Below are positions 1-64,000 of a DNA stretch of 64,000 nucleotides, one piece after another. The stretch is taken from NCBI RefSeq assembly GCF_900130045.1, contig NZ_FQXT01000004.1:327276-391275 (forward strand), given 5' to 3'. Every line of letters begins with the position of its first letter. Positions within the stretch are counted from its first letter, which is position 1. The notes beneath the pieces are model-generated. The model saw only the letters and a program-made list of their open reading frames with translations. It was not told the DNA's origin and made no database searches. The DNA is from Leeuwenhoekiella palythoae. GTDB taxonomy: Bacteria; Bacteroidota; Bacteroidia; Flavobacteriales; Flavobacteriaceae. Both the position numbers and the translations under genes were made by a program.

Positions 1-101
1 AGCTGGTATCCTGTTTTTTATGAGGTGATTTAGGATTTAAAAACTGGAGGTGTAAAAAGGGACTCGACTGAATTCAACCAGATAATTTAGTTTCTAAGGT
101 T

Positions 102-1362
<1,261 letters not shown>

Positions 1363-1366
<4 letters not shown>

Positions 1367-4300
1367 TTTAGAACTTTTGTGATATTTCCAAGTCGGTCAG
1401 TTTGTAATTTCCAACAAACTGATTTTACCTGAATACCATCAACCGAATTTTGATTCTTCAACTGTGGGCTTCCGAGTCCATATTCATTTTTAATAAGTTC
1501 ACCTTTATCCAGATTATAAGCATCTGCAAATTTTTCTCTATTTTCCTTATTACTGATATTGTAAATTACGTCAGCAGAAAACATTGGTATAAAATTGGCT
1601 GTTGTCCCGCTTCCATCCTTAAACAGGTAAATGTTTTCAAGTTGCTGTCGACCCAAATTTTCAAAACCCATATCTTCATCGTTTTTGACGGGTATATATA
1701 CTAAATCGTTGGGCTGCAGATAAAACTTTAATTTAAAATCATGAAAATCGGGATGTTGTTCTGGAACGTTTTTCTTTTGTTCTAAAGGTAAATCTTGCTC
1801 CAATTTTTGTATCTCAAGTATCTCTTCAAAAGGTGGCACATAGTATTTTCTTTTACCTTCCTTTTCATAAATACAGAAATAAAGATTGGTGCCTGTGGCA
1901 GATTTTACAAACTTTGTTTCCCTAAGTAGATTTCCTTCTTTGTCTTCCCACTTTTTGATTGAAAACTTTTTGCCTTTTGGGAATCGCAAACGTGCTTTTT
2001 TTATGGGATGATGAAACACTCCATTGTTTAATGTCAAAATATTTTCGTTTAAATCTTTAATTCCCTTTGCCGAGAAAGCGACTTCTTCCGGTTTAAATAT
2101 GTTACCTTTCTCGTCAATTTGACCTTTGAATTTATCTTGCTTAATATGCCGTAATAGAATGCTTCTGACAACTGGGTCAATCACTGTTTCAATTTTCTTT
2201 TCATCAAAAGAAATATTGAGTGGTTCACGCTTAACTAAGTCTCCTTTATACTCACCATTTTCAAGTATGCCATATACCGTCTCTTCGTGAAGAGGTTTTC
2301 TTATCGCCCAATTTGTTTTGTTATTGGAAGTTTTATCGGTTTTAGAAGAAACTTGTTCTATCCATTGTTTTTTAGGCACTCCGTTTTTGGTATAAACCAC
2401 TTTGCCTGCATTATCTTTATAACGCCAATTGTAATTTTGGGCTTTGTTTATAGCCCTTAAATTTTGCTTGAAGCTGATTACAATTTCCTGTAGTGCGCTT
2501 TTGGCATCTTGAGTAAATGTTTCCCAAGGTTTTTTGTAATTTCCAAGAACAGTATGTTTGGTTTTTTTTTCTGTGAGTGGGTGCGTTTTTTCAATTTGCT
2601 TGGTATCTCTTAAAGTTAAGCCTAAATCATATCGCTTCAAATCTGATTTTGTGTGTTCGTTATTTATGTAATTAACGTGATTACTCGTTAGACTAGCGAT
2701 TATAAGTGCATCAAGTGCGTGGTGGCGATGGTCAATCCTCTTTATATCAAAATCTTCACGAATTTCTAATGGCACTTCTGTTCTAAAATACCCACCATCA
2801 TCTACCCAAGTACCAAAAAGACCATTATTTTCGTTCTCCTCACCACAAATCAATCTGTTGAGTCTCTTAAACCTCTCTTCAACTAATCCGCTCCAAACTT
2901 GATTCAACCCCCATTCTCTACGTAATTTAGCAGTCACTTTACCAGCCACTGGCAGAACATTTTTTACCGTAGATTCTCTCTCCCCTTCTTCCCTAACGAT
3001 ATTACTATAAATTTTCAGTGCCGCTTTGCTTATATAGCGCATATCATTCATTTGACGCTCACTCATTTTTTGTGGCATGGTTTCCCTAAGGAGATTTTCT
3101 TTTTTACGGCCGTCGTAATTTTCTTTTACTAATTTTTCATAGGTTTCCTTTTTAAGGATAGATACTGAACCTCCACCGCTCAATGGGACTTCGGCTTCTT
3201 GAAACTCTTGTATAAAGGTATATGCAGTACGATTGTCCTTTAATGTATTAACCTCGGTTTCACAAATTATTTTATTATTAAAGGAATTATCTAGAAACTT
3301 TGATTGTGGTATAACGTGTTCAATTTCATATTTACTTGTGAACAGTTGAGTGAGTGGTATAATTTTTCCTGTATAGGGAGATATATACTTTTGCTCTAAC
3401 CAAAGTTTGTATTTGAGAATTTCGCTAAATGTAGGCTGGTTCTTTTTTATGAATTTTTCGACAGTTAGTTTAGAATCTAATTTTTCGGCTTTCAATTCTT
3501 TTTCGGAATAATTAGATAACACCGTCTGTTCAAAAATCTTCAACTTATCAAAATGTGTTCTTGAGTTTGGAATTACATTTTCTACCTCTTTTACATTTTT
3601 CAGTTCAAAAAGCAATTTTCGGATACGCTGATTGGTGTCTTTATTTTTATTGTTAGAATTGGTCATTTTTTCCCTTACCTTTTTAGGGTTTTTAAGCTCC
3701 CTGCCAATTTCAATATGTATTTTAGAAAATAAGCGATCGTAAGACTTAACTTTTTTTCCAGTCTTTTCATCAATGTATTCTTCAAACTGCAGACCAAATT
3801 TTTCAGCGTAGTACTCCCAAATATCTAATGTCACCCTTAATGACTCAAGTAAAACTTGTTCGACTATAGGGTTTCTTAAACTGTGCTGTTTAAAAGTATT
3901 GATATATTCGGCCAGATCTTTTGATGATTTCCATTGAGTTGCATCCACCTCTGAATGTTTGCCATACACGATATAAGAAGCAAGCCATAGCGGTAAACCT
4001 TGAAAATGTTCGATTTTGTCAAGCTTGATAGCTTTTTCTCTAACTTGATTTTCAATTCTCTCATCAAATTCTCCAGTCAATAATTTATCAATTATTTGAA
4101 TGCTCGATGGATGAATCGACACTTCGCTCCAATGACAGCCACACCTCATTAACCCAAGCAATTTTTTAACAGCCTTTTCAGAATAGGTCGCATACTCCTT
4201 TTTGAGCATTGGAGCTCGCTTCAGCTTTTCGGTTGTTTCTTCAGAAAGACTGTTGCTTTCCCCAAAGCGACCGATTGCGGTATCATATTCGCTCTTGTCT

Positions 4301-4929
4301 GTGACTGAATAGATAATGTGCCAGAGTTTAAGTTCAAATTGCTCATCAAATTTTCTTTTATCCTCTTTAGATAGTTTTGAAAGTAAAGCAGGTCTTGTTT
4401 GGTTGCAATCTAGTTTAATTTTATTATCATCTGTAAAATTCCATCTATATAGTGACTGCTCCTTTTTATCTCTTATGAAATATGCTACGAGTTGTTTTTG
4501 ATTGATGTCTTTTTTATTATAAAGAAAGTTGAAAAACTTGGCTAAGTCAGATTTGTTTCTGATGAACTGGTTAGTAACATCCAGATTGATTTTCAGTTTT
4601 CCATTTTCTTCTGCCTCTCGCTTTTGAATTCTTAAGTTATGAGCCAACTGCCAAATTCTAAATTCCTGAAACAAGGGATGGGATTTTGGCATCCCTTTTA
4701 TTTTTACTTCGTGTTTATCGCCCGTTAGAGAGTCTACATACACTCTTTTTTCAAATGAACATCTGGAAACAAGCCCTGTTTGCGATTTTAGCGGCCGATG
4801 ATAAAACAAAATGTCTTTTAGGAAAAGATGAATGAACGTATCCTTTTGTTTTAACAAATTCTCTTGATGGGCAATGTTGTGTGCGTACAATTCCTGAACC
4901 GTTCTTTTGTACAAATTTTTATCCCCCAT
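1363..4929 (-). CDS. cas9: Cas9, C-terminal part (REC to end), separated by a frameshift
   Basis: This frame carries 1188 residues of a type II-C Cas9. Visible landmarks are RuvC-II around residue 405 (IHIEIGRELKNP), the HNH nuclease around residue 535 with its catalytic His in YEIEHVIPQS, and RuvC-III around residue 735 (DHRHHALDALIIA) with its His/Asp pair. All nuclease residues in this part are intact, and the C-terminal PAM-interacting region is full length. The ATG at 4929 lies inside the frameshift overlap and may be a chance start. Joined to the upstream piece, the protein would be about 1547 residues, a plausible length for Bacteroidota Cas9. Everything except the frameshift looks healthy. 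Confidence 0.93.
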
Positions 4930-6005
4930 TGCTCTTCACGGAATTTAAGTTGAGTTCTTAGTATTACCTCAAGCTCGTCAAAATAAAAATCGCGGTCAAT
5001 AGTGCGAATCAATTCACCACGTATTTTTTGTTTCGGATTTTCTAGGAGTGTCTCGTAAATGTATTTACCAACAAAAGTTTTGTCTGCGCCTTTTTGTGAT
5101 TTTCTTAAATCTTGCTCTGTTTTTCTCTTGATTGCTTCCCAATCTTTTTCTGAATCAACTTTTTTGAACGTTCGCTTAATAGAACCATCTTTGTTTATTG
5201 TACTAGTTACAATAAACTCAATGTCTACCCCTTCCCAAATTTCAGGCTTCGTAGTAGTATTGTCATAAATCCAGCCATTATCAAAAATTATTTCGTAAAG
5301 TGGCTTATCGTCAACTTTTTGGTCTGTTATTTTAAATTGTTCCGCTTTTAAGACAATGAGTTCTACTTTTTTATTTTCATCAATTTCTACTTCTTTCTCA
5401 TCTCTTTCTTGGTAATAGCCTCTCTTTTGATTGAAATTCAATAAAATCCAAGCCAATTCTTGATTTGAAATTTTCTGGGTCAAACCTTTTTTTCGTAAAT
5501 AGTAAATCGTCCAGTCATAAGGTAATCGATAAGGTTTTCCCTTTTTGTTGAGTTTTGGCAAGTTTGGATAGCGCATTCGGAATTCTTTCTCCATTTCTTC
5601 GTAAGAATCCATAAAATTGAAAATTCTATTGCCATTTTCGTCAACTTTATATGAATAGGCTATTAAAGGTTCCGAACCTTTTTTAAACTGTCCCTTCTTT
5701 TCATCAAAATCGATTTGATTAGAAAAATTATCTGGTAGATAGTCTAAAATATTCAAAATTCTCAACAATCTCTCTCTACGAGTCCTACTTCGTGCGTATA
5801 GTCTTCGTACTCCCCTATCATCAGTCCTTTCGGCCGTTTGAGATTTCGTAACACCTTTTTCGAAGTTTCCTAAAACTTCCTTTGACATTGGGATAATCCT
5901 ACTTCCAAGTTTTATAATCCTTTTTGTACCATCTTCTAAAATCTCAATCAATGCCCATCCAATCGAGTTGGTCCCCAAATCCAATCCTAATATTCGTTTC
6001 ATCAT
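4851..6005 (-). CDS. cas9: Cas9, N-terminal part (RuvC-I, bridge helix, start of REC)
   Basis: This 384-residue frame begins with RuvC-I (LGLDLGTNSIGWA, catalytic Asp9), then an arginine-rich bridge helix (RRLYARSRTRRERLLR). True Cas9 sequence runs to Trp360-Gly361 (about 4923); the last 23 residues are out-of-frame readthrough. At 4923-4927 the minus strand reads CAA TGG GGG ATA. One extra G, or a -1 ribosomal slip on the G run, would join it to GAT AAA AAT TTG, the start of the downstream frame. The gene is therefore a single-base frameshift split of an otherwise complete cas9. Without correction this piece alone has no nuclease activity. Confidence 0.93.
   Translation of the reverse strand: MMKRILGLDLGTNSIGWALIEILEDGTKRIIKLGSRIIPMSKEVLGNFEKGVTKSQTAERTDDRGVRRLYARSRTRRERLLRILNILDYLPDNFSNQIDFDEKKGQFKKGSEPLIAYSYKVDENGNRIFNFMDSYEEMEKEFRMRYPNLPKLNKKGKPYRLPYDWTIYYLRKKGLTQKISNQELAWILLNFNQKRGYYQERDEKEVEIDENKKVELIVLKAEQFKITDQKVDDKPLYEIIFDNGWIYDNTTTKPEIWEGVDIEFIVTSTINKDGSIKRTFKKVDSEKDWEAIKRKTEQDLRKSQKGADKTFVGKYIYETLLENPKQKIRGELIRTIDRDFYFDELEVILRTQLKFREEQWGIKICTKERFRNCTHTTLPIKRIC
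4923..4927 (-). other. G5 homopolymer frameshift site in cas9
   Basis: Five consecutive Gs on the coding strand (C5 on plus). Six Gs would restore one continuous cas9 frame giving Gln-Trp-Gly-Asp-Lys-Asn. The run is short, so a real indel, strand-slippage variation, recoding and sequencing error all remain possible. Confidence 0.85.
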
Positions 6006-6103
6006 TTCTATTTCTATATGATTTCTTAAAAATAGATATACTTATTTAGTTTAAAATGAGGAAATCTATAATTTCATTAAAAATCAATTATTTATATTAG
6101 CAG

Positions 6104-6177
6104 TCTGAAAGCAATTCACAATAAGGATTATTCCGTTGTGAAAACATTCAAAGCGGCCTTTACGGGTCGCTTTTTTT
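6104..6177 (+). ncRNA. tracrRNA of the type II-C CRISPR system
   Basis: Located about 100 bases upstream of cas9 and transcribed divergently. The anti-repeat CTGAAAGCAATTCACAAT (6105-6122) predicts a crRNA repeat beginning near ATTGTGAATTGCTTTCAG, which matches the usual GTTGTGA(A/T)TTGCTTTC start of flavobacterial II-C repeats (from memory). It is followed by AAGGATTATTCCGTTGTG and a tail ending in a terminator hairpin at 6152-6171. TTCACAA (6114-6120) is complementary to TTGTGAA (6135-6141), so free tracrRNA may fold on itself. A near-consensus -7 box TATATTAG sits at 6093-6100. The RNA looks complete. Confidence 0.85.
6152..6177 (+). terminator. Rho-independent terminator of tracrRNA
   Basis: Stem AGCGGCC (6152-6158) pairs with GGTCGCT (6165-6171) with one G-U wobble, followed by a run of Ts. 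It marks the 3' end of the tracrRNA and forms its last hairpin. Confidence 0.85.
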
Positions 6178-6351
6178 GATTCAATAGTTTTTCCTTATCA
6201 ACGTTGTTATATTTACATTCCAGTATCTTATAAATTGATTTAAAATGTAAGGGGAATAAACCCCATTTCCCTTCATTTTCTAAAAGAGCTTCTCCCGAAA
6301 TTTGGTGACGGGAAAAGCGGTTCATTCAAAAAATCTTGAACCCAATCCTGA

Positions 6352-6367
6352 TCCCGAAACTTCGGGA
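6352..6367. repeat. Short REP-like hairpin
   Basis: Perfect inverted repeat TCCCGAA / TTCGGGA with a two-base centre, like the small extragenic hairpins common in flavobacterial genomes. The rest of 6180-6800 shows no gene or other structure I can support; its sequence resembles the non-coding flanks of flavobacterial conjugative elements, from memory. Confidence 0.5.
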
Positions 6368-6800
6368 GGATTACGTTCGCTTGATTCAAGTGCACTATAA
6401 AATGATTGCTCAAAAAGAGGCTGAGTCAAACTCAAAATTCTACCAACACACTTTTTTCAAACGCTGATTTCCTTTTCTTGAAAGAACTAAAATTTAGTTT
6501 GAGCCGCTTTGCATAATCAGGCTCCGCTGTCGCTCTTTTTATAAAAGCTTTCCTCAATACTAAATTTTAAATGGAGGTAATCGAAAAGAAAACGCGATGG
6601 CGCTATGGAAAGTAAATGGATGCTTAGAAGCAGCTAATTTTCGTTTGGGTGAATATTGAAATCTATCTAATATAGAGCTTCTGTTTTTCTATCAAACTTC
6701 AAGAAAAACGCTCCAGATATACCAAGTAAATGGTTTTGATCTTACATAAAATTTGAAAGCATTTGACATCAAAATTAATGCGGATTTTAATTGATAACTT

Positions 6801-6990
6801 AGGGTTTAGAAGTTATCATTTTGAGTAGCGAAGCGGACAAAAATGAGAAGCAAGAGGATAACCCGCTGCGCGAGGTTATAAAGCTTATTTTTGTCCGTAA
6901 ACACCTGTTTTTAAGTGAGTTATTTTTGTTTCATGAAGTATTTAAAATAACTGTTTTATAGCGATTTTCCGTGAAACGCTTCTAAACCCT
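6801..6990. other. Nested inverted repeats; possible oriT or element-end region
   Basis: Outer 12-bp perfect inverted repeat AGGGTTTAGAAG (6801-6812) and CTTCTAAACCCT (6979-6990). Inside it lies a perfect 11-bp repeat CGGACAAAAAT (6834-6844) / ATTTTTGTCCG (6887-6897), and inside that ATAACC (6858-6863) / GGTTAT (6874-6879) around CGC-T-GCG. Three nested dyads directly upstream of a mobilization-type protein suggest an origin of transfer or recombination end. No relaxase or integrase is nearby, so it is probably a relic. Confidence 0.5.
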
Positions 6991-7034
6991 TATAAATAGG
7001 GCGATTGATTATCCTAATCTTTAAAAATCTAGTG

Positions 7035-7361
7035 ATGCCTAAACGATTTTCCCGAATAAATTTTCACACCGAAACAGTGGAGCGCTTTAAAAAGTACGCC
7101 ATAGTAAATGATGCCAATTATACAGAAACCCTAGAGGCTATTTTAGACTTTTTCGAGCAGAATTCTATTAATCCATTTGAGCCCTTTGATGATTCTAAAC
7201 AACGATTGGAGACACTAATTAATAAACGGATGGATGGGGTAGAAGCTATTCTAAGAAGAATTGAAACCGAACAGACCAAACCGACCAAAGAACTATTGGA
7301 TAGACTTTTTAATCAACAGGAAGAGAAACAACCCAAGTTTGTTGAACGGAAATTTAGGTAG
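7035..7361 (+). CDS. BfmA/BtgA-family mobilization protein (orphan)
   Basis: A 108-residue, strongly charged helical protein. Its pattern FHTETVERFKKYA, then ETLEAILDFFEQNSINP, then IETEQTKPTKELLDRLF follows the BfmA/BtgA accessory relaxosome family of Bacteroidota mobilizable elements as I remember it. That family acts with a relaxase at oriT. I chose the ATG at 7035 (MPKRFSRI) rather than the upstream in-frame TTG at 7005. A partner relaxase gene, normally adjacent, is missing, and the next gene is on the opposite strand. It is therefore likely a remnant of an integrated mobile element, although the frame itself is intact. Confidence 0.65.
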   Translation: MPKRFSRINFHTETVERFKKYAIVNDANYTETLEAILDFFEQNSINPFEPFDDSKQRLETLINKRMDGVEAILRRIETEQTKPTKELLDRLFNQQEEKQPKFVERKFR

Positions 7362-7477
7362 AGGAATAAGTTTGTTCTGAGTATATAATTTAACCTTTTA
7401 AATGGATAGTTCGCTCATGTTCGTTGTACAAGTTTTTGCATTTTATGTTATTTATCTGTTCATAACACTCCCTGTTT

Positions 7478-7590
7478 GTTTAATCTTTTAGGGAAGGGTT
7501 GTATATGCTGCCTGCATTTAGTGAGTGCTATTAAAATACCTCACCTTACGGGTGTACAAGCACCCTCAGACCCTAAGGGCCAATTATTTT
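7478..7590 (-). ncRNA. Candidate guide RNA of the dCas12f-like protein: scaffold (7590-7498) plus guide (7497-7478)
   Basis: Non-coding DNA directly after the dcas12f stop codon, on the same strand, in the position where TnpB and Cas12f relatives often encode their RNA. Reading minus, it holds the hairpins CCC-TTA-GGG, GGGTG-CTTGTA-CACCC, GTGAG...CTCAC and ATGC...GCAT, and then ends TATACAAC. A terminal CAAC before the guide is typical of Cas12f and TnpB RNAs. The next 20 bases, 5'-CCTTCCCTAAAAGATTAAAC-3', would be the guide. The boundaries are inferred, not measured; the guide may be shorter or longer. No strong terminator follows, so the 3' end may come from processing. Confidence 0.6.
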
Positions 7591-7594
7591 CGCA

Positions 7595-8692
7595 TCAATC
7601 GATGAGTAATTCAATACCTGCTTTTTTGGCTTTGTATTCTATCTTCTTAGTCAATTCATAATAATTCCAGTTTCTAAGCACAAAACGTTCTTGCTGTGCG
7701 GCCTCGATCTTAGCTTCCTGATTGAGCAGAATTAAGGTGCCGGCTTGTTGTTTGATACAAAAATCAATGAGCTTTCGGCTGTACACATGCAAGCGGTTAC
7801 TTACGTAGTTTTTTTCCAGTTCGTAAAATTTTTCTACTGCTTTAGTTTTGCGTTTAAAGCCTTTTCCAGGTCTGCAATAGGCGGCTCCGCTTTGGGCTCT
7901 TTTTTGAGCAGCCTGCAGGGCTAGCCTTCTGTATAGAAATTCCTCCCTGTTACCAATACGAAGTGTAGCTTTTCCGGATTTCACAGTAATAGGATATTCA
8001 AGGGATAAAGAAGCCTCCGCAATTACTTCTGTTTTCAGGTTATGTATTTCTTTTTCAAATTCAAAGGTGGCTAACCAATATATTTTTTGCTTCTTCAATT
8101 GGATTCTAGAAGTACATAGTTTGATTTTGCCCGCGACTAACTGTTCCAGCAATTTTCGTTTATCGGTATGATCCTTCCCTAAATAGGTTTTTAAGGGAAT
8201 GGAAAACAAGCGAAAACAAAATGCTTTTTGCGCTTCGTTATAGGATAATCCATGAATGGCTACCGGCCCAAAAGGAAACGCGATATTCCTTTTAAAATTG
8301 GCTAGCGCACGTTCTCCTTTACTATATTCCGACAGGTGGTTACGAAAGTTATTGATTATGGTATTGTTCAGGTTGGCTAAAATGTTAGTAGGGATTTCCC
8401 CTTTAAAACGATCGGATACCACCCGGTATGTGCAGTTCATTTTTGACCTATTGAGCATGCCGTCTTCCGCTTTTTTTTCATCCGCTAACTTATAGCGTAT
8501 TCCTTCTGATAAGTAAAAGAATTCTTTGACCCGTTCCTGTATGTACAGATGTGAAATAATGAGATTGGCCGCTCTAAAGCTTCTGTTCTGCCAGCGGTAG
8601 AGCGTGTCGTAGACCTCCTTCTTTTCCACTTTGGTAGGCGCATTCACCTGTAGCTGGATCTTTCGGGTGAGTTTTATCGTTTCTTTTCCCAT
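7595..8692 (-). CDS. Nuclease-dead Cas12f/TnpB-like RNA-guided DNA-binding protein
   Basis: A 365-residue protein with the layout of a compact TnpB/Cas12f: a helical recognition part (WQNRSFRAANLIISHLYIQ near residue 35), a wedge-like beta part, then a RuvC-like fold from about residue 220. The catalytic residues are gone. Where RuvC-I should read G(I/V)DLG it reads VIAEASLSLEY (223-233). RuvC-II reads TLILLNQEAKI (319-329), with Leu or Asn in place of Glu. The chain stops at KKAGIELLID, so the zinc-finger insert and RuvC-III Asp are absent. The start lies 11 bp after the sigma-factor gene, so both are one operon. Cleavage is very unlikely; RNA-guided binding to recruit the neighbouring sigma factor fits the published dCas12f-sigma systems. 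A decayed transposase is the less likely alternative. Confidence 0.82.
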   Translation of the reverse strand: MGKETIKLTRKIQLQVNAPTKVEKKEVYDTLYRWQNRSFRAANLIISHLYIQERVKEFFYLSEGIRYKLADEKKAEDGMLNRSKMNCTYRVVSDRFKGEIPTNILANLNNTIINNFRNHLSEYSKGERALANFKRNIAFPFGPVAIHGLSYNEAQKAFCFRLFSIPLKTYLGKDHTDKRKLLEQLVAGKIKLCTSRIQLKKQKIYWLATFEFEKEIHNLKTEVIAEASLSLEYPITVKSGKATLRIGNREEFLYRRLALQAAQKRAQSGAAYCRPGKGFKRKTKAVEKFYELEKNYVSNRLHVYSRKLIDFCIKQQAGTLILLNQEAKIEAAQQERFVLRNWNYYELTKKIEYKAKKAGIELLID

Positions 8693-8703
8693 GACTAAGC
8701 GGA

Positions 8704-9489
8704 TTATTGTTGATTTTGTTTATGCTGTAACAGTTTATAGGCAGCCATAAATTGCTGATGTACTTCCTGTATAGAAAGGCTTAGCTCCTTGGAAATAGCT
8801 GCAAAGGAATACTGCTTTTCTGTACGAAGCTGCAAGACTTTTTTCTGTTTGCGGGTCATATTAGCCTGAGCCTTTAACTCCCGGATCGGTGTGGTTTTAG
8901 CTTCCGGTGTACTTCCGTTAGTAATGATATTCTTAATATCTTTAATAGCACCTTTTACTTCGATACTGGTTTTGGCGGTGCTGGTTCCCATTGCCTGAGC
9001 AATAGCTTTATACTGAAAGCCGTATTTTAAGCACAGTTCCACCAGAAGCTTTCTCTCACTACTTAGTAAGGGAAGTACCCTTTGAATTTGGTCTAAAGCC
9101 TTCTGATCTGCTTCCTGTCTTTGTAGGTGAGCAGCTTCTTCATCCTCGTTATAGCCGCCTAAATAATCCTGATAATTCTCTAAATAGTCTAATCTGCTTA
9201 GGTTTCGTTGAAACGCATTCCGGGGCTTGTTATACTGATAAATACACTCGCTTTTCATTACAAAGTGTACGAACGCATTTAGATGTTCTGGGGATTGTAT
9301 GCGATCCCTTTTTTCCCATAAGATAAGAAAGGTATCCTGAAGAATATTTTCAACTGCATAGACATCCTTAAGTATGCTTCTGCCCATCCAGTAGACACTA
9401 TGGTAATACTGCGTGTAAATCGCTTCAAATGCGTGTGGACAACCTTTTTTGAAGGCATTGTAGTAGGTGTCAAGTTGAAATCGTTTCAT
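8704..9489 (-). CDS. ECF-like RNA polymerase sigma factor partnered with dCas12f
   Basis: A 261-residue protein with a sigma-2 region at about residues 10-90 (FEAIYTQYYHSVYWMGRSIL, then AVENILQDTFLILWEKRD, which matches the core-polymerase-binding helices) and a sigma-4 helix-turn-helix at about 135-190 (LPLLSSERKLLVELCLKYGF, then YKAIAQAMGTSTAKTSIEVK). It is about 60-80 residues longer than ordinary ECF factors because of a second HTH-like module at 207-257 (MTRKQKKVLQLRTEKQYSFAA, then ISKELSLSIQEVHQQF). It is co-transcribed with the dead Cas12f-like gene, and no anti-sigma gene is adjacent. Inferred role: it brings RNA polymerase to sites chosen by the guide RNA. The start ATG at 9489 follows a long structured leader. 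Confidence 0.85.
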   Translation of the reverse strand: MKRFQLDTYYNAFKKGCPHAFEAIYTQYYHSVYWMGRSILKDVYAVENILQDTFLILWEKRDRIQSPEHLNAFVHFVMKSECIYQYNKPRNAFQRNLSRLDYLENYQDYLGGYNEDEEAAHLQRQEADQKALDQIQRVLPLLSSERKLLVELCLKYGFQYKAIAQAMGTSTAKTSIEVKGAIKDIKNIITNGSTPEAKTTPIRELKAQANMTRKQKKVLQLRTEKQYSFAAISKELSLSIQEVHQQFMAAYKLLQHKQNQQ

Positions 9490-9499
9490 AAGCTAAGTG

Positions 9500-10276
9500 T
9501 TCTGTATTTCGTTTACATTCTATTCTTTTTAAGGGCGTTTCGGTTTAGGCTATCAAGGTTGTGCCAGGAATCGTGTTTCTAGGTATTTTGGCTCCTGAAA
9601 ATGCTTTATGGCGCGGTAACGCATCCTCTATACCTGGCGTAGCATCGTTTTTTAATACTTCATAGCTGTATTAGGTAAACCAATTGTTTTGGTTAAGCTC
9701 AAGCCTTCCCGCCGGACTCCAAGCACAACCGGGAAGGTTTTTGAACTTAACAGCTTCTCTTTTTCGCAGCCCCTAGGGGCTGCAGCACTTTTTTATGGCT
9801 AATTCACCGGTGTGCTTAAACCTAGCCGGTATAAGCCCAGGCCGCTGTTACAGCGGCATTTCCCACCCAACTACAGGTTACTTCGTAGGGAAGCAACCCA
9901 TAACCCACGGGTGACTTAACGGATTATGATGTTTACCCGTAAACACGTGCTTTGTGCATAGGCAGTAGTGCTTTTACTGTTCGTTAACTACAACTCATAC
10001 AAGTTGCCGGCCACTATGGCCTATATGATGTAGGGGGAAAAGGGTGCGAAGCTTGATAAAGAGAAGAAACAAAGGCTCTGAACGTGAAGTAGTGGGCCTA
10101 ATACAAAAAGGCGCAGGTCTCAACTTATTGAATCAAGGTACTGGTATACCGCGCAACAATAAGCGAGAGCCCACGCCCGGGTCGTGAGCATCCCTGCTTA
10201 TCCTCTCGTTGCTAAAAATTACCAGTTTTTGATTCGAGATTCAAAGCGAATGCTTCTAATATGTTATGCTAAGAAG
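9500..10276 (-). ncRNA. Long GC-rich structured leader or ncRNA upstream of the sigma-factor gene
   Basis: There is no plausible ORF on either strand between 9583 and 10367, yet G+C reaches 47-55% in 9781-9900, above the neighbourhood. Reading minus, clear stem-loops are GCTCACG/CGTGGGC (near 10170-10190), GGTTGCTTC/GAAGTAACC (near 9873-9895), GCCGCTG/CAGCGGC (9841-9857), GCTTATACC/GGTTTAAGC, GCAGCCCC/GGGGCTGC and a long stem between GTTAAG at 9750 and CTTAAC at 9691. Three of these contain a G-U pair on the minus strand that would be an A-C mismatch on plus, pointing to a minus-strand RNA. GAGAG/CTCTC and ATAAGC/GCTTAT near 10160-10208 could form a pseudoknot. Function unknown; it could be a regulatory leader or part of the guide-RNA machinery. 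Confidence 0.6.
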
Positions 10277-10281
10277 TTTCG

Positions 10282-10308
10282 CAAATATATAATTATGAAT
10301 CAAATATA
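10282..10308 (-). promoter_or_regulatory. Tandem TATATTTG boxes, promoter of leader-sigma-dcas12f operon
   Basis: Two perfect TAnnTTTG boxes read on the minus strand, at 10289-10282 and 10308-10301. Transcription from the first would begin near 10276, giving a leader of nearly 800 nt before the sigma factor start. Confidence 0.55.
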
Positions 10309-10320
10309 GTATTCTTCTGT

Positions 10321-10346
10321 TTAATGCGGAAGAAATTCCGCATTAA
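10321..10346. promoter_or_regulatory. Perfect 11-bp dyad, operator or hairpin in the divergent promoter region
   Basis: TTAATGCGGAA, a GAAA centre, then TTCCGCATTAA. The dyad lies between the HTH gene and the minus-strand TATATTTG boxes, so a bound repressor could affect both. As RNA it would be a GAAA-tetraloop hairpin followed by ATTTTT, so a terminator role is also possible. Confidence 0.5.
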
Positions 10347-10376
10347 ATTTTTATTGATATTCTTCCTTTGTTAAGT

Positions 10377-10592
10377 ATGAACATCAATTTTCTCATAAGT
10401 AAAGCCATTTCCGAATGGATTAAAGATGCCAAATCAAACCGAGATTTCGGACTTAATCATGATATTGATGAGAAAATTGTAAGAAGAATTCTTGACGAGA
10501 AGGAATATCGTATTCCTGTCGAAACTCTAAAAAGGATTTGTGATGCACGTCAAATAAAATTATCGGATTTCTTTTCCAAAATCGGAGAATAA
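10377..10592 (+). CDS. Small XRE-like helix-turn-helix regulator
   Basis: A 71-residue protein starting MNINFLISKAISEW. Its pattern, a helix, KIVRRILDEKEYRIPVETLK and then RICDARQIKLSDFF, is the usual end of a Cro/C1-type HTH domain: the recognition helix followed by the helix that begins with the sentence-like L..IC.A. An in-frame TTG lies three codons upstream, but the ATG at 10377 is preferred. It is divergent from the dCas12f-sigma operon and sits just after a perfect dyad that could be its operator. A regulator of the neighbouring RNA-guided system is a reasonable guess; a remnant of the mobile element's immunity control is another. No partner gene is adjacent. Confidence 0.65.
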   Translation: MNINFLISKAISEWIKDAKSNRDFGLNHDIDEKIVRRILDEKEYRIPVETLKRICDARQIKLSDFFSKIGE

Positions 10593-10915
10593 ACCTTTTA
10601 TAACTTCATACTCTATCATGGCCTTTGAGTGGGCTTTGCCTAGGGGATGCTATGCTGATGCCCTGAGCGCATTATAACTTAAAAAAAATGTAGGGTTTAC
10701 CCCTTATCTACCTATACATTTTGGTTATTTAATCCTGGAATGGTTATACGCTTAACTGAGATTAAGGAATTCTGTAATCCGTTTCTAAAGGAAATGTCTA
10801 GATTTATATACAGAACTCTAATGTGTTGATATCCGGTAAACTTTGAGGGGATATGTATATATTTAGTATTGATATAACAAGTTGTAAAACATTTTAAACA
10901 AAACCACGAACTGAA
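10593..10915. other. Intergenic region, no gene seen
   Basis: About 320 bases without a supported gene. It contains the stretch GTAGGGTTTACCCCTTATC (near 10691-10709), whose GGGT/ACCC arms can pair, and is otherwise A+T rich. No promoter box of the TAnnTTTG type is obvious before the next gene. Confidence 0.4.
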
Positions 10916-11749
10916 TTGGGAACTTGGGGAACAGCCATAAAAAGTAATGACACTTCAGCAGATATTTATGCGGAATTTTTCGATTTATACAACGACGGAA
11001 AAGAACCGACAGAAATCAAAAAGAAGCTAATTTCGGACAATCCAAACGGAGAAAATGATTTTTGGTTTGCTTTGGCACTAGCTCTTTGGGAAACTAAAAG
11101 CTTATCGACTGATATTCTTGAAAAAGTTCGTGAAATAATCGAAAACGAATCTGACTTAAAAATATGGAGAGAGCTCGACGCAAGCGAATCGGATATTAAA
11201 AAAAGAAAAGTTGTTCTAGATAAGTTTTTAGCAAAATTAGAATCCGAAAAAGCCAAACCAATAGCAAGAAAAAGGAAGAAGAACAAACAACCAATTTTTG
11301 AAACTGGAACTTGCCTTGTTTTTAAATTGGCTAATGGAAATTATGGAAGTGCAATAGTTTTGAGTTCAGATTTGGAGACTGGATATGGATATAATTTAAT
11401 CGTAACTACAAGATTAAATCAATCAACCAAACCGACACTAGAAGATGTTGAAAAAAGTGAAGTTTTGATAAATAATTTTGGAGATTGGCAAAAAAGTACA
11501 GCTTGGTCTTGGTATTTACCTGACAATTATAAAAACAATATATACGAACCCATTGGTAAATTTGAAATCCAAAAGAAATACAACGCTAAAAATTCTGAAA
11601 TAGTATTTGGTTATACATCAAATTGGGATTTTGTAAGCTCTTCAATATTAAAACAAATGGATTTTGAAAAAACGAACGGTAAAACCAAAACTTTTCCGAC
11701 AAAACGATTGATTAAATCCAAGAAAATAAAATGGTGGCAAATTAGATAA
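10916..11749 (+). CDS. Hypothetical protein with N-terminal MGTWGT motif
   Basis: A 277-residue predicted cytoplasmic protein. It starts MGTWGTAIKSNDTSADIYAE, a hallmark of a widespread family of small accessory proteins related to DUF4259-type sequences; I cannot name the family with certainty. A helical N-terminal half ends in a lysine-rich linker near residue 120 (KPIARKRKKNKQP), and a beta-rich half follows (FETGTCLVFKLANGNYG). The only start giving the conserved N-terminus is TTG at 10916. Base composition is A+T rich compared with the core genes, and the gene is followed by a hairpin region and terminator like an inserted cassette. Immunity or defence roles are possible but unsupported. 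Confidence 0.65.
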   Translation: MGTWGTAIKSNDTSADIYAEFFDLYNDGKEPTEIKKKLISDNPNGENDFWFALALALWETKSLSTDILEKVREIIENESDLKIWRELDASESDIKKRKVVLDKFLAKLESEKAKPIARKRKKNKQPIFETGTCLVFKLANGNYGSAIVLSSDLETGYGYNLIVTTRLNQSTKPTLEDVEKSEVLINNFGDWQKSTAWSWYLPDNYKNNIYEPIGKFEIQKKYNAKNSEIVFGYTSNWDFVSSSILKQMDFEKTNGKTKTFPTKRLIKSKKIKWWQIR

Positions 11750-11754
11750 AAAAA

Positions 11755-11797
11755 CGTTTTACAACACCGGTAACCGTTGCACAAGACTGTAAAATGT
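11755..11797. repeat. Imperfect palindrome downstream of the MGTWGT gene
   Basis: TTTTACA (11757-11763) pairs with TGTAAAA (11788-11794), and CAAC (11762-11765) with GTTG (11776-11779) around ACCGGTAACC. It looks like a cassette boundary but does not match the integron attC core consensus. A comparable hairpin, GGGT...ACCC within ACGG...CCGT, lies near 12090-12115. Confidence 0.35.
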
Positions 11798-11815
11798 AAC
11801 ATTACAAACATAAAT

Positions 11816-11837
11816 AAGCCGCTCTAAGCGGTTTTTC
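11816..11837 (+). terminator. Rho-independent terminator
   Basis: AGCCGCT-CTA-AGCGGTT with one G-U pair followed by T5; terminates transcription from the MGTWGT gene. The remaining bases to 12138 hold no gene; AAAAAAGGAAGCGAGCATTC-like A-rich sequence and a small hairpin are all I see. Confidence 0.65.
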
Positions 11838-12138
11838 TTTTTTGGATCAACTTGGTTTTAGACCAAATTCAGAACGCTTAAAACCGATGTATCGCTGTTT
11901 GTTAGTCTGTTTTTCAGCAAAAAAAAGGAAGCGAGCATTCCTGCTCCGCTTTTCACTTGTTTTTGGTTGAAATTGAGGTTTTTTGAAATTGTAAACTCAT
12001 TTCATTTCTATCAGCGAAAAACGCATACATCTTATATGTAGCTTTCGTTGGATGTCGCAGCTACTTCAACTACTTTTAAAATATAAACGGGTAGTTTTGT
12101 AGACCCACTGCCGTTGTGTGTAATTAAACAAAATCCTT

Positions 12139-12879
12139 ATGAATAGAGCAATTATATACATTTTTCTAATTCTTTCTTTTGGTTGTAAAGCCCAAGAAAA
12201 GGAAACTGGATTTGTATGGAATATTGAAAACGAAAAAATCCATAACGAGAATAGAAATGATTCAACAAAATGGAGTTCTAAAAACTGGAAAGCTGACACC
12301 GACAACATAAAAGTTAGTGGAAAACCGATGATAAATGGAGTTTTTCCAGTTCCTGATTATGATTTGACTGATAGCACCTTTAATGGGCTTGGATATTCCG
12401 GAAGTTGGCAAGGAATTGATTTAAAAGACAAGAAAATAATCTATCATTCTTTGTATGTAAATAAAAATGCAGTTAACCAAAAATTTATAGATGACAAACC
12501 AAACGAAGTTTTCTTCACCATTGCGGTTTTGACTGATAGCATCGATTTAAAAAGATATTCACACACAGATGTAAGCATCACATCAAGAAATCATCCGCAT
12601 TATGTCGGACAAGGGTTTGTCAAGACAAAAGGAAATGAAATAGATTTCATTTCCTTTTTGACAGCGGACAGAAATGACTATGCAATCGTCAACATGCGAC
12701 TGTTCGACTTAAGAATTGGACGAATAATCCTGATCGCACCTCAAAAGGACGGAACGTTGTGTTCATTACAATTAGATGCACCAATTATGTCTTCAGAGGA
12801 AATGGACGATCATATTGAAAGTCTTATGACAAATAACAAAGAGGTAATTAAGTTTTTCACTAAATCGGAAAACATTTAA
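12139..12879 (+). CDS. Hypothetical lipoprotein
   Basis: A 246-residue protein with a lipoprotein signal (MNRAIIYIFLILSFGCKAQ, lipobox cysteine at about residue 16), so it is anchored in a cell-envelope membrane. The mature part is mixed alpha/beta, with no motif I recognise. The gene is markedly A+T rich, stands alone between two intergenic hairpin regions, and its start is close to the sequence CCGTTGTGTGTAATT, which I remember from other flavobacterial single-gene cassettes. Together with the preceding gene it looks like acquired accessory DNA. No function can be assigned. Confidence 0.75.
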   Translation: MNRAIIYIFLILSFGCKAQEKETGFVWNIENEKIHNENRNDSTKWSSKNWKADTDNIKVSGKPMINGVFPVPDYDLTDSTFNGLGYSGSWQGIDLKDKKIIYHSLYVNKNAVNQKFIDDKPNEVFFTIAVLTDSIDLKRYSHTDVSITSRNHPHYVGQGFVKTKGNEIDFISFLTADRNDYAIVNMRLFDLRIGRIILIAPQKDGTLCSLQLDAPIMSSEEMDDHIESLMTNNKEVIKFFTKSENI

Positions 12880-13026
12880 AATCATTATTGAAAGCCAAAC
12901 TTGAGATAACACAACAATCCTTTCCTCTAGAAAATATGAACCTATGACCAATATTTTAGTGCTTGGTATTTACGGTTTTCCAAATTAAAGCCCTTTAGAG
13001 TAGTAAGTAAAACTTTAGAAAGGTTT

Positions 13027-13062
13027 AGTAAACGTTTTTGTTTACTTTATTTGCTATCTTTG
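13027..13062 (+). promoter_or_regulatory. Promoter and dyad operator of the AbiE-type toxin-antitoxin operon
   Basis: AGTAAAC (13027-13033) and GTTTACT (13040-13046) form a perfect 7-bp dyad, followed by the -7 box TATCTTTG at 13055-13062. The antitoxin HTH domain probably binds this dyad to repress its own operon. Confidence 0.65.
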
Positions 13063-13077
13063 CTGAAAGTTTTTGCC

Positions 13078-13590
13078 ATGTTACCTGATCTTGATAAAAT
13101 AAAGGGCGTACATCCCGGAGCTGTTTTAAAACGTGCTTTAAAAAAACGCGGTATTACCGGAAGTGATTTAGCGCGAACTATTGATGAGCATAAACAAACC
13201 ATTAGCGCAATTTTAAACCGGCGAAGAGCAGTAAACGCGAAACTATCTATTAAGCTTGGAGAGGTTTTTAGCGTAGAGGCAGATTACTTTATGCTCCTGC
13301 AAGCCAGCTATGATGTGCAGCAACAAGTTGCGGCAAACTATGGGAGAATTCCCAATCTCAATCATTTTAGAAAAGCGCTCTTTTGGGATACTCAATTAGA
13401 GCGGATAGATTGGGATAAAAACAAGCGTGCTGTAATACAACGCGTACTTGAGCGCGGAAACGGAAAAGAAATACAAGAGCTTCTTTCATTTTATGGGAGA
13501 CAGACTGTTAAGAAGATTGCTCAATCGATCAAGAAAAGTTATTTACCCTCTTTTGAAGAAAATCTCAAGAATTATAATCTTATAGAGTAG
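13078..13590 (+). CDS. HTH antitoxin of an AbiE-type toxin-antitoxin pair
   Basis: A 170-residue protein. The N-terminal half is an XRE/HigA-like HTH (GVHPGAVLKRALKKRGITGS, then LARTIDEHKQTISAILNRRR). The C-terminal half, FWDTQLERIDWDKNKRAVIQ followed by RVLERGNGKEIQELLSFYG, is the DUF6922-like domain that usually accompanies nucleotidyltransferase toxins. The ORF can be extended to a TTG at 13051, but that would place the start upstream of the -7 box, so ATG 13078 is chosen. It ends two bases before the toxin gene, so the pair is one operon. Role: neutralises the toxin and represses the operon. Confidence 0.8.
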   Translation: MLPDLDKIKGVHPGAVLKRALKKRGITGSDLARTIDEHKQTISAILNRRRAVNAKLSIKLGEVFSVEADYFMLLQASYDVQQQVAANYGRIPNLNHFRKALFWDTQLERIDWDKNKRAVIQRVLERGNGKEIQELLSFYGRQTVKKIAQSIKKSYLPSFEENLKNYNLIE

Positions 13591-13592
13591 CA

Positions 13593-14231
13593 ATGGAACT
13601 TCAGTTAAATACGGTATCTGAATTGCTGTGGAATACACTCCAGAAATTGATGGAGATTCAAGAATTACATTCATTTAGATTAGTAGGAGGTACCTCATTA
13701 AGTCTTCAACGGGGTCATCGAGAGTCTATTGATATTGATTTGTTCAGCGATGCCCCATATGGAAGCATAGATTTTGAAAAAATTGAATCTATTCTTAGAG
13801 TTACTTTTCCATATTTTAGTAGCTCTTCTGAGCTTGTGGGAATCGGTAAATCTTATTTTATAGGGAATACCGAGGATGACTTGGTAAAATTGGATTTATT
13901 CTATACAGATCCTTTTGTATTTCCATTAATTATGGAACAAAAGGTTCGTTTTGCTAGTGTTCAAGAAATAGCTGCAATGAAACTTGAAGTTGTAGGGCAA
14001 GGAGGCCGCAAGAAGGACTTTTGGGATATTCATGAGCTTCTCGAAAGTTATACATTGAATGAACTGATTGGTTTTTACCTAAAGAGATATCCTTACAACT
14101 TATCAACAGAGGAACTGATGAATAAGATTGTTGATTTTTCTTTAGCAGAAGATGATTTTACGCCTAATTGTTATAGAGGTAAAATCTGGGAACTGATCAA
14201 ATTGGACCTTGAAGAACTAGTTGAAAGGTAA
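13593..14231 (+). CDS. AbiEii/AbiGii-family nucleotidyltransferase toxin
   Basis: A 212-residue nucleotidyltransferase of the AbiEii (DUF1814) family. The active-site pattern is clear: LVGGTSLSLQRGHRESIDID, with GGT(S) followed by the Asp-x-Asp metal ligands, and then a third carboxylate region VKLDLFYTDP. The helper motif KKDFWDIHELL is typical. Family toxins transfer nucleotides to tRNA or other targets, causing growth arrest that can abort phage infection. It lies immediately after its antitoxin and is probably translationally linked. Full length and undamaged. Confidence 0.87.
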   Translation: MELQLNTVSELLWNTLQKLMEIQELHSFRLVGGTSLSLQRGHRESIDIDLFSDAPYGSIDFEKIESILRVTFPYFSSSSELVGIGKSYFIGNTEDDLVKLDLFYTDPFVFPLIMEQKVRFASVQEIAAMKLEVVGQGGRKKDFWDIHELLESYTLNELIGFYLKRYPYNLSTEELMNKIVDFSLAEDDFTPNCYRGKIWELIKLDLEELVER

Positions 14232-14389
14232 TTTTAATAGAGCATTTTTACTGATAGTCTTGTTGTTTTAGATGAAAATACTACCTTTGAATTGAATGTC
14301 AGACAAATAGCATCAAAACGTAAGGTAGCGATCCGACAAGCAAAAATTTTGAAAATCTCTTAGAGACGCTGTTTTCTAGGGTTTTATTA

Positions 14390-14416
14390 AAAATACTGAA
14401 TCCCTCCGGGGTCACA
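14390..14416 (+). other. Possible tRNA 3'-end remnant (attachment-site scar)
   Basis: TGAATCCCTCCGGGGTCAC resembles the T-arm and acceptor end of a tRNA, and a strong terminator follows, as after tRNA genes. No complete tRNA precedes it. It may be a duplicated attachment site at the right end of the accessory region, but this is weak. Confidence 0.25.
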
Positions 14417-14438
14417 AAAGATCCAAATAATTGGATGC

Positions 14439-14474
14439 AAAAACCACGTATTTAATAAAAATACGTGGTTTTTT
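14439..14474. terminator. Strong bidirectional terminator
   Basis: AAACCACGTATTT / AAATACGTGGTTT with loop AATAA, extended by flanking A and T runs. It separates the accessory region from the DoxX gene. The other bases of 14232-14651 hold no gene I can support. Confidence 0.85.
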
Positions 14475-14651
14475 GTTGTTGCAGCCTGAGCAAAAATACC
14501 TGTTTGGCTTACTCTAAGAAGGTTTGGGCCTTGCATTTAGAGGATTAGTAATGTATTTAGCAGCAGTGTTTGGGTCGTTCACCAGGTTCTTCTTTCATAC
14601 ATAGTATTTTATATATAGGTTCACAGTTATTAAACCTTTAGAAAACATACT

Positions 14652-15062
14652 ATGAGTGCATTATTCAAGAAATATATACCCTTACCTTTTGAGGGGGGTG
14701 TAGCCGTTTTACTGTTGCGAGTAGCCTTATCACTTTTTTTATTTTTTGGTCACGGGATGGGCAAAATTCTAAAATTGACCAGTAACGAACCCGTACAATT
14801 TTTAGATCCAATAGGTATAGGGCAGGAGCTTTCCCTTGTTTTGGCCACTACCGCTGAGACTTTAGGGGCGCTTTTTATACTTCTGGGTTTGTTTACCAGA
14901 GTAGCAACTATACCTGTTCTATTTACATTAGGAGTAGCCTGTTTCATAGTACATGGATCTCGTGGATTTTCAGGGATGGAAACCTTACTGCTGTACCTCC
15001 TTGGTTTTATCGTGATACTCCTTATGGGGCCAGGTAAATATGCGCTTGACGCACGTATGTAG
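14652..15062 (+). CDS. DoxX family membrane protein
   Basis: A 136-residue inner-membrane protein with four predicted helices (for example VAVLLLRVALSLFLFFGHGM and TLGALFILLGLFTRVATIPV), the usual DoxX length and pattern including GHGMGKI. DoxX proteins are small quinone-linked or redox-related membrane proteins; the precise reaction is not known here. It lies 54 bases before the dipeptidase gene on the same strand, so co-transcription is possible. Nothing is unusual in the frame. Confidence 0.82.
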   Translation: MSALFKKYIPLPFEGGVAVLLLRVALSLFLFFGHGMGKILKLTSNEPVQFLDPIGIGQELSLVLATTAETLGALFILLGLFTRVATIPVLFTLGVACFIVHGSRGFSGMETLLLYLLGFIVILLMGPGKYALDARM

Positions 15063-15116
15063 GCTGTTACAAATGTGCTAGAAATGTAATGTTATCAATT
15101 TCAATTAAAAAATGCA

Positions 15117-16202
15117 ATGAACCCTAACAAAGAATGGTCTAGAAGAAACTTTCTAAAAACTACGAGTGCCGCGGGGACATTCGCGGTTATGAATCCGTTT
15201 TCAGCATTCGCTCAAAAAACGTATGATATAGACCCTAAGGTCGCTGCTATTGTTGCTCAAAGTTTTGCTATTGACACCCATAATCACATGGATGTGCCGT
15301 TTGATGGGGCTGAATTTGATGCGCAGGCAGTTCCGTTATCAAACGAACTCCATAAATCTGGGTTTAAAGCGATAAGCATGACCTTTTGTGTTGATAGGCC
15401 TAAGCTAAATTATGAAGGAGAAGCTTTTAAGCGCTTTATAACTACACTCGATAAGCATGACCAGATCTTGCGAGCGAATGGAATTAAGAGAGTTTTAAAT
15501 TCCCGTGACCTGCTACATGCTAAGAAAGCAAGTAAGCCCGTAGTGATTCAATCTGTAGAAGGAGGTCATTTTTTAGAAGGCAAATTAGAACGGCTAGAGT
15601 TCGCCTACAACCGGGGATTAAGGCATTTAGGATTATTGCATGATGCTCAATCAGCATATCCTCTAGGTGATATTTATACTAATCCGTCACAATTTGGAGG
15701 TTTAACACCTTTGGGAATTGAAGTTGTAACTGCATGTGAGAAATCTGGGATATTGGTAGACCTAGCCCATTGTAGCGATGAGGCTATAAATGATGCTTTA
15801 GAAAAGATGAGCAAACCGGCAATAATATCCCACACAGGTTTAAATACACAACTGGGAAATGATCAGAGAATGGCAAAAATGATGATGCCTAGATTGATTA
15901 GTAAGCAACAGGCTAAAATAGTTGCTGAAGCCGGTGGAGTAATAGGAGTGAGGACGCATCTTGTAGAAACACCTACTGAAATGGCACAGCATATTGCCGC
16001 TTTATGCGATATAGTGGGGACACGCCATGTTTCCATAGGTACTGACTCTAGGATGGCGGTTCAAAAGGGCGGAAATGCCAGAGGTTTAACCAATCAATTC
16101 TGGCATACATCTGCTCAAGGGTTCTTTTACACCTTAGTGGATGCGATGCTTAAAATAGGATTTACAAAAGAAGAAATTCTGAATATAGGAGGGGGTAATT
16201 AA
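15117..16202 (+). CDS. Membrane dipeptidase (peptidase M19), C-terminally truncated by a stop codon
   Basis: A 361-residue renal-dipeptidase-like zinc hydrolase. A Tat signal is visible (WSRRNFLKTTSAAGTFAVM), so the enzyme is exported folded. Zinc ligands follow the family: AIDTHNHMDVP near residue 58, VIQSVEGGHFLEG with the bridging Glu, LVDLAHCSDEA and IISHTGL. The frame stops at TAA (16200-16202) after ILNIGGGN, but the same frame continues WRIFEQAITV and then TAG at 16233. M19 proteins normally end GGN(Y/F)(L/W)R(V/I)F, so the stop replaces a Tyr codon and removes about 11 residues. Activity may survive because the active site is intact. Confidence 0.88.
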   Translation: MNPNKEWSRRNFLKTTSAAGTFAVMNPFSAFAQKTYDIDPKVAAIVAQSFAIDTHNHMDVPFDGAEFDAQAVPLSNELHKSGFKAISMTFCVDRPKLNYEGEAFKRFITTLDKHDQILRANGIKRVLNSRDLLHAKKASKPVVIQSVEGGHFLEGKLERLEFAYNRGLRHLGLLHDAQSAYPLGDIYTNPSQFGGLTPLGIEVVTACEKSGILVDLAHCSDEAINDALEKMSKPAIISHTGLNTQLGNDQRMAKMMMPRLISKQQAKIVAEAGGVIGVRTHLVETPTEMAQHIAALCDIVGTRHVSIGTDSRMAVQKGGNARGLTNQFWHTSAQGFFYTLVDAMLKIGFTKEEILNIGGGN

Positions 16203-16252
16203 TGGCGTATTTTTGAGCAGGCCATCACGGTCTAGCAACATTAAAAGCAACC

Positions 16253-17281
16253 CTACTTCGTGTTTTTTATTTTGGAAGGAAGCACTTTGTAGTATTTTTT
16301 AAAGGTCGAAGTAAAATAAGAGATACTTTGATAACCCAGTATCGAAGCGGTTTCGGCAATAGTATTTGTTTTTAAAAGCTCAAAGGCTCTCTTCATTTTC
16401 AATTCAATAATATAAGCGCGAATGGTTTTTCCGTAGGTGCTTTTAAATTCCTTTTTCAGTTGCATTTCATTCAGCATAACGTGTCTTGAAACCTGCTGAA
16501 TAGTAGGAGTGTCTAAATAATGGTGTTCAATATAATTTAATGCTTTTGTGATTCTAGCTTGAATTCCAGTATGCGCAGCAGCATTTTCATCATCATAAAG
16601 CAAGCTGTCATTTTGATAGACACGAAGAAGCAACTCGCGTAATTTAATGCCTACAAGGTGTTTAGGTATTCTTGAAGATGCGGTAGATTGAATGATCCCA
16701 AGTATCGTTTTCTGAATGCTATGCGTAACCTGAACGTCATTGGCACGTACAGAAGTAAGACCTATATCATTGTTGATTAACGTATAAATAGAATTATTGT
16801 CTTTCCACTCTTCGTGCTTTAATAAATTGATCAGGTAAGAAGACCTGAGGTAAATTAAAATAGATTCTGTGGTGCAATTGGCAGGAGTAATGACTTGATT
16901 ATTGGTTTGCTGAGCAAAGACTATTCTCAGTTTGTCATTGTCTAAAAGGTATCTAAATGCCGGTTGATTGATCTCAAGTTCACCACTAATTAAATAGGCG
17001 ATAAGTACAAAGGAGCCTTCCACATTAACCTGTTCGATCAAGTCCTTTTTACAGTTACGCTTGTTATGTATTATAACTATGTCCTTGTTAAAATGAATAG
17101 TGCTGTCAACGGTATAATCTTGATTTTTAAAGGCCACCTCTTTGAACTCTAAGTAGTCAGATTGTGGAAAGGTGTCTAGATCAAAGTGATAAAACTCTTT
17201 GTTTAAGTCGGGATACGTTGAATATAACCTCATAATTCCGTTTACCGTTAATTTGATTCCCGATTCTATTGATGTGATCAA
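16253..17281 (-). CDS. AraC-family transcriptional regulator of iron cluster A
   Basis: A 342-residue protein with a C-terminal AraC/XylS double HTH (residues about 240-340: ALNYIEHHYLDTPTIQQVSR, then LKKEFKSTYGKTIRAYIIEL, then ILGYQSISYFTSTFKKYYKV). The N-terminal domain resembles the sensing part of other Bacteroidota siderophore-cluster AraC proteins. It is divergent from the TonB-dependent receptor gene with a 53-bp shared promoter region, and is paralogous to the regulator at 27194-28171. It probably activates the receptor operon when the cognate siderophore is present, as PchR-type regulators do; that is inferred. Confidence 0.85.
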   Translation of the reverse strand: MITSIESGIKLTVNGIMRLYSTYPDLNKEFYHFDLDTFPQSDYLEFKEVAFKNQDYTVDSTIHFNKDIVIIHNKRNCKKDLIEQVNVEGSFVLIAYLISGELEINQPAFRYLLDNDKLRIVFAQQTNNQVITPANCTTESILIYLRSSYLINLLKHEEWKDNNSIYTLINNDIGLTSVRANDVQVTHSIQKTILGIIQSTASSRIPKHLVGIKLRELLLRVYQNDSLLYDDENAAAHTGIQARITKALNYIEHHYLDTPTIQQVSRHVMLNEMQLKKEFKSTYGKTIRAYIIELKMKRAFELLKTNTIAETASILGYQSISYFTSTFKKYYKVLPSKIKNTK

Positions 17282-17295
17282 GTTTCAACAAGGAA

Positions 17296-17326
17296 ATTTG
17301 CGCAAATATAATTTAGAATTAAATTA
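17296..17326. promoter_or_regulatory. Divergent promoter region of iron cluster A
   Basis: Contains the palindrome ATTTGCGCAAAT (17296-17307), a perfect minus-strand -7 box TATATTTG (17310-17303) for the AraC gene, and the dyad TAATTTA-GAAT-TAAATTA (17309-17326), similar in sequence to the dyad before the haem receptor. A Fur-like or AraC-binding role is plausible. Confidence 0.5.
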
Positions 17327-17334
17327 AATAAAAA

Positions 17335-19731
17335 TTGTTTAAAACACTACTTCAATCCTGTTTGTTTTTGAGCCTTTTAGTATGCAATACACTAGGTTAC
17401 AGTCAAGAACGCTACAGTATCTCGGGTAAGCTATCTGATCAAGCCGGAGCCCCTTTGACTGATGCCTATATCTATTTAGAGCATACACAAATTTACACGA
17501 TGACTAATCAAGCTGGTGAATTTAAGCTAAGCGCACCAGTAGGTACATACCAGCTGGTTTGTTCTTTAATGGGATATGAAAAAAAGACCATCTCGATTGA
17601 GTTGCACAACGATCTAAACGTAGCTTACAAATTGGGCCCTGATCGTGAGATGCAGCTTGATGAAGTACAAATAAAAGGAAAATCAGTTATTGAGAAGGTC
17701 AGAGAATCGGCTTATAATGTTGTGGCTGTAGATGCTCAGGCTATGACCAATACAACGGCCGATCTTTCAAATGCGCTGGAGCAAGCTTCCGGAGTCAAAG
17801 TACGACGTTCTGGCGGATTGGGTTCTAGGGCCTCAATTTCGTTAAATGGATTTACAGGACGCCGGGTTAAACTTTTTATGGACGGTGTGCCTATGGAAGG
17901 TTTTGGAGATGCTTTTCAGCTCAATAACATACCGGTATCCATCGCAGATCGTATTGAAGTTTATAAAGGGGTGGTTCCTATTGAGTTTGGTACAGACGCT
18001 ATGGGCGGGGTCATAAATATAGTGACCAACCAGCGCTCAAATACTTTTGTAGACGCTTCCTATGCTTTTGGTTCCTTTAATACGCATCGTGCCAGTGTAA
18101 GTACAGGTTTTACCTCTAAAAATGGGTTTTCTGTTTTAGTCAATGGCTTTCTTAATTATTCAGATAATAATTATAAAGTACATCTTGATAAGATGCTAGA
18201 TGTGAATACAGGTACATACGTCGCCGGGGATTATGAAGTAGAGCGCTTTCACGATACGTATCAAAACAAAACGGTTATGGCTAAAGCCGGATTTGTAAAA
18301 AAATGGTGGGCAGATCGCTTTTTTGTTGGTCTTACTGTAGGAGAGCTAGAAGCTGATGTTCAAAATGCTTACACTATGGAAATCGTTTATGGTGCGCGTA
18401 CAAGGGCATCAAAAACCTTGTTGCCGTCACTGGAATATTATAAACGAAATTTTTTAACTAAAAACCTTACCGCCAGAGTTACCGCAAATTATAACCATAA
18501 TGCTAATAAAAGTATAGATACCGTTGCACGTCTTTACAATTGGTATGGTGATTATGCTACTACAAGAACAGGAGGAGAGAGTGGTACCAACACGCTTTCA
18601 GAATTCAAAGATAATAATGTATCAGCGACAGCAAATTTGTCTTATGACATAAACAAAAAACACTCTATAAAGCTCAACGATGTCATTACGGGCTATGAGC
18701 GTAAATTATCAAGCGATGTACCGTTAGACCAGCTGACCTCTGCTACAGATACGATGCGCAGAGCGTCTAGAAAAAATGTGATAGGACTTTCTTATGGGTA
18801 TCGCCCTTCTAAAAAATGGAACGTCAACTTCTTCGGGAAACACTACTACCAATACGTTGTGGGACCGGTTGATACCGTTACCGTAGGCAATAACAGTCAG
18901 TATGAAGAGCAAGAGCGTTCCTTTCAAACATCAGGTTACGGGCTGGCAGCTACCTATTTCTTTAATAATGCAATTCAGTTAAAAGCTTCAGCAGAACGGG
19001 CTTATAATTTACCTTCTGCGCAACAGCTCTTTGGCGACGAGGTACTCAATACAGCCAACACAAGTTTAAAAGCTGAAAACTCATCTAATTTCAATCTTGG
19101 CGTTTCTTCAAACAGCAGATTTAAAAATGACGATGTGTTATATGTAGATGTTAATGGTTATTACCGCTTAACAAAAGACTTTATTCAGCGCGTGCAAAGT
19201 GCACGATATGGTACGGTAGGAAATGTGAATTTTGGGCGTGTTAGAAATATTGGAGCTGACGCAGAAGTACGCTATTATCATAAAAATAAGGTGATGGTAG
19301 GCGGTACCCTTACCTATATGGATTTGCGTAACCGGGAACAAATACGAGATGCATCCTCTTCAGTAGCATCTTCAACTTACAATAACAGGATGCCCAATAT
19401 ACCATACTTCTTTGGTAACGCCGATGCCGCTTATTACGTACACGATATTTTCGGTAAGAATAACGTATTGAGTTTAAACTACAACTTTAATTATGTAGGT
19501 GAATTCTATCTGCTATGGGAAAGCCAAGGAAGTAGTAGTACCAAAGCAACACTACCAGAACAGGTTTATCATGACTTTTCGGTAAACCTTTCCTTAGCAA
19601 AAGGAACGTACAACATCACGTTAGAGGCGCTCAATTTTACAGATGCCAGGCTGTATGACAATTTCAGTCTGCAAAAACCGGGAAGAGCATTTAATGTGAA
19701 GTTCAGATACTATTGGAACAGAAGAAAATAA
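17335..19731 (+). CDS. TonB-dependent receptor, siderophore type (XusA-like), cluster A
   Basis: A 798-residue outer-membrane receptor. Domains in order: signal peptide (CLFLSLLVCNTLGYSQ), a carboxypeptidase-regulatory-like beta domain (SISGKLSDQAGAPLTDAYIY), a plug (residues about 120-230, including GVKVRRSGGLGSRASISLNG) and a 22-strand barrel ending in KFRYYWN. The start must be TTG at 17335; no ATG gives the signal peptide. It is followed by the DUF4374 lipoprotein 30 bases later. It is a close paralogue of the receptor at 28295-30649, and the arrangement matches the Xus xenosiderophore system of Bacteroides. Substrate unknown, iron-siderophore most likely. Confidence 0.88.
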   Translation: MFKTLLQSCLFLSLLVCNTLGYSQERYSISGKLSDQAGAPLTDAYIYLEHTQIYTMTNQAGEFKLSAPVGTYQLVCSLMGYEKKTISIELHNDLNVAYKLGPDREMQLDEVQIKGKSVIEKVRESAYNVVAVDAQAMTNTTADLSNALEQASGVKVRRSGGLGSRASISLNGFTGRRVKLFMDGVPMEGFGDAFQLNNIPVSIADRIEVYKGVVPIEFGTDAMGGVINIVTNQRSNTFVDASYAFGSFNTHRASVSTGFTSKNGFSVLVNGFLNYSDNNYKVHLDKMLDVNTGTYVAGDYEVERFHDTYQNKTVMAKAGFVKKWWADRFFVGLTVGELEADVQNAYTMEIVYGARTRASKTLLPSLEYYKRNFLTKNLTARVTANYNHNANKSIDTVARLYNWYGDYATTRTGGESGTNTLSEFKDNNVSATANLSYDINKKHSIKLNDVITGYERKLSSDVPLDQLTSATDTMRRASRKNVIGLSYGYRPSKKWNVNFFGKHYYQYVVGPVDTVTVGNNSQYEEQERSFQTSGYGLAATYFFNNAIQLKASAERAYNLPSAQQLFGDEVLNTANTSLKAENSSNFNLGVSSNSRFKNDDVLYVDVNGYYRLTKDFIQRVQSARYGTVGNVNFGRVRNIGADAEVRYYHKNKVMVGGTLTYMDLRNREQIRDASSSVASSTYNNRMPNIPYFFGNADAAYYVHDIFGKNNVLSLNYNFNYVGEFYLLWESQGSSSTKATLPEQVYHDFSVNLSLAKGTYNITLEALNFTDARLYDNFSLQKPGRAFNVKFRYYWNRRK

Positions 19732-19761
19732 AATCAATTAATTCAAACAACAACAAAAATT

Positions 19762-20991
19762 ATGAATATCAATTTTAAAACAAGCACTTTAGGATTGTTC
19801 CTAGCCGGTGCACTACTCACAGCGTGCAGTAACGACGATAGTAGTACCGAAGAACCGACAGAACAAGAAGTGAATCTTGAAGCCAAGTATTTTATAGCTG
19901 CAGAAAATGATAACGGTACTTATTTCTTAACTGAAGAATCGCTTAACTCAGGAACAACTACCACTACCGGAAATGGTATCGAGGACCCTAATTCGTATAC
20001 TCATTATTCATACAATGGCAATGAGGCTGTTATGGGATTATGGTATCGTCAGGGAAATCCGGCGATTGGAGTAATGTATGGTTTAGACGCTTCAGGAACT
20101 TTAACTGAAATCGGTGCCGGTTTTCAGATGACTAACGGTTATTCATCAGTAGGTCCATTTGAAAACTACATTGTTGCAACCCGTGGAGGCATTACGTTTG
20201 ACGATGGTAGTGTGGGGCAAAACTTTTACTTTATAGATCTTGATAATGACGCTACGGTATCATCAAAGCAATTAACTACGCTTGATCTTGTGGGTAATGG
20301 TCTAGAATGTAATCTGGTAGGCGTTGTAGACGCTGGAGATGGTTCTTTTCTTTCTGCAGTAGAGGTGCAAGATGGGGATGTAGATATGTGCTACATTGTT
20401 AAATTAGATGCAGATGCTACTGTGCTCAATATTTTAGAAGATGATCGTATAGGTCAAGCACTGGGGCAGTGGCGTTCTGCGCGCTACTCGCTTATCGCAA
20501 ATGATGATGAAGGAAACACTTATGTTTTTGGAAATCCTAATGGAGGTACACTAAAAGGAGGAGCATTAAAAATTCCTCAAGGAAGCACTTCTTTTGATTC
20601 AAGTTATTATTTCAATATTCAGGATCAAGCAGATGGTTATGCTTTTAGAAAGGTTTATCACGTTACCGGAAAGTACTTTTTACTAGAATTTTACAATGAG
20701 TATGAGCCGGGCAACGGTACAGCAGCTACCCAATATGGAATCGTAAATGTAGAAACTCAAAGTTTTTCTTGGATTACCGGTCTTCCAAGTACAGATAATA
20801 TTAACGATGTGGGCTGGCCGTATGCAAGTGATGATGTGGTGTATATACCTATTACTACTGCAGATGCAAGCCCAACAGTTTATGTTGTTGATCCCGTAAC
20901 AGCATCAGCTACAGCAGGTATTGTAGTAGAGTCTGCTACCGCTATTGGTGGTTTAGCAAAACTTGAATACGAACCGGAAACTACTAATTAA
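19762..20991 (+). CDS. DUF4374 lipoprotein (XusB-like), cluster A
   Basis: A 409-residue lipoprotein: signal peptide with lipobox LLTAC at residues 18-22, then a negatively charged spacer (SNDDSSTEEPTEQE) of the kind that directs flavobacterial lipoproteins to the surface. The rest is a repetitive beta structure as in DUF4374 beta-propellers; XusB, which binds ferric enterobactin beside its receptor in Bacteroides, belongs to this family as I remember it. The gene directly follows the TonB-dependent receptor and has a terminator-like hairpin after it. It probably captures the siderophore at the cell surface. The paralogue is at 30662-31921. Confidence 0.82.
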   Translation: MNINFKTSTLGLFLAGALLTACSNDDSSTEEPTEQEVNLEAKYFIAAENDNGTYFLTEESLNSGTTTTTGNGIEDPNSYTHYSYNGNEAVMGLWYRQGNPAIGVMYGLDASGTLTEIGAGFQMTNGYSSVGPFENYIVATRGGITFDDGSVGQNFYFIDLDNDATVSSKQLTTLDLVGNGLECNLVGVVDAGDGSFLSAVEVQDGDVDMCYIVKLDADATVLNILEDDRIGQALGQWRSARYSLIANDDEGNTYVFGNPNGGTLKGGALKIPQGSTSFDSSYYFNIQDQADGYAFRKVYHVTGKYFLLEFYNEYEPGNGTAATQYGIVNVETQSFSWITGLPSTDNINDVGWPYASDDVVYIPITTADASPTVYVVDPVTASATAGIVVESATAIGGLAKLEYEPETTN

Positions 20992-20999
20992 TGACATCC

Positions 21000-21034
21000 A
21001 AGCCCAGACTTGTATACGTCTGGGCTTTTATAAT
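21000..21034 (+). terminator. Hairpin terminator or attenuator inside cluster A
   Basis: AAGCCCAGAC and GTCTGGGCTT form a 10-bp stem followed by TTATAATT. It lies between the DUF4374 and ankyrin genes and may lower expression of the distal genes. Confidence 0.75.
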
Positions 21035-21045
21035 TCTTATTAATT

Positions 21046-22563
21046 ATGAAACAAAGAATAACCTTTTTATTTATCGTACTGGGCATACTAGGAAGTAGCT
21101 TTGCGCAATCTACGGTTTTAGCAACCAACACATTTTGGGAGTCTAATCCTGACCTAAACTCTGTAAAAGCAGAAGTCAAAAAGGGATTTGATTTTGCAAA
21201 TATGGGGATCAGCGATGACCCAATAATGCTTGCCATACGCAATGAAGCAGATCTAAATATAATCACATATCTCTTAGAACAACCGGATGTTGATATTGAT
21301 AAACTGGTTTTTGAAGGAAGACACTATTTGCATATCGCTGCAAATGATGGTAACGATCAATTGGTAGATTATTTGTTAGAAAATGGTTCTGACATTGATT
21401 TCTTAGATGCTAACGGGCATACCGCATTTACATTTGCCGGTTTTCAAGGTCACTTAACCAAAGATATGATAGACGTGTTCATCAAACATGGTATAGACTT
21501 GAATAAAAAATATCCGGAAAAGAATGGTGCTAATATTCTGCTCATATCAATTCCCTATGACAAAGATTTGACTATTACAGATTATTTAGTCTCTAAAGGA
21601 GTTTCTATCAATTCTGTGGATGATGATGGGAATACGGCTTTTAATCACGCTGCAAAAATAGGCAGTGTACCTATGATGAAAACGCTTCTGGAACGCGGAG
21701 TAACCTATACAGATGAAGCGCTCTTAATCGCATCACAAGGAACTTACAGGTCTGCAAATGATATCGAAGTTTATTACTATTTAGTAAATGATCTAGGTAT
21801 TAGTCCAACACTAACCAGTGAGGAGGGACAAAACGTATTGCATGCAATTGCTAAGAAAAACGATCAGGATGAGGTGATCAACTATTTTCTATCAAAAGGG
21901 GTTGATGTCAATCAACAGGATGAAGATGGGAACACTCCATTTTTAAATGCCGCAGGTGGGCGAAGTTTTAAAGCGGTAGAGTTAATGTTTCCTTATTTGG
22001 CAGAAGGAGCGGTAAACGCAACTAATGCACAAGGGAAAACTGCGTTGATGCTTACTGCAGGTTCTAATGCGCCGGAAGCAGTTTCTTTTTTAATAGAAAA
22101 TGGCGCTGAAGTAGCACTGAAGGATAAAAGGGGTAATGATGCCGGTTTTTACCTTATAGACTCGTATAGAGCGCCAAGAAGGGGTAGAGGTCCCACGACC
22201 GAAAGTAACGCACAAAACCCTGTTGAAGCAAAACTGAAAACCTTATTAGCTGCGGGATACGCTATTAATACCCTGCAAGAAGCAAACACCAGTTTGCTGC
22301 ATCTCGCTGCTGAGAAAAACGAATTAACACTAGTTAAGCCGTTGGTTGATAACGGAATTGATCTTAATGTTGTTAACGGTAACGGAAACACAGCATTGCA
22401 CATCGCAGCAATGAAGGCTGAAAATGAGAAGATCTTAGCATTACTGGTTAAGGCTGGTGCTGATATGTCAATAGAGACACAGTTTGGAGAAACAGCCTAT
22501 GACCTTGCTGGTGAAAACGAAGCGATATCAGGCAAAGCCGAAAAATTATCTTTTTTAAAATAA
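21046..22563 (+). CDS. Exported ankyrin-repeat protein, cluster A
   Basis: A 505-residue protein with a cleavable signal peptide (MKQRITFLFIVLGILGSSFAQ) followed by about a dozen ankyrin repeats across the whole mature chain, for example GRHYLHIAANDGNDQLVDYL and GNTALHIAAMKAENEKILAL. Ankyrin repeats are protein-binding scaffolds, so this is probably a periplasmic binding partner of another product of the cluster. It has a paralogue of nearly equal length and the same neighbourhood in cluster B (32888-34387), so its link with DUF4374 and DUF2271 genes is not accidental. Specific partner unknown. Confidence 0.83.
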   Translation: MKQRITFLFIVLGILGSSFAQSTVLATNTFWESNPDLNSVKAEVKKGFDFANMGISDDPIMLAIRNEADLNIITYLLEQPDVDIDKLVFEGRHYLHIAANDGNDQLVDYLLENGSDIDFLDANGHTAFTFAGFQGHLTKDMIDVFIKHGIDLNKKYPEKNGANILLISIPYDKDLTITDYLVSKGVSINSVDDDGNTAFNHAAKIGSVPMMKTLLERGVTYTDEALLIASQGTYRSANDIEVYYYLVNDLGISPTLTSEEGQNVLHAIAKKNDQDEVINYFLSKGVDVNQQDEDGNTPFLNAAGGRSFKAVELMFPYLAEGAVNATNAQGKTALMLTAGSNAPEAVSFLIENGAEVALKDKRGNDAGFYLIDSYRAPRRGRGPTTESNAQNPVEAKLKTLLAAGYAINTLQEANTSLLHLAAEKNELTLVKPLVDNGIDLNVVNGNGNTALHIAAMKAENEKILALLVKAGADMSIETQFGETAYDLAGENEAISGKAEKLSFLK

Positions 22564-22565
22564 CG

Positions 22566-23075
22566 ATGCTACAACAAAGAATGAAGATGAAAAGAATTTT
22601 GTGTTGCCTCGTTGCGGTACTTGTGCTAGGTGCTACCCAAGGCTGGAGATCAAAATCAGATGAGCAACTTAAGTTAAAATGTTTGATCCAATTGACTAAT
22701 TATTCAGGTGAGGGTGCGTATATGGCAGCATCTCTAATCGACCAGAACGGGACGTATGAGCAAACACTTTATGTGATGGGTCAAGATGAAAAATGGTATA
22801 ACGAACTTGTAAGTTGGTTTTCATTTTTTGAAAAGAAAAAAGAAGCGGTAGATGCTATTAGTGGAGCTACTATTGCTGGAGGCGAGCGCACTATTTGTGT
22901 TCTTGAAATACCTAAAGAAAAACTGGATAAGGGATACAAACTGCGCTTTGAAACCTCTGTAGAAAGTCAGAAATATTATGAAAACGATGTTGAGGTAGCA
23001 CTCACTTCGAGTACTATTAAAGGAAACTACGAGGGTACAGGTTACATTCGCTATGTGCGATTAATCCCTAATTAG
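22566..23075 (+). CDS. DUF2271 exported protein with flavinylation-like motif, cluster A
   Basis: A 169-residue exported protein (signal KRILCCLVAVLVLGATQGW; the start could also be the ATG at 22581). It matches DUF2271: an Ig-like beta domain with LKCLIQLTNYSGEGAYMAAS and an end GTGYIRYVRLIPN. Residues VDAISGAT fit the D-x-x-S/T-G-A-T pattern at which ApbE attaches FMN in other proteins; the family has been linked to extracytoplasmic flavin electron transfer, from memory. It follows the ankyrin gene by two bases. Probable role: a periplasmic one-electron carrier for reducing ferric siderophore. No apbE gene is visible in the window. Confidence 0.75.
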   Translation: MLQQRMKMKRILCCLVAVLVLGATQGWRSKSDEQLKLKCLIQLTNYSGEGAYMAASLIDQNGTYEQTLYVMGQDEKWYNELVSWFSFFEKKKEAVDAISGATIAGGERTICVLEIPKEKLDKGYKLRFETSVESQKYYENDVEVALTSSTIKGNYEGTGYIRYVRLIPN

Positions 23076-23127
23076 CGGATCTAAAAACATAATTGAATTT
23101 TTAGAAATCAATTATCTTGAAAGTAGG

Positions 23128-23157
23128 CCTGATCACGAAAGTGGTCAGGTTTTTTTA
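23128..23157 (+). terminator. Terminator of iron cluster A
   Basis: CCTGATCAC-GAAA-GTGGTCAGG with one G-U pair followed by seven Ts; ends the operon after DUF2271. Confidence 0.88.
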
Positions 23158-23280
23158 TTTGCAAGTACAATGGCAATACATCTTCGAATTGGTTTACTTG
23201 GTTTAAAAAGCTTTCATTTGTAGTATTCTGAAGTGTGATTAAAACCCTCAAGAGCATAGATTTTATTACCGATGGTGTAT

Positions 23281-23316
23281 CAAAAAAAAAGGTGATTAGT
23301 CTAAACTAACCACCTT
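23281..23316 (-). terminator. Terminator of the DUF6607 gene
   Basis: On the minus strand AAGGTGGTTAGT pairs with ACTAATCACCTT (one G-U) and is followed by nine Ts (23290-23282). Confidence 0.85.
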
Positions 23317-23365
23317 AAAATTCAACAGCAATATTCTCGCTGAAACAAACACTCTTCAGGGAAAA

Positions 23366-24256
23366 TTATTCAATAAAATCAGTGATGACTTTTTTGATAT
23401 CAGCCGAAGTAGCATCAGGCTCTAGTGCAAACATCACACTGTAAAGCCGTTGACCATCTACTTTGTCTTTTAGTTTAAGACGGTCATTTGATGCAAAAAC
23501 AGCATCCCATTCTTTTCTAACTTTTGCCCATAAAGCTTCGTTTTCTTTCCACCAAGCTTGAGCTGCAGCACAGCGCTCATCGGCAACTTGCTCGTAAATA
23601 TTATAACCTTTCTCTTCGGCTATAATGCGATCGTCAGCATCTTCGGCGTGTAATACTTTTTTATTATCCTGCTCGTGAAGCCACCCGTAATCTGTAATCG
23701 CCACTTGATTATTGCGTTCCATAATGTTATAATCTCTTCTTTTAGTGTACTCTCTACGCGGTAAAGGCGCCGGCGTGGTGTTTTGCCATACTTTTTTTCC
23801 ATCTACGTGAACCCAAGTGGCAGAACCCGAATACCGCGGACTGTCATCAACTTGATACACTTTTTGTGCCCATTGACCTTTAACGTCGCTAGCATCTTTT
23901 TTCACGATATCCCAAGTATTATTAGCGTCATAGAAGAATAGATCCTGATCTTCAAACGTCCAGTCTTGACGCCAATGTTTAATAACCATGGTGTCTTGAA
24001 TAACAAGTAAATGTTGAATAGAAATCTTGTTTTCTGCATCCTCAACAAGTTGGCCCCACTCTAGAGCAGAAGCTGTATAATCGTCGTGCTTCTCATAATT
24101 TCCGTCAGGTGAAAAGGTTTCGGCATATTTAAAGGTTACTTCATAACAGCCACACATATCTTTAATGGCTTGACGGTCAAGATCTTTTTTTGATTGCGCT
24201 TGGGCCGAAAAGGTGCTTAAAATAAGGCCGGCACTAACAAGTAAAATAGGCTTCAT
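23366..24256 (-). CDS. DUF6607 family exported protein (haem cluster)
   Basis: A 296-residue exported protein with signal peptide MKPILLVSAGLILSTFSAQA; I chose this ATG over the one nine codons upstream because it starts the signal directly. The mature chain begins with DMCGCYEVTFKYAETFSPDG, the recognisable start of DUF6607, and is rich in Trp and charged residues. Members often sit beside haem receptor and HmuY genes, as here, where it is divergent from an HmuR-like receptor across a 96-bp promoter region. A role in haem handling is inferred from that context only; no catalytic motif is recognised. Confidence 0.78.
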   Translation of the reverse strand: MKPILLVSAGLILSTFSAQAQSKKDLDRQAIKDMCGCYEVTFKYAETFSPDGNYEKHDDYTASALEWGQLVEDAENKISIQHLLVIQDTMVIKHWRQDWTFEDQDLFFYDANNTWDIVKKDASDVKGQWAQKVYQVDDSPRYSGSATWVHVDGKKVWQNTTPAPLPRREYTKRRDYNIMERNNQVAITDYGWLHEQDNKKVLHAEDADDRIIAEEKGYNIYEQVADERCAAAQAWWKENEALWAKVRKEWDAVFASNDRLKLKDKVDGQRLYSVMFALEPDATSADIKKVITDFIE

Positions 24257-24298
24257 ATAGTTTATCAGTTTTAAGAAATTCAAAATTAATCATTTTTA

Positions 24299-24333
24299 TT
24301 ATTTAGATTAAATAAAAATAAAATATATATTTG
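24299..24333 (+). promoter_or_regulatory. Haem receptor promoter with Fur-like dyad
   Basis: Perfect dyad TTATTTA-GAT-TAAATAA (24299-24315) followed by a perfect -7 box TATATTTG (24326-24333), 20 bases before the receptor start. The dyad lies where an iron-responsive repressor would block transcription. Confidence 0.6.
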
Positions 24334-24352
24334 CGGCGGAAAATAATTAAGA

Positions 24353-26431
24353 ATGATTCTAAACAGCAAATGTATATTATGCTTCATCGTGGGGGTGCTG
24401 GGCGTTTATCACGTTCAGGCACAAACTTCGGTACCCGTAGAAAAGCAAACCGATTCGCTGGAAGAAGTCTTAATTACGGCAACCCGAACGCAACGACAAT
24501 TGAGTTCGCTCCCCTTGCCAGCTCAAATTATTTCTAAAGAAACCATTGCTCAATCGGGATCAGTGCGCTTATCTGATATTCTTGCAGAGCAAACCGGGTT
24601 AATTACCGTTCCTGATTATGGAGGCGGCGAGGGCATTCAAATTCAAGGTTTAGATTCTCAATATATTTTGATACTTATTGATGGCGTTCCCTTAGTTGGG
24701 CGTTCAGCAGGGACACTTGACCTTTACCGAATCACCGTAGGTAACATCAAACAGATTGAAGTGGTTAAAGGTGCATCATCAAGCCTTTATGGGAGCGATG
24801 CTTTAGGTGGTGTGATCAATATAATTACAGAAAGTCCACAAAAGCCTTTTCAGTCAGCGATCAACTATCGAGGTGGCAGTCTTAACAGTCACGACCTTAG
24901 TTTAAACACGGGTGTAAAAGAAGAGCGTTTGGCCTTGAGCTTATTCGCAAATAGATACAGTTCTGATGGTTATGATCTTGATGAATCTACTTCTTTACAA
25001 ACTGTAGAACCGTTTACTAATTATACCGCGCAGGTTAAAGGAAAATATGACTTTTCTGAGGCTACTTCGTTGTTGCTTTCTAGCAGATTTTATGCACAAA
25101 ATCAGGAGTATAAGGCTTCAGAAATTCTTTCCGGTGAAAGTGATATCACAGAGTGGAATGGTCAAGTGTTATTTTCTCAGCAGTTTACTGATAAGATCAC
25201 TTCGACTTTAGAATTATATGGAACCAACTACCATACAGAATCCTATTTACAAGATGAGGAAGGTGCAGAAAACTCCCGAAGCTTTTATGATCAAACCTTA
25301 TTGCGTCCAGAACTACGCACGGTTTACGCGCTTAATGATAAACACAATTTTATAGGCGGAATAGGATATACGTATGAGTCATTAGAGCGTACGGACTTCA
25401 GTCAAGATCCGGTGTTTAAAGCGCCTTACGTGTATGTGCAATACGATACCCACCTGCTGAATAATCTAAATATAATTGCCGGTGCCAGATATGATATGCA
25501 CAATGTGTATAGGTCCCAACTGAGTCCTAAGCTAGCTGCTCGATATAAAGTGGATAACAGCTTGGCGTTTAAAGCTTCGGTGGGTAGCGGTTTTAAAGCT
25601 CCCGCATTTAGACAACTTTATTTTGACTTTACAAATGCTACGGTAGGATATACGGTTCTGGGTTATGAAGCAGTACCTACCGCAATTGCCGAAATGCAAG
25701 CCAGAGGAGAACTAGCAAATATAATTGTGCCGGTATCTGAATTTGATGATAGCCTAAAACCCGAAACTTCAGTAAATATAAATCTGGGTGTTGATTATAA
25801 ATTTTCTAAACTACTCACTACTAGCCTAAACCTGTTTAGAAATAACTTGAACAACCTTATCGACACCCGGATTATTGCTACAAAAACCAATGGTCAAAGC
25901 GTTTTTAGCTACGTGAATGTCAACGAGTCTTTTACGCAAGGCTTAGAATTTAGCTATACCTATAATCCTTTTAAAAACATCAGTTTTTCCGGTGGCTATC
26001 AATTGTTATTTGCAAAAGATAAAGAGGCTGTCGAAGCTTTTGAAGCCGGTACGGTTTACGGAAGAACTTCGGCGAATGCTTCGGCTTTTGTGCTGGATAA
26101 AAAGGATTATTTCGGTTTATATAATCGCTCTAGACATACTGCAAATTTTAAAGTGTTTTACAACCTTCCGCAGTATAAAGCAGATGTAAATATGCGTGCG
26201 ACCTACCGCAGTAAATACGGTTTGAGTGATACCAACGGTAATGGCTATCTCGACAACTATGACACTTTTGTTGACGGCTATGCGATCGTAGATTTTGCAG
26301 TAAACAAGGTGCTTTACAAAAATATTACGCTGGGAGCAGGCATTGACAACCTTTTAAATTTTACCGATACGCAGAATGTTACCAACATTCCCGGTCGGCT
26401 TTATTTCGCAAAATTAAACTTAACACTGTAA
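24353..26431 (+). CDS. TonB-dependent haem receptor (HmuR-like)
   Basis: A 692-residue outer-membrane receptor: signal peptide to VQAQ, a plug starting with EEVLITATRTQRQLSSLPLP and containing the conserved IEVVKGASSSLYGSDALGGV, then a beta barrel ending in LNLTL. It lacks the N-terminal carboxypeptidase-like domain found on the two siderophore receptors in this window, and its length fits haem and vitamin receptors. The next gene, 7 bases on, encodes an HmuY-like haem-binding lipoprotein, so haem is the most probable substrate. The promoter carries a dyad suited to iron control. Confidence 0.88.
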   Translation: MILNSKCILCFIVGVLGVYHVQAQTSVPVEKQTDSLEEVLITATRTQRQLSSLPLPAQIISKETIAQSGSVRLSDILAEQTGLITVPDYGGGEGIQIQGLDSQYILILIDGVPLVGRSAGTLDLYRITVGNIKQIEVVKGASSSLYGSDALGGVINIITESPQKPFQSAINYRGGSLNSHDLSLNTGVKEERLALSLFANRYSSDGYDLDESTSLQTVEPFTNYTAQVKGKYDFSEATSLLLSSRFYAQNQEYKASEILSGESDITEWNGQVLFSQQFTDKITSTLELYGTNYHTESYLQDEEGAENSRSFYDQTLLRPELRTVYALNDKHNFIGGIGYTYESLERTDFSQDPVFKAPYVYVQYDTHLLNNLNIIAGARYDMHNVYRSQLSPKLAARYKVDNSLAFKASVGSGFKAPAFRQLYFDFTNATVGYTVLGYEAVPTAIAEMQARGELANIIVPVSEFDDSLKPETSVNINLGVDYKFSKLLTTSLNLFRNNLNNLIDTRIIATKTNGQSVFSYVNVNESFTQGLEFSYTYNPFKNISFSGGYQLLFAKDKEAVEAFEAGTVYGRTSANASAFVLDKKDYFGLYNRSRHTANFKVFYNLPQYKADVNMRATYRSKYGLSDTNGNGYLDNYDTFVDGYAIVDFAVNKVLYKNITLGAGIDNLLNFTDTQNVTNIPGRLYFAKLNLTL

Positions 26432-26437
26432 TACAAA

Positions 26438-27067
26438 ATGATGAACACGTTTAAAACCTTAGCAGCAATTGCTTTAATCCTTGGCTTTGTAAGCTGTAGT
26501 AATGATGATGATGCAACACCTTTACTTGAAGTAGAGACTGAAACGGTAGCCAATTTACACGCACCACAATCTGGTGGGCAGGGCCAACCGGTTTCTGGAG
26601 CTTTTACCAAATTTGATTTTGAAACGGGAGCAGAAACGACTAGTGAGACTGATTGGGACGTTGCCTTTAGAGGAACAACAATCATTGTTAACGGCGGAGA
26701 GTCGCAAGGTACTACTGATGAACCTGAACGTACAGGTGACGCAGCAGTTTATATTGCAGACGGAACAATGAGTACGGTAACTGATGTAGATGCTAGTTTA
26801 TTCACTCAAGATAGTGCTTCGGGCTTTGCGATCGCAACAGGCAGCGGTAACGGATGGTACAATTATACCGGTGCTCCTTCACACTTGATCAATCCGATTC
26901 CGGGGAAAATTTTAGTTTTTAGAACCACAGCCGGACTCTACGCAAAAGTTGAGATTATCAGTTATTATGAGAATGCACCGGCAGAGCCAGACGCATTTTC
27001 AGATGCAACGCCTTACTACACGTTTAATTATGTGTATCAACCCAATGCAGGTGTTACGACCTTCTAA
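26438..27067 (+). CDS. HmuY-like haem-binding lipoprotein
   Basis: A 209-residue lipoprotein (lipobox GFVSC, then an acidic spacer SNDDDATP) with the HmuY family pattern: TKFDFETGAETTSETDWDVA, a central WDVAFRGTTIIVNGG and an end YYTFNYVYQPNAG. HmuY proteins take haem from host or environmental proteins and pass it to HmuR. It is co-transcribed with the preceding receptor. Which residues ligate haem cannot be told from the sequence alone; the two-histidine pattern of Porphyromonas HmuY is not evident, so binding may use methionine or other ligands. Confidence 0.85.
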   Translation: MMNTFKTLAAIALILGFVSCSNDDDATPLLEVETETVANLHAPQSGGQGQPVSGAFTKFDFETGAETTSETDWDVAFRGTTIIVNGGESQGTTDEPERTGDAAVYIADGTMSTVTDVDASLFTQDSASGFAIATGSGNGWYNYTGAPSHLINPIPGKILVFRTTAGLYAKVEIISYYENAPAEPDAFSDATPYYTFNYVYQPNAGVTTF

Positions 27068-27104
27068 TTTGATTTAGTAAACAGTAAATTAATTGTTATC
27101 GGGG

Positions 27105-27132
27105 AAAAGCCTGCCTAGTGCAGGCTTTTTTA
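27105..27132 (+). terminator. Terminator of the haem cluster
   Basis: AAAAGCCTGC-CTAGT-GCAGGCTTTT, a perfect 10-bp stem followed by Ts, after hmuY. Confidence 0.88.
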
Positions 27133-27193
27133 TTGCCGTAAATCTCCGATAAACATAATGCGCTGTCAAGGCGCAATTGATTTTAGTTTCGGC

Positions 27194-28171
27194 TTATGGG
27201 TTTTGCTGTACGAGTACCTGCTTGGGCGTTTGACCGTAGTATTTTTTAAAGGTGGCTATAAAGTGAGGCACGCTCTTATAGCCTGTAGATTCGGCGATCT
27301 CATTGACTGATTTTGATTTCAGTAACGAATAAGCTTTTTGCATGCGTAAGTCTATCACAAACTTTTTTATGGTGGTGCCGTAAAGCTTTTTAAATCCGCT
27401 TTTTAGGTGTACTTCGTTGATCAATACAATTCGGGAAAGCTTTTTTATAGTAGGCGGATTTTTATAGTTGACCGTGAGGTAGGCTTTTGCTTTTTCGATC
27501 TTTTCTTTACTGTGTTCACTTAGATTTGCTTCCTCTTTAGATGGATTTTCTACACTAATATTAAACACGTGTAGCAGCAATTCTTTTATTTTAAGCTGAA
27601 TGAATTCAAGCTGAATGTGGTGCTCCCACTTGCATTCCAATATTTCGCTAATAATCTGATTCATCTGAAATCCTAACGGAAAACTATAAGTGCCTAAGGG
27701 AATGCGTTTGCTGGTTTTGATCGCATTGTAAAAGGGATCTCGCGCCACCCAGGATTCATTTTTAAGTAGGTCAAGATACTTTGTACGTGAAATAAGAAGG
27801 CAGATGTATCGCGTTTTTGATTGTGGCATCCGTACGCGTTCATTGATTTTTTTACTGTACGAAAAATGCACTTGTCCCAACTCTAGATTTCGATCCTTTT
27901 CGAGGTTTTGGCGCACAGATTCCCCACGTACCACACAGCTGATCATTATAAAATCTCCTGATATACTAAACTTGTCAACCGTAGGCTTTTTAAAATCAAA
28001 GCGGGTATCTATGATACAAAAATCGCGAGAAAGTTTTAACGATGCTTTGGCGCTTGCGGTATGCTTAGGTTGCGTTTCAATAGACTTTTCTAGCAACTCA
28101 CCTTCAGACAGCTTTGATAAGTTTTCTTCATACAGAAGGTCATCTTCGTTAAGTATAGACTGAATTTTCAT
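27194..28171 (-). CDS. AraC-family transcriptional regulator of iron cluster B
   Basis: A 325-residue protein with the C-terminal AraC/XylS HTH pair (AYLTVNYKNPPTIKKLSRIV, KSGFKKLYGTTIKKFVIDLR, ESTGYKSVPHFIATFKKYYG). It shares length, domain layout and the divergent position with the regulator of cluster A, so the two are paralogues that moved with their clusters. Its N-terminal sensing domain is less similar, consistent with different signals. It is separated from the receptor start by 123 bases containing a -7 box and a dyad. It probably activates the adjacent siderophore operon. Confidence 0.85.
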   Translation of the reverse strand: MKIQSILNEDDLLYEENLSKLSEGELLEKSIETQPKHTASAKASLKLSRDFCIIDTRFDFKKPTVDKFSISGDFIMISCVVRGESVRQNLEKDRNLELGQVHFSYSKKINERVRMPQSKTRYICLLISRTKYLDLLKNESWVARDPFYNAIKTSKRIPLGTYSFPLGFQMNQIISEILECKWEHHIQLEFIQLKIKELLLHVFNISVENPSKEEANLSEHSKEKIEKAKAYLTVNYKNPPTIKKLSRIVLINEVHLKSGFKKLYGTTIKKFVIDLRMQKAYSLLKSKSVNEIAESTGYKSVPHFIATFKKYYGQTPKQVLVQQNP

Positions 28172-28229
28172 ATACGTTTACCGCTACTTTTATTTCCAAA
28201 ACCGTATAAAGCCCCTTGAAGTCAGACGT

Positions 28230-28266
28230 TAGCTTTGCAATTGTTATTTGGACTTAGTTTAAATAA
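28230..28266 (+). promoter_or_regulatory. Promoter of iron cluster B with partial dyad
   Basis: A perfect -7 box TAGCTTTG (28230-28237) is followed by TTATTTGGACTTAGTTTAAATAA (28244-28266), whose ends TTATTT / AAATAA pair. It resembles the dyads before the other two iron receptors. Confidence 0.5.
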
Positions 28267-28294
28267 TAATAACGAAGATACATTATAACTAAAG

Positions 28295-30649
28295 GTGAAG
28301 CAATTTTATTTTTTTAGCATCCTCCTGCTGTCAAGTGTTTGGGCATTTGGACAAAGCACAAAAGCAACGTTAAAGGGCCACGTGTCCAGTATTACTGGAG
28401 AGAAGCTACCGGAAACTTACATTTATATAAAAGGGACAACTACTTACACGATGGCCGACGCCAACGGAGATTACCGTTTGCGTATCGCGCCGGGAACCTA
28501 TGAGCTTACAGTGAGTTTGATGGGGTATTTAGACCAGACGCAAAACATTACCCTAAGCGCTGCGGAAACCAAAACCTTAAACATTCAGCTTGAAGAAGAT
28601 CCTGAGATGACTTTAGATGATGTTTTGGTTAAAGGAAGGTCTGCAATTCGTGACGTTCAGGAGTCTTCTTATAATGTGGTGGCTTTAGACGCAGAACCTT
28701 TACACAATACCACGCTTGATGTTTCTCAAGCACTTGAGCGCGTGTCTGGAGTGCGCGTGCGTAGAACCGGTGGTGTGGGATCTGACTATAATGTGATGCT
28801 GAATGGTTTCACAGGAAGGCACGTAAAATTCTTTATTGACGGAATCCCGATGGAAGGCTTTAGTTCAGCATTTCAACTGAATAATATTCCTATAAATCTT
28901 GCCAAGCGTATAGAAGTGTATAAAGGGGTTGTGCCCATCACTTTTGGGTCTGATGCTTTAGGCGGTGCGATCAATATTGTTACCGAAAATGGGAAACAAA
29001 ACTTTGTTGACGCTTCGTACTCCTTCGGAAGCTTTAATACTCATAAGTCGTTTGTAAATGCGGCCTACACCGCAGACTCCGGATTTACCGCGCGTTTGAC
29101 CGCTTTTCAAAACTATTCAGATAACGATTATAAGGTGACCACAGAGATCGTTGACCTTGAAACTTCGCAGTTTACAGGAGATGTTCGCGAGGTACGCCGT
29201 TTTCACGATATGTATCGCAATTACACGGTAATGGCTAAAGTAGGGGTGGTTAATACGTCGTATGCAGACGAATTATTACTCGGCTTTACCTACGGGGACG
29301 AGTACGATGAGCAACAGCATCCGGCTTATATGAAAATAGCCTTTGGTCAGCGCTACGGAACTTCAGAGACTTTGATGCCTACCTTATCGTATAGAAAACG
29401 CAATTTGTTTACTGAGAATTTAAACGTTTCGCTGACGGCTAATTATAATTTTGGGGAGAGTTCAAATATTGATGATTCGTACCGAAGATATAACTGGCTG
29501 GGCGAGTTTATTGAGACCGATGCTCCGGGAGAATTTAATTATGCTAAAACCTATTTCAGAAACCGAAATGGTTCAGCAAATGCCAATGTTACCTATACAT
29601 TGGCCGAAAAACACGCGTTTACCGTAAATAATGTACTCAATCTTTTTTCAAGAAAAAGTAGAAACGAAGTAGAGCCTAGTGCTGCCGATGCTTATCCTAG
29701 CGAGACTATCAAGAATATTCTAGGAGTGGGATATAAATACCAGCCTACAGATGATTTGAGTATTTCGTCTTTTTATAAATACTATTACAACAAGGTAAAT
29801 CAATATGCAGACCCTACGGGTTCTGGGGAGTTTGAAAACCTAGGTGCTTCAACAGAAGATCACGGGTACGGCCTTGCAGCTTCGTATTTTTTATTAGAAA
29901 ACCTTCAGCTTAAATCCTCTTACGAAAAGGCGTATCGCTTGCCTACGGGACGCGAACTTTTTGGTGCCGGTAATGATTTTGAATTGGGTAATCCTGATTT
30001 AAAACCTGAGAGCAGTGACAATTTTAATTTTGGTGTCAACTACAACTGGCTGATCGCAAAAAATCATCAGTTTAATATTGATGCTAGTTTTATCTACCGT
30101 GATATTAAAGACTTTATTCGTCAAGTACCTAACCCAACAAACGGCGTAATGCAGCCCGGCAATGAGGCTTCGGTAAAAAATAGAGGTGTAGATCTAGAAA
30201 TGCGCTACAACTACGCCAGTTTATTTTCTTTAGGCGGAAGTTTTACCTATCAAAACCTTCGGAACAAATTAAAATATCGCGCCGGGAGAGATGTGGTGAG
30301 CACGATTTATAACGACCGCATCCCCAATATGCCGTACCTATACGGAAACGCAGATCTTACCTTTTACTTTAGCAAGTTATGGCAAGAGCAAGACCGCATG
30401 AATGTGAGTTATAACCTGCTTTACATTCACGAGTTTGACTACAGTTATGAAAGCTACGGCGGAATTAAAGTGCCAACACAAATCGCACACGATCTGGCGG
30501 TAAACTACAGCCTTAAAAATGGTAAATACAACATCTCTTTAGAATGCCGAAATATTTTAAACGAAGACTTATACGACAATTTTAGCCTGCAAAAACCCGG
30601 AAGGAGCTTTGCGGTTAAGCTGAGATACTTTTTAGATAAATTCAATTAA
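28295..30649 (+). CDS. TonB-dependent receptor, siderophore type (XusA-like), cluster B
   Basis: A 784-residue outer-membrane receptor with signal peptide (FSILLLSSVWAFGQS), carboxypeptidase-regulatory-like domain (LKGHVSSITGEKLPETYIYI), plug (VRRTGGVGSDYNVMLNGFTG, then IEVYKGVVPITFGSDALGGA) and a barrel ending KLRYFLD. The start is GTG at 28295. Many long blocks match the cluster A receptor, so this is a duplication with divergence in the barrel and loops. It heads the operon DUF4374, esterase, ankyrin, DUF2271, PepSY-reductase. Probable substrate: a ferric siderophore that is then cleaved or reduced by the later gene products. Confidence 0.88.
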   Translation: MKQFYFFSILLLSSVWAFGQSTKATLKGHVSSITGEKLPETYIYIKGTTTYTMADANGDYRLRIAPGTYELTVSLMGYLDQTQNITLSAAETKTLNIQLEEDPEMTLDDVLVKGRSAIRDVQESSYNVVALDAEPLHNTTLDVSQALERVSGVRVRRTGGVGSDYNVMLNGFTGRHVKFFIDGIPMEGFSSAFQLNNIPINLAKRIEVYKGVVPITFGSDALGGAINIVTENGKQNFVDASYSFGSFNTHKSFVNAAYTADSGFTARLTAFQNYSDNDYKVTTEIVDLETSQFTGDVREVRRFHDMYRNYTVMAKVGVVNTSYADELLLGFTYGDEYDEQQHPAYMKIAFGQRYGTSETLMPTLSYRKRNLFTENLNVSLTANYNFGESSNIDDSYRRYNWLGEFIETDAPGEFNYAKTYFRNRNGSANANVTYTLAEKHAFTVNNVLNLFSRKSRNEVEPSAADAYPSETIKNILGVGYKYQPTDDLSISSFYKYYYNKVNQYADPTGSGEFENLGASTEDHGYGLAASYFLLENLQLKSSYEKAYRLPTGRELFGAGNDFELGNPDLKPESSDNFNFGVNYNWLIAKNHQFNIDASFIYRDIKDFIRQVPNPTNGVMQPGNEASVKNRGVDLEMRYNYASLFSLGGSFTYQNLRNKLKYRAGRDVVSTIYNDRIPNMPYLYGNADLTFYFSKLWQEQDRMNVSYNLLYIHEFDYSYESYGGIKVPTQIAHDLAVNYSLKNGKYNISLECRNILNEDLYDNFSLQKPGRSFAVKLRYFLDKFN

Positions 30650-30661
30650 AACCAAATTTCT

Positions 30662-31921
30662 ATGAAATTCAACTTTAAACAAACCAATAGATTTTCTTTA
30701 GCCGTGCTCGCGCTAATGAGCCTTGCTGCGTGTAGTGATGATGACACCGTGGTAGATGATGGGGGAGAAACGCCTGTAGAGACCGGAGCACAATACCTGA
30801 TCGCATCAACAGACAGTGAGAACTCTTATTTGAATACCACGAGCGATATTTCACAAGGATCAGTATCTCCTTTAGGTGGTACAGCAACTCAGGTGATTGG
30901 TACACCTTCTTGGTATTTTTATAATGATATTGCTGCGTATAGCTTTGTGTATAACCAAGGTGACCCCGGTACTACACAGTCTTTTGCGCTTAACAGTGCA
31001 GGAGAGGTAGAGGCACGAAATGAGATCAATCTTAATGTTTCTATTCAGAGTAGAGGTATTGTAGATAACCTGATGTACGTGCAGTATTCTTCTCGTAATT
31101 ATGAAGAGCCGGTATCTACTTTTTACACCATCAACGGCGATACTCAGGTTGTAAGCGGTCCTTATACCATTGATACCGAAGCCTTAGCCGGAAATGGCGA
31201 GTATGCTTACGTTACAGATGTTGCACAATGGGGAGATTATGTTTTATTAGGTTTTAGACCTATCAAAGCAGGATCTGATAATGGCGACAGTGCATTTAAT
31301 AGTGATTTTAATGATCATACCTATGTGGGAGTTTTCAATAAAGCTTTAGAACTTCAAACAGTGATCGAAGATGAAGGAAGAACCGGCGCCGTTGCTGGCC
31401 AGTCAAGATCGCAAGGAGAAACAGGAGTAGAGCCTGTTGAAAATGGAGATGTGTATGTGTTCTCTTCGGCTATTGATGCTGAAGGTGAAGTGCCTTCAGG
31501 AGTTTTAAAAATTAACAACGGAACTTTAGCCTTTGATCAGGATTATTTCTTTGATATCACCGCAGCTTCAGGGGGTTATGCGGTATACCGCAGTTTTTAT
31601 GTAGGCGAAAATACTTTTGTACTACAAATGTTCACAGAGCCAGGTTCAGGTACTGCAAGCTCAAGTGCTACACGTAATAAGTTTGCCGTGGTGAATGTTG
31701 TAGATCAAACTTTTGAATGGGTGACCGGTATTCCTGAAGGAATCACTTCAATAGGTGCGCCTTACATTGACGAAGATAATAACGAAGTAGCTTTTCCTAT
31801 CGAAACAAACCTGTATCCAACAATCTTTATTGTTAATGCAGATACTGCAACAATGAGTGAAGGTATTGAAGTAGTTGCCGAAGGAATCAGCGCGATTGGT
31901 AAACTAACGCCACAAGAATAA
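30662..31921 (+). CDS. DUF4374 lipoprotein (XusB-like), cluster B
   Basis: A 419-residue lipoprotein (lipobox LMSLAAC, acidic spacer SDDDTVVDDGGET) paralogous to the one in cluster A; conserved blocks include GAQYLIASTDSENSYLNTT and the end VAEGISAIGKLTPQE. The DUF4374 beta-propeller is the family of XusB, which holds a ferric xenosiderophore at the cell surface. It starts 12 bases after the receptor stop. Divergence from the cluster A copy suggests a different ligand. Confidence 0.83.
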   Translation: MKFNFKQTNRFSLAVLALMSLAACSDDDTVVDDGGETPVETGAQYLIASTDSENSYLNTTSDISQGSVSPLGGTATQVIGTPSWYFYNDIAAYSFVYNQGDPGTTQSFALNSAGEVEARNEINLNVSIQSRGIVDNLMYVQYSSRNYEEPVSTFYTINGDTQVVSGPYTIDTEALAGNGEYAYVTDVAQWGDYVLLGFRPIKAGSDNGDSAFNSDFNDHTYVGVFNKALELQTVIEDEGRTGAVAGQSRSQGETGVEPVENGDVYVFSSAIDAEGEVPSGVLKINNGTLAFDQDYFFDITAASGGYAVYRSFYVGENTFVLQMFTEPGSGTASSSATRNKFAVVNVVDQTFEWVTGIPEGITSIGAPYIDEDNNEVAFPIETNLYPTIFIVNADTATMSEGIEVVAEGISAIGKLTPQE

Positions 31922-31950
31922 TACGTTAGTCGATTTTTAGTTTCATTCAG

Positions 31951-31988
31951 GGTCTCACTTTTAATTTTAATTGTGAGACCTTTTTTTA
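31951..31988 (+). terminator. Hairpin terminator or attenuator inside cluster B
   Basis: GGTCTCAC and GTGAGACC with a 14-base A+T loop, followed by T7. As in cluster A it follows the DUF4374 gene and may reduce transcription of the distal genes. Confidence 0.82.
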
Positions 31989-31999
31989 ATACTTAAGAG

Positions 32000-32842
32000 A
32001 TGTACAATTCAAAGATCGTCCTGTTTCTACTTGGTTTTTTTACGTATGCTTTAGGTTACAGTCAGCATCACGCTGAAACCAACAAACAGCAAATTTTTAG
32101 TACTTCTTTAAAACAAGAACGGGAACTGTGGATCAAGCTTCCTTTTAATTATGATCCGGCGGAAGCTTATGACGTAATGATCGTGTTAGATGCTGAAAAG
32201 TATTTTGAGCTAACAAACGTGCTCGTAGACAACAGAATGCGCTACGGCAAATTAAACCCCGCAATCCTAGTCGGAATTCCGAATCCAAATATGGAGGAGC
32301 GCTCTCGCAATCTAACCTTTAGTAGATCTACAGTAGATCAGAAGGGAGAAGCAACAACACGCTATACAAGCGAGAATTCAGGGAAAGCCGAAGCGTTTGC
32401 CGCATTTTTAAATGAGGAAGTATTAAGCTTTTTATCGCAAGAGTTTCGGGTGAAGCAGTTCGGGATCATTGGGCACTCATTTGGAGGTTACTTTGCCTTG
32501 TATAACAGTACGCTTGAAGATAAAATTTCAGAATATATTTTGATCGATCCTAGTTTGTGGTACAATAATGGCGAAGCACTTCAGCAAATCGAGACCCATA
32601 TAGAGCGATTAAAAGAAAGAGACGGAATACATTTTTATCTCGCTCACGAAGATGGGATCAAAAACAACAGTACAAAAATGGCAAGTCTGGCGCGTATTTT
32701 TGACAAGCATGATATCGCATATACCAACTTTGTGTATCGTAATGAGAATCACGGTTCGGTAATTTTACCGGCATTGGTTGATATTCTTAGAGATAAAGGC
32801 AAAAATATTCAGCGTACCCCTAGACATAAAATCAAAAAATAA
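32000..32842 (+). CDS. Exported esterase of the siderophore-hydrolase type (Fes/IroE-like)
   Basis: A 280-residue alpha/beta hydrolase with a signal peptide (MYNSKIVLFLLGFFTYALGY). The nucleophile serine is in GHSFGG (about residue 157), the acid is likely Asp in LIDPSLWYNN and the histidine is in ENHGSVILPAL. The fold matches the esterase D family that includes IroE and other siderophore esterases. Lying in an operon with a siderophore-type receptor it probably cleaves an ester siderophore in the periplasm to release iron. Cluster A has no counterpart. Other ester substrates are not excluded. Confidence 0.8.
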   Translation: MYNSKIVLFLLGFFTYALGYSQHHAETNKQQIFSTSLKQERELWIKLPFNYDPAEAYDVMIVLDAEKYFELTNVLVDNRMRYGKLNPAILVGIPNPNMEERSRNLTFSRSTVDQKGEATTRYTSENSGKAEAFAAFLNEEVLSFLSQEFRVKQFGIIGHSFGGYFALYNSTLEDKISEYILIDPSLWYNNGEALQQIETHIERLKERDGIHFYLAHEDGIKNNSTKMASLARIFDKHDIAYTNFVYRNENHGSVILPALVDILRDKGKNIQRTPRHKIKK

Positions 32843-32887
32843 TTAAATTTACCAACTATTTATAATTAATCTAAAAAAGAATAGATA

Positions 32888-34387
32888 ATGAAATCAGCAC
32901 AACATATTTTTGGTGCTCTTATGCTTTTTGTCGGTTTAACGCTTAGTGCACAAGAGTCTAACCAATTACTTTCTCGAGATTTCTGGAGCAATAACCCGTC
33001 ATTAGCAGATGTTAAGGCTTCTGTTGCTGCCGGCAATGATCCTTCAGAGCCTAACGGTAGTAATTTTGATCCGGTGGTTCTTGCAATCACTAACGATGCT
33101 CCTGTTGAGATTGTAGATTATCTCTTTGAACAAGATGGTAATTCTGTAAATAAACTTACTCACGACGGAAGAACCTATATTTTCTGGGCAGCCTATCGCG
33201 GAAACTATCCTTTAGTAAAAAAGTTTGCTGATGCAGGCGCACAGATGGACTTAGTAGACGATCACGGTTACTCTGTGTTGAATTTTGCGGCAAATGCCGG
33301 TGTGACTGATACACAAATTTTTGATTATTTGATCGCTAAAGGTTCTGATCCTAAAACGGAAAAAAACCACAACGGAGCTAACGCACTTCTGTTAAACCTT
33401 CCAAGTCAGAAGGATTTTAAAATGGTTGAATATTTTGAATCTAAAGGATTATCGCTTCAAGATACTGATGATGAGGGGAACAATGCTTTTGTTTACGCGG
33501 CACGAGCGGGAAATGTGGAGTTGATGAACAAGCTTGTGAAAAAAGGAATTGACCCTAAAGTAATTAATAAAGAAGGCGGAAATGCAATTTTGGCAGCGGC
33601 ACAAGGTACGCGCAGAGGTTCTAGCCCACTTTCTGTTTTTAAATATCTAGAAGGTTTAGGTATTGATCCTAATGTGACCACGACTTCAGGAACTAACCCA
33701 CTTCATATACTTGCCGGAAGAAATAAAGATATGGACATCTTCTCTTATTTCTTAGCGCAAGGTGTTGACCCTACTGCGGTTGATGGGGAAGGCAATACCC
33801 CGCTGATGTATGCATCTATGCGAAATGACTTAGAAGTGGTAAAATTATTTGAAGCAAAAACTGAGGATATCAACCATACTAATGAAGAAGGTGCTTCAGC
33901 TTTGAGTATGGCCGTTGCAGGAAATTCTCCTGAAGTAATTAGTTATTTATTAGCCGAAGGTGCAGATGCAAGTATTGTTGACGACAAAGGAAATACGTTA
34001 ATGACCTACTTGGTTGACGCTTACAACCCCCGTAGCGCGGCTGATTTTGATGCAAAAATGGCACTGCTTCAAAAGGAAGGTGTTGACTTTTCGGCAACTC
34101 AAAAGAATCAAGAGAATATGCTTTTGCTAGCGGTTAAGAAAAACAGTTTACCATTAACTAAAAAAGCTTTGGCTTTAGATATTGATGTGAATCAAGCTGA
34201 TGCAGACGGAAGCACGCCACTTCAAATTGCAGCCTTACGCGCAGATGACACGGCGATTTTAGAATTGCTTGTGGCTAATGGTGCAGATACTACGGTGACT
34301 ACTGATTTTGGCGAAAGTGTATTAGACTTAGCTAACGAAAACGAAATTTTAACCAGCAGCAAGGCGCGTTTAGATTTTCTGAAATAA
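32888..34387 (+). CDS. Exported ankyrin-repeat protein, cluster B
   Basis: A 499-residue protein with signal peptide (FGALMLFVGLTLSAQ) and ankyrin repeats through the mature chain, for example GNTPLMYASMRNDLEVVKLF and GSTPLQIAALRADDTAILEL. It aligns end to end with the cluster A ankyrin protein, including the opening FW(E)SNNPSLADVKA-type segment and the end ARLDFLK. Likely a periplasmic scaffold for the neighbouring DUF2271 and PepSY proteins; partner inferred from conserved gene order only. Confidence 0.83.
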   Translation: MKSAQHIFGALMLFVGLTLSAQESNQLLSRDFWSNNPSLADVKASVAAGNDPSEPNGSNFDPVVLAITNDAPVEIVDYLFEQDGNSVNKLTHDGRTYIFWAAYRGNYPLVKKFADAGAQMDLVDDHGYSVLNFAANAGVTDTQIFDYLIAKGSDPKTEKNHNGANALLLNLPSQKDFKMVEYFESKGLSLQDTDDEGNNAFVYAARAGNVELMNKLVKKGIDPKVINKEGGNAILAAAQGTRRGSSPLSVFKYLEGLGIDPNVTTTSGTNPLHILAGRNKDMDIFSYFLAQGVDPTAVDGEGNTPLMYASMRNDLEVVKLFEAKTEDINHTNEEGASALSMAVAGNSPEVISYLLAEGADASIVDDKGNTLMTYLVDAYNPRSAADFDAKMALLQKEGVDFSATQKNQENMLLLAVKKNSLPLTKKALALDIDVNQADADGSTPLQIAALRADDTAILELLVANGADTTVTTDFGESVLDLANENEILTSSKARLDFLK

Positions 34388-34408
34388 GCCTGCATTTCAA
34401 TTAAAATT

Positions 34409-34894
34409 ATGAGACTTAAAACTTTAATATTAGGACTGTTCTGTTTTACACTTTTTTCTTTTGTGAAAAATGATTCGGCAGAAACTACATTCAAGTGTCT
34501 GATTCAGATCACTAATTACAGTGGTGAAGGTGCTTATGTTGTGGTGTCGCTCATCAATCCGCAGGGAGAATATGAGAAAACGCTTTTGGTGCAAGGAGAT
34601 GACGAGGAGTGGTACCCTGACCTTACCGGATGGTGGGAGCAACAAAAGGTAAAAAATGAGAATATAGACGGAATCGCCGGTGCTACTGTAGGTGCTGGAG
34701 GCCGTGGCATAGGTTCCTTTAAAATTGCTCAGGATAAACTAGATAGTGGTTACAAACTGAGATTTGAGACTGCTGTTGAAGATCAAAAGTATTATCAGGA
34801 TGATCTTATGATTCCGCTTGATCAGGCAAGCCTTAACGGGAAATTTGCAGGTAAAGGATACATAAGATATGTACGATTGATGGCAAGTAATTAA
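34409..34894 (+). CDS. DUF2271 exported protein with flavinylation-like motif, cluster B
   Basis: A 161-residue exported DUF2271 protein (signal LILGLFCFTLFSFVK) paralogous to the cluster A copy: FKCLIQITNYSGEGAYVVVS at the start and GKGYIRYVRL at the end. IDGIAGAT at the same position as DAISGAT in the paralogue keeps D-x-x-(A)-G-A-T, close to the ApbE flavinylation pattern. It ends 7 bases before the PepSY-reductase gene, which would be its natural electron donor. Loss of the Ser in the motif makes flavin attachment here less certain than in the cluster A copy. Confidence 0.75.
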   Translation: MRLKTLILGLFCFTLFSFVKNDSAETTFKCLIQITNYSGEGAYVVVSLINPQGEYEKTLLVQGDDEEWYPDLTGWWEQQKVKNENIDGIAGATVGAGGRGIGSFKIAQDKLDSGYKLRFETAVEDQKYYQDDLMIPLDQASLNGKFAGKGYIRYVRLMASN

Positions 34895-34901
34895 TTAATT
34901 T

Positions 34902-37103
34902 ATGATATTATCCATCTGGAGATACAGTCATTTAGTTTTGGCTGTATCTTCTTTTTTATTCATACTTCTCGCCGCGCTTACGGGTATTGTTTTAGCCTTT
35001 GAGCCTATTGATCACGCTGCTCTCAATTACAGTGAAGGTCAAAAAGATCTGCCGGTAACCCAATTGATAGATACGCTTAAGTCAACTTATGATGAGGTGC
35101 TGAGTGTAGAGATTGATGAAGCAGGTTTTGTAAAGGCTTCCGTGCTAAGTATGGATGGCGATAGCGGTGATTTTTATATCAATCCGTTAAGCGGAAAAAA
35201 AGTAGGCGAAATTGAAAAGCAAGCTGAAGTTTTTCAATTTGCCACCAGTTTGCACCGAAGCTTATTTCTTAAAAGCACCGGACGTTTTTTTGTAGGACTG
35301 GCATCTTTCTTACTCTTTCTTATCAGCATTACCGGGTTGATTCTGATTATCAAACGTCAGCAAGGTATCAAGGCCTTCTTCAACCGAATAATCAAAGATA
35401 ATTTTTACTCTTATTATCATATTTATCTTGGCAGGTTACTGCTTCTACCAATCATCATCATCACGCTAACCGGAGTTTATCTCTCCCTGCAACGTTTTGA
35501 AATCTTACCCGATATCGTGCTCAGTCACGACGTAGATTATGCTGTGATTACTGCTGATCCGCAGCGTCCTCTGGCAGAGTTTCCGGCATTACAAAATATT
35601 ACACTCCGCGATGTGCGATACATCGAGTTTCCTTTTAGTCCTGATGTAGAAGACCCGTATAAAATAAGTCTTACTGATAAAGAAATTTTAGTTAACCAAG
35701 TCACGGGTGAGATCATTAGTGAGGTGCCATATCCTTTTGTGAATATGATGTCACATTATAGCACGGTCTTACACACTGGTAGAGGAAGCGTCCTGTGGTC
35801 AATAGTGCTTGCGGCGGCTTGTATAAGTATTTTGTTTTTTATCTATTCTGGATTCAAAATGACCTTTATGCGACGTAAAGGCCGTATCAACAATAAATTC
35901 AAAGAGGCTCAATGTGAAATCGTGATTTTGGTGGGTTCAGAGACGGGGAGTACGATGTCTTTTGCTGGATTGTTTTATAACGAATTGCTTAATAAAGGGA
36001 AAAAGGTATTCCTAACCCAAATGGATAAGTACCAGAAGTTCCCTAAAATGGAGCATTTGGTAATTTTTACTTCGACTTATGGGGATGGCGAACCGCCGGC
36101 GAATGCTACTAAATTTATGAGCCAGCTTCAGAAAAATAACCAAAGTCAAGACTTTAATTATAGCGTGGTAGGTTTTGGATCCTTAGCGTACCCCAGCTAC
36201 TGTAAGTTTGCCTTTGATGTTGATGATGCTTTAAAAGCTTCTTCTGGTGCTCAAGAATTGCTTGGGGTGTATACTATAAATAATAAATCTTGGGAGGCTT
36301 TTGATCAATGGGTAGATCAATGGGGAGAACGCTTGGGCCTTGCTCTTGACGTGCCACGGGATAACGCAGTTACCAAACCTCGAAAGAAGCCTAAAAAGTT
36401 TAAAGTTATTGCTAAGACCCAAGCGCAAGACAGTGCGGATGACACGTTTTTAGTAACGCTTCAGTCTGAAAAATCGTTGAAATTTAAATCAGGAGATTTA
36501 TTGGCAATTTATCCCGAAAAGGATGCGCACGAGCGCTTATATTCTATAGGAAAGAATTTAAAAGGCGAATTGCTTTTGAGTGTTAAGCGGCACGAATTTG
36601 GACTTTGTTCTAATTTCCTGAATGATCTTTCGGTGGGGTGTACATTGGATGCTGTACGCGTTAAGAATCCGGAGTTTCACCTTAAGTCATCCCAAAAAGC
36701 AATTATGATTGCTACAGGTACCGGGATCGCACCGTTTTTAGGCATGTTTGCCGACAATCACAAAAAGAAAGAACGCATACTCTATTGGGGTGCCCGAAAC
36801 GAAGCAAGTTTTGAACTCTATAAACCGCAAATTGATACTGCAGTAGATCAAGGGCAACTTTCTAAATTCATTCCCGCATATTCCCGTGTTGGTAGTGATA
36901 AAATCTACGTGCAGCACCTAATAGCAAGCGATCATCTTAGGTTTGCAAACGCGTTAAAAGATGGTGTCGTGTTGATGATCTGCGGTTCGATAAGTATGCA
37001 AAAGGAAGTGATCGCCGCACTTCAGGAAATTTGCCAAACCTATGAGTTGAAGCCGTTGAGCTACTACCAAAACCGCGATCAAGTAAAAATGGATTGTTAC
37101 TAA
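34902..37103 (+). CDS. PepSY transmembrane-flavodoxin-FNR fusion, siderophore/iron reductase (XusC-like)
   Basis: A 733-residue inner-membrane protein. Residues 1-330 form a PepSY_TM unit with four hydrophobic helices (for example LAVSSFLFILLAALTGIVLA and LLLPIIIITLTGVYLSLQ) and His residues able to hold haem. About 345-480 is a flavodoxin domain (EIVILVGSETGSTMSFAG, TSTYGDGEPP), and about 505-733 a ferredoxin-NADP reductase domain (RLYSIGKN FAD site; IMIATGTGIAPFLGMF NADPH site; aromatic C-terminus). It thus can move electrons from cytoplasmic NADPH across the membrane. Last gene of cluster B; it probably reduces the periplasmic DUF2271 flavoprotein or ferric siderophore directly. Confidence 0.85.
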   Translation: MILSIWRYSHLVLAVSSFLFILLAALTGIVLAFEPIDHAALNYSEGQKDLPVTQLIDTLKSTYDEVLSVEIDEAGFVKASVLSMDGDSGDFYINPLSGKKVGEIEKQAEVFQFATSLHRSLFLKSTGRFFVGLASFLLFLISITGLILIIKRQQGIKAFFNRIIKDNFYSYYHIYLGRLLLLPIIIITLTGVYLSLQRFEILPDIVLSHDVDYAVITADPQRPLAEFPALQNITLRDVRYIEFPFSPDVEDPYKISLTDKEILVNQVTGEIISEVPYPFVNMMSHYSTVLHTGRGSVLWSIVLAAACISILFFIYSGFKMTFMRRKGRINNKFKEAQCEIVILVGSETGSTMSFAGLFYNELLNKGKKVFLTQMDKYQKFPKMEHLVIFTSTYGDGEPPANATKFMSQLQKNNQSQDFNYSVVGFGSLAYPSYCKFAFDVDDALKASSGAQELLGVYTINNKSWEAFDQWVDQWGERLGLALDVPRDNAVTKPRKKPKKFKVIAKTQAQDSADDTFLVTLQSEKSLKFKSGDLLAIYPEKDAHERLYSIGKNLKGELLLSVKRHEFGLCSNFLNDLSVGCTLDAVRVKNPEFHLKSSQKAIMIATGTGIAPFLGMFADNHKKKERILYWGARNEASFELYKPQIDTAVDQGQLSKFIPAYSRVGSDKIYVQHLIASDHLRFANALKDGVVLMICGSISMQKEVIAALQEICQTYELKPLSYYQNRDQVKMDCY

Positions 37104-37319
37104 GTTACTGATTTAGATTCCACAGCTGTACTTAGCGCTAATTAAGAGTCGATAGCGGGAGACTAGTTTGAATATAATCATAATTTAAAGTAGTTTTAGC
37201 GACTGTCTAAGTTTCGATTAATGAATAAAGTCATTGCGGACTTACGATATTTTTCTCTAAAGTGTTAATTTTTAGATATTAATGCTATTTTTATTGCATT
37301 AAATTTAAAATATGCCCAA

Positions 37320-38036
37320 TTGAGGCCTTCTCCACAACGCGTCGTAAAACTTGAATGGCTTACAGTTATATTGCTGATAGTCAACTTTTTTGCAACCTAT
37401 TCATTTGAACTGGAAACCTTTCGGTTAACCCGAATGATCTCCTTAGCAGTCTTAGTACTCTATTTTCTGTTTCATAAACGAGTAAAGGGTTTATTGCTGG
37501 TTATGGCCTTTGCATTTTTTATGAGCAGAGAGGTGGGCTACCAATTTTTTGAAAGCCTGTGGGGAACCGAATGGTATATGGCTTCGGCAATGCTTGGCTA
37601 TCTCTTTCTTTTTTTAGATCGTTTGCCTTTCATCAAATATGGCTTTAGCATTTGGATCATAGTTCTGGCGCTGATTTTAATAGCAGCCACACTTACTATT
37701 TTAGTGACCTTGGGAGAATTAGCCCGGCCGAATTTAAATTCACACGCTGAACTGATTTTCTTCTATGGCTATGGTATTGCATTGATATTTCTCATTCTGG
37801 CCGCCTTTTATTATAATCACGTGCTCAATAGTACGCGTTCTTTACTTTATACTTTTATGGTTTTTGGTTTTATGATGTCTGATATCGCAGCGTGTTTAGC
37901 TTACTACAATAAAGTCACAAGTCTATATTATGTAGATCGTGGATTTTTCATTTTAAGCATGGCGATGTTGACGCATTTTGGGTTGAATCTTCACGGTGCC
38001 AAACGCGAACGTAAGGATTTAAAAATGCTTCGTTGA
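37320..38036 (+). CDS. Hydrophobic membrane protein, seven or eight helices
   Basis: A 238-residue integral membrane protein of seven to eight predicted helices (WLTVILLIVNFFATYSF, LLLVMAFAFFMSREVGYQFF, IWIIVLALILIAATLTILVT). The layout and length recall YhhN/TMEM86-like proteins, but I see no diagnostic motif. The start is a TTG, with no upstream in-frame ATG. The next gene (38198-38932) encodes a paralogue with the same pattern near the end (FGFMMSDIAACLAYYN versus FNLMVTDVAFTVAYYT). Function unknown. Confidence 0.65.
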   Translation: MRPSPQRVVKLEWLTVILLIVNFFATYSFELETFRLTRMISLAVLVLYFLFHKRVKGLLLVMAFAFFMSREVGYQFFESLWGTEWYMASAMLGYLFLFLDRLPFIKYGFSIWIIVLALILIAATLTILVTLGELARPNLNSHAELIFFYGYGIALIFLILAAFYYNHVLNSTRSLLYTFMVFGFMMSDIAACLAYYNKVTSLYYVDRGFFILSMAMLTHFGLNLHGAKRERKDLKMLR

Positions 38037-38197
38037 TTTTTATTTTTCTGATTATCAGAAAATTGTATATTTAATACGTTTTTCAGCGTTATCAAAAGTT
38101 CACGGAATACAATTCAGAGGTATTCTTAGGATGTCGCCCCAGATGTTTCCAAGCTTATCAGCGATAACTGAAAAACAATTCCCCGAAAAATGATATT

Positions 38198-38932
38198 ATG
38201 AGTAATTCTCGTGTACACCATTCCATTGTTCGGCAAGACCTACAGCTCAATAAACTCTTGTACTACGCACTTTTGCTGGCGGCCCTAAACTTTTTGGCCA
38301 TTAGTTTTTTGCCTACGATTCCTATGCGTAGCGTCAGGTTGCTAACTACAGTGTTCTTTTTGACCTACTATAGTTTTTTCATCGTAGGTAGAAATACATA
38401 TGTACTGGCGATCTTACTTTTACTTCTTGTTAGAGATGTATTCTATGTATTCTACTGGCAAGGAAATGCTGCTTATTACTTTTTTCTGTTCAGCATTCTG
38501 AGTTACGGCGTTTTATTGTTAAAACAATGGCGGCGACTAGCTAAAATCGAATTTATAATTCCGTCTCTTCTTGTAGGGTTATTATTGGCAATGGCGTTTA
38601 TATACTTGATAACCTGTCTTAAAGATATTATCGCCCCGGGATTGGAATCCACAGGCGTTCTGTGGATATTTTATGTTTTTGGATCATTTATAGTGGTTAC
38701 TCTACTTTCAGCACTTTACTATTATTATCGAGTGGGAAGCCGACGCTCTATATGCTTTGGGTTTTTAGTTTTCAACCTGATGGTTACCGATGTGGCTTTC
38801 ACTGTAGCATACTATACAGCCTCTTACAATATGTATTATCTTGAGCGCTTGACTTACATTAGCGCGCTAGTGCTCTTATTACACTACGGATTAAACACTA
38901 AACTTCTCAATCGCGAACTTCAGAACAGCTGA
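38198..38932 (+). CDS. Hydrophobic membrane protein, paralogue of the preceding gene
   Basis: A 244-residue membrane protein with about eight helices (LLYYALLLAALNFLAISFLP, YYFFLFSILSYGVLLLKQW, FIIPSLLVGLLLAMAFIYLI). It shares with its neighbour the helix pattern, a conserved ...TDVAFTVAYYT segment and the closing LLLHYGLN. The two genes are separated by 161 bases, so they may be independent units of one duplicated gene. No known transporter or enzyme motif is recognised. It precedes prfA on the same strand. Confidence 0.65.
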   Translation: MSNSRVHHSIVRQDLQLNKLLYYALLLAALNFLAISFLPTIPMRSVRLLTTVFFLTYYSFFIVGRNTYVLAILLLLLVRDVFYVFYWQGNAAYYFFLFSILSYGVLLLKQWRRLAKIEFIIPSLLVGLLLAMAFIYLITCLKDIIAPGLESTGVLWIFYVFGSFIVVTLLSALYYYYRVGSRRSICFGFLVFNLMVTDVAFTVAYYTASYNMYYLERLTYISALVLLLHYGLNTKLLNRELQNS

Positions 38933-39051
38933 TAAGTGATGTAACAACCAGCAAAAGCAGTCCGTAAATTCTCAAAATATTTTGTGACTTTTTCAGAAAT
39001 AGAAAAAAAGTAAAACGCTTTTTTTTTACGTAAATTCGCAAGCAATTAAAA

Positions 39052-40134
39052 ATGCTCATGCTAGAACGATTAAACTTTATAAAACAACGCTTTGACGAAG
39101 TAAGCGACCTTATAATTCAGCCAGATATCATCAGTGATCAAAAACGCTATGTAGAGCTGAATAAAGAATACAAAGATTTACGCGCACTTATGGATGAGCG
39201 CGAAAACTATATTAAGCATACGCAGCGTATTGAAGAAGCCGAAGAAATTATTGCCGATGGAAGTGATCCTGAAATGACCGAAATGGCAAAACTTCAGCTT
39301 GAAGAAGCTAAAGAGGCTATGCCTGCTTTGGAAGAAAAAATACGTTTCATGTTGGTGCCTAAAGATCCGGAAGATGCTAAAAATGCCGTTATGGAAATTA
39401 GAGCAGGAACCGGTGGGGACGAGGCAAGTATTTTTGCCGGGGACCTGTATCGTATGTATATGAAATATTGCGAGAGCAAAGGCTGGAGAACCAGTACGAT
39501 TGACTACAGCGAAGGTACCAGCGGTGGTTATAAAGAAATTCAGGTGGAGGTAACCGGTGAAGATGTTTACGGAACTTTACGTTTTGAGGCCGGAGTGCAT
39601 CGCGTGCAGCGTGTGCCGCAAACTGAAACACAAGGTCGTGTACATACCAGTGCGGCTACCGTTATGGTTTTTCCGGAGGCTGAAGAGTTTGATGTAGAAA
39701 TTGATCCTAAAGATGTACGTATAGATTATTTCTGTTCGTCTGGTCCAGGTGGTCAGTCGGTAAACACGACGTATTCTGCTGTGCGTTTAACACACGAACC
39801 AACCGGTTTGGTGGCGCAATGTCAAGATCAAAAATCACAGCATAAGAACAAAGAAAAAGCATTTAAAGTATTGCGTTCGCGTCTATATGACTTAGAGCTT
39901 GCTAAAAAGCAGGAAGAAGATGCAGCAAAGCGTGGTTCGATGGTAACCAGTGGTGACCGAAGTGCAAAAATACGTACCTATAACTACCCGCAAGGAAGAG
40001 TTACTGATCACCGTATTAACTTAACGCTTTATGATTTGGCTAATATTATTGATGGAGATATTCAAAAGATAATAGACGAACTTCAGCTTGTAAGCAACAC
40101 TGAAAAATTAGCCGAAGGCGGAGATCAAATTTAA
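39052..40134 (+). CDS. prfA: Peptide chain release factor 1
   Basis: A 360-residue class I release factor. The GGQ motif that triggers peptide release is in [18 protein letters not shown]. The codon-recognition tripeptide is PQT in [12 protein letters not shown], the P-x-T type that reads UAA and UAG, so it is RF1 and not RF2. The N-terminal coiled region and length are normal. The ATG at 39058 is an equally good start (MLERLNFI). It lies in a core block with pyrF, 28 bases downstream. Confidence 0.96.
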
Positions 40135-40161
40135 TTTTCCAAATTAATAAAATCCATAGTT

Positions 40162-40983
40162 TTGAACATCAATACCCTTGTTGAGCAAATCAAAAAAAAG
40201 CAGTCTGTTTTATGTGTAGGTCTTGACACAGATCTTGATAAAATCCCAAAACACCTGCTCAAGGAAGAAGATCCTATTTTTGCGTTCAACAAAGCGATCA
40301 TTGATGCTACACATTCTTTTACCGTTGCTTATAAACCTAATACTGCGTTTTACGAGGCGTATGGTTTAAAAGGCTGGGAGTCGTTAGAAAAAACGATAAA
40401 TTATTTAAATGAGAAGCATCCTGATATTTTCACTATTGCTGATGCAAAACGCGGAGATATTGGGAATACTTCAAGTAGATATGCGAAAGCTTTTTTTGAA
40501 GATCTAGGTTTTGATTCAGTGACTACAGCACCCTATATGGGCAAAGATTCCATAGAGCCTTTTCTGGCTTTTGAAGAGAAATTCACCATAATGCTGGCGC
40601 TCACGTCTAATCCCGGTGCATTCGATTTTCAAACGCAGACAATTGAAGGGACTGAGCTCTATAAAAAAGTTATTGCGACATCAACCACTTGGGAGCACAG
40701 TGAGCGCTTGATGTATGTGGTAGGTGCAACAAAGGCTGAATATCTGGCAGAAATTCGTAATATTATTCCTAATGCCTTTTTGCTAGTTCCGGGCGTAGGT
40801 GCGCAAGGCGGAAGTATGGATGAGGTTTTTAAATATGGAATGAATAGTAACGCCGGACTGCTCATCAATTCTTCCCGCGGAATTATCTATGCTTCTACTT
40901 CGGAAGATTTTGCTCAAGCAGCAGCTACCGAAGCGGAACGTCTTCAAAAGCAAATGGCATCGCATCTGGCAAAACTCAGCTAA
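40162..40983 (+). CDS. pyrF: Orotidine 5'-phosphate decarboxylase
   Basis: A 273-residue enzyme of the long (type 2, PyrF-like) class that forms UMP in the last step of pyrimidine synthesis. The catalytic Lys-Asp set appears as [14 protein letters not shown] (about residue 95), and substrate-binding sequence VPGVGAQGG (about 214-222) and the end [10 protein letters not shown] are in place. The start is TTG at 40162, with no ATG available. It is probably in the same transcript as prfA and the following gene. Confidence 0.95.
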
Positions 40984-41000
40984 ACCTGTATTTTTGACCT

Positions 41001-41780
41001 ATGGTAGATCAATTAGGTCGTGAAATAAATCTCAAAAACACTCCTAAACGTATTGTTTGTCTCGTTCCTAGTCTCACTGAATTATTGGTAGATTTAGGTT
41101 TGAGCGATCAATTATGTGGTGTGACTAAATTTTGTGTGCATCCTGAAAATCTCAAAGATCAAAAGACTGTAGTGGGCGGTACCAAGTCTATACATATAGA
41201 TCGTATCAAAGCTCTGAAGCCTGATTTTATTCTTTGCAATAAGGAAGAAAACACACAAGAAATTGTTGCGGCTTGTGAACAAATCGCTCCGGTTTATGTG
41301 TCAGATATCAATGACTTTGATGCTTTTTACACTTTGGTTAGTAATCTGGGAGTGCTCTTAAATTGCCAACCTAAAGCCAAAGCTTTAAATAGCGCTGTTA
41401 AAAATCGGTTTGCTCAATTTAGAAAAGGTGTGGCTGCTGCGCCTACTCGTAACGTGCTTTACCTTATCTGGAGGAATCCTTTAATGGCTGCCGGAAGAGC
41501 CACCTTTATAAATATTCTCTTGGAAGCTTGTAAGTTTAATAATGTGATCATTGAGCAGGATTCACGATATCCTGAAGTAGATTTAGAATTGCTTAAAAAA
41601 GCAGATTTTGTATTGCTCGCTTCAGAGCCGTTTCCTTTTTCTGAAAAGCATAAAGCTGAATTTGAAAGCGAATTAGAAGCACAAATACTTTGTGTAGACG
41701 GCGAATATTTCAGTTGGTATGGAAGTAGGCTTCTAAAAGCTTTTGATTATTTTGAGCGTTTGCTGCTCGAGATGCATTAA
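41001..41780 (+). CDS. Metal/cobalamin receptor-like protein without signal peptide
   Basis: A 259-residue protein of the BtuF/FepB helical-backbone receptor fold: VCLVPSLTELLVDLGLSDQL, VVGGTKSIHIDRIKALKPDF and ADFVLLASEPFPFSEKHKAE. Family members normally bind haem, ferric siderophore or cobalamin in the periplasm and feed an ABC importer. This one starts directly with MVDQLGREINLKNTPKRIV and has no signal peptide or lipobox, so as written it stays in the cytoplasm. No ABC transporter genes are adjacent; it follows pyrF by 17 bases. A cytoplasmic enzyme or regulator derived from the fold is possible. Confidence 0.75.
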   Translation: MVDQLGREINLKNTPKRIVCLVPSLTELLVDLGLSDQLCGVTKFCVHPENLKDQKTVVGGTKSIHIDRIKALKPDFILCNKEENTQEIVAACEQIAPVYVSDINDFDAFYTLVSNLGVLLNCQPKAKALNSAVKNRFAQFRKGVAAAPTRNVLYLIWRNPLMAAGRATFINILLEACKFNNVIIEQDSRYPEVDLELLKKADFVLLASEPFPFSEKHKAEFESELEAQILCVDGEYFSWYGSRLLKAFDYFERLLLEMH

Positions 41781-41862
41781 GCCGGCTTAAAATTTTTAGT
41801 TGAAATCAACTTAGAATTTCACGTCAAGTCTAGGGCTAAATCTTAGGAAGTGCTGATAAAAA

Positions 41863-41884
41863 AAGCCGCCCAATTGGGCGGCTT
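41863..41884. terminator. Bidirectional terminator at the end of susCD
   Basis: AAGCCGCCC-AATT-GGGCGGCTT, perfect 9-bp stem. The T-run on the minus strand (41858-41864 as As on plus) marks it mainly as the susD terminator; it also faces the plus-strand metal-receptor gene. Confidence 0.88.
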
Positions 41885-41907
41885 CGTGTTATTTATAATC
41901 AAGAAGG

Positions 41908-43272
41908 TTAAGAACCATAACCCGGGTTATTATCTCCAATTAGATCATTGGTGTCCATTTCATTTTGCGGAATAGGTAATACCAAACTAGGGTCGTTATA
42001 CGGCAAGCCGTCTACGTCATTTTGTGTGCGTTTTAAATCGTGAAGCAAGAAACCTTCAAAAGCCAATTCTAATTGACGCTCTAAAAGAATATCTTCTTGT
42101 GTTAATGGAGCACTAACAGTTTCGGCGCCTGCTCTTAAACGCAATAAGTTTACATCTTCTGCCGGAGTTTGTCCTACCGCCGTATTCTCCATAATGTTGC
42201 CTTCAGCACGAATTAAGTACATTTCAGCAAGTCTGAATATGGCGATGTTAGCAAACTGATTGGTGTATTTTCCGGTTAGGTTATCACCATAATCACCTAT
42301 GTAAGTAAAGTTTGCACGCTCATCATCAGCATCTGGAAATAGCGCAAAATACGCAGGATTTAGCACGATGTCACCACCACGACCACCATTGTCTTGAGAA
42401 GCATAAAAGGTGATTAGGTCACTATTTCCTGTTTGATTGGTTACTTGAAAGTCAAATAGATCTTCAGAAGAATCAGCGTCGTTGTTGAATGCGTCAGCAA
42501 AGCTTCCGGTAAGTGAAGCTCCGCTATTTTCAATAACATCATTGGCAGCATCTCTGGCAGCAGCATAATTTTGCATTTGTAGATAGACTCTTGCGCGTAA
42601 CGCCTGAGCAGCATATCGATCAGCAAATATGTCATTTGATGCCGGTAAATTGGTGTAGGCGTCTTCTAGATCGCTTAAAACTTGCGCATAAATTTCTTCT
42701 ACACTAGCGCGTTCTGCAGGCAAGGGTTGAGAATAATCTTCGTAGCCAATTAAACGCAAAGGAACACCAGGCTGACTGTTTGTAGTTCCTGCTTCGTAAG
42801 GCAGTCCCCAAAGTCGCACCAATTCAAAATAGCTCATCGCTCTTAAGAATTTTGCTTCGCCCTCTATTTGGGCACGATAAGCATCACTACTGGTGATCAC
42901 GTCTAGATTATCGATTATCAGATTGGTTTGATTGATGGTTTCGTAATTATTAAACCACGTGTCACGCACAAAAGTATTGTCTACTAAAAGACTCTTTTGA
43001 ATCAATTGGCGCGGCGCAAGAAAGGTTCCAAACCAGCTAATCTGGTCAGAAGCTCCAAGCAAATCTGCCATTATCTGTATATCTCCGCCAAAACTTACAC
43101 CTTGACCTGCTTCTTCGTAAACTCCTAATAAAAGAGCGGCAATATTTTGTTCAGAATTTAAAGCCTGAGATCCGTCAATACTTTGTTCGGGATCAATTTC
43201 GAGATTGTCATCGCAGCTAAACGTAAAAACTGCGATAAACATTAATATTGAAAATTTATATAAATTATTCAT
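41908..43272 (-). CDS. SusD/RagB-family nutrient-binding lipoprotein
   Basis: A 454-residue SusD-like lipoprotein: lipobox FTFSC (about residue 20), then the tetratricopeptide-rich helical fold of the family (LRAMSYFELVRLWGLPYEAG is the signature region; YAAQALRARVYLQMQNYAAA follows) and the end ...GYGS. SusD proteins sit on the outer face and close over the SusC barrel to trap oligosaccharides or peptides. It is the second gene of the susC-susD pair, separated by 10 bases. No glycoside hydrolase genes are near, so the substrate cannot be guessed. Confidence 0.93.
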   Translation of the reverse strand: MNNLYKFSILMFIAVFTFSCDDNLEIDPEQSIDGSQALNSEQNIAALLLGVYEEAGQGVSFGGDIQIMADLLGASDQISWFGTFLAPRQLIQKSLLVDNTFVRDTWFNNYETINQTNLIIDNLDVITSSDAYRAQIEGEAKFLRAMSYFELVRLWGLPYEAGTTNSQPGVPLRLIGYEDYSQPLPAERASVEEIYAQVLSDLEDAYTNLPASNDIFADRYAAQALRARVYLQMQNYAAARDAANDVIENSGASLTGSFADAFNNDADSSEDLFDFQVTNQTGNSDLITFYASQDNGGRGGDIVLNPAYFALFPDADDERANFTYIGDYGDNLTGKYTNQFANIAIFRLAEMYLIRAEGNIMENTAVGQTPAEDVNLLRLRAGAETVSAPLTQEDILLERQLELAFEGFLLHDLKRTQNDVDGLPYNDPSLVLPIPQNEMDTNDLIGDNNPGYGS

Positions 43273-43282
43273 AGTCTGTTTT

Positions 43283-46200
43283 TTAAAATTTCACGTTAAG
43301 TCCTACAGAAAATGTTCTTGCCGGCGGTACCGAGTAAAAAGCTTGGCCTACACCACCTGCATCGCTTCGAGCTTCAGGATCGTAACCTTCATAATCTGTG
43401 ATGGTCAATAAATTAACGCCAGTAACATAAACGCGTATTTTGGTAAATCCGTAACGTTCTATCACTTCATCCGGGATGGTATATCCTAAGGTAGCATTAC
43501 GTAATCTGATGAAATCATTTTCATCTAAATAGCGGGTAGATTGTGCAGTTCCGTTTCCGCCAAATAAACGTGCTTGCGGAACATCTGTTATATCACCCGG
43601 TTGCTGCCATCTGTCTGTATATTGGTCCAGCGTTTGGTTGTCAAAATAATCTGCACTGGCTGATTGAAAACGGCCACCACCGTTATAAATAGCCGAACCA
43701 AATTCTCCTTGAAATGTAAATGATAAATCTACATTCATAAAGTTGATGGTGTTGGTGATACCTCCATACCATTCAGGAAACGGATTCCCCACAACCACAC
43801 GATTTGCCTCGTTAGGGTTGTTGGTAGTTTCTCGGTTTAAACTTCCGTCTTCGTTTGTGCTGTTGATGTAGTACAAGCCATCTCCATTGTCGGGATCTAC
43901 ACCTGCGTACTCATACATATAAAATGCATTTACGGGTTCTCCTACACGCTGAATGTTTTGACCGCTTACAATATCATTGTTGTTATTAGGTAATGAAAGG
44001 ATCTCGTTTTTGTTGTATGCAGCATTAAAACTTGTGCTCCACTGAAAACCTTCGGTCTGAATGATATCTGCATTCAATACAAATTCAAAACCTTTATTTT
44101 CAAGTTCACCAATATTGCTGCTGATGCTTGAAGCTCCAGAACTAGGGATCAGAGGAACGTTGAATAATAGCCCGTCAGTATTTTTGTGATAGTAATCTAC
44201 CTCTCCTGAGATTCTTCCATTTAAGAAGCCGAATTCAATACCGAAGTCAGTTTGAGTGGTGGTTTCCCAAGTTAAATCTGGATTACCCGGTTGGCTTAAT
44301 GAAATACCGGGACGCTGGTTATACGAAATCGCACCAAATAAATATCTAGAAGGGAAATTACCAATATCTGCGTTACCGGTTTTACCCCAGCTACCGCGTA
44401 GTTTTAAGTAAGATAAGGTTTGTGAGTCTTGCAAAAAGCTTTCTTCTGAAATCACCCATCCTGCAGAAAAAGCAGGGAATACTCCGTAGCGCTCGTTTGC
44501 GCCAAATCTAGAGGAGCCATCGCGTCTAATACTAGCCTTCAATAGGTATTTATTAGCGTAGTCATAAGTAGCTCGCGCAAATAAAGAAAAGAACGCGTTT
44601 GCCGAGCGGTTACCGCTACCAGCAACAATATCTGCCCCGCCGTCTACGGTTTGAAAATCATCAGATGGAAACTGGTTTGCAGTAACACTCTCGTATCTTC
44701 GGGTTGTTTCATTAAGTTCTGTACCGGCAACAAGCCCTAACGTATGTAAATCTCCCAATTGCTTATCATAGCTTAAAAATCCTGATACAATGTAGTTTTC
44801 AGCATTTACACTGCTCGCAAATACTTCGCCGTTGGTTGATTGAAATGGTGCATTTCTACCGGTAAAGTTATCTTCGGTCTGGTAATAAAGATCGTAAGCA
44901 AAGTTTCCGTTAATCTTTAAGCCGTCTAAAATCTCGTAATCACCAAAAGTACGCCCATTTACTCTGCGTATGATGGTGTTGTAAAATGCATTTTCTTCTT
45001 GAAGTAAGAAGTTAGGGTAAATCGTGTTTGCATTAGGAGTGCCATCTTCATTGTACGCCGGGGAAATATGCGGTTGTGCAATGGCCTGAAGCGGTGTCAC
45101 AAAAGCATTGTCATTGGCGATACGATCAATATCTGAACGTGAATAGCTCAAGTTCATACCTATGTTAAAACGATCGCTAAACTTATGAGTGATATTGGTA
45201 CGACCATTAAAACGTCTTAATTCGTTTCCACGAATAATACCTCTGGTTTCATTTAAAGATCCTGAGAAGAAATACGAAGTTTTCGCATTTCCGCCGCTCA
45301 TTGAGAAATCGGCATCAGATACATAACCATTTTGAAAAGCAAGATCTTGCCAATCTGTATCAACAGCACCATTTCTCCAATCAGTGCCCGCAGCTAGAAA
45401 GTCAAAAGTACCTTCAATATATTCAATAGCAGAAGCTTCATCAGCAAAAGAAGTTCCTACTGCATTGATAGCAGCCTCTGTAAATAACTCAATATATTGT
45501 GCTGAGCTTAACCAATCTCTCGTGTTTGTAGGCTCGCTTAATCCGTGGCTTAAATTCACCGAAAATTCAGCTTTACCTTCTTTACCGGTTTTAGTGGTGA
45601 TGATTACAACACCGTTTGCTCCTCGTGAACCATAAATCGCAGCAGAAGAAGCATCCTTTAAAATTTCGATAGACTCAATTTCATTAGGGCTAATCGATAA
45701 TAAGGGGTTGGTAGGAGCGCCATTGTTGGACTCGTTTGCATTGTATAGCGGTATCCCGTCTAATACATAAAGAGGTTGTGTTCCGGCTGAAATACTGGTA
45801 GCACCTCTAACGCGTATATTTAAACCACCTTCAACTTTACCGTTAGTTTGAGTGATTTGTACACCGGCAGCTTTACCTACTAAAGCACTCTGGAAGTTAG
45901 AAACCGGAACTTCATCAATGTCTTCAGCACTAAGCTTAACAATGTTGTCTGTTAAAGTACGCTTGCTCTGAGTACCATATCCTACCACAAGTACTTCGTC
46001 TAGTTCATCTGTGCTAGCTGCCATCGTAACATTGTAGGTTGAGGTAGCCGTGATGATCACTTGTTGATTTTGAAAGCCTAAATAGGAAAAAACAAGGGTT
46101 TCACCTTCTGCAGCACTAATGGAATAATTTCCATCAAAATCGGTTTGTGTTCCGGTCGTGGTGCCTTGAATGGTGATGTTTACGCCAGGTAAGGGTAAGC

Positions 46201-46309
46201 CCTGATCGTCGGTTACGGTACCTGAAACTGTTTTGGACTGAGCAAAAGAAAAGTAGCAGGTAAGCATCATTAAGATGCTAAAAGAAAATAGTAATTTTCT
46301 ATTCTTCAT
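43283..46309 (-). CDS. SusC-family TonB-dependent transporter
   Basis: A 1008-residue outer-membrane transporter with signal peptide (FSFSILMMLTCYFSFAQ), carboxypeptidase-like domain (VSGTVTDDQGLPLPGVNITI), the SusC plug motif LDEVLVVGYGTQSKRTLTDN, and a barrel ending SVGLNVKF. SusC imports large nutrients through the outer membrane, powered by TonB, in complex with SusD. The preceding 348 bases contain a dyad (46431-46451) and a segment (46358-46377) complementary to the candidate guide of the dCas12f RNA. No dedicated TAnnTTTG box is obvious near the start, consistent with activation by another factor. Confidence 0.93.
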   Translation of the reverse strand: MKNRKLLFSFSILMMLTCYFSFAQSKTVSGTVTDDQGLPLPGVNITIQGTTTGTQTDFDGNYSISAAEGETLVFSYLGFQNQQVIITATSTYNVTMAASTDELDEVLVVGYGTQSKRTLTDNIVKLSAEDIDEVPVSNFQSALVGKAAGVQITQTNGKVEGGLNIRVRGATSISAGTQPLYVLDGIPLYNANESNNGAPTNPLLSISPNEIESIEILKDASSAAIYGSRGANGVVIITTKTGKEGKAEFSVNLSHGLSEPTNTRDWLSSAQYIELFTEAAINAVGTSFADEASAIEYIEGTFDFLAAGTDWRNGAVDTDWQDLAFQNGYVSDADFSMSGGNAKTSYFFSGSLNETRGIIRGNELRRFNGRTNITHKFSDRFNIGMNLSYSRSDIDRIANDNAFVTPLQAIAQPHISPAYNEDGTPNANTIYPNFLLQEENAFYNTIIRRVNGRTFGDYEILDGLKINGNFAYDLYYQTEDNFTGRNAPFQSTNGEVFASSVNAENYIVSGFLSYDKQLGDLHTLGLVAGTELNETTRRYESVTANQFPSDDFQTVDGGADIVAGSGNRSANAFFSLFARATYDYANKYLLKASIRRDGSSRFGANERYGVFPAFSAGWVISEESFLQDSQTLSYLKLRGSWGKTGNADIGNFPSRYLFGAISYNQRPGISLSQPGNPDLTWETTTQTDFGIEFGFLNGRISGEVDYYHKNTDGLLFNVPLIPSSGASSISSNIGELENKGFEFVLNADIIQTEGFQWSTSFNAAYNKNEILSLPNNNNDIVSGQNIQRVGEPVNAFYMYEYAGVDPDNGDGLYYINSTNEDGSLNRETTNNPNEANRVVVGNPFPEWYGGITNTINFMNVDLSFTFQGEFGSAIYNGGGRFQSASADYFDNQTLDQYTDRWQQPGDITDVPQARLFGGNGTAQSTRYLDENDFIRLRNATLGYTIPDEVIERYGFTKIRVYVTGVNLLTITDYEGYDPEARSDAGGVGQAFYSVPPARTFSVGLNVKF

Positions 46310-46357
46310 ATTAAAGGGTTTAAGATTATAATTTCGCGTACCAAGCCTAAAAATGAA

Positions 46358-46377
46358 GTGAAAACTTTTAGGGGAGG
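46358..46377 (-). promoter_or_regulatory. Candidate target site of the dCas12f guide upstream of susC
   Basis: Minus strand reads 5'-CCTCCCCTAAAAGTTTTCAC-3'. It is identical to the candidate guide at 16 of 20 positions; guide positions 1-13 pair with only one U-G wobble (position 4), and the mismatches are at 14, 17 and 18. It ends 48 bp before the susC start codon and points toward the gene. The adjacent 5' base is T, not the G reported for published relatives, which weakens the call. Confidence 0.4.
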
Positions 46378-46430
46378 AGTGAAATTGTCATTATGCGATG
46401 CTAAAATATTGTAATAAGCCCCTTAAAAAC

Positions 46431-46451
46431 GTTAAATTAGGTTAATTTAAC
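46431..46451. promoter_or_regulatory. Perfect dyad upstream of susC and pfkB region
   Basis: GTTAAATTA-GGT-TAATTTAAC, 9-bp arms around a three-base centre. It is a possible operator for susCD. The stretch 46452-46657 shows nothing else apart from A+T-rich sequence. Confidence 0.5.
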
Positions 46452-46657
46452 ACAGAATGCGTCAGTTTGAAATATTGTGAGAATTTGGAAATTTGCGAAA
46501 GTCTGAATTTTTATAATGGTTTGAAACCTTAAAATGAAAATTTGGTAAAAATAGATGGTTGTTATTTACTTTATAGCAAGTAGATTTTGCCGAAAACGTT
46601 AACTGTTAAAATAGCAATGTTTTTTGTGGTAAATTATGCTTCAATGGGTGTAAGGAA

Positions 46658-47638
46658 CTATTCCCCGTAATTTTGTAGTCGGATGTTCTCTGTCTCTTCA
46701 GCAGTTTTAAAAACGTCCCAGTTTTTGCCCTGTGTGCGGCGTGCGCCTAAAATATTGGCAAATTGACCCGCCTTGATGGGGTCGTCATATTTTGCAAAAC
46801 CATAGGCTAAGCCACCGGCAAAACTATCTCCACAGCCTGTAGTATCTACAACTTTGTCAACTTTAACCGAAGCGATCCAGTCTTTTTTGAGTTGGTTGTC
46901 CTGCAGAGAATAAAGAATGCATCCTCTGGAATCCATAGTGACGTAGAAATACGACACACCTTTTTTCAAAACGTGTTTGGCAAGATCGTCGAGATGTTCT
47001 GTTGCGTTCTCGTCATAGATTGAAGGGATCTCGTGCTCATACTCATTGGCAAAAGACATGCACTGCGATTCTTCTAAATTCATTTTTAGAACATCAATAT
47101 AGGGCAGCCATTCGTCACGATCTACCCAAAATTTGCGATGCCGATGCCCTTTGACATCCATTGCGGTGGTTGCTCCGTGCGCATCAAACACGATCGTTGC
47201 ATCGCTGTGTTTTTTTATATGTTTTAAGGTGCTGAGGCTGATTTCAAAATCAGTGATTGGCACAAAAACGAAAACCGCCGCATCCAGATGTTTTTTAATA
47301 TGTTTCGGGCGTATGGGATTCATACACGCCAATTGTTTTTCTTCCCGATTATTTTGGTCTTTAAAATCAAGAAGAATCACGGTGCCGCTGTCTTCTTTGG
47401 TATTGATTCCGCTGAGATCAATATTTTTAAAAGGAGCAAATTCCGCGGTGATTCCTGCTTCGTCTTTTTTATGCATATTACTTACAGGCACAACGACACC
47501 TTCAGCATCTAACAGTTTAGCCAACGCAATTACAGGGTGTGTAACACAACCGTAGCGCATAATTATATCGTTTTCGTAAGTCGAAATCGTATCTCTGGGA
47601 ATAGGTCCGGCGACAACTATTTTTAGCGGATTTGCCAT
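46658..47638 (-). CDS. PfkB-family carbohydrate kinase
   Basis: A 326-residue ribokinase-fold kinase. The C-terminal signature VVDTTGCGDSFAGGLAYGF carries the catalytic Asp and the anion hole; the N-terminal part ends with a long insertion compared with ribokinase. The substrate is a sugar or nucleoside that cannot be read from sequence; adenosine- or inosine-type kinases of this length are known. It is followed 6 bases later (in transcription) by intergenic sequence toward susC and preceded by the DUF4197 gene, so the two may share a promoter. Confidence 0.85.
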   Translation of the reverse strand: MANPLKIVVAGPIPRDTISTYENDIIMRYGCVTHPVIALAKLLDAEGVVVPVSNMHKKDEAGITAEFAPFKNIDLSGINTKEDSGTVILLDFKDQNNREEKQLACMNPIRPKHIKKHLDAAVFVFVPITDFEISLSTLKHIKKHSDATIVFDAHGATTAMDVKGHRHRKFWVDRDEWLPYIDVLKMNLEESQCMSFANEYEHEIPSIYDENATEHLDDLAKHVLKKGVSYFYVTMDSRGCILYSLQDNQLKKDWIASVKVDKVVDTTGCGDSFAGGLAYGFAKYDDPIKAGQFANILGARRTQGKNWDVFKTAEETENIRLQNYGE

Positions 47639-47644
47639 AAGCTT

Positions 47645-48346
47645 TTAATCTTGTAGTGCGAATACTTTTTTAAGCAGCGTAGTGGTGCGGGCAGAAAAAT
47701 CAGTTCTTATTTCTTTTTCTTCTACAGCGATCATCGTATAAACCCCTTTTAAAGCTTCTTGTGTGACATAATCGGTAAGGTCAGGATTTACGTCATTCGT
47801 TAAGGGTAATGCATTATATTTAGTGATGAGATTACTCCAGATTTGATCTGCACCTACTTTTCTGAAAGATGATTTGATCACAGGATTAAACTTATCATAC
47901 AGTTGCGTGCTAGTTTTGTTTTGTAAATATGTGGTCGCCGAATCATCAGCTCCTAGAAGTATTGTTTTTGCATCGGCAAAAGTGATGCCCTTTACCGCGT
48001 CAACAAAAATGGGGGTCGCTTCACTCACGGCATCTTCAGCGGCGCGATTAAGAACTTTTAAACCTTCATCGGCAAGACTGCTAAGACCCACATTTCTCAA
48101 GGTTTGATCCACTTTTTGCAATTCTTCCGGGAGTAGGATCTTTACTAAGCTATTTCCGTAGAAACCGTCTTTTTGGGTGAGCTTGGTCACTTGTTTTTCA
48201 ATACCAAAATCTAAAGCCTGACGCAAACCACTGGCGATGGTGGCATTGTCAATACCCGTTTGATTGGGTAGATTATCAACTACAGATTGTAATTCGGCAC
48301 AACTGCTCAATATTAATATCGAAAGTAGAGCAACTAGTTTTTTCAT
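47645..48346 (-). CDS. DUF4197 lipoprotein
   Basis: A 233-residue lipoprotein (MKKLVALLSILILSSCAELQ, lipobox LSSC). The mature chain is helical with the DUF4197 pattern: ASGLRQALDFGIEKQVTKLT, ADAKTILLGADDSATTYLQN and KEIRTDFSARTTTLLKKVFA. The family is widespread in Bacteroidota and Proteobacteria and its function is unknown. The gene ends 6 bases before the kinase gene and is likely cotranscribed with it, although no functional link is known. Confidence 0.88.
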   Translation of the reverse strand: MKKLVALLSILILSSCAELQSVVDNLPNQTGIDNATIASGLRQALDFGIEKQVTKLTQKDGFYGNSLVKILLPEELQKVDQTLRNVGLSSLADEGLKVLNRAAEDAVSEATPIFVDAVKGITFADAKTILLGADDSATTYLQNKTSTQLYDKFNPVIKSSFRKVGADQIWSNLITKYNALPLTNDVNPDLTDYVTQEALKGVYTMIAVEEKEIRTDFSARTTTLLKKVFALQD

Positions 48347-48388
48347 AGTGTTAAGTTAGGCTATTCTTGAAGATTTAAAAAATGTGCT

Positions 48389-49243
48389 TTAGGAGAAAAT
48401 CACTGTTTTATTACCAAATACTAGTACTTTATGTTCCACATGCGCTTTGATGGCTCGAGCTAAAACAATCTTTTCTAGGTCCCTTCCTTTCAGAATAAAA
48501 TCCTGAACAGAATGCACGTGAGACACACGTACGATCTCTTGCTCGATAATAGGCCCTTCATCAAGATCTGCCGTCACGTAATGGCTCGTCGCACCTATGA
48601 TCTTTACCCCGCGTTCAAAAGCAGCATGATAAGGTTTAGCGCCAATAAACGCCGGTAAAAACGAATGATGAATATTGATGATCTTGTTTTTAAACTGCGC
48701 GACAAATTCATCAGAAATGATTTGCATATACCGCGCAAGTACGATCAAATCTATTTGGTGCTCTTTAATCGCTGCGATTTGTTCTGCTTCAGCTGCTGCC
48801 TTTGTTGCTTTGGTCACCGCAATATGTTTAAACGGAATTTCAAAACGCTTGGCTACGATTTCAAGATCAGGATGGTTACTGATAATCAGCGGGATTTCCA
48901 CGGGTAATTCACCCGAAGCATAGCGCCCGAGTAGATCGTATAAACAATGATCGTATTTAGACACAAAAAGCGCTAAGCGTGGTTTGTAATACGCATCAAA
49001 AAGTTGATAGGTCAATTGATAATCATCTACAAATTGCGCAATAAACTGCATTTCAAAATCGGCAATGCTAAATTCTTCTTGATCAAATTCACTTTCAACA
49101 CGCATAAAGAAAATGCCTTCTTGGCGATCAACGTGCTGGTCGAGATAAACGATATTTCCTTGACGTTCAAGAATAAACTGCGTGATGGTAGTCACGATAC
49201 CTTTGCGATCCGGACAATTGATTAAAAGTGTAATTTTCTGCAT
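48389..49243 (-). CDS. purU: Formyltetrahydrofolate deformylase
   Basis: A 284-residue enzyme that hydrolyses 10-formyl-THF to formate and THF, balancing one-carbon units. The N-terminal ACT domain (LLINCPDRKGIVTTITQFIL) binds effectors, and the C-terminal formyl-hydrolase domain holds INIHHSFLPAFIGAKPY with the catalytic His and LDEGPIIEQE with the catalytic Asp. Length is normal. It is divergent from the mutase gene across 164 bases. Confidence 0.94.
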   Translation of the reverse strand: MQKITLLINCPDRKGIVTTITQFILERQGNIVYLDQHVDRQEGIFFMRVESEFDQEEFSIADFEMQFIAQFVDDYQLTYQLFDAYYKPRLALFVSKYDHCLYDLLGRYASGELPVEIPLIISNHPDLEIVAKRFEIPFKHIAVTKATKAAAEAEQIAAIKEHQIDLIVLARYMQIISDEFVAQFKNKIINIHHSFLPAFIGAKPYHAAFERGVKIIGATSHYVTADLDEGPIIEQEIVRVSHVHSVQDFILKGRDLEKIVLARAIKAHVEHKVLVFGNKTVIFS

Positions 49244-49407
49244 AATTTGAAAACTTGGTTAGTTGATTTTCAACGTACAACTTGTAGATTAACGCAACGC
49301 TAAGCTAGAAAATAAACCTTCAAATTATAATATTAATAACACAAAATAATTATCAATTAATTAGTAATTATTTAAATTAGTGGTCTTGAAAAAGCAAAAA
49401 ATTACGA

Positions 49408-52400
49408 ATGAATCAAATTCAGCCTTATATCCCTAAACATAAAGTACGTATTGTAACCGCAGCTTCTCTTTTTGATGGGCACGATGCTGCAATAAATATT
49501 ATGCGACGCATTATTCAAGCAACGGGGGTTGAGGTGATACACCTTGGTCACGACCGAAGTGTAGAAGAGGTTGTGAATACTGCAATTCAAGAGGATGTTC
49601 AGGCGATAGCGATGACTTCGTATCAAGGCGGTCATACCGAATATTTTAAATATATGTATGATTTGCTTCAGGAAAAAGGAGCAGGGCATATCAAGATTTT
49701 TGGCGGTGGAGGCGGAGTAATTCTTCCGGAAGAAATTGAAGAATTAATGGATTACGGGATTACGCGTATTTATGCGCCAGACGATGGGCGTGAGATGGGA
49801 TTGCAAGGAATGATCAACGATCTTGTTGAAAAAGCAGATTTTGCTCCATCCGCTGAAGCTTTGCCGCAAACTGAAAAAATTCAAAACGCGCTTCAGGAAA
49901 AGAACGTGAATGTTTTAGCCCGACTCATCTCCATGGCTGAAAATAATCACGACGTATTTCTAGAGAAATTCAAAGAGGCTGAAGCGATTTCTAGTGTTCC
50001 GGTATTGGGAATTACAGGAACCGGCGGTGCGGGAAAATCTTCGCTGGTAGACGAACTCGTAAGAAGATTTTTAAATGATTTTCCTGATAAAAATCTTGGG
50101 ATTATTTCGGTAGATCCTTCAAAACGTAAAACTGGCGGAGCGCTTTTAGGCGATCGTATTCGTATGAACGCGATCAATTCGCCACGTGTATATATGCGCT
50201 CGCTGGCGACTCGACAAAGTAATTTGGCACTTTCTAAACACGTGCAAGAAGCCGTTGATGTGTTGAAAGCAGCTCAATATGATCTCATCATTCTAGAAAC
50301 CAGCGGAATCGGCCAGAGCGATACCGAAATTCTTGAGCACAGCGATGTGTCTTTGTATGTGATGACTCCGGAATTTGGTGCGGCCACCCAGCTTGAAAAA
50401 ATCGATATGCTTGATTTTGCTGATTTGGTTTCCATAAATAAGTTCGACAAACGCGGGGCTCAGGACGCATTGCGTGATGTGAAAAAGCAATATATGCGCA
50501 ACCATCAGTTGTGGGAGGTTGATCAAAAAGACTTGCCGGTTTATGGAACTATCGCTTCGCAGTTTAATGCTCCCGGAATGAATAAATTGTATTCTGAAAT
50601 CATCAAAACACTTAATGCCAAAACCGAAGCGAATTTTGAAAGTACCTTCAGCGCTACCGATGAGTTGTCTGAGAAGATCTTTGTGATTCCGCCGGCGCGC
50701 ACCCGATATCTTTCTGAGATCGCTGAAAATAATCGCGGTTATGATGATACCGCAGCTACTCAGGCTGAAGTTGCACAAAAACTCTACGGGATTTTTAAAA
50801 CCTTAGATACGGTAACCGGCGAGTTGCCTGAACTTGACAAAACCGGACTAATCCTAGACGACGCTGCAGAAGATCAGGATTTAGCAAAACTCCTTCTAAC
50901 TGAATTTGATAAAGTGAAAATGAACCTGGATCCCTATAATTGGGAAGTGATCTTAGGTTGGCAAGATAAAGTGAATCGCTATAAAGATCCTGTATACACG
51001 TTTAAAGTTCGTGATAAGGAAATCAAGATAGAAACGCATTCAGAATCTTTGTCGCACAGTCAGATTCCTAAAGTGGCGTTGCCAAAATATCAAGCCTGGG
51101 GTGATATTTTAAAATGGGTGTTGCAAGAAAATGTGCCGGGAGAATTTCCGTATACGGCAGGATTGTATCCGTTTAAACGAACGGGAGAAGATCCTACCCG
51201 AATGTTTGCGGGAGAAGGCGGCCCGGAACGTACCAACCGTCGTTTTCATTACGTAAGTATGGGCTTGCCTGCAAAGCGGCTTTCTACCGCTTTTGACAGT
51301 GTCACGCTTTATGGAAACGACCCTGATCATCGCCCAGATATTTATGGAAAGATCGGAAATGCGGGTGTTTCTATCTGCTGTCTTGATGACGCAAAAAAAC
51401 TGTATTCAGGTTTTGACTTGGCAAACCCGATGACTTCGGTAAGTATGACCATTAACGGCCCGGCACCAATGTTACTTGGCTTTTTTATGAATGCAGCCGT
51501 TGATCAGGCGTGTGAAAAATACATTACAGAGAACAATTTAGAAGACGAAGTCGAGCAAACCATTCAGTCGATTTATAAGGAAAATAGATTAGACCGACCG
51601 GTTTACAATGGCGAACTTCCCGAAGGAAATAATGGCTTGGGCTTGATGTTACTTGGCGTTACCGGAGATCAGGTTTTACCGGCGGATGTCTATTCAAAAA
51701 TTAAAGAGGAAACGATTAAGCAAGTGCGTGGTACCGTTCAGGCCGATATTCTGAAGGAAGACCAAGCGCAAAACACCTGTATTTTTTCGACTGAATTTGC
51801 ACTGCGTCTTATGGGTGACGTGCAGGAGTATTTTATTGAGAATCAGGTGCGCAATTTTTATTCGGTTTCTATTTCAGGATATCATATTGCTGAAGCAGGC
51901 GCCAATCCTATTACACAACTCGCGTTTACCTTAGCAAATGGGTTTACCTACGTGGAGTACTATCTCAGCCGCGGCATGGATATCAATAAATTTGGTCCCA
52001 ACCTGTCGTTTTTCTTCAGTAATGGTATAGATCCCGAATATGCGGTGATCGGTCGTGTGGCACGTAGAATTTGGTCTAAAGCACTTAAGCATAAATACGG
52101 TGCCAATCCTCGAGCTCAAATGCTGAAGTATCACATACAAACTTCAGGAAGATCTTTACACGCGCAGGAAATTGATTTTAATGACATACGTACGACGCTT
52201 CAGGCGCTGTATGCGATTTACGATAATTGCAATTCACTGCATACTAACGCCTACGACGAAGCGATCACCACGCCAACTGAAGAAAGCGTGCGTAGAGCGA
52301 TGGCGATTCAGTTAATAATTAATAAAGAATTAGGTTTAGCTAAAAACGAAAATCCTATTCAGGGGGCATTTATTATTGAAGAACTTACAGATTTAGTAGA

Positions 52401-52827
52401 GGAAGCTGTCTTGACTGAATTTGACCGACTGACTGAACGTGGCGGCGTGCTAGGCGCTATGGAAACCATGTACCAACGCAGTAAAATACAGGAAGAAAGC
52501 TTGTATTATGAGACACTGAAACACAATGGAGATTTCCCGATTATTGGTGTGAATACGTTTTTGAGTAGTAAAGGTTCGCCAACTGTAAAACCTGCCGAAG
52601 TCATCAGAGCAACCGAAGCAGAGAAGCAAGCACAGATCAATACGTTGACAAAGCTTCATAAAGCCTACGAAGATCAAGCGGAAAATGCCTTGCGCAAAGT
52701 ACAAGAGGCGGCGATCAAAAACGACAATATTTTTGAGCAACTTATGGAAGCGACAAAAATCTGTTCGCTCGGTCAAATTACCGAAGCACTTTTTGAAGTT
52801 GGAGGGCAGTACAGACGAAATATGTAA
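49408..52827 (+). CDS. icmF: Fused isobutyryl-CoA mutase type protein (IcmF-like)
   Basis: A 1139-residue fusion. Residues 1-140 form the B12-binding domain ([18 protein letters not shown] with the lower-ligand His); about 200-420 a MeaB/ArgK-type G-protein ([10 protein letters not shown]-loop, [19 protein letters not shown]); about 540-1139 the TIM-barrel mutase domain ([40 protein letters not shown]). This order is that of IcmF, which interconverts isobutyryl- and n-butyryl-CoA or related acyl-CoAs with its own chaperone attached. The exact acyl-CoA cannot be fixed from sequence. The gene stands alone and is followed by a terminator. Confidence 0.93.
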
Positions 52828-52851
52828 GACCGAATCAAACATTATGACAAA

Positions 52852-52882
52852 AAAATGCCCTTTTTTCAAAGGGTATTTTTTT
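52852..52882. terminator. Bidirectional terminator after icmF
   Basis: AAAATGCCCTTT-TTTC-AAAGGGTATTTT with one G-U pair, and T-runs on both strands; separates icmF from the convergent gene. Confidence 0.85.
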
Positions 52883-52979
52883 TGGCACCGCCAAAAGGTT
52901 AAATACACCGGGCTTGCCTCGGGTTTGATAATTCGTTTCTATCCAAAATTAAAGGAATTACCGAGGTAGCTTACTGTTT

Positions 52980-53507
52980 TCAATCTTCAAAATCAAGATC
53001 ATCAGGATCAAAGGGTAAATCGTCGTCGGGATCAGGATCGTTATAATTGATTCCCGGCGGATTAAACAGTCCCCAGCGGTCTATCATATAATTCCACGGG
53101 TCAAAAGTCTTTACCCATTCTGCAAATAAAATCCTGAAGTCTTCAATCTCATTGCGAAGTAAGTTGAGGTATTCGGTTTCTTTAAAACCGAACATTTCCA
53201 GGCCGGTCATATGTGTGGCGAGATCGCGTGCGCATTTGCGAATGATGGTGGCCTTTTCCATCTTAATGTCATAAAGGTCACAATGATAAGCTCCAGCAAT
53301 CTTTGAAGGAATGATTGATGCATCTTCACGTATGAACAAGGCTTGACTGCGCAAAATCTCTTGTTCATTTTTGTCTTTTGAGTCAATCTCATAAGACGCT
53401 GCAATCTCTGCAATACGATTAGCCAACTTTAAAATTTCGGTTGCTTTTTTAAAGAGTTCGCTGTCTTGATAATCATTTTGCGAATTAAAATCGTCTTCTG
53501 ATGGCAT
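52980..53507 (-). CDS. Four-helix-bundle-like protein with acidic tail
   Basis: A 175-residue soluble protein of mainly helices: ELFKKATEILKLANRIAEIA, then DASIIPSKIAGAYHCDLYDI, then TIIRKCARDLATHMTGLEMF. This arrangement resembles the four-helix-bundle (S23/avd-like) family. The last 30 residues are strongly acidic (DPDPDDDLPFDPDDLDFED), which suggests binding to a basic partner or mimicry of nucleic acid. The neighbouring gene encodes a shorter relative with the same helix order. Function unknown. Confidence 0.65.
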   Translation of the reverse strand: MPSEDDFNSQNDYQDSELFKKATEILKLANRIAEIAASYEIDSKDKNEQEILRSQALFIREDASIIPSKIAGAYHCDLYDIKMEKATIIRKCARDLATHMTGLEMFGFKETEYLNLLRNEIEDFRILFAEWVKTFDPWNYMIDRWGLFNPPGINYNDPDPDDDLPFDPDDLDFED

Positions 53508-53598
53508 GTGTTTTCTAGCTTTAAATCTGTGCCTTAATATAGGGGTGAAAGGATTGATTTAAAAATACAAAACATTCTTTTCAAAGAAACAGATGAGA

Positions 53599-53982
53599 CT
53601 ATAAGGTCATCATCCATTTATGCTGAAGCTTTCTAAATTTGCGTATTTCGCGGCGTAAAATGCGTACAAAGTCTTTTCCGTTGCTTTCTGCACGCTCCAG
53701 CCGTTCACAAGTGCGATATAAACTAGAAGTCAGTCGTTCTATAGAAGCAGCTTGCTTTAGCCGGTCGTCTTGAAAAGCCATATTTTCAGCTTTTAAAATT
53801 TCAGGAGCCAGTGAGTCTGATTGACGTACAATATCTCCTGTAAAATACACATAGGGATCTTCGCTGCCATCTTTTTTAAGATGTGCAAGATCATAAACCA
53901 AATAGTTAGAAACCGAGCGCGAAAGTCTCAGAATTTCAATAGCTTGGTTATAAAGATGTGTATTTCTTGGTATATACGTCAT
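53599..53982 (-). CDS. Four-helix-bundle-like protein, short paralogue
   Basis: A 127-residue helical protein: LYNQAIEILRLSRSVSNYLV, DIVRQSDSLAPEILKAENMA and ILRREIRKFRKLQHKWMMTL. It shares with the previous gene the order helix-loop, D-x-x-x-(P) helix, Cys/charged helix and a C-terminal amphipathic helix, so the pair is a duplication. It lacks the acidic tail. It lies 91 bases upstream and is co-directional, and is divergent from the Lrp regulator. Function unknown. Confidence 0.65.
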   Translation of the reverse strand: MTYIPRNTHLYNQAIEILRLSRSVSNYLVYDLAHLKKDGSEDPYVYFTGDIVRQSDSLAPEILKAENMAFQDDRLKQAASIERLTSSLYRTCERLERAESNGKDFVRILRREIRKFRKLQHKWMMTL

Positions 53983-54096
53983 TGCTTTAATAGTCGTTCA
54001 AATTTAACGGTATTCTACAACTTATATATTTTGTATTTAAAGTGTAAGTTTGTATTTACTTTAATTTTTAAAGAAATACTTCTAATTTATTTAAAA

Positions 54097-54564
54097 ATGA
54101 ATATAGATTCCGTAAACTGGAAAATCCTTCAACTATTACAGCGTAATGCACGTATGAGCGTGAGCGCTATAGGCCGTGAAATTGGTATCACTTCGCCTGC
54201 CGTTGCAGAACGCATTCGTAAGATGGAAGACGCCGGGATACTCATTGGTTATAAGGCTGAAATCTCACATATAGAATCAGGTCATCAGCTTAAAGCGATC
54301 ATCACGCTGCGTGCATTTATGGGAAGGTTAAAGCCTTTTTTAGAAAAGGTACACGATTTTAGTGAAGTGCTCAATTGCTATCGCATCACGGGTAATGAAA
54401 ATATTTTTATGGAAGTGGTGCTTTTTGATCAATTCCATCTGGAAGAATTTATTGATAAATTGATTACCTACGGGGAAACCAAAACACACATAGTTCTTTC
54501 TACAGTGATCGAAAATGCACCCATAAGAACCCGCAAAGAAGACCGAAAGAAAAAATCAGAATAG
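54097..54564 (+). CDS. Lrp/AsnC-family transcriptional regulator
   Basis: A 155-residue regulator: N-terminal HTH (WKILQLLQRNARMSVSAIGR, EIGITSPAVAERIRKMEDAG) and C-terminal RAM/AsnC ligand domain (AIITLRAFMGRLKPFLEKVH, ITGNENIFMEVVLFDQFHLE). The frame can be opened at 53821, but the family start is the ATG at 54097. Family members bind amino acids and control metabolism or transport. Its 3' end overlaps the convergent transporter gene by nine bases. Targets unknown. Confidence 0.92.
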   Translation: MNIDSVNWKILQLLQRNARMSVSAIGREIGITSPAVAERIRKMEDAGILIGYKAEISHIESGHQLKAIITLRAFMGRLKPFLEKVHDFSEVLNCYRITGNENIFMEVVLFDQFHLEEFIDKLITYGETKTHIVLSTVIENAPIRTRKEDRKKKSE

Positions 54565-55770
54565 CGTACTCAAATACCACAAACTGAAAAGAATAAGCAA
54601 AACGATCGCAAACCAACTGAAATAATTGAGCAGTTTGCTAGGGCGGTGTTCTTTAGGTACTGCGCTGCTGTTCATCACCAGCACATTACTTATCGCAAAA
54701 AATGGAGCAGTCAAAAAAGAAAGTATGGTCGCAATTTGCACCAATGTTCCCATCTCGTTGGTTAAAAAGAACAGAATACCTACCGTGCCTAGAATGAGAA
54801 TCACGATCCAGATAAAATAACTGTGCTTTATCTTTTTATCAGTGATTAGGTCTAAGGTTTTTGCCATAGATCGGGGAGAAGCGTCCAGCGTTGTTAGCGT
54901 AGTGCTAAACATCGTAGTCAATGCTGCTATACCGATAAGATAAAATGCCCAATTACCTAAACTACCGGTGTACATATCTATCAATTGTTTGGCGAAAGCG
55001 ACGCCGCTGGAACTAAAGCTACTTCCGCTATGAAACATAATAAAGGTCCCCAGCGCAACAAAACAAGTGCCTACGATTATAGTGCCTAAAAAGCCAATAT
55101 TAAAATCAAAAACAGCGGATTTTGGAGTTATAGCTCCGCTTTTAGCTTTTTCCAAAGACCATAAGGAATGCCAAATAGAAATATCTAAAGGTGCCGGCAT
55201 CCAACCCATGAAGGCAATCAGGAATGCAATTCCTACTGAATCTTTAGGGAGTATTTGAGTCAGGCTAACTGCTTCAGATGTTTGTGAGCCTGCCATAAAT
55301 GCCGCAGCTAGTGTGCTGATCGTAAGTGTGATCACAATGACTTTCATTAAACGATCTAAGAGATTGTAGCGCCCAATAAGGAGTATCACGGCGCAGATTG
55401 CGGTAATGATCAAAGACCAGATTGTGATATCCCAGTTCACATCAAAGATATAGGTAGCAATACCTGCGGTTACGATGGTTACCGCGGTTTGAATTGTAAA
55501 AATGGTAAGCAGATTAATACAGAAGTATAGTATTAAAACAGCTTTACCCAGACGTTTGTAACCGTCAAGCAAACTCTGACCGGTAGCGGCCGCATAGCGT
55601 GGACCAAATTGAAAAAACGGATATTTAATCACGTGAATTAGCACTAATGCCCAGACCAGGCCAAAGCCATAATCAGCTCCCGCACGGGTAGATTGTACGA
55701 GGTGTGATACGCCAATGGCAGCACCGGCAAACAAAAGGCCGGGACCCAACTGTCTAAAAAAGTGCTTCAT
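54556..55770 (-). CDS. Nramp-family divalent metal transporter, atypical metal-site motifs
   Basis: A 404-residue integral membrane protein of about 11 helices with the Nramp fold. In helix 1, the canonical DPGN is replaced by GAAIGVSHLVQSTRAG, and in helix 6 the MPH motif by MGWMPAPLD. These two motifs bind the metal in classical MntH-type transporters, so this member probably carries a different ion or substrate. Such atypical Nramp-related proteins are found in many Bacteroidota. It overlaps the Lrp gene end by nine bases and lies 6 bases after the sigma factor gene. Confidence 0.8.
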   Translation of the reverse strand: MKHFFRQLGPGLLFAGAAIGVSHLVQSTRAGADYGFGLVWALVLIHVIKYPFFQFGPRYAAATGQSLLDGYKRLGKAVLILYFCINLLTIFTIQTAVTIVTAGIATYIFDVNWDITIWSLIITAICAVILLIGRYNLLDRLMKVIVITLTISTLAAAFMAGSQTSEAVSLTQILPKDSVGIAFLIAFMGWMPAPLDISIWHSLWSLEKAKSGAITPKSAVFDFNIGFLGTIIVGTCFVALGTFIMFHSGSSFSSSGVAFAKQLIDMYTGSLGNWAFYLIGIAALTTMFSTTLTTLDASPRSMAKTLDLITDKKIKHSYFIWIVILILGTVGILFFLTNEMGTLVQIATILSFLTAPFFAISNVLVMNSSAVPKEHRPSKLLNYFSWFAIVLLILFSLWYLSTLF

Positions 55771-55776
55771 GAGTAC

Positions 55777-56334
55777 TTAATGCTCTTTTTCGATCAAGTC
55801 TGAAAGAAGGCGGCGAGCTCGCAATAATTTGACCTTCACATTGCTCATAGGCTCATTTAAGGTTTGCGCCATTTCTTTGTAACTCATCTCTTGAAAGTAG
55901 CGCAAATTTATCATTTCTTGATAATGCGGTTTAAGTTTTTTAATGTGCCCCTTCAGTTCAGAAAGACTTTGTTCTGTGATGAGCGCATCTTCGGCAGTAG
56001 GATTGTCGTCAGCTACTTTATTTACTTTTTCATCTTTACTGAAATGCCGCTGCCTGCTGTTTTCTTTCCGAAGCAAATCAATATGAAGATTTTTAGAGAT
56101 CGTAATAAGCCACGTACTGAATTTATACGTACTGTCGTAAGACTCCAGTTGGTTAAACGCTTTGGCAAAAGTTTGAATGGTGATTTCTTCCGCCTTAAAA
56201 TCATCCTGCGTTCGCTCTAGCTGAAAACGGTAAACCATATTCCAATAAGTGTTCAGCAGGTAATTAAAAGCGCTCTGACTGCCACTCTTAGCCTGTGTGA
56301 TTTTATGATTTACGATGTCTTGATTTACTTCCAA
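55777..56334 (-). CDS. ECF RNA polymerase sigma factor
   Basis: A 185-residue sigma-70 family factor of normal ECF size. Region 2: AFNYLLNTYWNMVYRFQLER, then DDFKAEEITIQTFAKAFNQL. Region 4 HTH: PHYQEMINLRYFQEMSYKEM, then AQTLNEPMSNVKVKLLRARR. It has no adjacent FecR/anti-sigma gene. The start overlaps the glycosyltransferase end by ten bases, so they are coupled. It lacks the extra C-terminal HTH module seen in the dCas12f-linked sigma factor and serves here as a good comparison. Confidence 0.93.
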   Translation of the reverse strand: MEVNQDIVNHKITQAKSGSQSAFNYLLNTYWNMVYRFQLERTQDDFKAEEITIQTFAKAFNQLESYDSTYKFSTWLITISKNLHIDLLRKENSRQRHFSKDEKVNKVADDNPTAEDALITEQSLSELKGHIKKLKPHYQEMINLRYFQEMSYKEMAQTLNEPMSNVKVKLLRARRLLSDLIEKEH

Positions 56335-57434
56335 CGGCGGGGTTTTACCAGAGAGTTTGATATAAAGATAAGCATTTGCAGACTCACTAAAAACGGTTCT
56401 AACAAGAGGATAAAAGGGATTAAATCGCGCTCCTGAAGTTTTTTAGCGGTGGTTGCATATATGCCCCAAACATACAACTCCCGCACAACAAATAAACACA
56501 AGATTATATAAAAATGTGCAGTGGCAGTGAGTGCGGCTCCTAAAAAGAATAAAAAGAATAGCACTTGAGAGCAGTAAAAAAGCGCGAGCTGTACTTGATG
56601 TTTTGCTTGATATAAGTGCGCTATGCCAACGTGTCTTCTCTTCTGAATAAACCAACTTTTCCAAGTGGTTTTGGGTTGTGAGATCGTAAAAGCTTTCGGA
56701 TTTATGCAGAGTGCTACATTGGTAGGCGTCGCATTTTGATTAACAAAAAGGTCGTCATCTCCCGGTTTGACGTGCTTATGGGCTTCAAAGCCGCCGCTCG
56801 TAGTAAAAAGAGTTTTAGTATACGCTAGATTTCTACCAACGCCCATATAGGTATTCTTGTGCAGGGCGTATGCAAAATATTGCAAAGCAGTCAACAAGGT
56901 TTCAAATCTGATCAATTTGTTTAAAAAAGAATTCTTCAATTTGAGATAGGCACCATAACCCAAAACAATTTCAGCATTAGGCATAAAAGCTGAGTGCATT
57001 GATCTCAACCAGTGTTTTGAAGCCGGAATGCAATCTGCGTCTGTAAATACGAGACGGTCATATTGCGCCAAAGAAACAGCTGCTGTGATTCCTGCTTTTT
57101 TACCGGTTTGCTCTGTTAGATTAAGGAATTTAAAATTATGGTGTTTTTGATCAAATTCACGCAGAAGTTCTAAACTTTCATCAGTAGAATGGTCGTTTAC
57201 TACCAGAATTTCAAAAACAGAAAAGTCCTGCTCCAGTAACTTTGGGATAAGCATTCTTAGGTTGTTGATCTCGTTCTGAGCACAAACAATTACAGAAATA
57301 CCTTCTTCTTCAGGATTCGTTTGAATGGACCGCTGTGGTCTAAAAGGGAAAATTGAAAAATATGCGAAGTAACTTATGTTGACAATGCCAATGGCTACAA
57401 ACGCATAAAAGAAAAGTGGGCTTAGCGCAACCAA
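56325..57434 (-). CDS. Family 2 glycosyltransferase, membrane bound
   Basis: A 369-residue membrane glycosyltransferase of GT-A fold. The nucleotide-sugar site is in ISVIVCAQNEINNLRMLIPK, the metal-binding pattern in LVFTDADCIPASKHW, and the acceptor-region QxxRR-like motif in FIQKRRHVG. Three hydrophobic segments at the N-terminus and in the last 80 residues anchor it. Likely transfers a sugar in envelope glycan or glycolipid synthesis; the specific sugar is unknown. Twelve bases separate it from the small membrane protein upstream. Confidence 0.9.
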   Translation of the reverse strand: MVALSPLFFYAFVAIGIVNISYFAYFSIFPFRPQRSIQTNPEEEGISVIVCAQNEINNLRMLIPKLLEQDFSVFEILVVNDHSTDESLELLREFDQKHHNFKFLNLTEQTGKKAGITAAVSLAQYDRLVFTDADCIPASKHWLRSMHSAFMPNAEIVLGYGAYLKLKNSFLNKLIRFETLLTALQYFAYALHKNTYMGVGRNLAYTKTLFTTSGGFEAHKHVKPGDDDLFVNQNATPTNVALCINPKAFTISQPKTTWKSWFIQKRRHVGIAHLYQAKHQVQLALFYCSQVLFFLFFLGAALTATAHFYIILCLFVVRELYVWGIYATTAKKLQERDLIPFILLLEPFLVSLQMLIFISNSLVKPRRWK

Positions 57435-57445
57435 GCCGGTGAAGA

Positions 57446-57649
57446 TTAAGATGCTTTACTGGTAGAGCAGTCGCCTATTTCGTCTGGCATTTTACCACAC
57501 ATCCCGCAGGCTTCACCACTTTTATTTAAATATGGGTTCTGACTTGCGCAGGTTCCGGCAAATTTACCATCTTTTTTCGCCCAGATTTTAATAGCAATTC
57601 CGGCAAATGCAAGTCCTAATAAAAGTAATGTGATTAATAGCAGTTTCAT
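57446..57649 (-). CDS. Small membrane or secreted cysteine-rich protein
   Basis: A 67-residue protein with one hydrophobic helix (LLLITLLLLGLAFAGIAIKI) and a short cysteine-containing tail (GTCASQNPYLN, EACGMCGKMPDEIGDCS). It matches the small membrane proteins found beside glycosyltransferases in flavobacteria, but no function is known. The five cysteines could bind metal or form disulfides. It is the first gene of the unit with the glycosyltransferase and the ECF factor. Confidence 0.7.
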   Translation of the reverse strand: MKLLLITLLLLGLAFAGIAIKIWAKKDGKFAGTCASQNPYLNKSGEACGMCGKMPDEIGDCSTSKAS

Positions 57650-57834
57650 AACTCAAAATATATGATGCAAAGATACAAAATGAAGCTTTGAGCCCCAAGT
57701 TATAGCTTTGTCGTAAAGCGTTAATATTTCTAACATATCCCCGGTTTATTTAACTAAAGATTAGTAGCGCAGCCGTTTAAGTGCTTGATATTCTGTTTAA
57801 TTTGGCTTCTACATTAACCATAAATAAAATGATT

Positions 57835-58473
57835 ATGAAATTCAATAAGTTAATTATAGCTCTTGCAGTAAGCACCGGTGTTTTAGTTTCTTGTAATGAC
57901 GGAAAAAAGAATGAAGAAGAAATAAGACTAGAGGAGCAGGAGATGCAAACCGCTGAAGCTGATAAAGCCGCGAAGGAAGCAGAAGAAGCAGAAATGAAAG
58001 CACAACAGATGAAGGAAGAAGCGCGTGCAAACAGTATTGCTTCAAAAGCGATGGCGGCAGAAGAATTAGATACCTTAGTTCTTGCTTTGAAGGCAGCAGG
58101 TTTATCTGAAATGTTGATGGCAGAAGGAGAGTATACCGTTTTTGCTCCTACAGATTACGCTTTTTCTCAATTGAAAAAAGGTACGCTTGAAGATTTGACC
58201 AAAGCTGAAAACAAAGAACAGCTAGTAAGTGTGCTGCAATACCACGTAATCTCAGGAATTATGAGATCTGAAGACCTTGGTAAAGCGATAGATGCCGGCA
58301 ACGGAAAGGCTAAAATTCAAACAGTAAAGGGTGAGGAACTCACCATAATGCGCGATGGAGATCAAATTGTGATCAGAGACGGAAAAGGTAAAAAAGCCCA
58401 AATCGTCCTAGGAAATATCGAAGCATCAAATGGTGTGGTACACGAAGTAAATAAAGTATTGATGTCTAAGTAA
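57835..58473 (+). CDS. Fasciclin-domain lipoprotein
   Basis: A 212-residue lipoprotein: lipobox LVSC at about residue 20, a charged coiled segment (EEEIRLEEQEMQTAEADKAA, rich in Glu and Lys), then one FAS1 domain from about residue 90 (LDTLVLALKAAGLSEMLMAE, YTVFAPTDYAFSQL, then NGVVHEVNKVLM). FAS1 domains mediate adhesion. ATG at 57835 gives the lipoprotein signal; ATG 57829 and an upstream GTG extend it without benefit. The coiled linker probably projects the domain from the envelope. Confidence 0.9.
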   Translation: MKFNKLIIALAVSTGVLVSCNDGKKNEEEIRLEEQEMQTAEADKAAKEAEEAEMKAQQMKEEARANSIASKAMAAEELDTLVLALKAAGLSEMLMAEGEYTVFAPTDYAFSQLKKGTLEDLTKAENKEQLVSVLQYHVISGIMRSEDLGKAIDAGNGKAKIQTVKGEELTIMRDGDQIVIRDGKGKKAQIVLGNIEASNGVVHEVNKVLMSK

Positions 58474-58494
58474 GTTGATACACTCATAAAAATA

Positions 58495-58521
58495 AAAACC
58501 CCGCTTTTCAGTGGGGTTTTT
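58495..58521. terminator. Bidirectional terminator
   Basis: AAACCCCGC-TTTTCA-GTGGGGTTT with one G-U pair and flanking A and T runs, between the fasciclin gene and the convergent murB. Confidence 0.86.
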
Positions 58522-58526
58522 ATTTT

Positions 58527-59543
58527 TTACTCAATAATATTGACTTCGGGCTGAATCTCAATTCCAAATTGCTGATGGACTTCCTTCTGAATTCGCAGCG
58601 CCAAATCCCAGATTTCGTCGCCGCTGGCATTACCATAATTTACGAGAACCAAAGCTTGATTTTTATGAACGCCGGCATCGCCAAAACGCTTTCCTTTAAA
58701 ACCGGCTTGCTCAATAAGCCAACCCGCAGGAATTTTGACTTCTGCTTCAGAAACAGGGTAAAAAGGCATTTCAGGATATTTCTGCTGTATGGTCTCAAAA
58801 ATAGTTTTAGGTACTACCGGGTTTTTAAAGAAACTTCCGCTGTTACCCAATTTTTTAGGATCAGGAAGTTTTGATGACCTGATGGCAATAACGGCTTGAG
58901 CGATATCTTTTATCGAAGGATCACTGATTTCCTTTTCATTCAAAACCTGTTGAATTGCTCCGTAGCCGGTATGCAATTGGTGCTTGTTTTTATCCAATTG
59001 AAAAGTTACTGAAGTAATAACATATTGATCTTTCAACTCATTCTTAAAAACCGAATCTCTATACCCAAAACAACAGTCTTTAAGCGAGAAGGTCTTTTGT
59101 TCTAAAGTCGTTCTGTGAATCGCCGTGCAACTGTAAAAATGATCTTTAAGTTCAACCCCATAAGCACCAATGTTTTGAACTGGCGCTGTACCCACATTTC
59201 CGGGAATTAATGCCATATTCTCGACCCCGCCATAACCGTGGTTCACACAATACATCACAAACTCGTGCCAGTTTTCGCCGCAGGCAACTTCCAGCCAAAT
59301 ATTGTCAGCAGTTTCCTTAACCGTTTTAATTCCTTTGAGCGCAACGTGGATTACTAAAGCATTTACATCACTTTTCAACAGCATATTGCTTCCGCCGCCT
59401 AAAATAAATTTTTCAGGATAAGCTTCTAAGTGCAACGCTTCTTTGAGCATTGCAATATCAGTAACCGAAATAAACGCTTTCGCCTTTGCTGAAATGCCAA
59501 AGGTGTTATACGGCTTTAAAGATGCATTATGAGTAATTTGCAT
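58527..59543 (-). CDS. murB: UDP-N-acetylenolpyruvoylglucosamine reductase
   Basis: A 338-residue FAD enzyme that makes UDP-MurNAc for peptidoglycan, full length for the type I family. The FAD-binding PP-loop is ILGGGSNMLL, the substrate region includes NIGAYGVELKD, and the catalytic serine is in GNSGSFFKNPVVP (about residue 237). The C-terminus PEVNIIE is also conserved. It shares a boundary with the aminotransferase upstream, with no gap between stop and start. Core gene. Confidence 0.97.
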   Translation of the reverse strand: MQITHNASLKPYNTFGISAKAKAFISVTDIAMLKEALHLEAYPEKFILGGGSNMLLKSDVNALVIHVALKGIKTVKETADNIWLEVACGENWHEFVMYCVNHGYGGVENMALIPGNVGTAPVQNIGAYGVELKDHFYSCTAIHRTTLEQKTFSLKDCCFGYRDSVFKNELKDQYVITSVTFQLDKNKHQLHTGYGAIQQVLNEKEISDPSIKDIAQAVIAIRSSKLPDPKKLGNSGSFFKNPVVPKTIFETIQQKYPEMPFYPVSEAEVKIPAGWLIEQAGFKGKRFGDAGVHKNQALVLVNYGNASGDEIWDLALRIQKEVHQQFGIEIQPEVNIIE

Positions 59544-60734
59544 TTAGTCTTTATACTGGCTTAGAGCTTCTTTTAAAAGTTCTACAGCTTCAATCAAATC
59601 TTCTTTTTTAAGTACGTAAGCGATTCGCACCTGATTTAAGCCTTCGCCGGGAGTAGAATAAAAACCTGCTGCAGGCGCTACCATTACTGTTTTTTTGTTG
59701 ACCTCAAAAGACTCTAAAAGCCACTGCGCAAAATCATCAGAATTTTTTACAGGAAGCTCGGCAATACAGTAAAATGCACCTTTAGGCTTAGCAACACGCA
59801 CACCGGGAATGGCTTCTAATCCTGCAACTAGGGTATCTCTACGATCAACATATTCTGAAATTACTTCGTCAAAATAAGACTGCGGAGTGTCAAGAGCAGC
59901 TTCACTCGCAATTTGAGCAAGTGTAGGCGGACTCAAACGCGCCTGAGCGAACTTCATCGCTGTAGCCATAAGTTCTTTGTTGCGGCTTACGATGCATCCT
60001 ATTCGCGCACCACACATAGAAAAACGCTTAGAAACCGAGTCGATCATAATCGTATGCTCGTCAATCTCACGCTGATTTAAAACAGAATTATGTTGCAATC
60101 CGTCATAAGCAAACTCGCGGTAAACTTCGTCTGCTATTAAAAACAGGTCGTGTTTTTTTACCAATTCAGAAAGTTGGTCGAGTTCGTCTTTACTATACAG
60201 GTAACCAGTAGGATTTCCCGGGTTACAAATGATGATCGCTTTAGTTTTAGCAGTGATCTGTTTTTCAAACTCAGCGATAGGAGGTAGTGCAAAACCGCTT
60301 TCAAATGATGAAATTACCGGTTTTACAGTCACTCCAGAAGCGGTAGCAAAACCGTTGTAGTTGGCGTAAAAAGGCTCAGGAATGATAACCTCGTCTCCAG
60401 GGTCTGTAATACTTCCCATTGCAAATAAGAGGGCTTCAGATCCTCCGGTGGTAATGATGATATCATTTGCATCCATCTCGATGCCTTGTTTACCGTAATA
60501 AGCAGCTAATTTTTGGCGATAGCTTAAAAATCCTGCCGAATGACTGTAGGACAACACCTCGATATTGGCCTCTTTTACTGCATTAAGTGCAGGTTGGGGC
60601 GTTTGAATATCAGGTTGGCCAATATTGAGTTGGTGAATTTGGACCCCTCTGGCTTCTGCTGCTTCAGCAAAGGGTACAAGTTTTCTTATAGGAGATTGTG
60701 GCATTAATTGCCCTTTTTGCGATAACTGCGGCAT
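59544..60734 (-). CDS. Class I/II pyridoxal-phosphate aminotransferase
   Basis: A 396-residue fold-type I aminotransferase. The PLP lysine is in SVSKRFSMCGARIG (about residue 237), the cofactor-binding Asp/Tyr region is LIADEVYREFAYDG, and the NPGNPTGYLYSKDEL motif is present. It resembles aspartate/aromatic aminotransferases of the AspC-like group; which amino acid it uses cannot be told. The gene abuts murB and both are on the minus strand, so they are probably co-transcribed. Confidence 0.9.
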   Translation of the reverse strand: MPQLSQKGQLMPQSPIRKLVPFAEAAEARGVQIHQLNIGQPDIQTPQPALNAVKEANIEVLSYSHSAGFLSYRQKLAAYYGKQGIEMDANDIIITTGGSEALLFAMGSITDPGDEVIIPEPFYANYNGFATASGVTVKPVISSFESGFALPPIAEFEKQITAKTKAIIICNPGNPTGYLYSKDELDQLSELVKKHDLFLIADEVYREFAYDGLQHNSVLNQREIDEHTIMIDSVSKRFSMCGARIGCIVSRNKELMATAMKFAQARLSPPTLAQIASEAALDTPQSYFDEVISEYVDRRDTLVAGLEAIPGVRVAKPKGAFYCIAELPVKNSDDFAQWLLESFEVNKKTVMVAPAAGFYSTPGEGLNQVRIAYVLKKEDLIEAVELLKEALSQYKD

Positions 60735-60846
60735 GTCATTTAATTTAGTCTGTAAAGTTGCAAATTAAAAACGAGAAAAAAATTTAAAGAATGAACTAGC
60801 ATAAATCCGTATTAATTACTAAATTAACAGTAATTGTACGTTAATT

Positions 60847-62199
60847 ATGCGTTATGTTTATTTAATACCGGTACTGTTTATTTATATGATAAATTTTGAG
60901 GGTTTTCCTCAGGGTGCATTTCTTTTGCCTGATGGTAAAAATCATATAAAAATAAAAGCTGATGTTGTAAATAATCTAATGATCATTCCTGTGCAGGTCA
61001 ATGGTGTTGAATTGTCTTTTTTGCTCGATACTGGTGTGCGTTCTACAATTCTTTTTGATGCCGAAGCAGATTACCCATTAAAGCTGAATAATAAATCTAC
61101 GGTCTGGCTACGCGGTTCTGGGGATGGTGAGCCTAGTAAGGCGATAAAATCAACTCAGAATATTATAAATATTGGAGCTTCGGCGGCGATCAATCAAACG
61201 GTTTATTACATTCCGGATAGCGCCCAAAATTTCTCGCCCCGACTTGGATTTCCCGTACACGGGATCATTGGGTATGCGCTTCTAAAAGACCTTTGTGTAG
61301 AGCTCAATTATCAGCGCGGCTTCATAAAACTATATGATCCTGAATATTTTCGCTCAAAGAAATTTCGATCCTTTACTGCGTTAAATTTCGAACTTAAAGA
61401 AGGAAAACCCTATCTAAATATTGGTCTGAATCAAAATGAAAAGGATTTCAGGGCAAAGCTTTTGCTCGATTCGGGTAGTGGCGACGCGTTGTGGTTGTTT
61501 CATAATACCCACGAAGATATTGCCGTTTCGGAGAATGCTTTTAAAGATCATTTGGGTTTGGGACTTAATGGGGAGGTAACAGGATATCGATCTAGAATAA
61601 ACAGACTTTCCTTAGGCGATTATGAGTTAGATAAGGTGAATGTCGCTTATCCTGATGATCAATCCTTAACGTATTTAAATGGAATGAATTTTAGGAATGG
61701 AAGCATTGGTGCATCGGTGTTGCGAAGATTTACGGTATACCTTGACTATGGTAAGAAAAAGCTGTTTTTGCGAAAAAATCGCTACTTTGATGAGCCCTTT
61801 AGATACAACCGAAGCGGGCTGGTCGTAGAGCATACAGGTTTTGAGTTGGTGGCTGATATTGATTACGGAATAGCAAAATCGAGAACCATAACCACTGCAG
61901 ATGGCAGTACCCGAAGTGTTTTTCTAGAAACAAATGTCGTGCAGTTTCCGCAATTGCGATTAAAACCCAATTTTGAGATTGCAGCAATTCGGGAGGATTC
62001 TCCGGGAGCTGATGCGGGATTGGTAGTAGGCGATAAGCTACTGAAGATTAATGGTCGCGATGTGCGTAAATTAGAGCTGAGCGATATTACTAAACACTTT
62101 TTTAAAGATGAGGGAGCAGTCTTACGTCTAAGAATTGAGCGTAATGGCGTTGAATTTAATAGGAGACTGAAATTAAAAAAGCTACTAGTAGATGAGTAA
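60847..62199 (+). CDS. Retropepsin-like aspartyl protease with C-terminal PDZ domain
   Basis: A 450-residue protein that starts with a signal-like hydrophobic segment (YLIPVLFIYMINFEGFPQGA). Two retropepsin-like half-sites are visible, FLLDTGVRSTILF (about residue 60) and LLLDSGSGDALWLF (about residue 209), and a PDZ domain occupies about 375-440 (AAIREDSPGADAGLVVGDKL). The two Asp-Ser/Thr-Gly motifs could act as a pair within one chain, in contrast to dimeric retropepsins. Probably an exported protease or peptide-binding protein. It stands alone. Confidence 0.83.
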   Translation: MRYVYLIPVLFIYMINFEGFPQGAFLLPDGKNHIKIKADVVNNLMIIPVQVNGVELSFLLDTGVRSTILFDAEADYPLKLNNKSTVWLRGSGDGEPSKAIKSTQNIINIGASAAINQTVYYIPDSAQNFSPRLGFPVHGIIGYALLKDLCVELNYQRGFIKLYDPEYFRSKKFRSFTALNFELKEGKPYLNIGLNQNEKDFRAKLLLDSGSGDALWLFHNTHEDIAVSENAFKDHLGLGLNGEVTGYRSRINRLSLGDYELDKVNVAYPDDQSLTYLNGMNFRNGSIGASVLRRFTVYLDYGKKKLFLRKNRYFDEPFRYNRSGLVVEHTGFELVADIDYGIAKSRTITTADGSTRSVFLETNVVQFPQLRLKPNFEIAAIREDSPGADAGLVVGDKLLKINGRDVRKLELSDITKHFFKDEGAVLRLRIERNGVEFNRRLKLKKLLVDE

Positions 62200-62333
62200 A
62201 TTGCTTCAAGATTTTAAATCGATTGACTTCATAAGATGCCGATTTAAGAGGCACTAAATGGAAGCAAATTTTCAATTTAGAAGTATCTTGATAGTCATTG
62301 GGACAGTGTGTTAAACCTATCTACGAGCCAATA

Positions 62334-62359
62334 AAAAAAGCGACCATTAGGTCGCTTTT
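62334..62359. terminator. Bidirectional terminator
   Basis: AAAAGCGACC-ATTA-GGTCGCTTTT, a perfect 10-bp stem with T-runs, between the protease gene and the convergent DUF1573 gene. Confidence 0.87.
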
Positions 62360-62380
62360 GCTTTAATATATTTTCCGGTT

Positions 62381-62767
62381 TTAATTGGTTGCCGGTAATA
62401 AGGTTCCCTTGATTTTTAAGGTATACGGTTCTGCCGAAGCATTAGTATATACCGTAATGGTTTTGCGTATTGGTCCGGGAGAGCGGTTGGTGTCATATTT
62501 TACTTTGATCACGCCGGTATCGCCGGGAGCAATAGGATCTTTAGGTGGGCTAGGTACTGTACAGCCGCAAGTAGAGTAGGCTTTAGAAATTACTAGCGGG
62601 GCATCACCGGTATTTGTAAATTTAAATTCACGGGTGCCATCACCTCCGTGTGCAACGTCACCATAATCGATTACGTCAGTTTCAAAAGTAATTGCAGCTT
62701 TCTTATCCTGAGCTTGCAGGCCTAAAGTCATTAGACCAACAGCAAGAATCAAAACAATTTTTTTCAT
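62381..62767 (-). CDS. DUF1573 exported protein
   Basis: A 128-residue protein with signal peptide (MKKIVLILAVGLMTLGLQAQ) and one Ig-like DUF1573 domain: VIDYGDVAHGGDGTREFKFT, STCGCTVPSPPKDPIAPGDT with the conserved Cys-Gly-Cys, and TVYTNASAEPYTLKIKGTLL. The family is widespread in Bacteroidota and exported; no enzymatic role is known. The Cys-Gly-Cys loop could bind metal. Its upstream region faces valS. Confidence 0.92.
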   Translation of the reverse strand: MKKIVLILAVGLMTLGLQAQDKKAAITFETDVIDYGDVAHGGDGTREFKFTNTGDAPLVISKAYSTCGCTVPSPPKDPIAPGDTGVIKVKYDTNRSPGPIRKTITVYTNASAEPYTLKIKGTLLPATN

Positions 62768-62928
62768 AATTCTAAGTGTTAATGAGATATAAAAGTAAGC
62801 TTATTCTCAAGTATGTGCAAAAAGTAGCTGTTATTTAATTAAATCTTAAGCTATTTCTTACAATATAACTTTTCGAAAACCCTACGTTTTAATCCGTCGG
62901 ATTTTTTCAGAATACTTACTATTATAAG

Positions 62929-62936
62929 TACTTTTG
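62929..62936 (+). promoter_or_regulatory. valS promoter -7 box
   Basis: TACTTTTG matches TAnnTTTG exactly, about 30 bases upstream of the valS start. Confidence 0.6.
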
Positions 62937-62965
62937 CACTCTTAAAGACAAAAATTAGACCAATA

Positions 62966-64000
62966 ATGGCATTAGCTTCAAAATATAGCTCTAAAGATGT
63001 GGAGCAAAAGTGGTATGACTACTGGATGGAACATAACTATTTTCATTCAGAGCCTAATGAAAAAGAGCCTTATACGATTGTAATTCCGCCACCTAACGTA
63101 ACCGGAATATTGCATATGGGGCATATGCTGAACAACACGATCCAAGATGTACTCATAAGACGCGCGCGTCTTAAAGGATTTAATGCGTGCTGGGTTCCGG
63201 GAACTGACCACGCCTCTATTGCTACTGAAGCTAAGGTGGTTGCTAAACTAAAAGCCGAAGGAGTCAATAAAAGCGAACTTACTCGCGAGGAGTTTTTAAA
63301 ACACGCTTGGGAGTGGACCGATAAATACGGCGGAACCATCTTAGAACAGCTTAAAAAACTAGGTGCTTCGTGCGACTGGGAACGCTTACGTTTTACGATG
63401 GATGACACCATGTCAGCGAGCGTTATTCAATCTTTTGTTGATTTATATAACAAAGGCCTTATTTATCGCGGTCATCGTATGGTAAATTGGGATCCCGAAG
63501 CGCAAACCACACTTTCTGATGAAGAAGTGATTCACGAAGAGCGTCAAGGCTTTTTGTACTATTTAAATTATAAGTTGGCTGGCAGTGATGAAACGTTAAC
63601 CATTGCCACTACACGACCAGAAACTATTTTTGGGGATACGGCGATCTGTATCAATCCTTATGACGAGCGATTTACCCATTTAAAGGGTAAGAAGGCCATT
63701 GTGCCTATCGCAAACAGAGAGGTGCCTATAATCGAAGATGAATATGTAGATCTTGAGTTTGGTACCGGATGTTTAAAAGTGACACCGGCGCATGATGAAA
63801 ATGATAAAATGTTAGGCGACAAGCATCAACTTGAAGTGATCGACATTTTTAACGATGATGCTTCTTTAAATGAGCACGGTCTGCATTACAAAGGTAAAGA
63901 TCGTTTTGTAGTGCGTGAAGAAATTGTTGCAGAGCTCAAAGCTGCTGGGGTTTTAGTAAAAACTGAAAAGCACACGAATAAAGTTGGTACTTCAGAGCGT
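62966..64000 (+). CDS. valS: Valyl-tRNA synthetase, N-terminal part (continues past window edge)
   Basis: The first 345 codons of a class I synthetase, running off the window edge. The HIGH signature is [12 protein letters not shown] (about residue 44-55) after the typical valyl opening [15 protein letters not shown]. The start of the CP1 editing domain is recognisable: [20 protein letters not shown] and [20 protein letters not shown]. The KMSKS motif lies beyond the edge. Start ATG at 62966. Core gene. Confidence 0.96.

What the first reader, a model, noticed from the sequence alone, without database searches (positions are those of the whole stretch)
7478..10308. dCas12f-sigma locus: a candidate RNA-guided transcription system
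One minus-strand operon carries a long structured leader, an ECF-like sigma factor, a Cas12f/TnpB-like protein and, after its stop codon, a guide-RNA-like scaffold. The nuclease residues of the Cas12f-like protein are lost while the rest of the fold is kept. This is the arrangement of the dCas12f-sigma systems reported in 2025 (Sternberg group, preprint, from memory), where a guide RNA recruits the sigma factor and polymerase to start transcription without a promoter. If it works here, the bacterium has a programmable gene activator, next to a type II-C CRISPR system.
Basis: partly seen in the sequence, partly recalled or inferred. Interest (0 to 1): 0.95.

Follow-up and report, generated by a model that had tools for sequence, protein, structure and literature searches.

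The report
RNA-guided sigma factor operon (dCas12f-sigma)
This marine bacterium carries a known kind of system in which a dead CRISPR-like protein and a guide RNA are thought to place a sigma factor on DNA to switch genes on, and related genomes suggest that its targets are nutrient-uptake (SusC) genes and its own operon, marked by two conserved hairpin elements.

Summary
Window 7498-9489 (minus strand) is an ECF sigma gene, a nuclease-dead Cas12f gene and a guide-RNA scaffold, behind an 800-nt structured leader. Both proteins match one solved family: the Cas12f-like protein (profile A2) matches PDB 9n9c/9n9m/9n9o/9n9q 'Nuclease-deactivated Cas12f' end to end (E 9.5e-210), the sigma factor matches 'RpoE' of 9n9q (E 2.5e-71). 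It is a new member of the dCas12f-sigmaE family. Not found in Rfam or in my paper searches: the leader carries M1, a covarying two-state RNA ending in a terminator-like stem, and M2, a hairpin. Both also precede SusC/TonB-receptor genes. M1 occurs in 46 of 249 family genomes, including all 10 with dCas12f sequence. Across 78 guides, short matches to the same genome's M1/M2 are about 34 times denser than in flanking DNA; the best are 13-17 nt, though 48 of 78 guides have none that reach the threshold. In the window's genome the one guide matches by only 8 nt, beside a G, at M2 in front of a susC-susD-peptidase operon, and by 7 nt at its own leader. Most likely: RNA-guided activation of SusC genes plus self-regulation. 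Function is inferred, not shown.

The parts
7595..8692 (-). dCas12f gene (365 aa; RuvC acids lost, C-terminus truncated)
8704..9489 (-). ECF sigma factor gene (261 aa; region 2 and two region-4-like stretches)
7498..7570 (-). guide-RNA scaffold, model R2
7482..7497 (-). guide segment CCTTCCCTAAAAGATT; its first 8 nt match M2 before susC elsewhere in the genome; its true length is unknown
10095..10284 (-). M1: two-state structured RNA, model R1 (fold A rod; fold B terminator-like with T-run 10109-10105)
10167..10178 (-). M1 switch strand GGGCGTGGGCTC, pairs in either fold; the sequence that M1-type guides of relatives match (the window's own guide is not of this type)
10282..10289 (-). TATATTTG, resembles the Bacteroidetes -7 promoter box (recalled motif) at the M1 5' end
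   Evidence: TAnnTT[TG] just before M1 in 39 of 41 and 29 of 34 copies
9653..9757 (-). M2 hairpin element, model R3
9731..9737 (-). CCTTCCC in M2 of the operon's own leader, 7-nt match to the guide (self-target candidate)
10368..10592 (+). small XRE-type HTH gene, divergent from M1; a homologue is found in 28 of 85 M1 upstream regions

Best explanation
The operon is a dCas12f-sigmaE system. Dead Cas12f binds the guide RNA made from the 3' end of its own operon, pairs the guide with DNA, and brings the sigma factor and RNA polymerase there so that transcription starts a short distance downstream. Its targets are susC-type uptake operons and, through a captured susC-type leader (M1 + M2), the sigma-dCas12f operon itself. 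In the window strain the likeliest sites are M2 in front of a susC-susD-S9-peptidase operon (contig C8) and M2 in its own leader. Shown here: the gene pair, scaffold, M1, M2, their shared presence before susC and sigma genes, and enriched guide matches in relatives. Inferred: complex formation, DNA binding, start of transcription, self-activation.
For: Both proteins match the solved pair. Protein and scaffold occur in the same 10 of 249 family genomes. All 10, and 13 of 13 named genomes with dCas12f sequence (one only a fragment), carry M1, against 36 of 239 family genomes without dCas12f. In 34 M1 copies fetched from genomes with dCas12f sequence, M1 precedes susC in 20 and sigma/dCas12f in 10. 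Guides against their own genome's M1/M2, start-anchored, score (matches minus twice mismatches) of 9 or more: 60 hits in 76 kb of guide-by-base comparisons (785 per Mb) against 26 in 1.1 Mb of flanks, both strands (23 per Mb); 30 of 78 guides have one. Mean best score 8.6 same strand, 6.7 opposite, 5.7 shuffled; 31 of 78 guides beat 95% of 60 shuffles. Variant matching: AAAGCCTTTCCCC in guide and susC M2 of one genome (13 of 13), GGCGTGTCATCCNACTT (16 of 17), AAAAGCCTTCCCGCG (15 of 15). Window genome: 2 M2 hits, one before susC-susD-S9 peptidase, with G then CCTTCCCT starting 73 nt before the ATG.
Against: The window guide itself matches by only 8 nt (7 nt in its own leader). Its first 16 nt with up to 2 mismatches gave 16, 13, 26 and 14 places in 4 Leeuwenhoekiella-type genomes (the guide itself included) against 9, 13, 19 and 9 for the reversed pattern: at most slightly above control. 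The two one-mismatch places lie inside other open frames; the two-mismatch places were not examined one by one. 48 of 78 guides lack a match of score 9 or more. The base before the best match is G in 17 of 30 guides (14 of 21 at M1, 3 of 9 at M2), although a 5'-G TAM is recalled for the studied members. Not every relative has M1 before its sigma gene: of 23, 17 do, L021 has a piece, 5 (L005, L006, L007, L011, L016) gave no hit. M1 is wider than dCas12f (55 of 345 genomes of the class), so M1 does not exist for this system. No expression data.
Confidence: 0.75

Rival explanations
1. The guide-like RNA acts on leader RNA, not DNA: it pairs with the complementary arm of the M1 or M2 hairpin and shifts the terminator switch, with dCas12f as RNA chaperone.
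For: M1 folds two ways with covariation in both; the switch strand equals the M1-type guide; hairpins necessarily hold the complement of the guide too, with opposite-strand scores up to 12 for some guides.
Against: The best matches are on the same strand and run past the hairpin arm (scores 14-16 same strand against 4-10 opposite in the strongest cases); the sigma partner is unexplained; the solved family targets DNA (recalled; only names and sequences seen).
Confidence: 0.12
2. The system binds its sites but represses, like TldR dead TnpB proteins, with sigma as a passive neighbour.
For: Dead TnpB relatives that repress are known (recalled).
Against: Sigma lies next to dCas12f in 23 of 23 relatives with a whole gene and both are chains of 9n9q.
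Confidence: 0.06
3. The operon in this strain is a decaying or idle copy; guide matches elsewhere are shared ancestry of leader pieces.
For: One guide only, match 8 nt; relatives also hold C-terminal remnants with scaffold (L015, L024, L026, L027).
Against: Both ORFs open; dCas12f 97-98% identical in two sister species; scaffold intact; M2 before susC in the same genome.
Confidence: 0.1

Closest known systems
dCas12f-sigmaE (PDB 9n9c, 9n9m, 9n9o, 9n9q; 2025 work of the Sternberg and Chang groups, recalled, papers not held)
   Same: Both proteins end to end, same lengths (365 and 261 aa); guide scaffold after the dCas12f gene and susC-type targets (these two recalled for the studied members)
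   Different: Here a susC-type leader with M1 and M2 sits before the sigma gene, suggesting self-regulation; relatives hold up to 13 scaffold copies; whether the papers describe these I could not check
CRISPR-Cas12f (9nzo, 9nzr)
   Same: Homologous over profile positions 84-362
   Different: Catalytic residues and C-terminus lost; scaffold-guide unit next to the gene
TldR / TnpB
   Same: TnpB family similarity, guide after the gene
   Different: Paired with sigma; transposon ends were not searched for
Terminator-type riboswitches and attenuators (for M1)
   Same: Two exclusive folds, one a terminator-like stem with T-run, often before transporter genes
   Different: No Rfam family matched convincingly; ligand unknown; its switch strand doubles as guide match in dCas12f genomes

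Membership tests
dCas12f-sigmaE | Cas12f homologue with lost RuvC catalytic residues | tested here: met
   alignments
dCas12f-sigmaE | adjacent, co-directional ECF sigma of the same family | tested here: met
dCas12f-sigmaE | guide scaffold after the dCas12f gene | tested here: met
dCas12f-sigmaE | guide matches DNA upstream of a gene in the same genome | tested here: inconclusive
   8 nt in the window strain; up to 16-17 nt in relatives
dCas12f-sigmaE | 5'-G next to the target (recalled) | tested here: inconclusive
   G in 17 of 30 guides with a match; G at the window's susC site, A at its own leader
dCas12f-sigmaE | ternary complex recruits RNA polymerase and starts transcription | not testable with these tools
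   needs experiment
CRISPR-Cas12f immunity | intact RuvC nuclease | tested here: not met
TldR | stand-alone dead TnpB without a sigma partner (recalled) | tested here: not met
   sigma paired in 23 of 23 relatives; closest solved protein is dead Cas12f
Rfam RNA families (M1, leader, scaffold) | match to a curated model | tested here: not met
   0 matches up to E 0.1 in window 4000-14000; four matches in L012 6880-7110, best E 1.8; two matches in 20 loci (E 0.032 and 0.72), both far below the gathering score

The most novel reading that the evidence does not exclude
dCas12f-sigma systems plug into an older leader-RNA control of susC genes. M1 is a terminator switch used widely in Bacteroidia without dCas12f; in a few lineages guide RNAs have come to carry its switch strand (or the arm of M2), so that RNA-guided starts would fall inside or past the terminator and bypass attenuation. 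The system controls itself by having captured a susC leader, and widens its regulon by tandem copying of scaffold-guide units whose guides follow variants of M1 and M2.
Probability: 0.4. Interest if true: 0.85.

Novelty: new member of a known kind. Interest (0 to 1): 0.62.

Why it matters
It places a natural RNA-guided transcription activator in a marine Leeuwenhoekiella-like genome and gives concrete candidate targets. The M1 and M2 elements make the question 'what do these systems switch on, and how are they switched' testable genome by genome: many guides predict an operon. M1 may be an undescribed, widespread switch RNA of Bacteroidia in its own right (no Rfam match; not met in the paper searches).

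Tried and rejected
Long-guide targets: the 16-nt pattern of the window guide (up to 2 mismatches) gave 16/13/26/14 places in 4 genomes against 9/13/19/9 for the reversed pattern; no other perfect place, and the two one-mismatch places lie in open frames of other genes. Mobile element: conserved stretches stop near 10311 and 6878 in some relatives; M1 accounts for the first, the second was not resolved. Phage or plasmid origin: no relative in viral contigs, only distant TnpB (under 30% identity) in 5 plasmid and 2 phage records. Structure prediction of dCas12f: poor model (mean pLDDT 46.6), so no fold search was run. A first regex count of susC genes after M1 undercounted and was replaced by HMM counts. 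Paper searches for the dCas12f-sigma work and for M1 listed neither (listings and starts of abstracts seen); one DOI tried from memory was not held. Of PMC9723704 I read section 19 and passages: it mentions Flavo-1 and 64 structured 5' regions; I saw nothing that identifies M1, and its tables were not seen.

Rows dropped: model R1 used 15 of 19 M1 sequences (L002, L014, L025 near-duplicates, L021 partial); R3 used 12 of 18 susC M2 sequences; guide extraction dropped 2 of 100 scaffold hits that ended early, and the 78 guides include weak, perhaps degenerate scaffolds. Of the 82 M1 hits, regions around 41 were fetched and around 6 more.

Full report
What is there. On the minus strand the order is M1 RNA (10284-10095), M2 hairpin (9757-9653), sigma (9489-8704), dCas12f (8692-7595), scaffold (7570-7498), guide (from 7497). 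A small HTH gene lies divergently at 10368-10592.

Proteins. A profile of 15 relatives matches PDB 'Nuclease-deactivated Cas12f' (9n9c and three more entries) over its whole length at E 9.5e-210, and the window sigma matches 'RpoE' of 9n9q at 2.5e-71; active Cas12f chains match only partly. The aligned catalytic positions are changed and the C-terminal part is missing. These are names and sequences in the PDB; the papers were not in the library, so what they report is recalled.

Distribution. 14 loci in 13 named genomes: Leeuwenhoekiella, Salegentibacter, Zunongwangia, Chryseobacterium, Kaistella, Epilithonimonas (a fragment) and a Weeksellaceae MAG. Of 249 genomes sampled from the family, 10 hold the protein (9 a full-length gene, G021 a fragment), and the same 10 hold the scaffold. 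Copies of the scaffold in 19 genomes searched in depth range from 1 (window strain and others) to 13 (the weakest of these have E above 1e-6); in Salegentibacter they form tandem arrays, some units carrying the last codons of the dCas12f gene.

M1. The 5' part of the leader is conserved at 71-90% DNA identity over 120-290 nt in relatives whose protein is 60-75% identical. A rod-like fold has 94.7% of cells paired and 46 cells changed on both sides against 13.0 in shuffles. A second fold that uses the same switch strand pairs GGCGTGGGCTC with GAG..CCACGCC before a T-run; 97.2% of cells pair, 6 cells changed on both sides against 0.7, so its covariation support is weaker. The window copy alone folds with z -2.9. 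By simple pattern a T-run follows 39 of 41 and 34 of 34 M1 copies in two sets; the consensus terminator scan, which allows only loops of 3-8, did not list it. M1 was found in 46 of 249 family genomes and 55 of 345 genomes of the class. In 41 copies in 40 fetched family loci it precedes susC in 27, sigma-dCas12f in 3, neither in 11; in 34 copies from genomes with dCas12f sequence susC 20, sigma/dCas12f 10, neither 4 (HMMs from 3 susC, 15 dCas12f and 16 sigma sequences, within 4.5 kb). Before the sigma genes themselves M1 was found in 17 of 23 relatives, a piece in one, none in 5. Outside the family the following genes looked diverse (19 loci shown).

M2. About 100-50 nt before the ATG of susC genes that follow M1 there is often a hairpin, in dCas12f genomes of the Leeuwenhoekiella-Salegentibacter-Zunongwangia group AAAGCCTTCCC...GGGGAAGGC or near it. 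A model of it finds 2 places in the window's genome: the operon's own leader (E 2.3e-8) and one directly before a susC-susD-S9 peptidase operon (E 5.6e-13) that has no M1. It found none in G031 and G134 and only marginal ones in G162, G125, G063 and G094, whose guides are mostly M1-like. The stretch between M1 and sigma in the window is homologous to parts of susC leaders of other Leeuwenhoekiella (L146, L119), so this operon carries a susC-type leader.

Guides. Most guides fall into M1-like (GCGTG..) and M2-like (..CCTTCCC..) classes; some fit neither. Tested against M1/M2 of the same genome, 31 of 78 beat 95% of 60 shuffles of themselves, and start-anchored matches are 785 per Mb against 23 per Mb in flanks. 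The flanks are parts of the same loci, both strands; guides and elements of one genome are not independent and some guides are duplicates, so the ratio is a rough measure. The window's guide is among the weaker: 8 nt at susC M2 after a G, 7 nt at its own M2 after an A, no long target. The sequence after its first 8 nt resembles that after other M2-type guides, so the functional guide may be short; this is inference.

Mechanism. Given the family, guide-DNA pairing at M2 should place RNA polymerase to start tens of bases downstream; from memory, studied members start about 46 bp from the target edge, which would fall about 27 nt before the susC ATG in this genome (73 nt from match to ATG), and for M1 sites about 21 nt before the T-run (67 nt from the switch strand to the first T in the window), after the 5' arm of the terminator-like stem, so such a transcript could not form it. 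That is a prediction only.

Verdict. It is a known kind. The added value is the target map, the self-regulating leader, and M1, which I could not find described in Rfam 15 or in the searches listed.

Noticed in passing
window 1363-6005 (-): Type II-C-like locus (cas9, with cas1- and cas2-like ORFs at 449-1366 and 102-452 by look only); cas9 reads as two overlapping ORFs in different frames, both matching TIGR01865. Broken gene or sequence error; not resolved.
   Followed up: partly
window 10368-10592 (+): Small XRE-type HTH gene divergent from M1; tblastn with three such proteins hits 28 of 85 distinct M1 upstream regions (the queries' own three included), all divergent, so it may control the M1 promoter.
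   Followed up: partly
G019 and G251 loci (L084, L086, L096, L098, L099, L100, L105): M1 precedes a family of 110-122 aa proteins of unknown function, several copies per genome.
   Followed up: no
L112 (G169): M1 precedes an ordinary ECF sigma + FecR anti-sigma pair, with a susC-like gene further on: M1 may be tied to sigma/SusC circuits without dCas12f.
   Followed up: no
class-level M1 hits, e.g. L298, L306, L307: M1-like RNAs with a conserved core before unrelated genes in several Bacteroidia families, five copies in one 1.9-Mb genome (G555).
   Followed up: no
window 6878-6501: Stretch conserved in some relatives at a shifted distance from the operon (L003, L004, L018, L023); nature unknown.
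   Followed up: no
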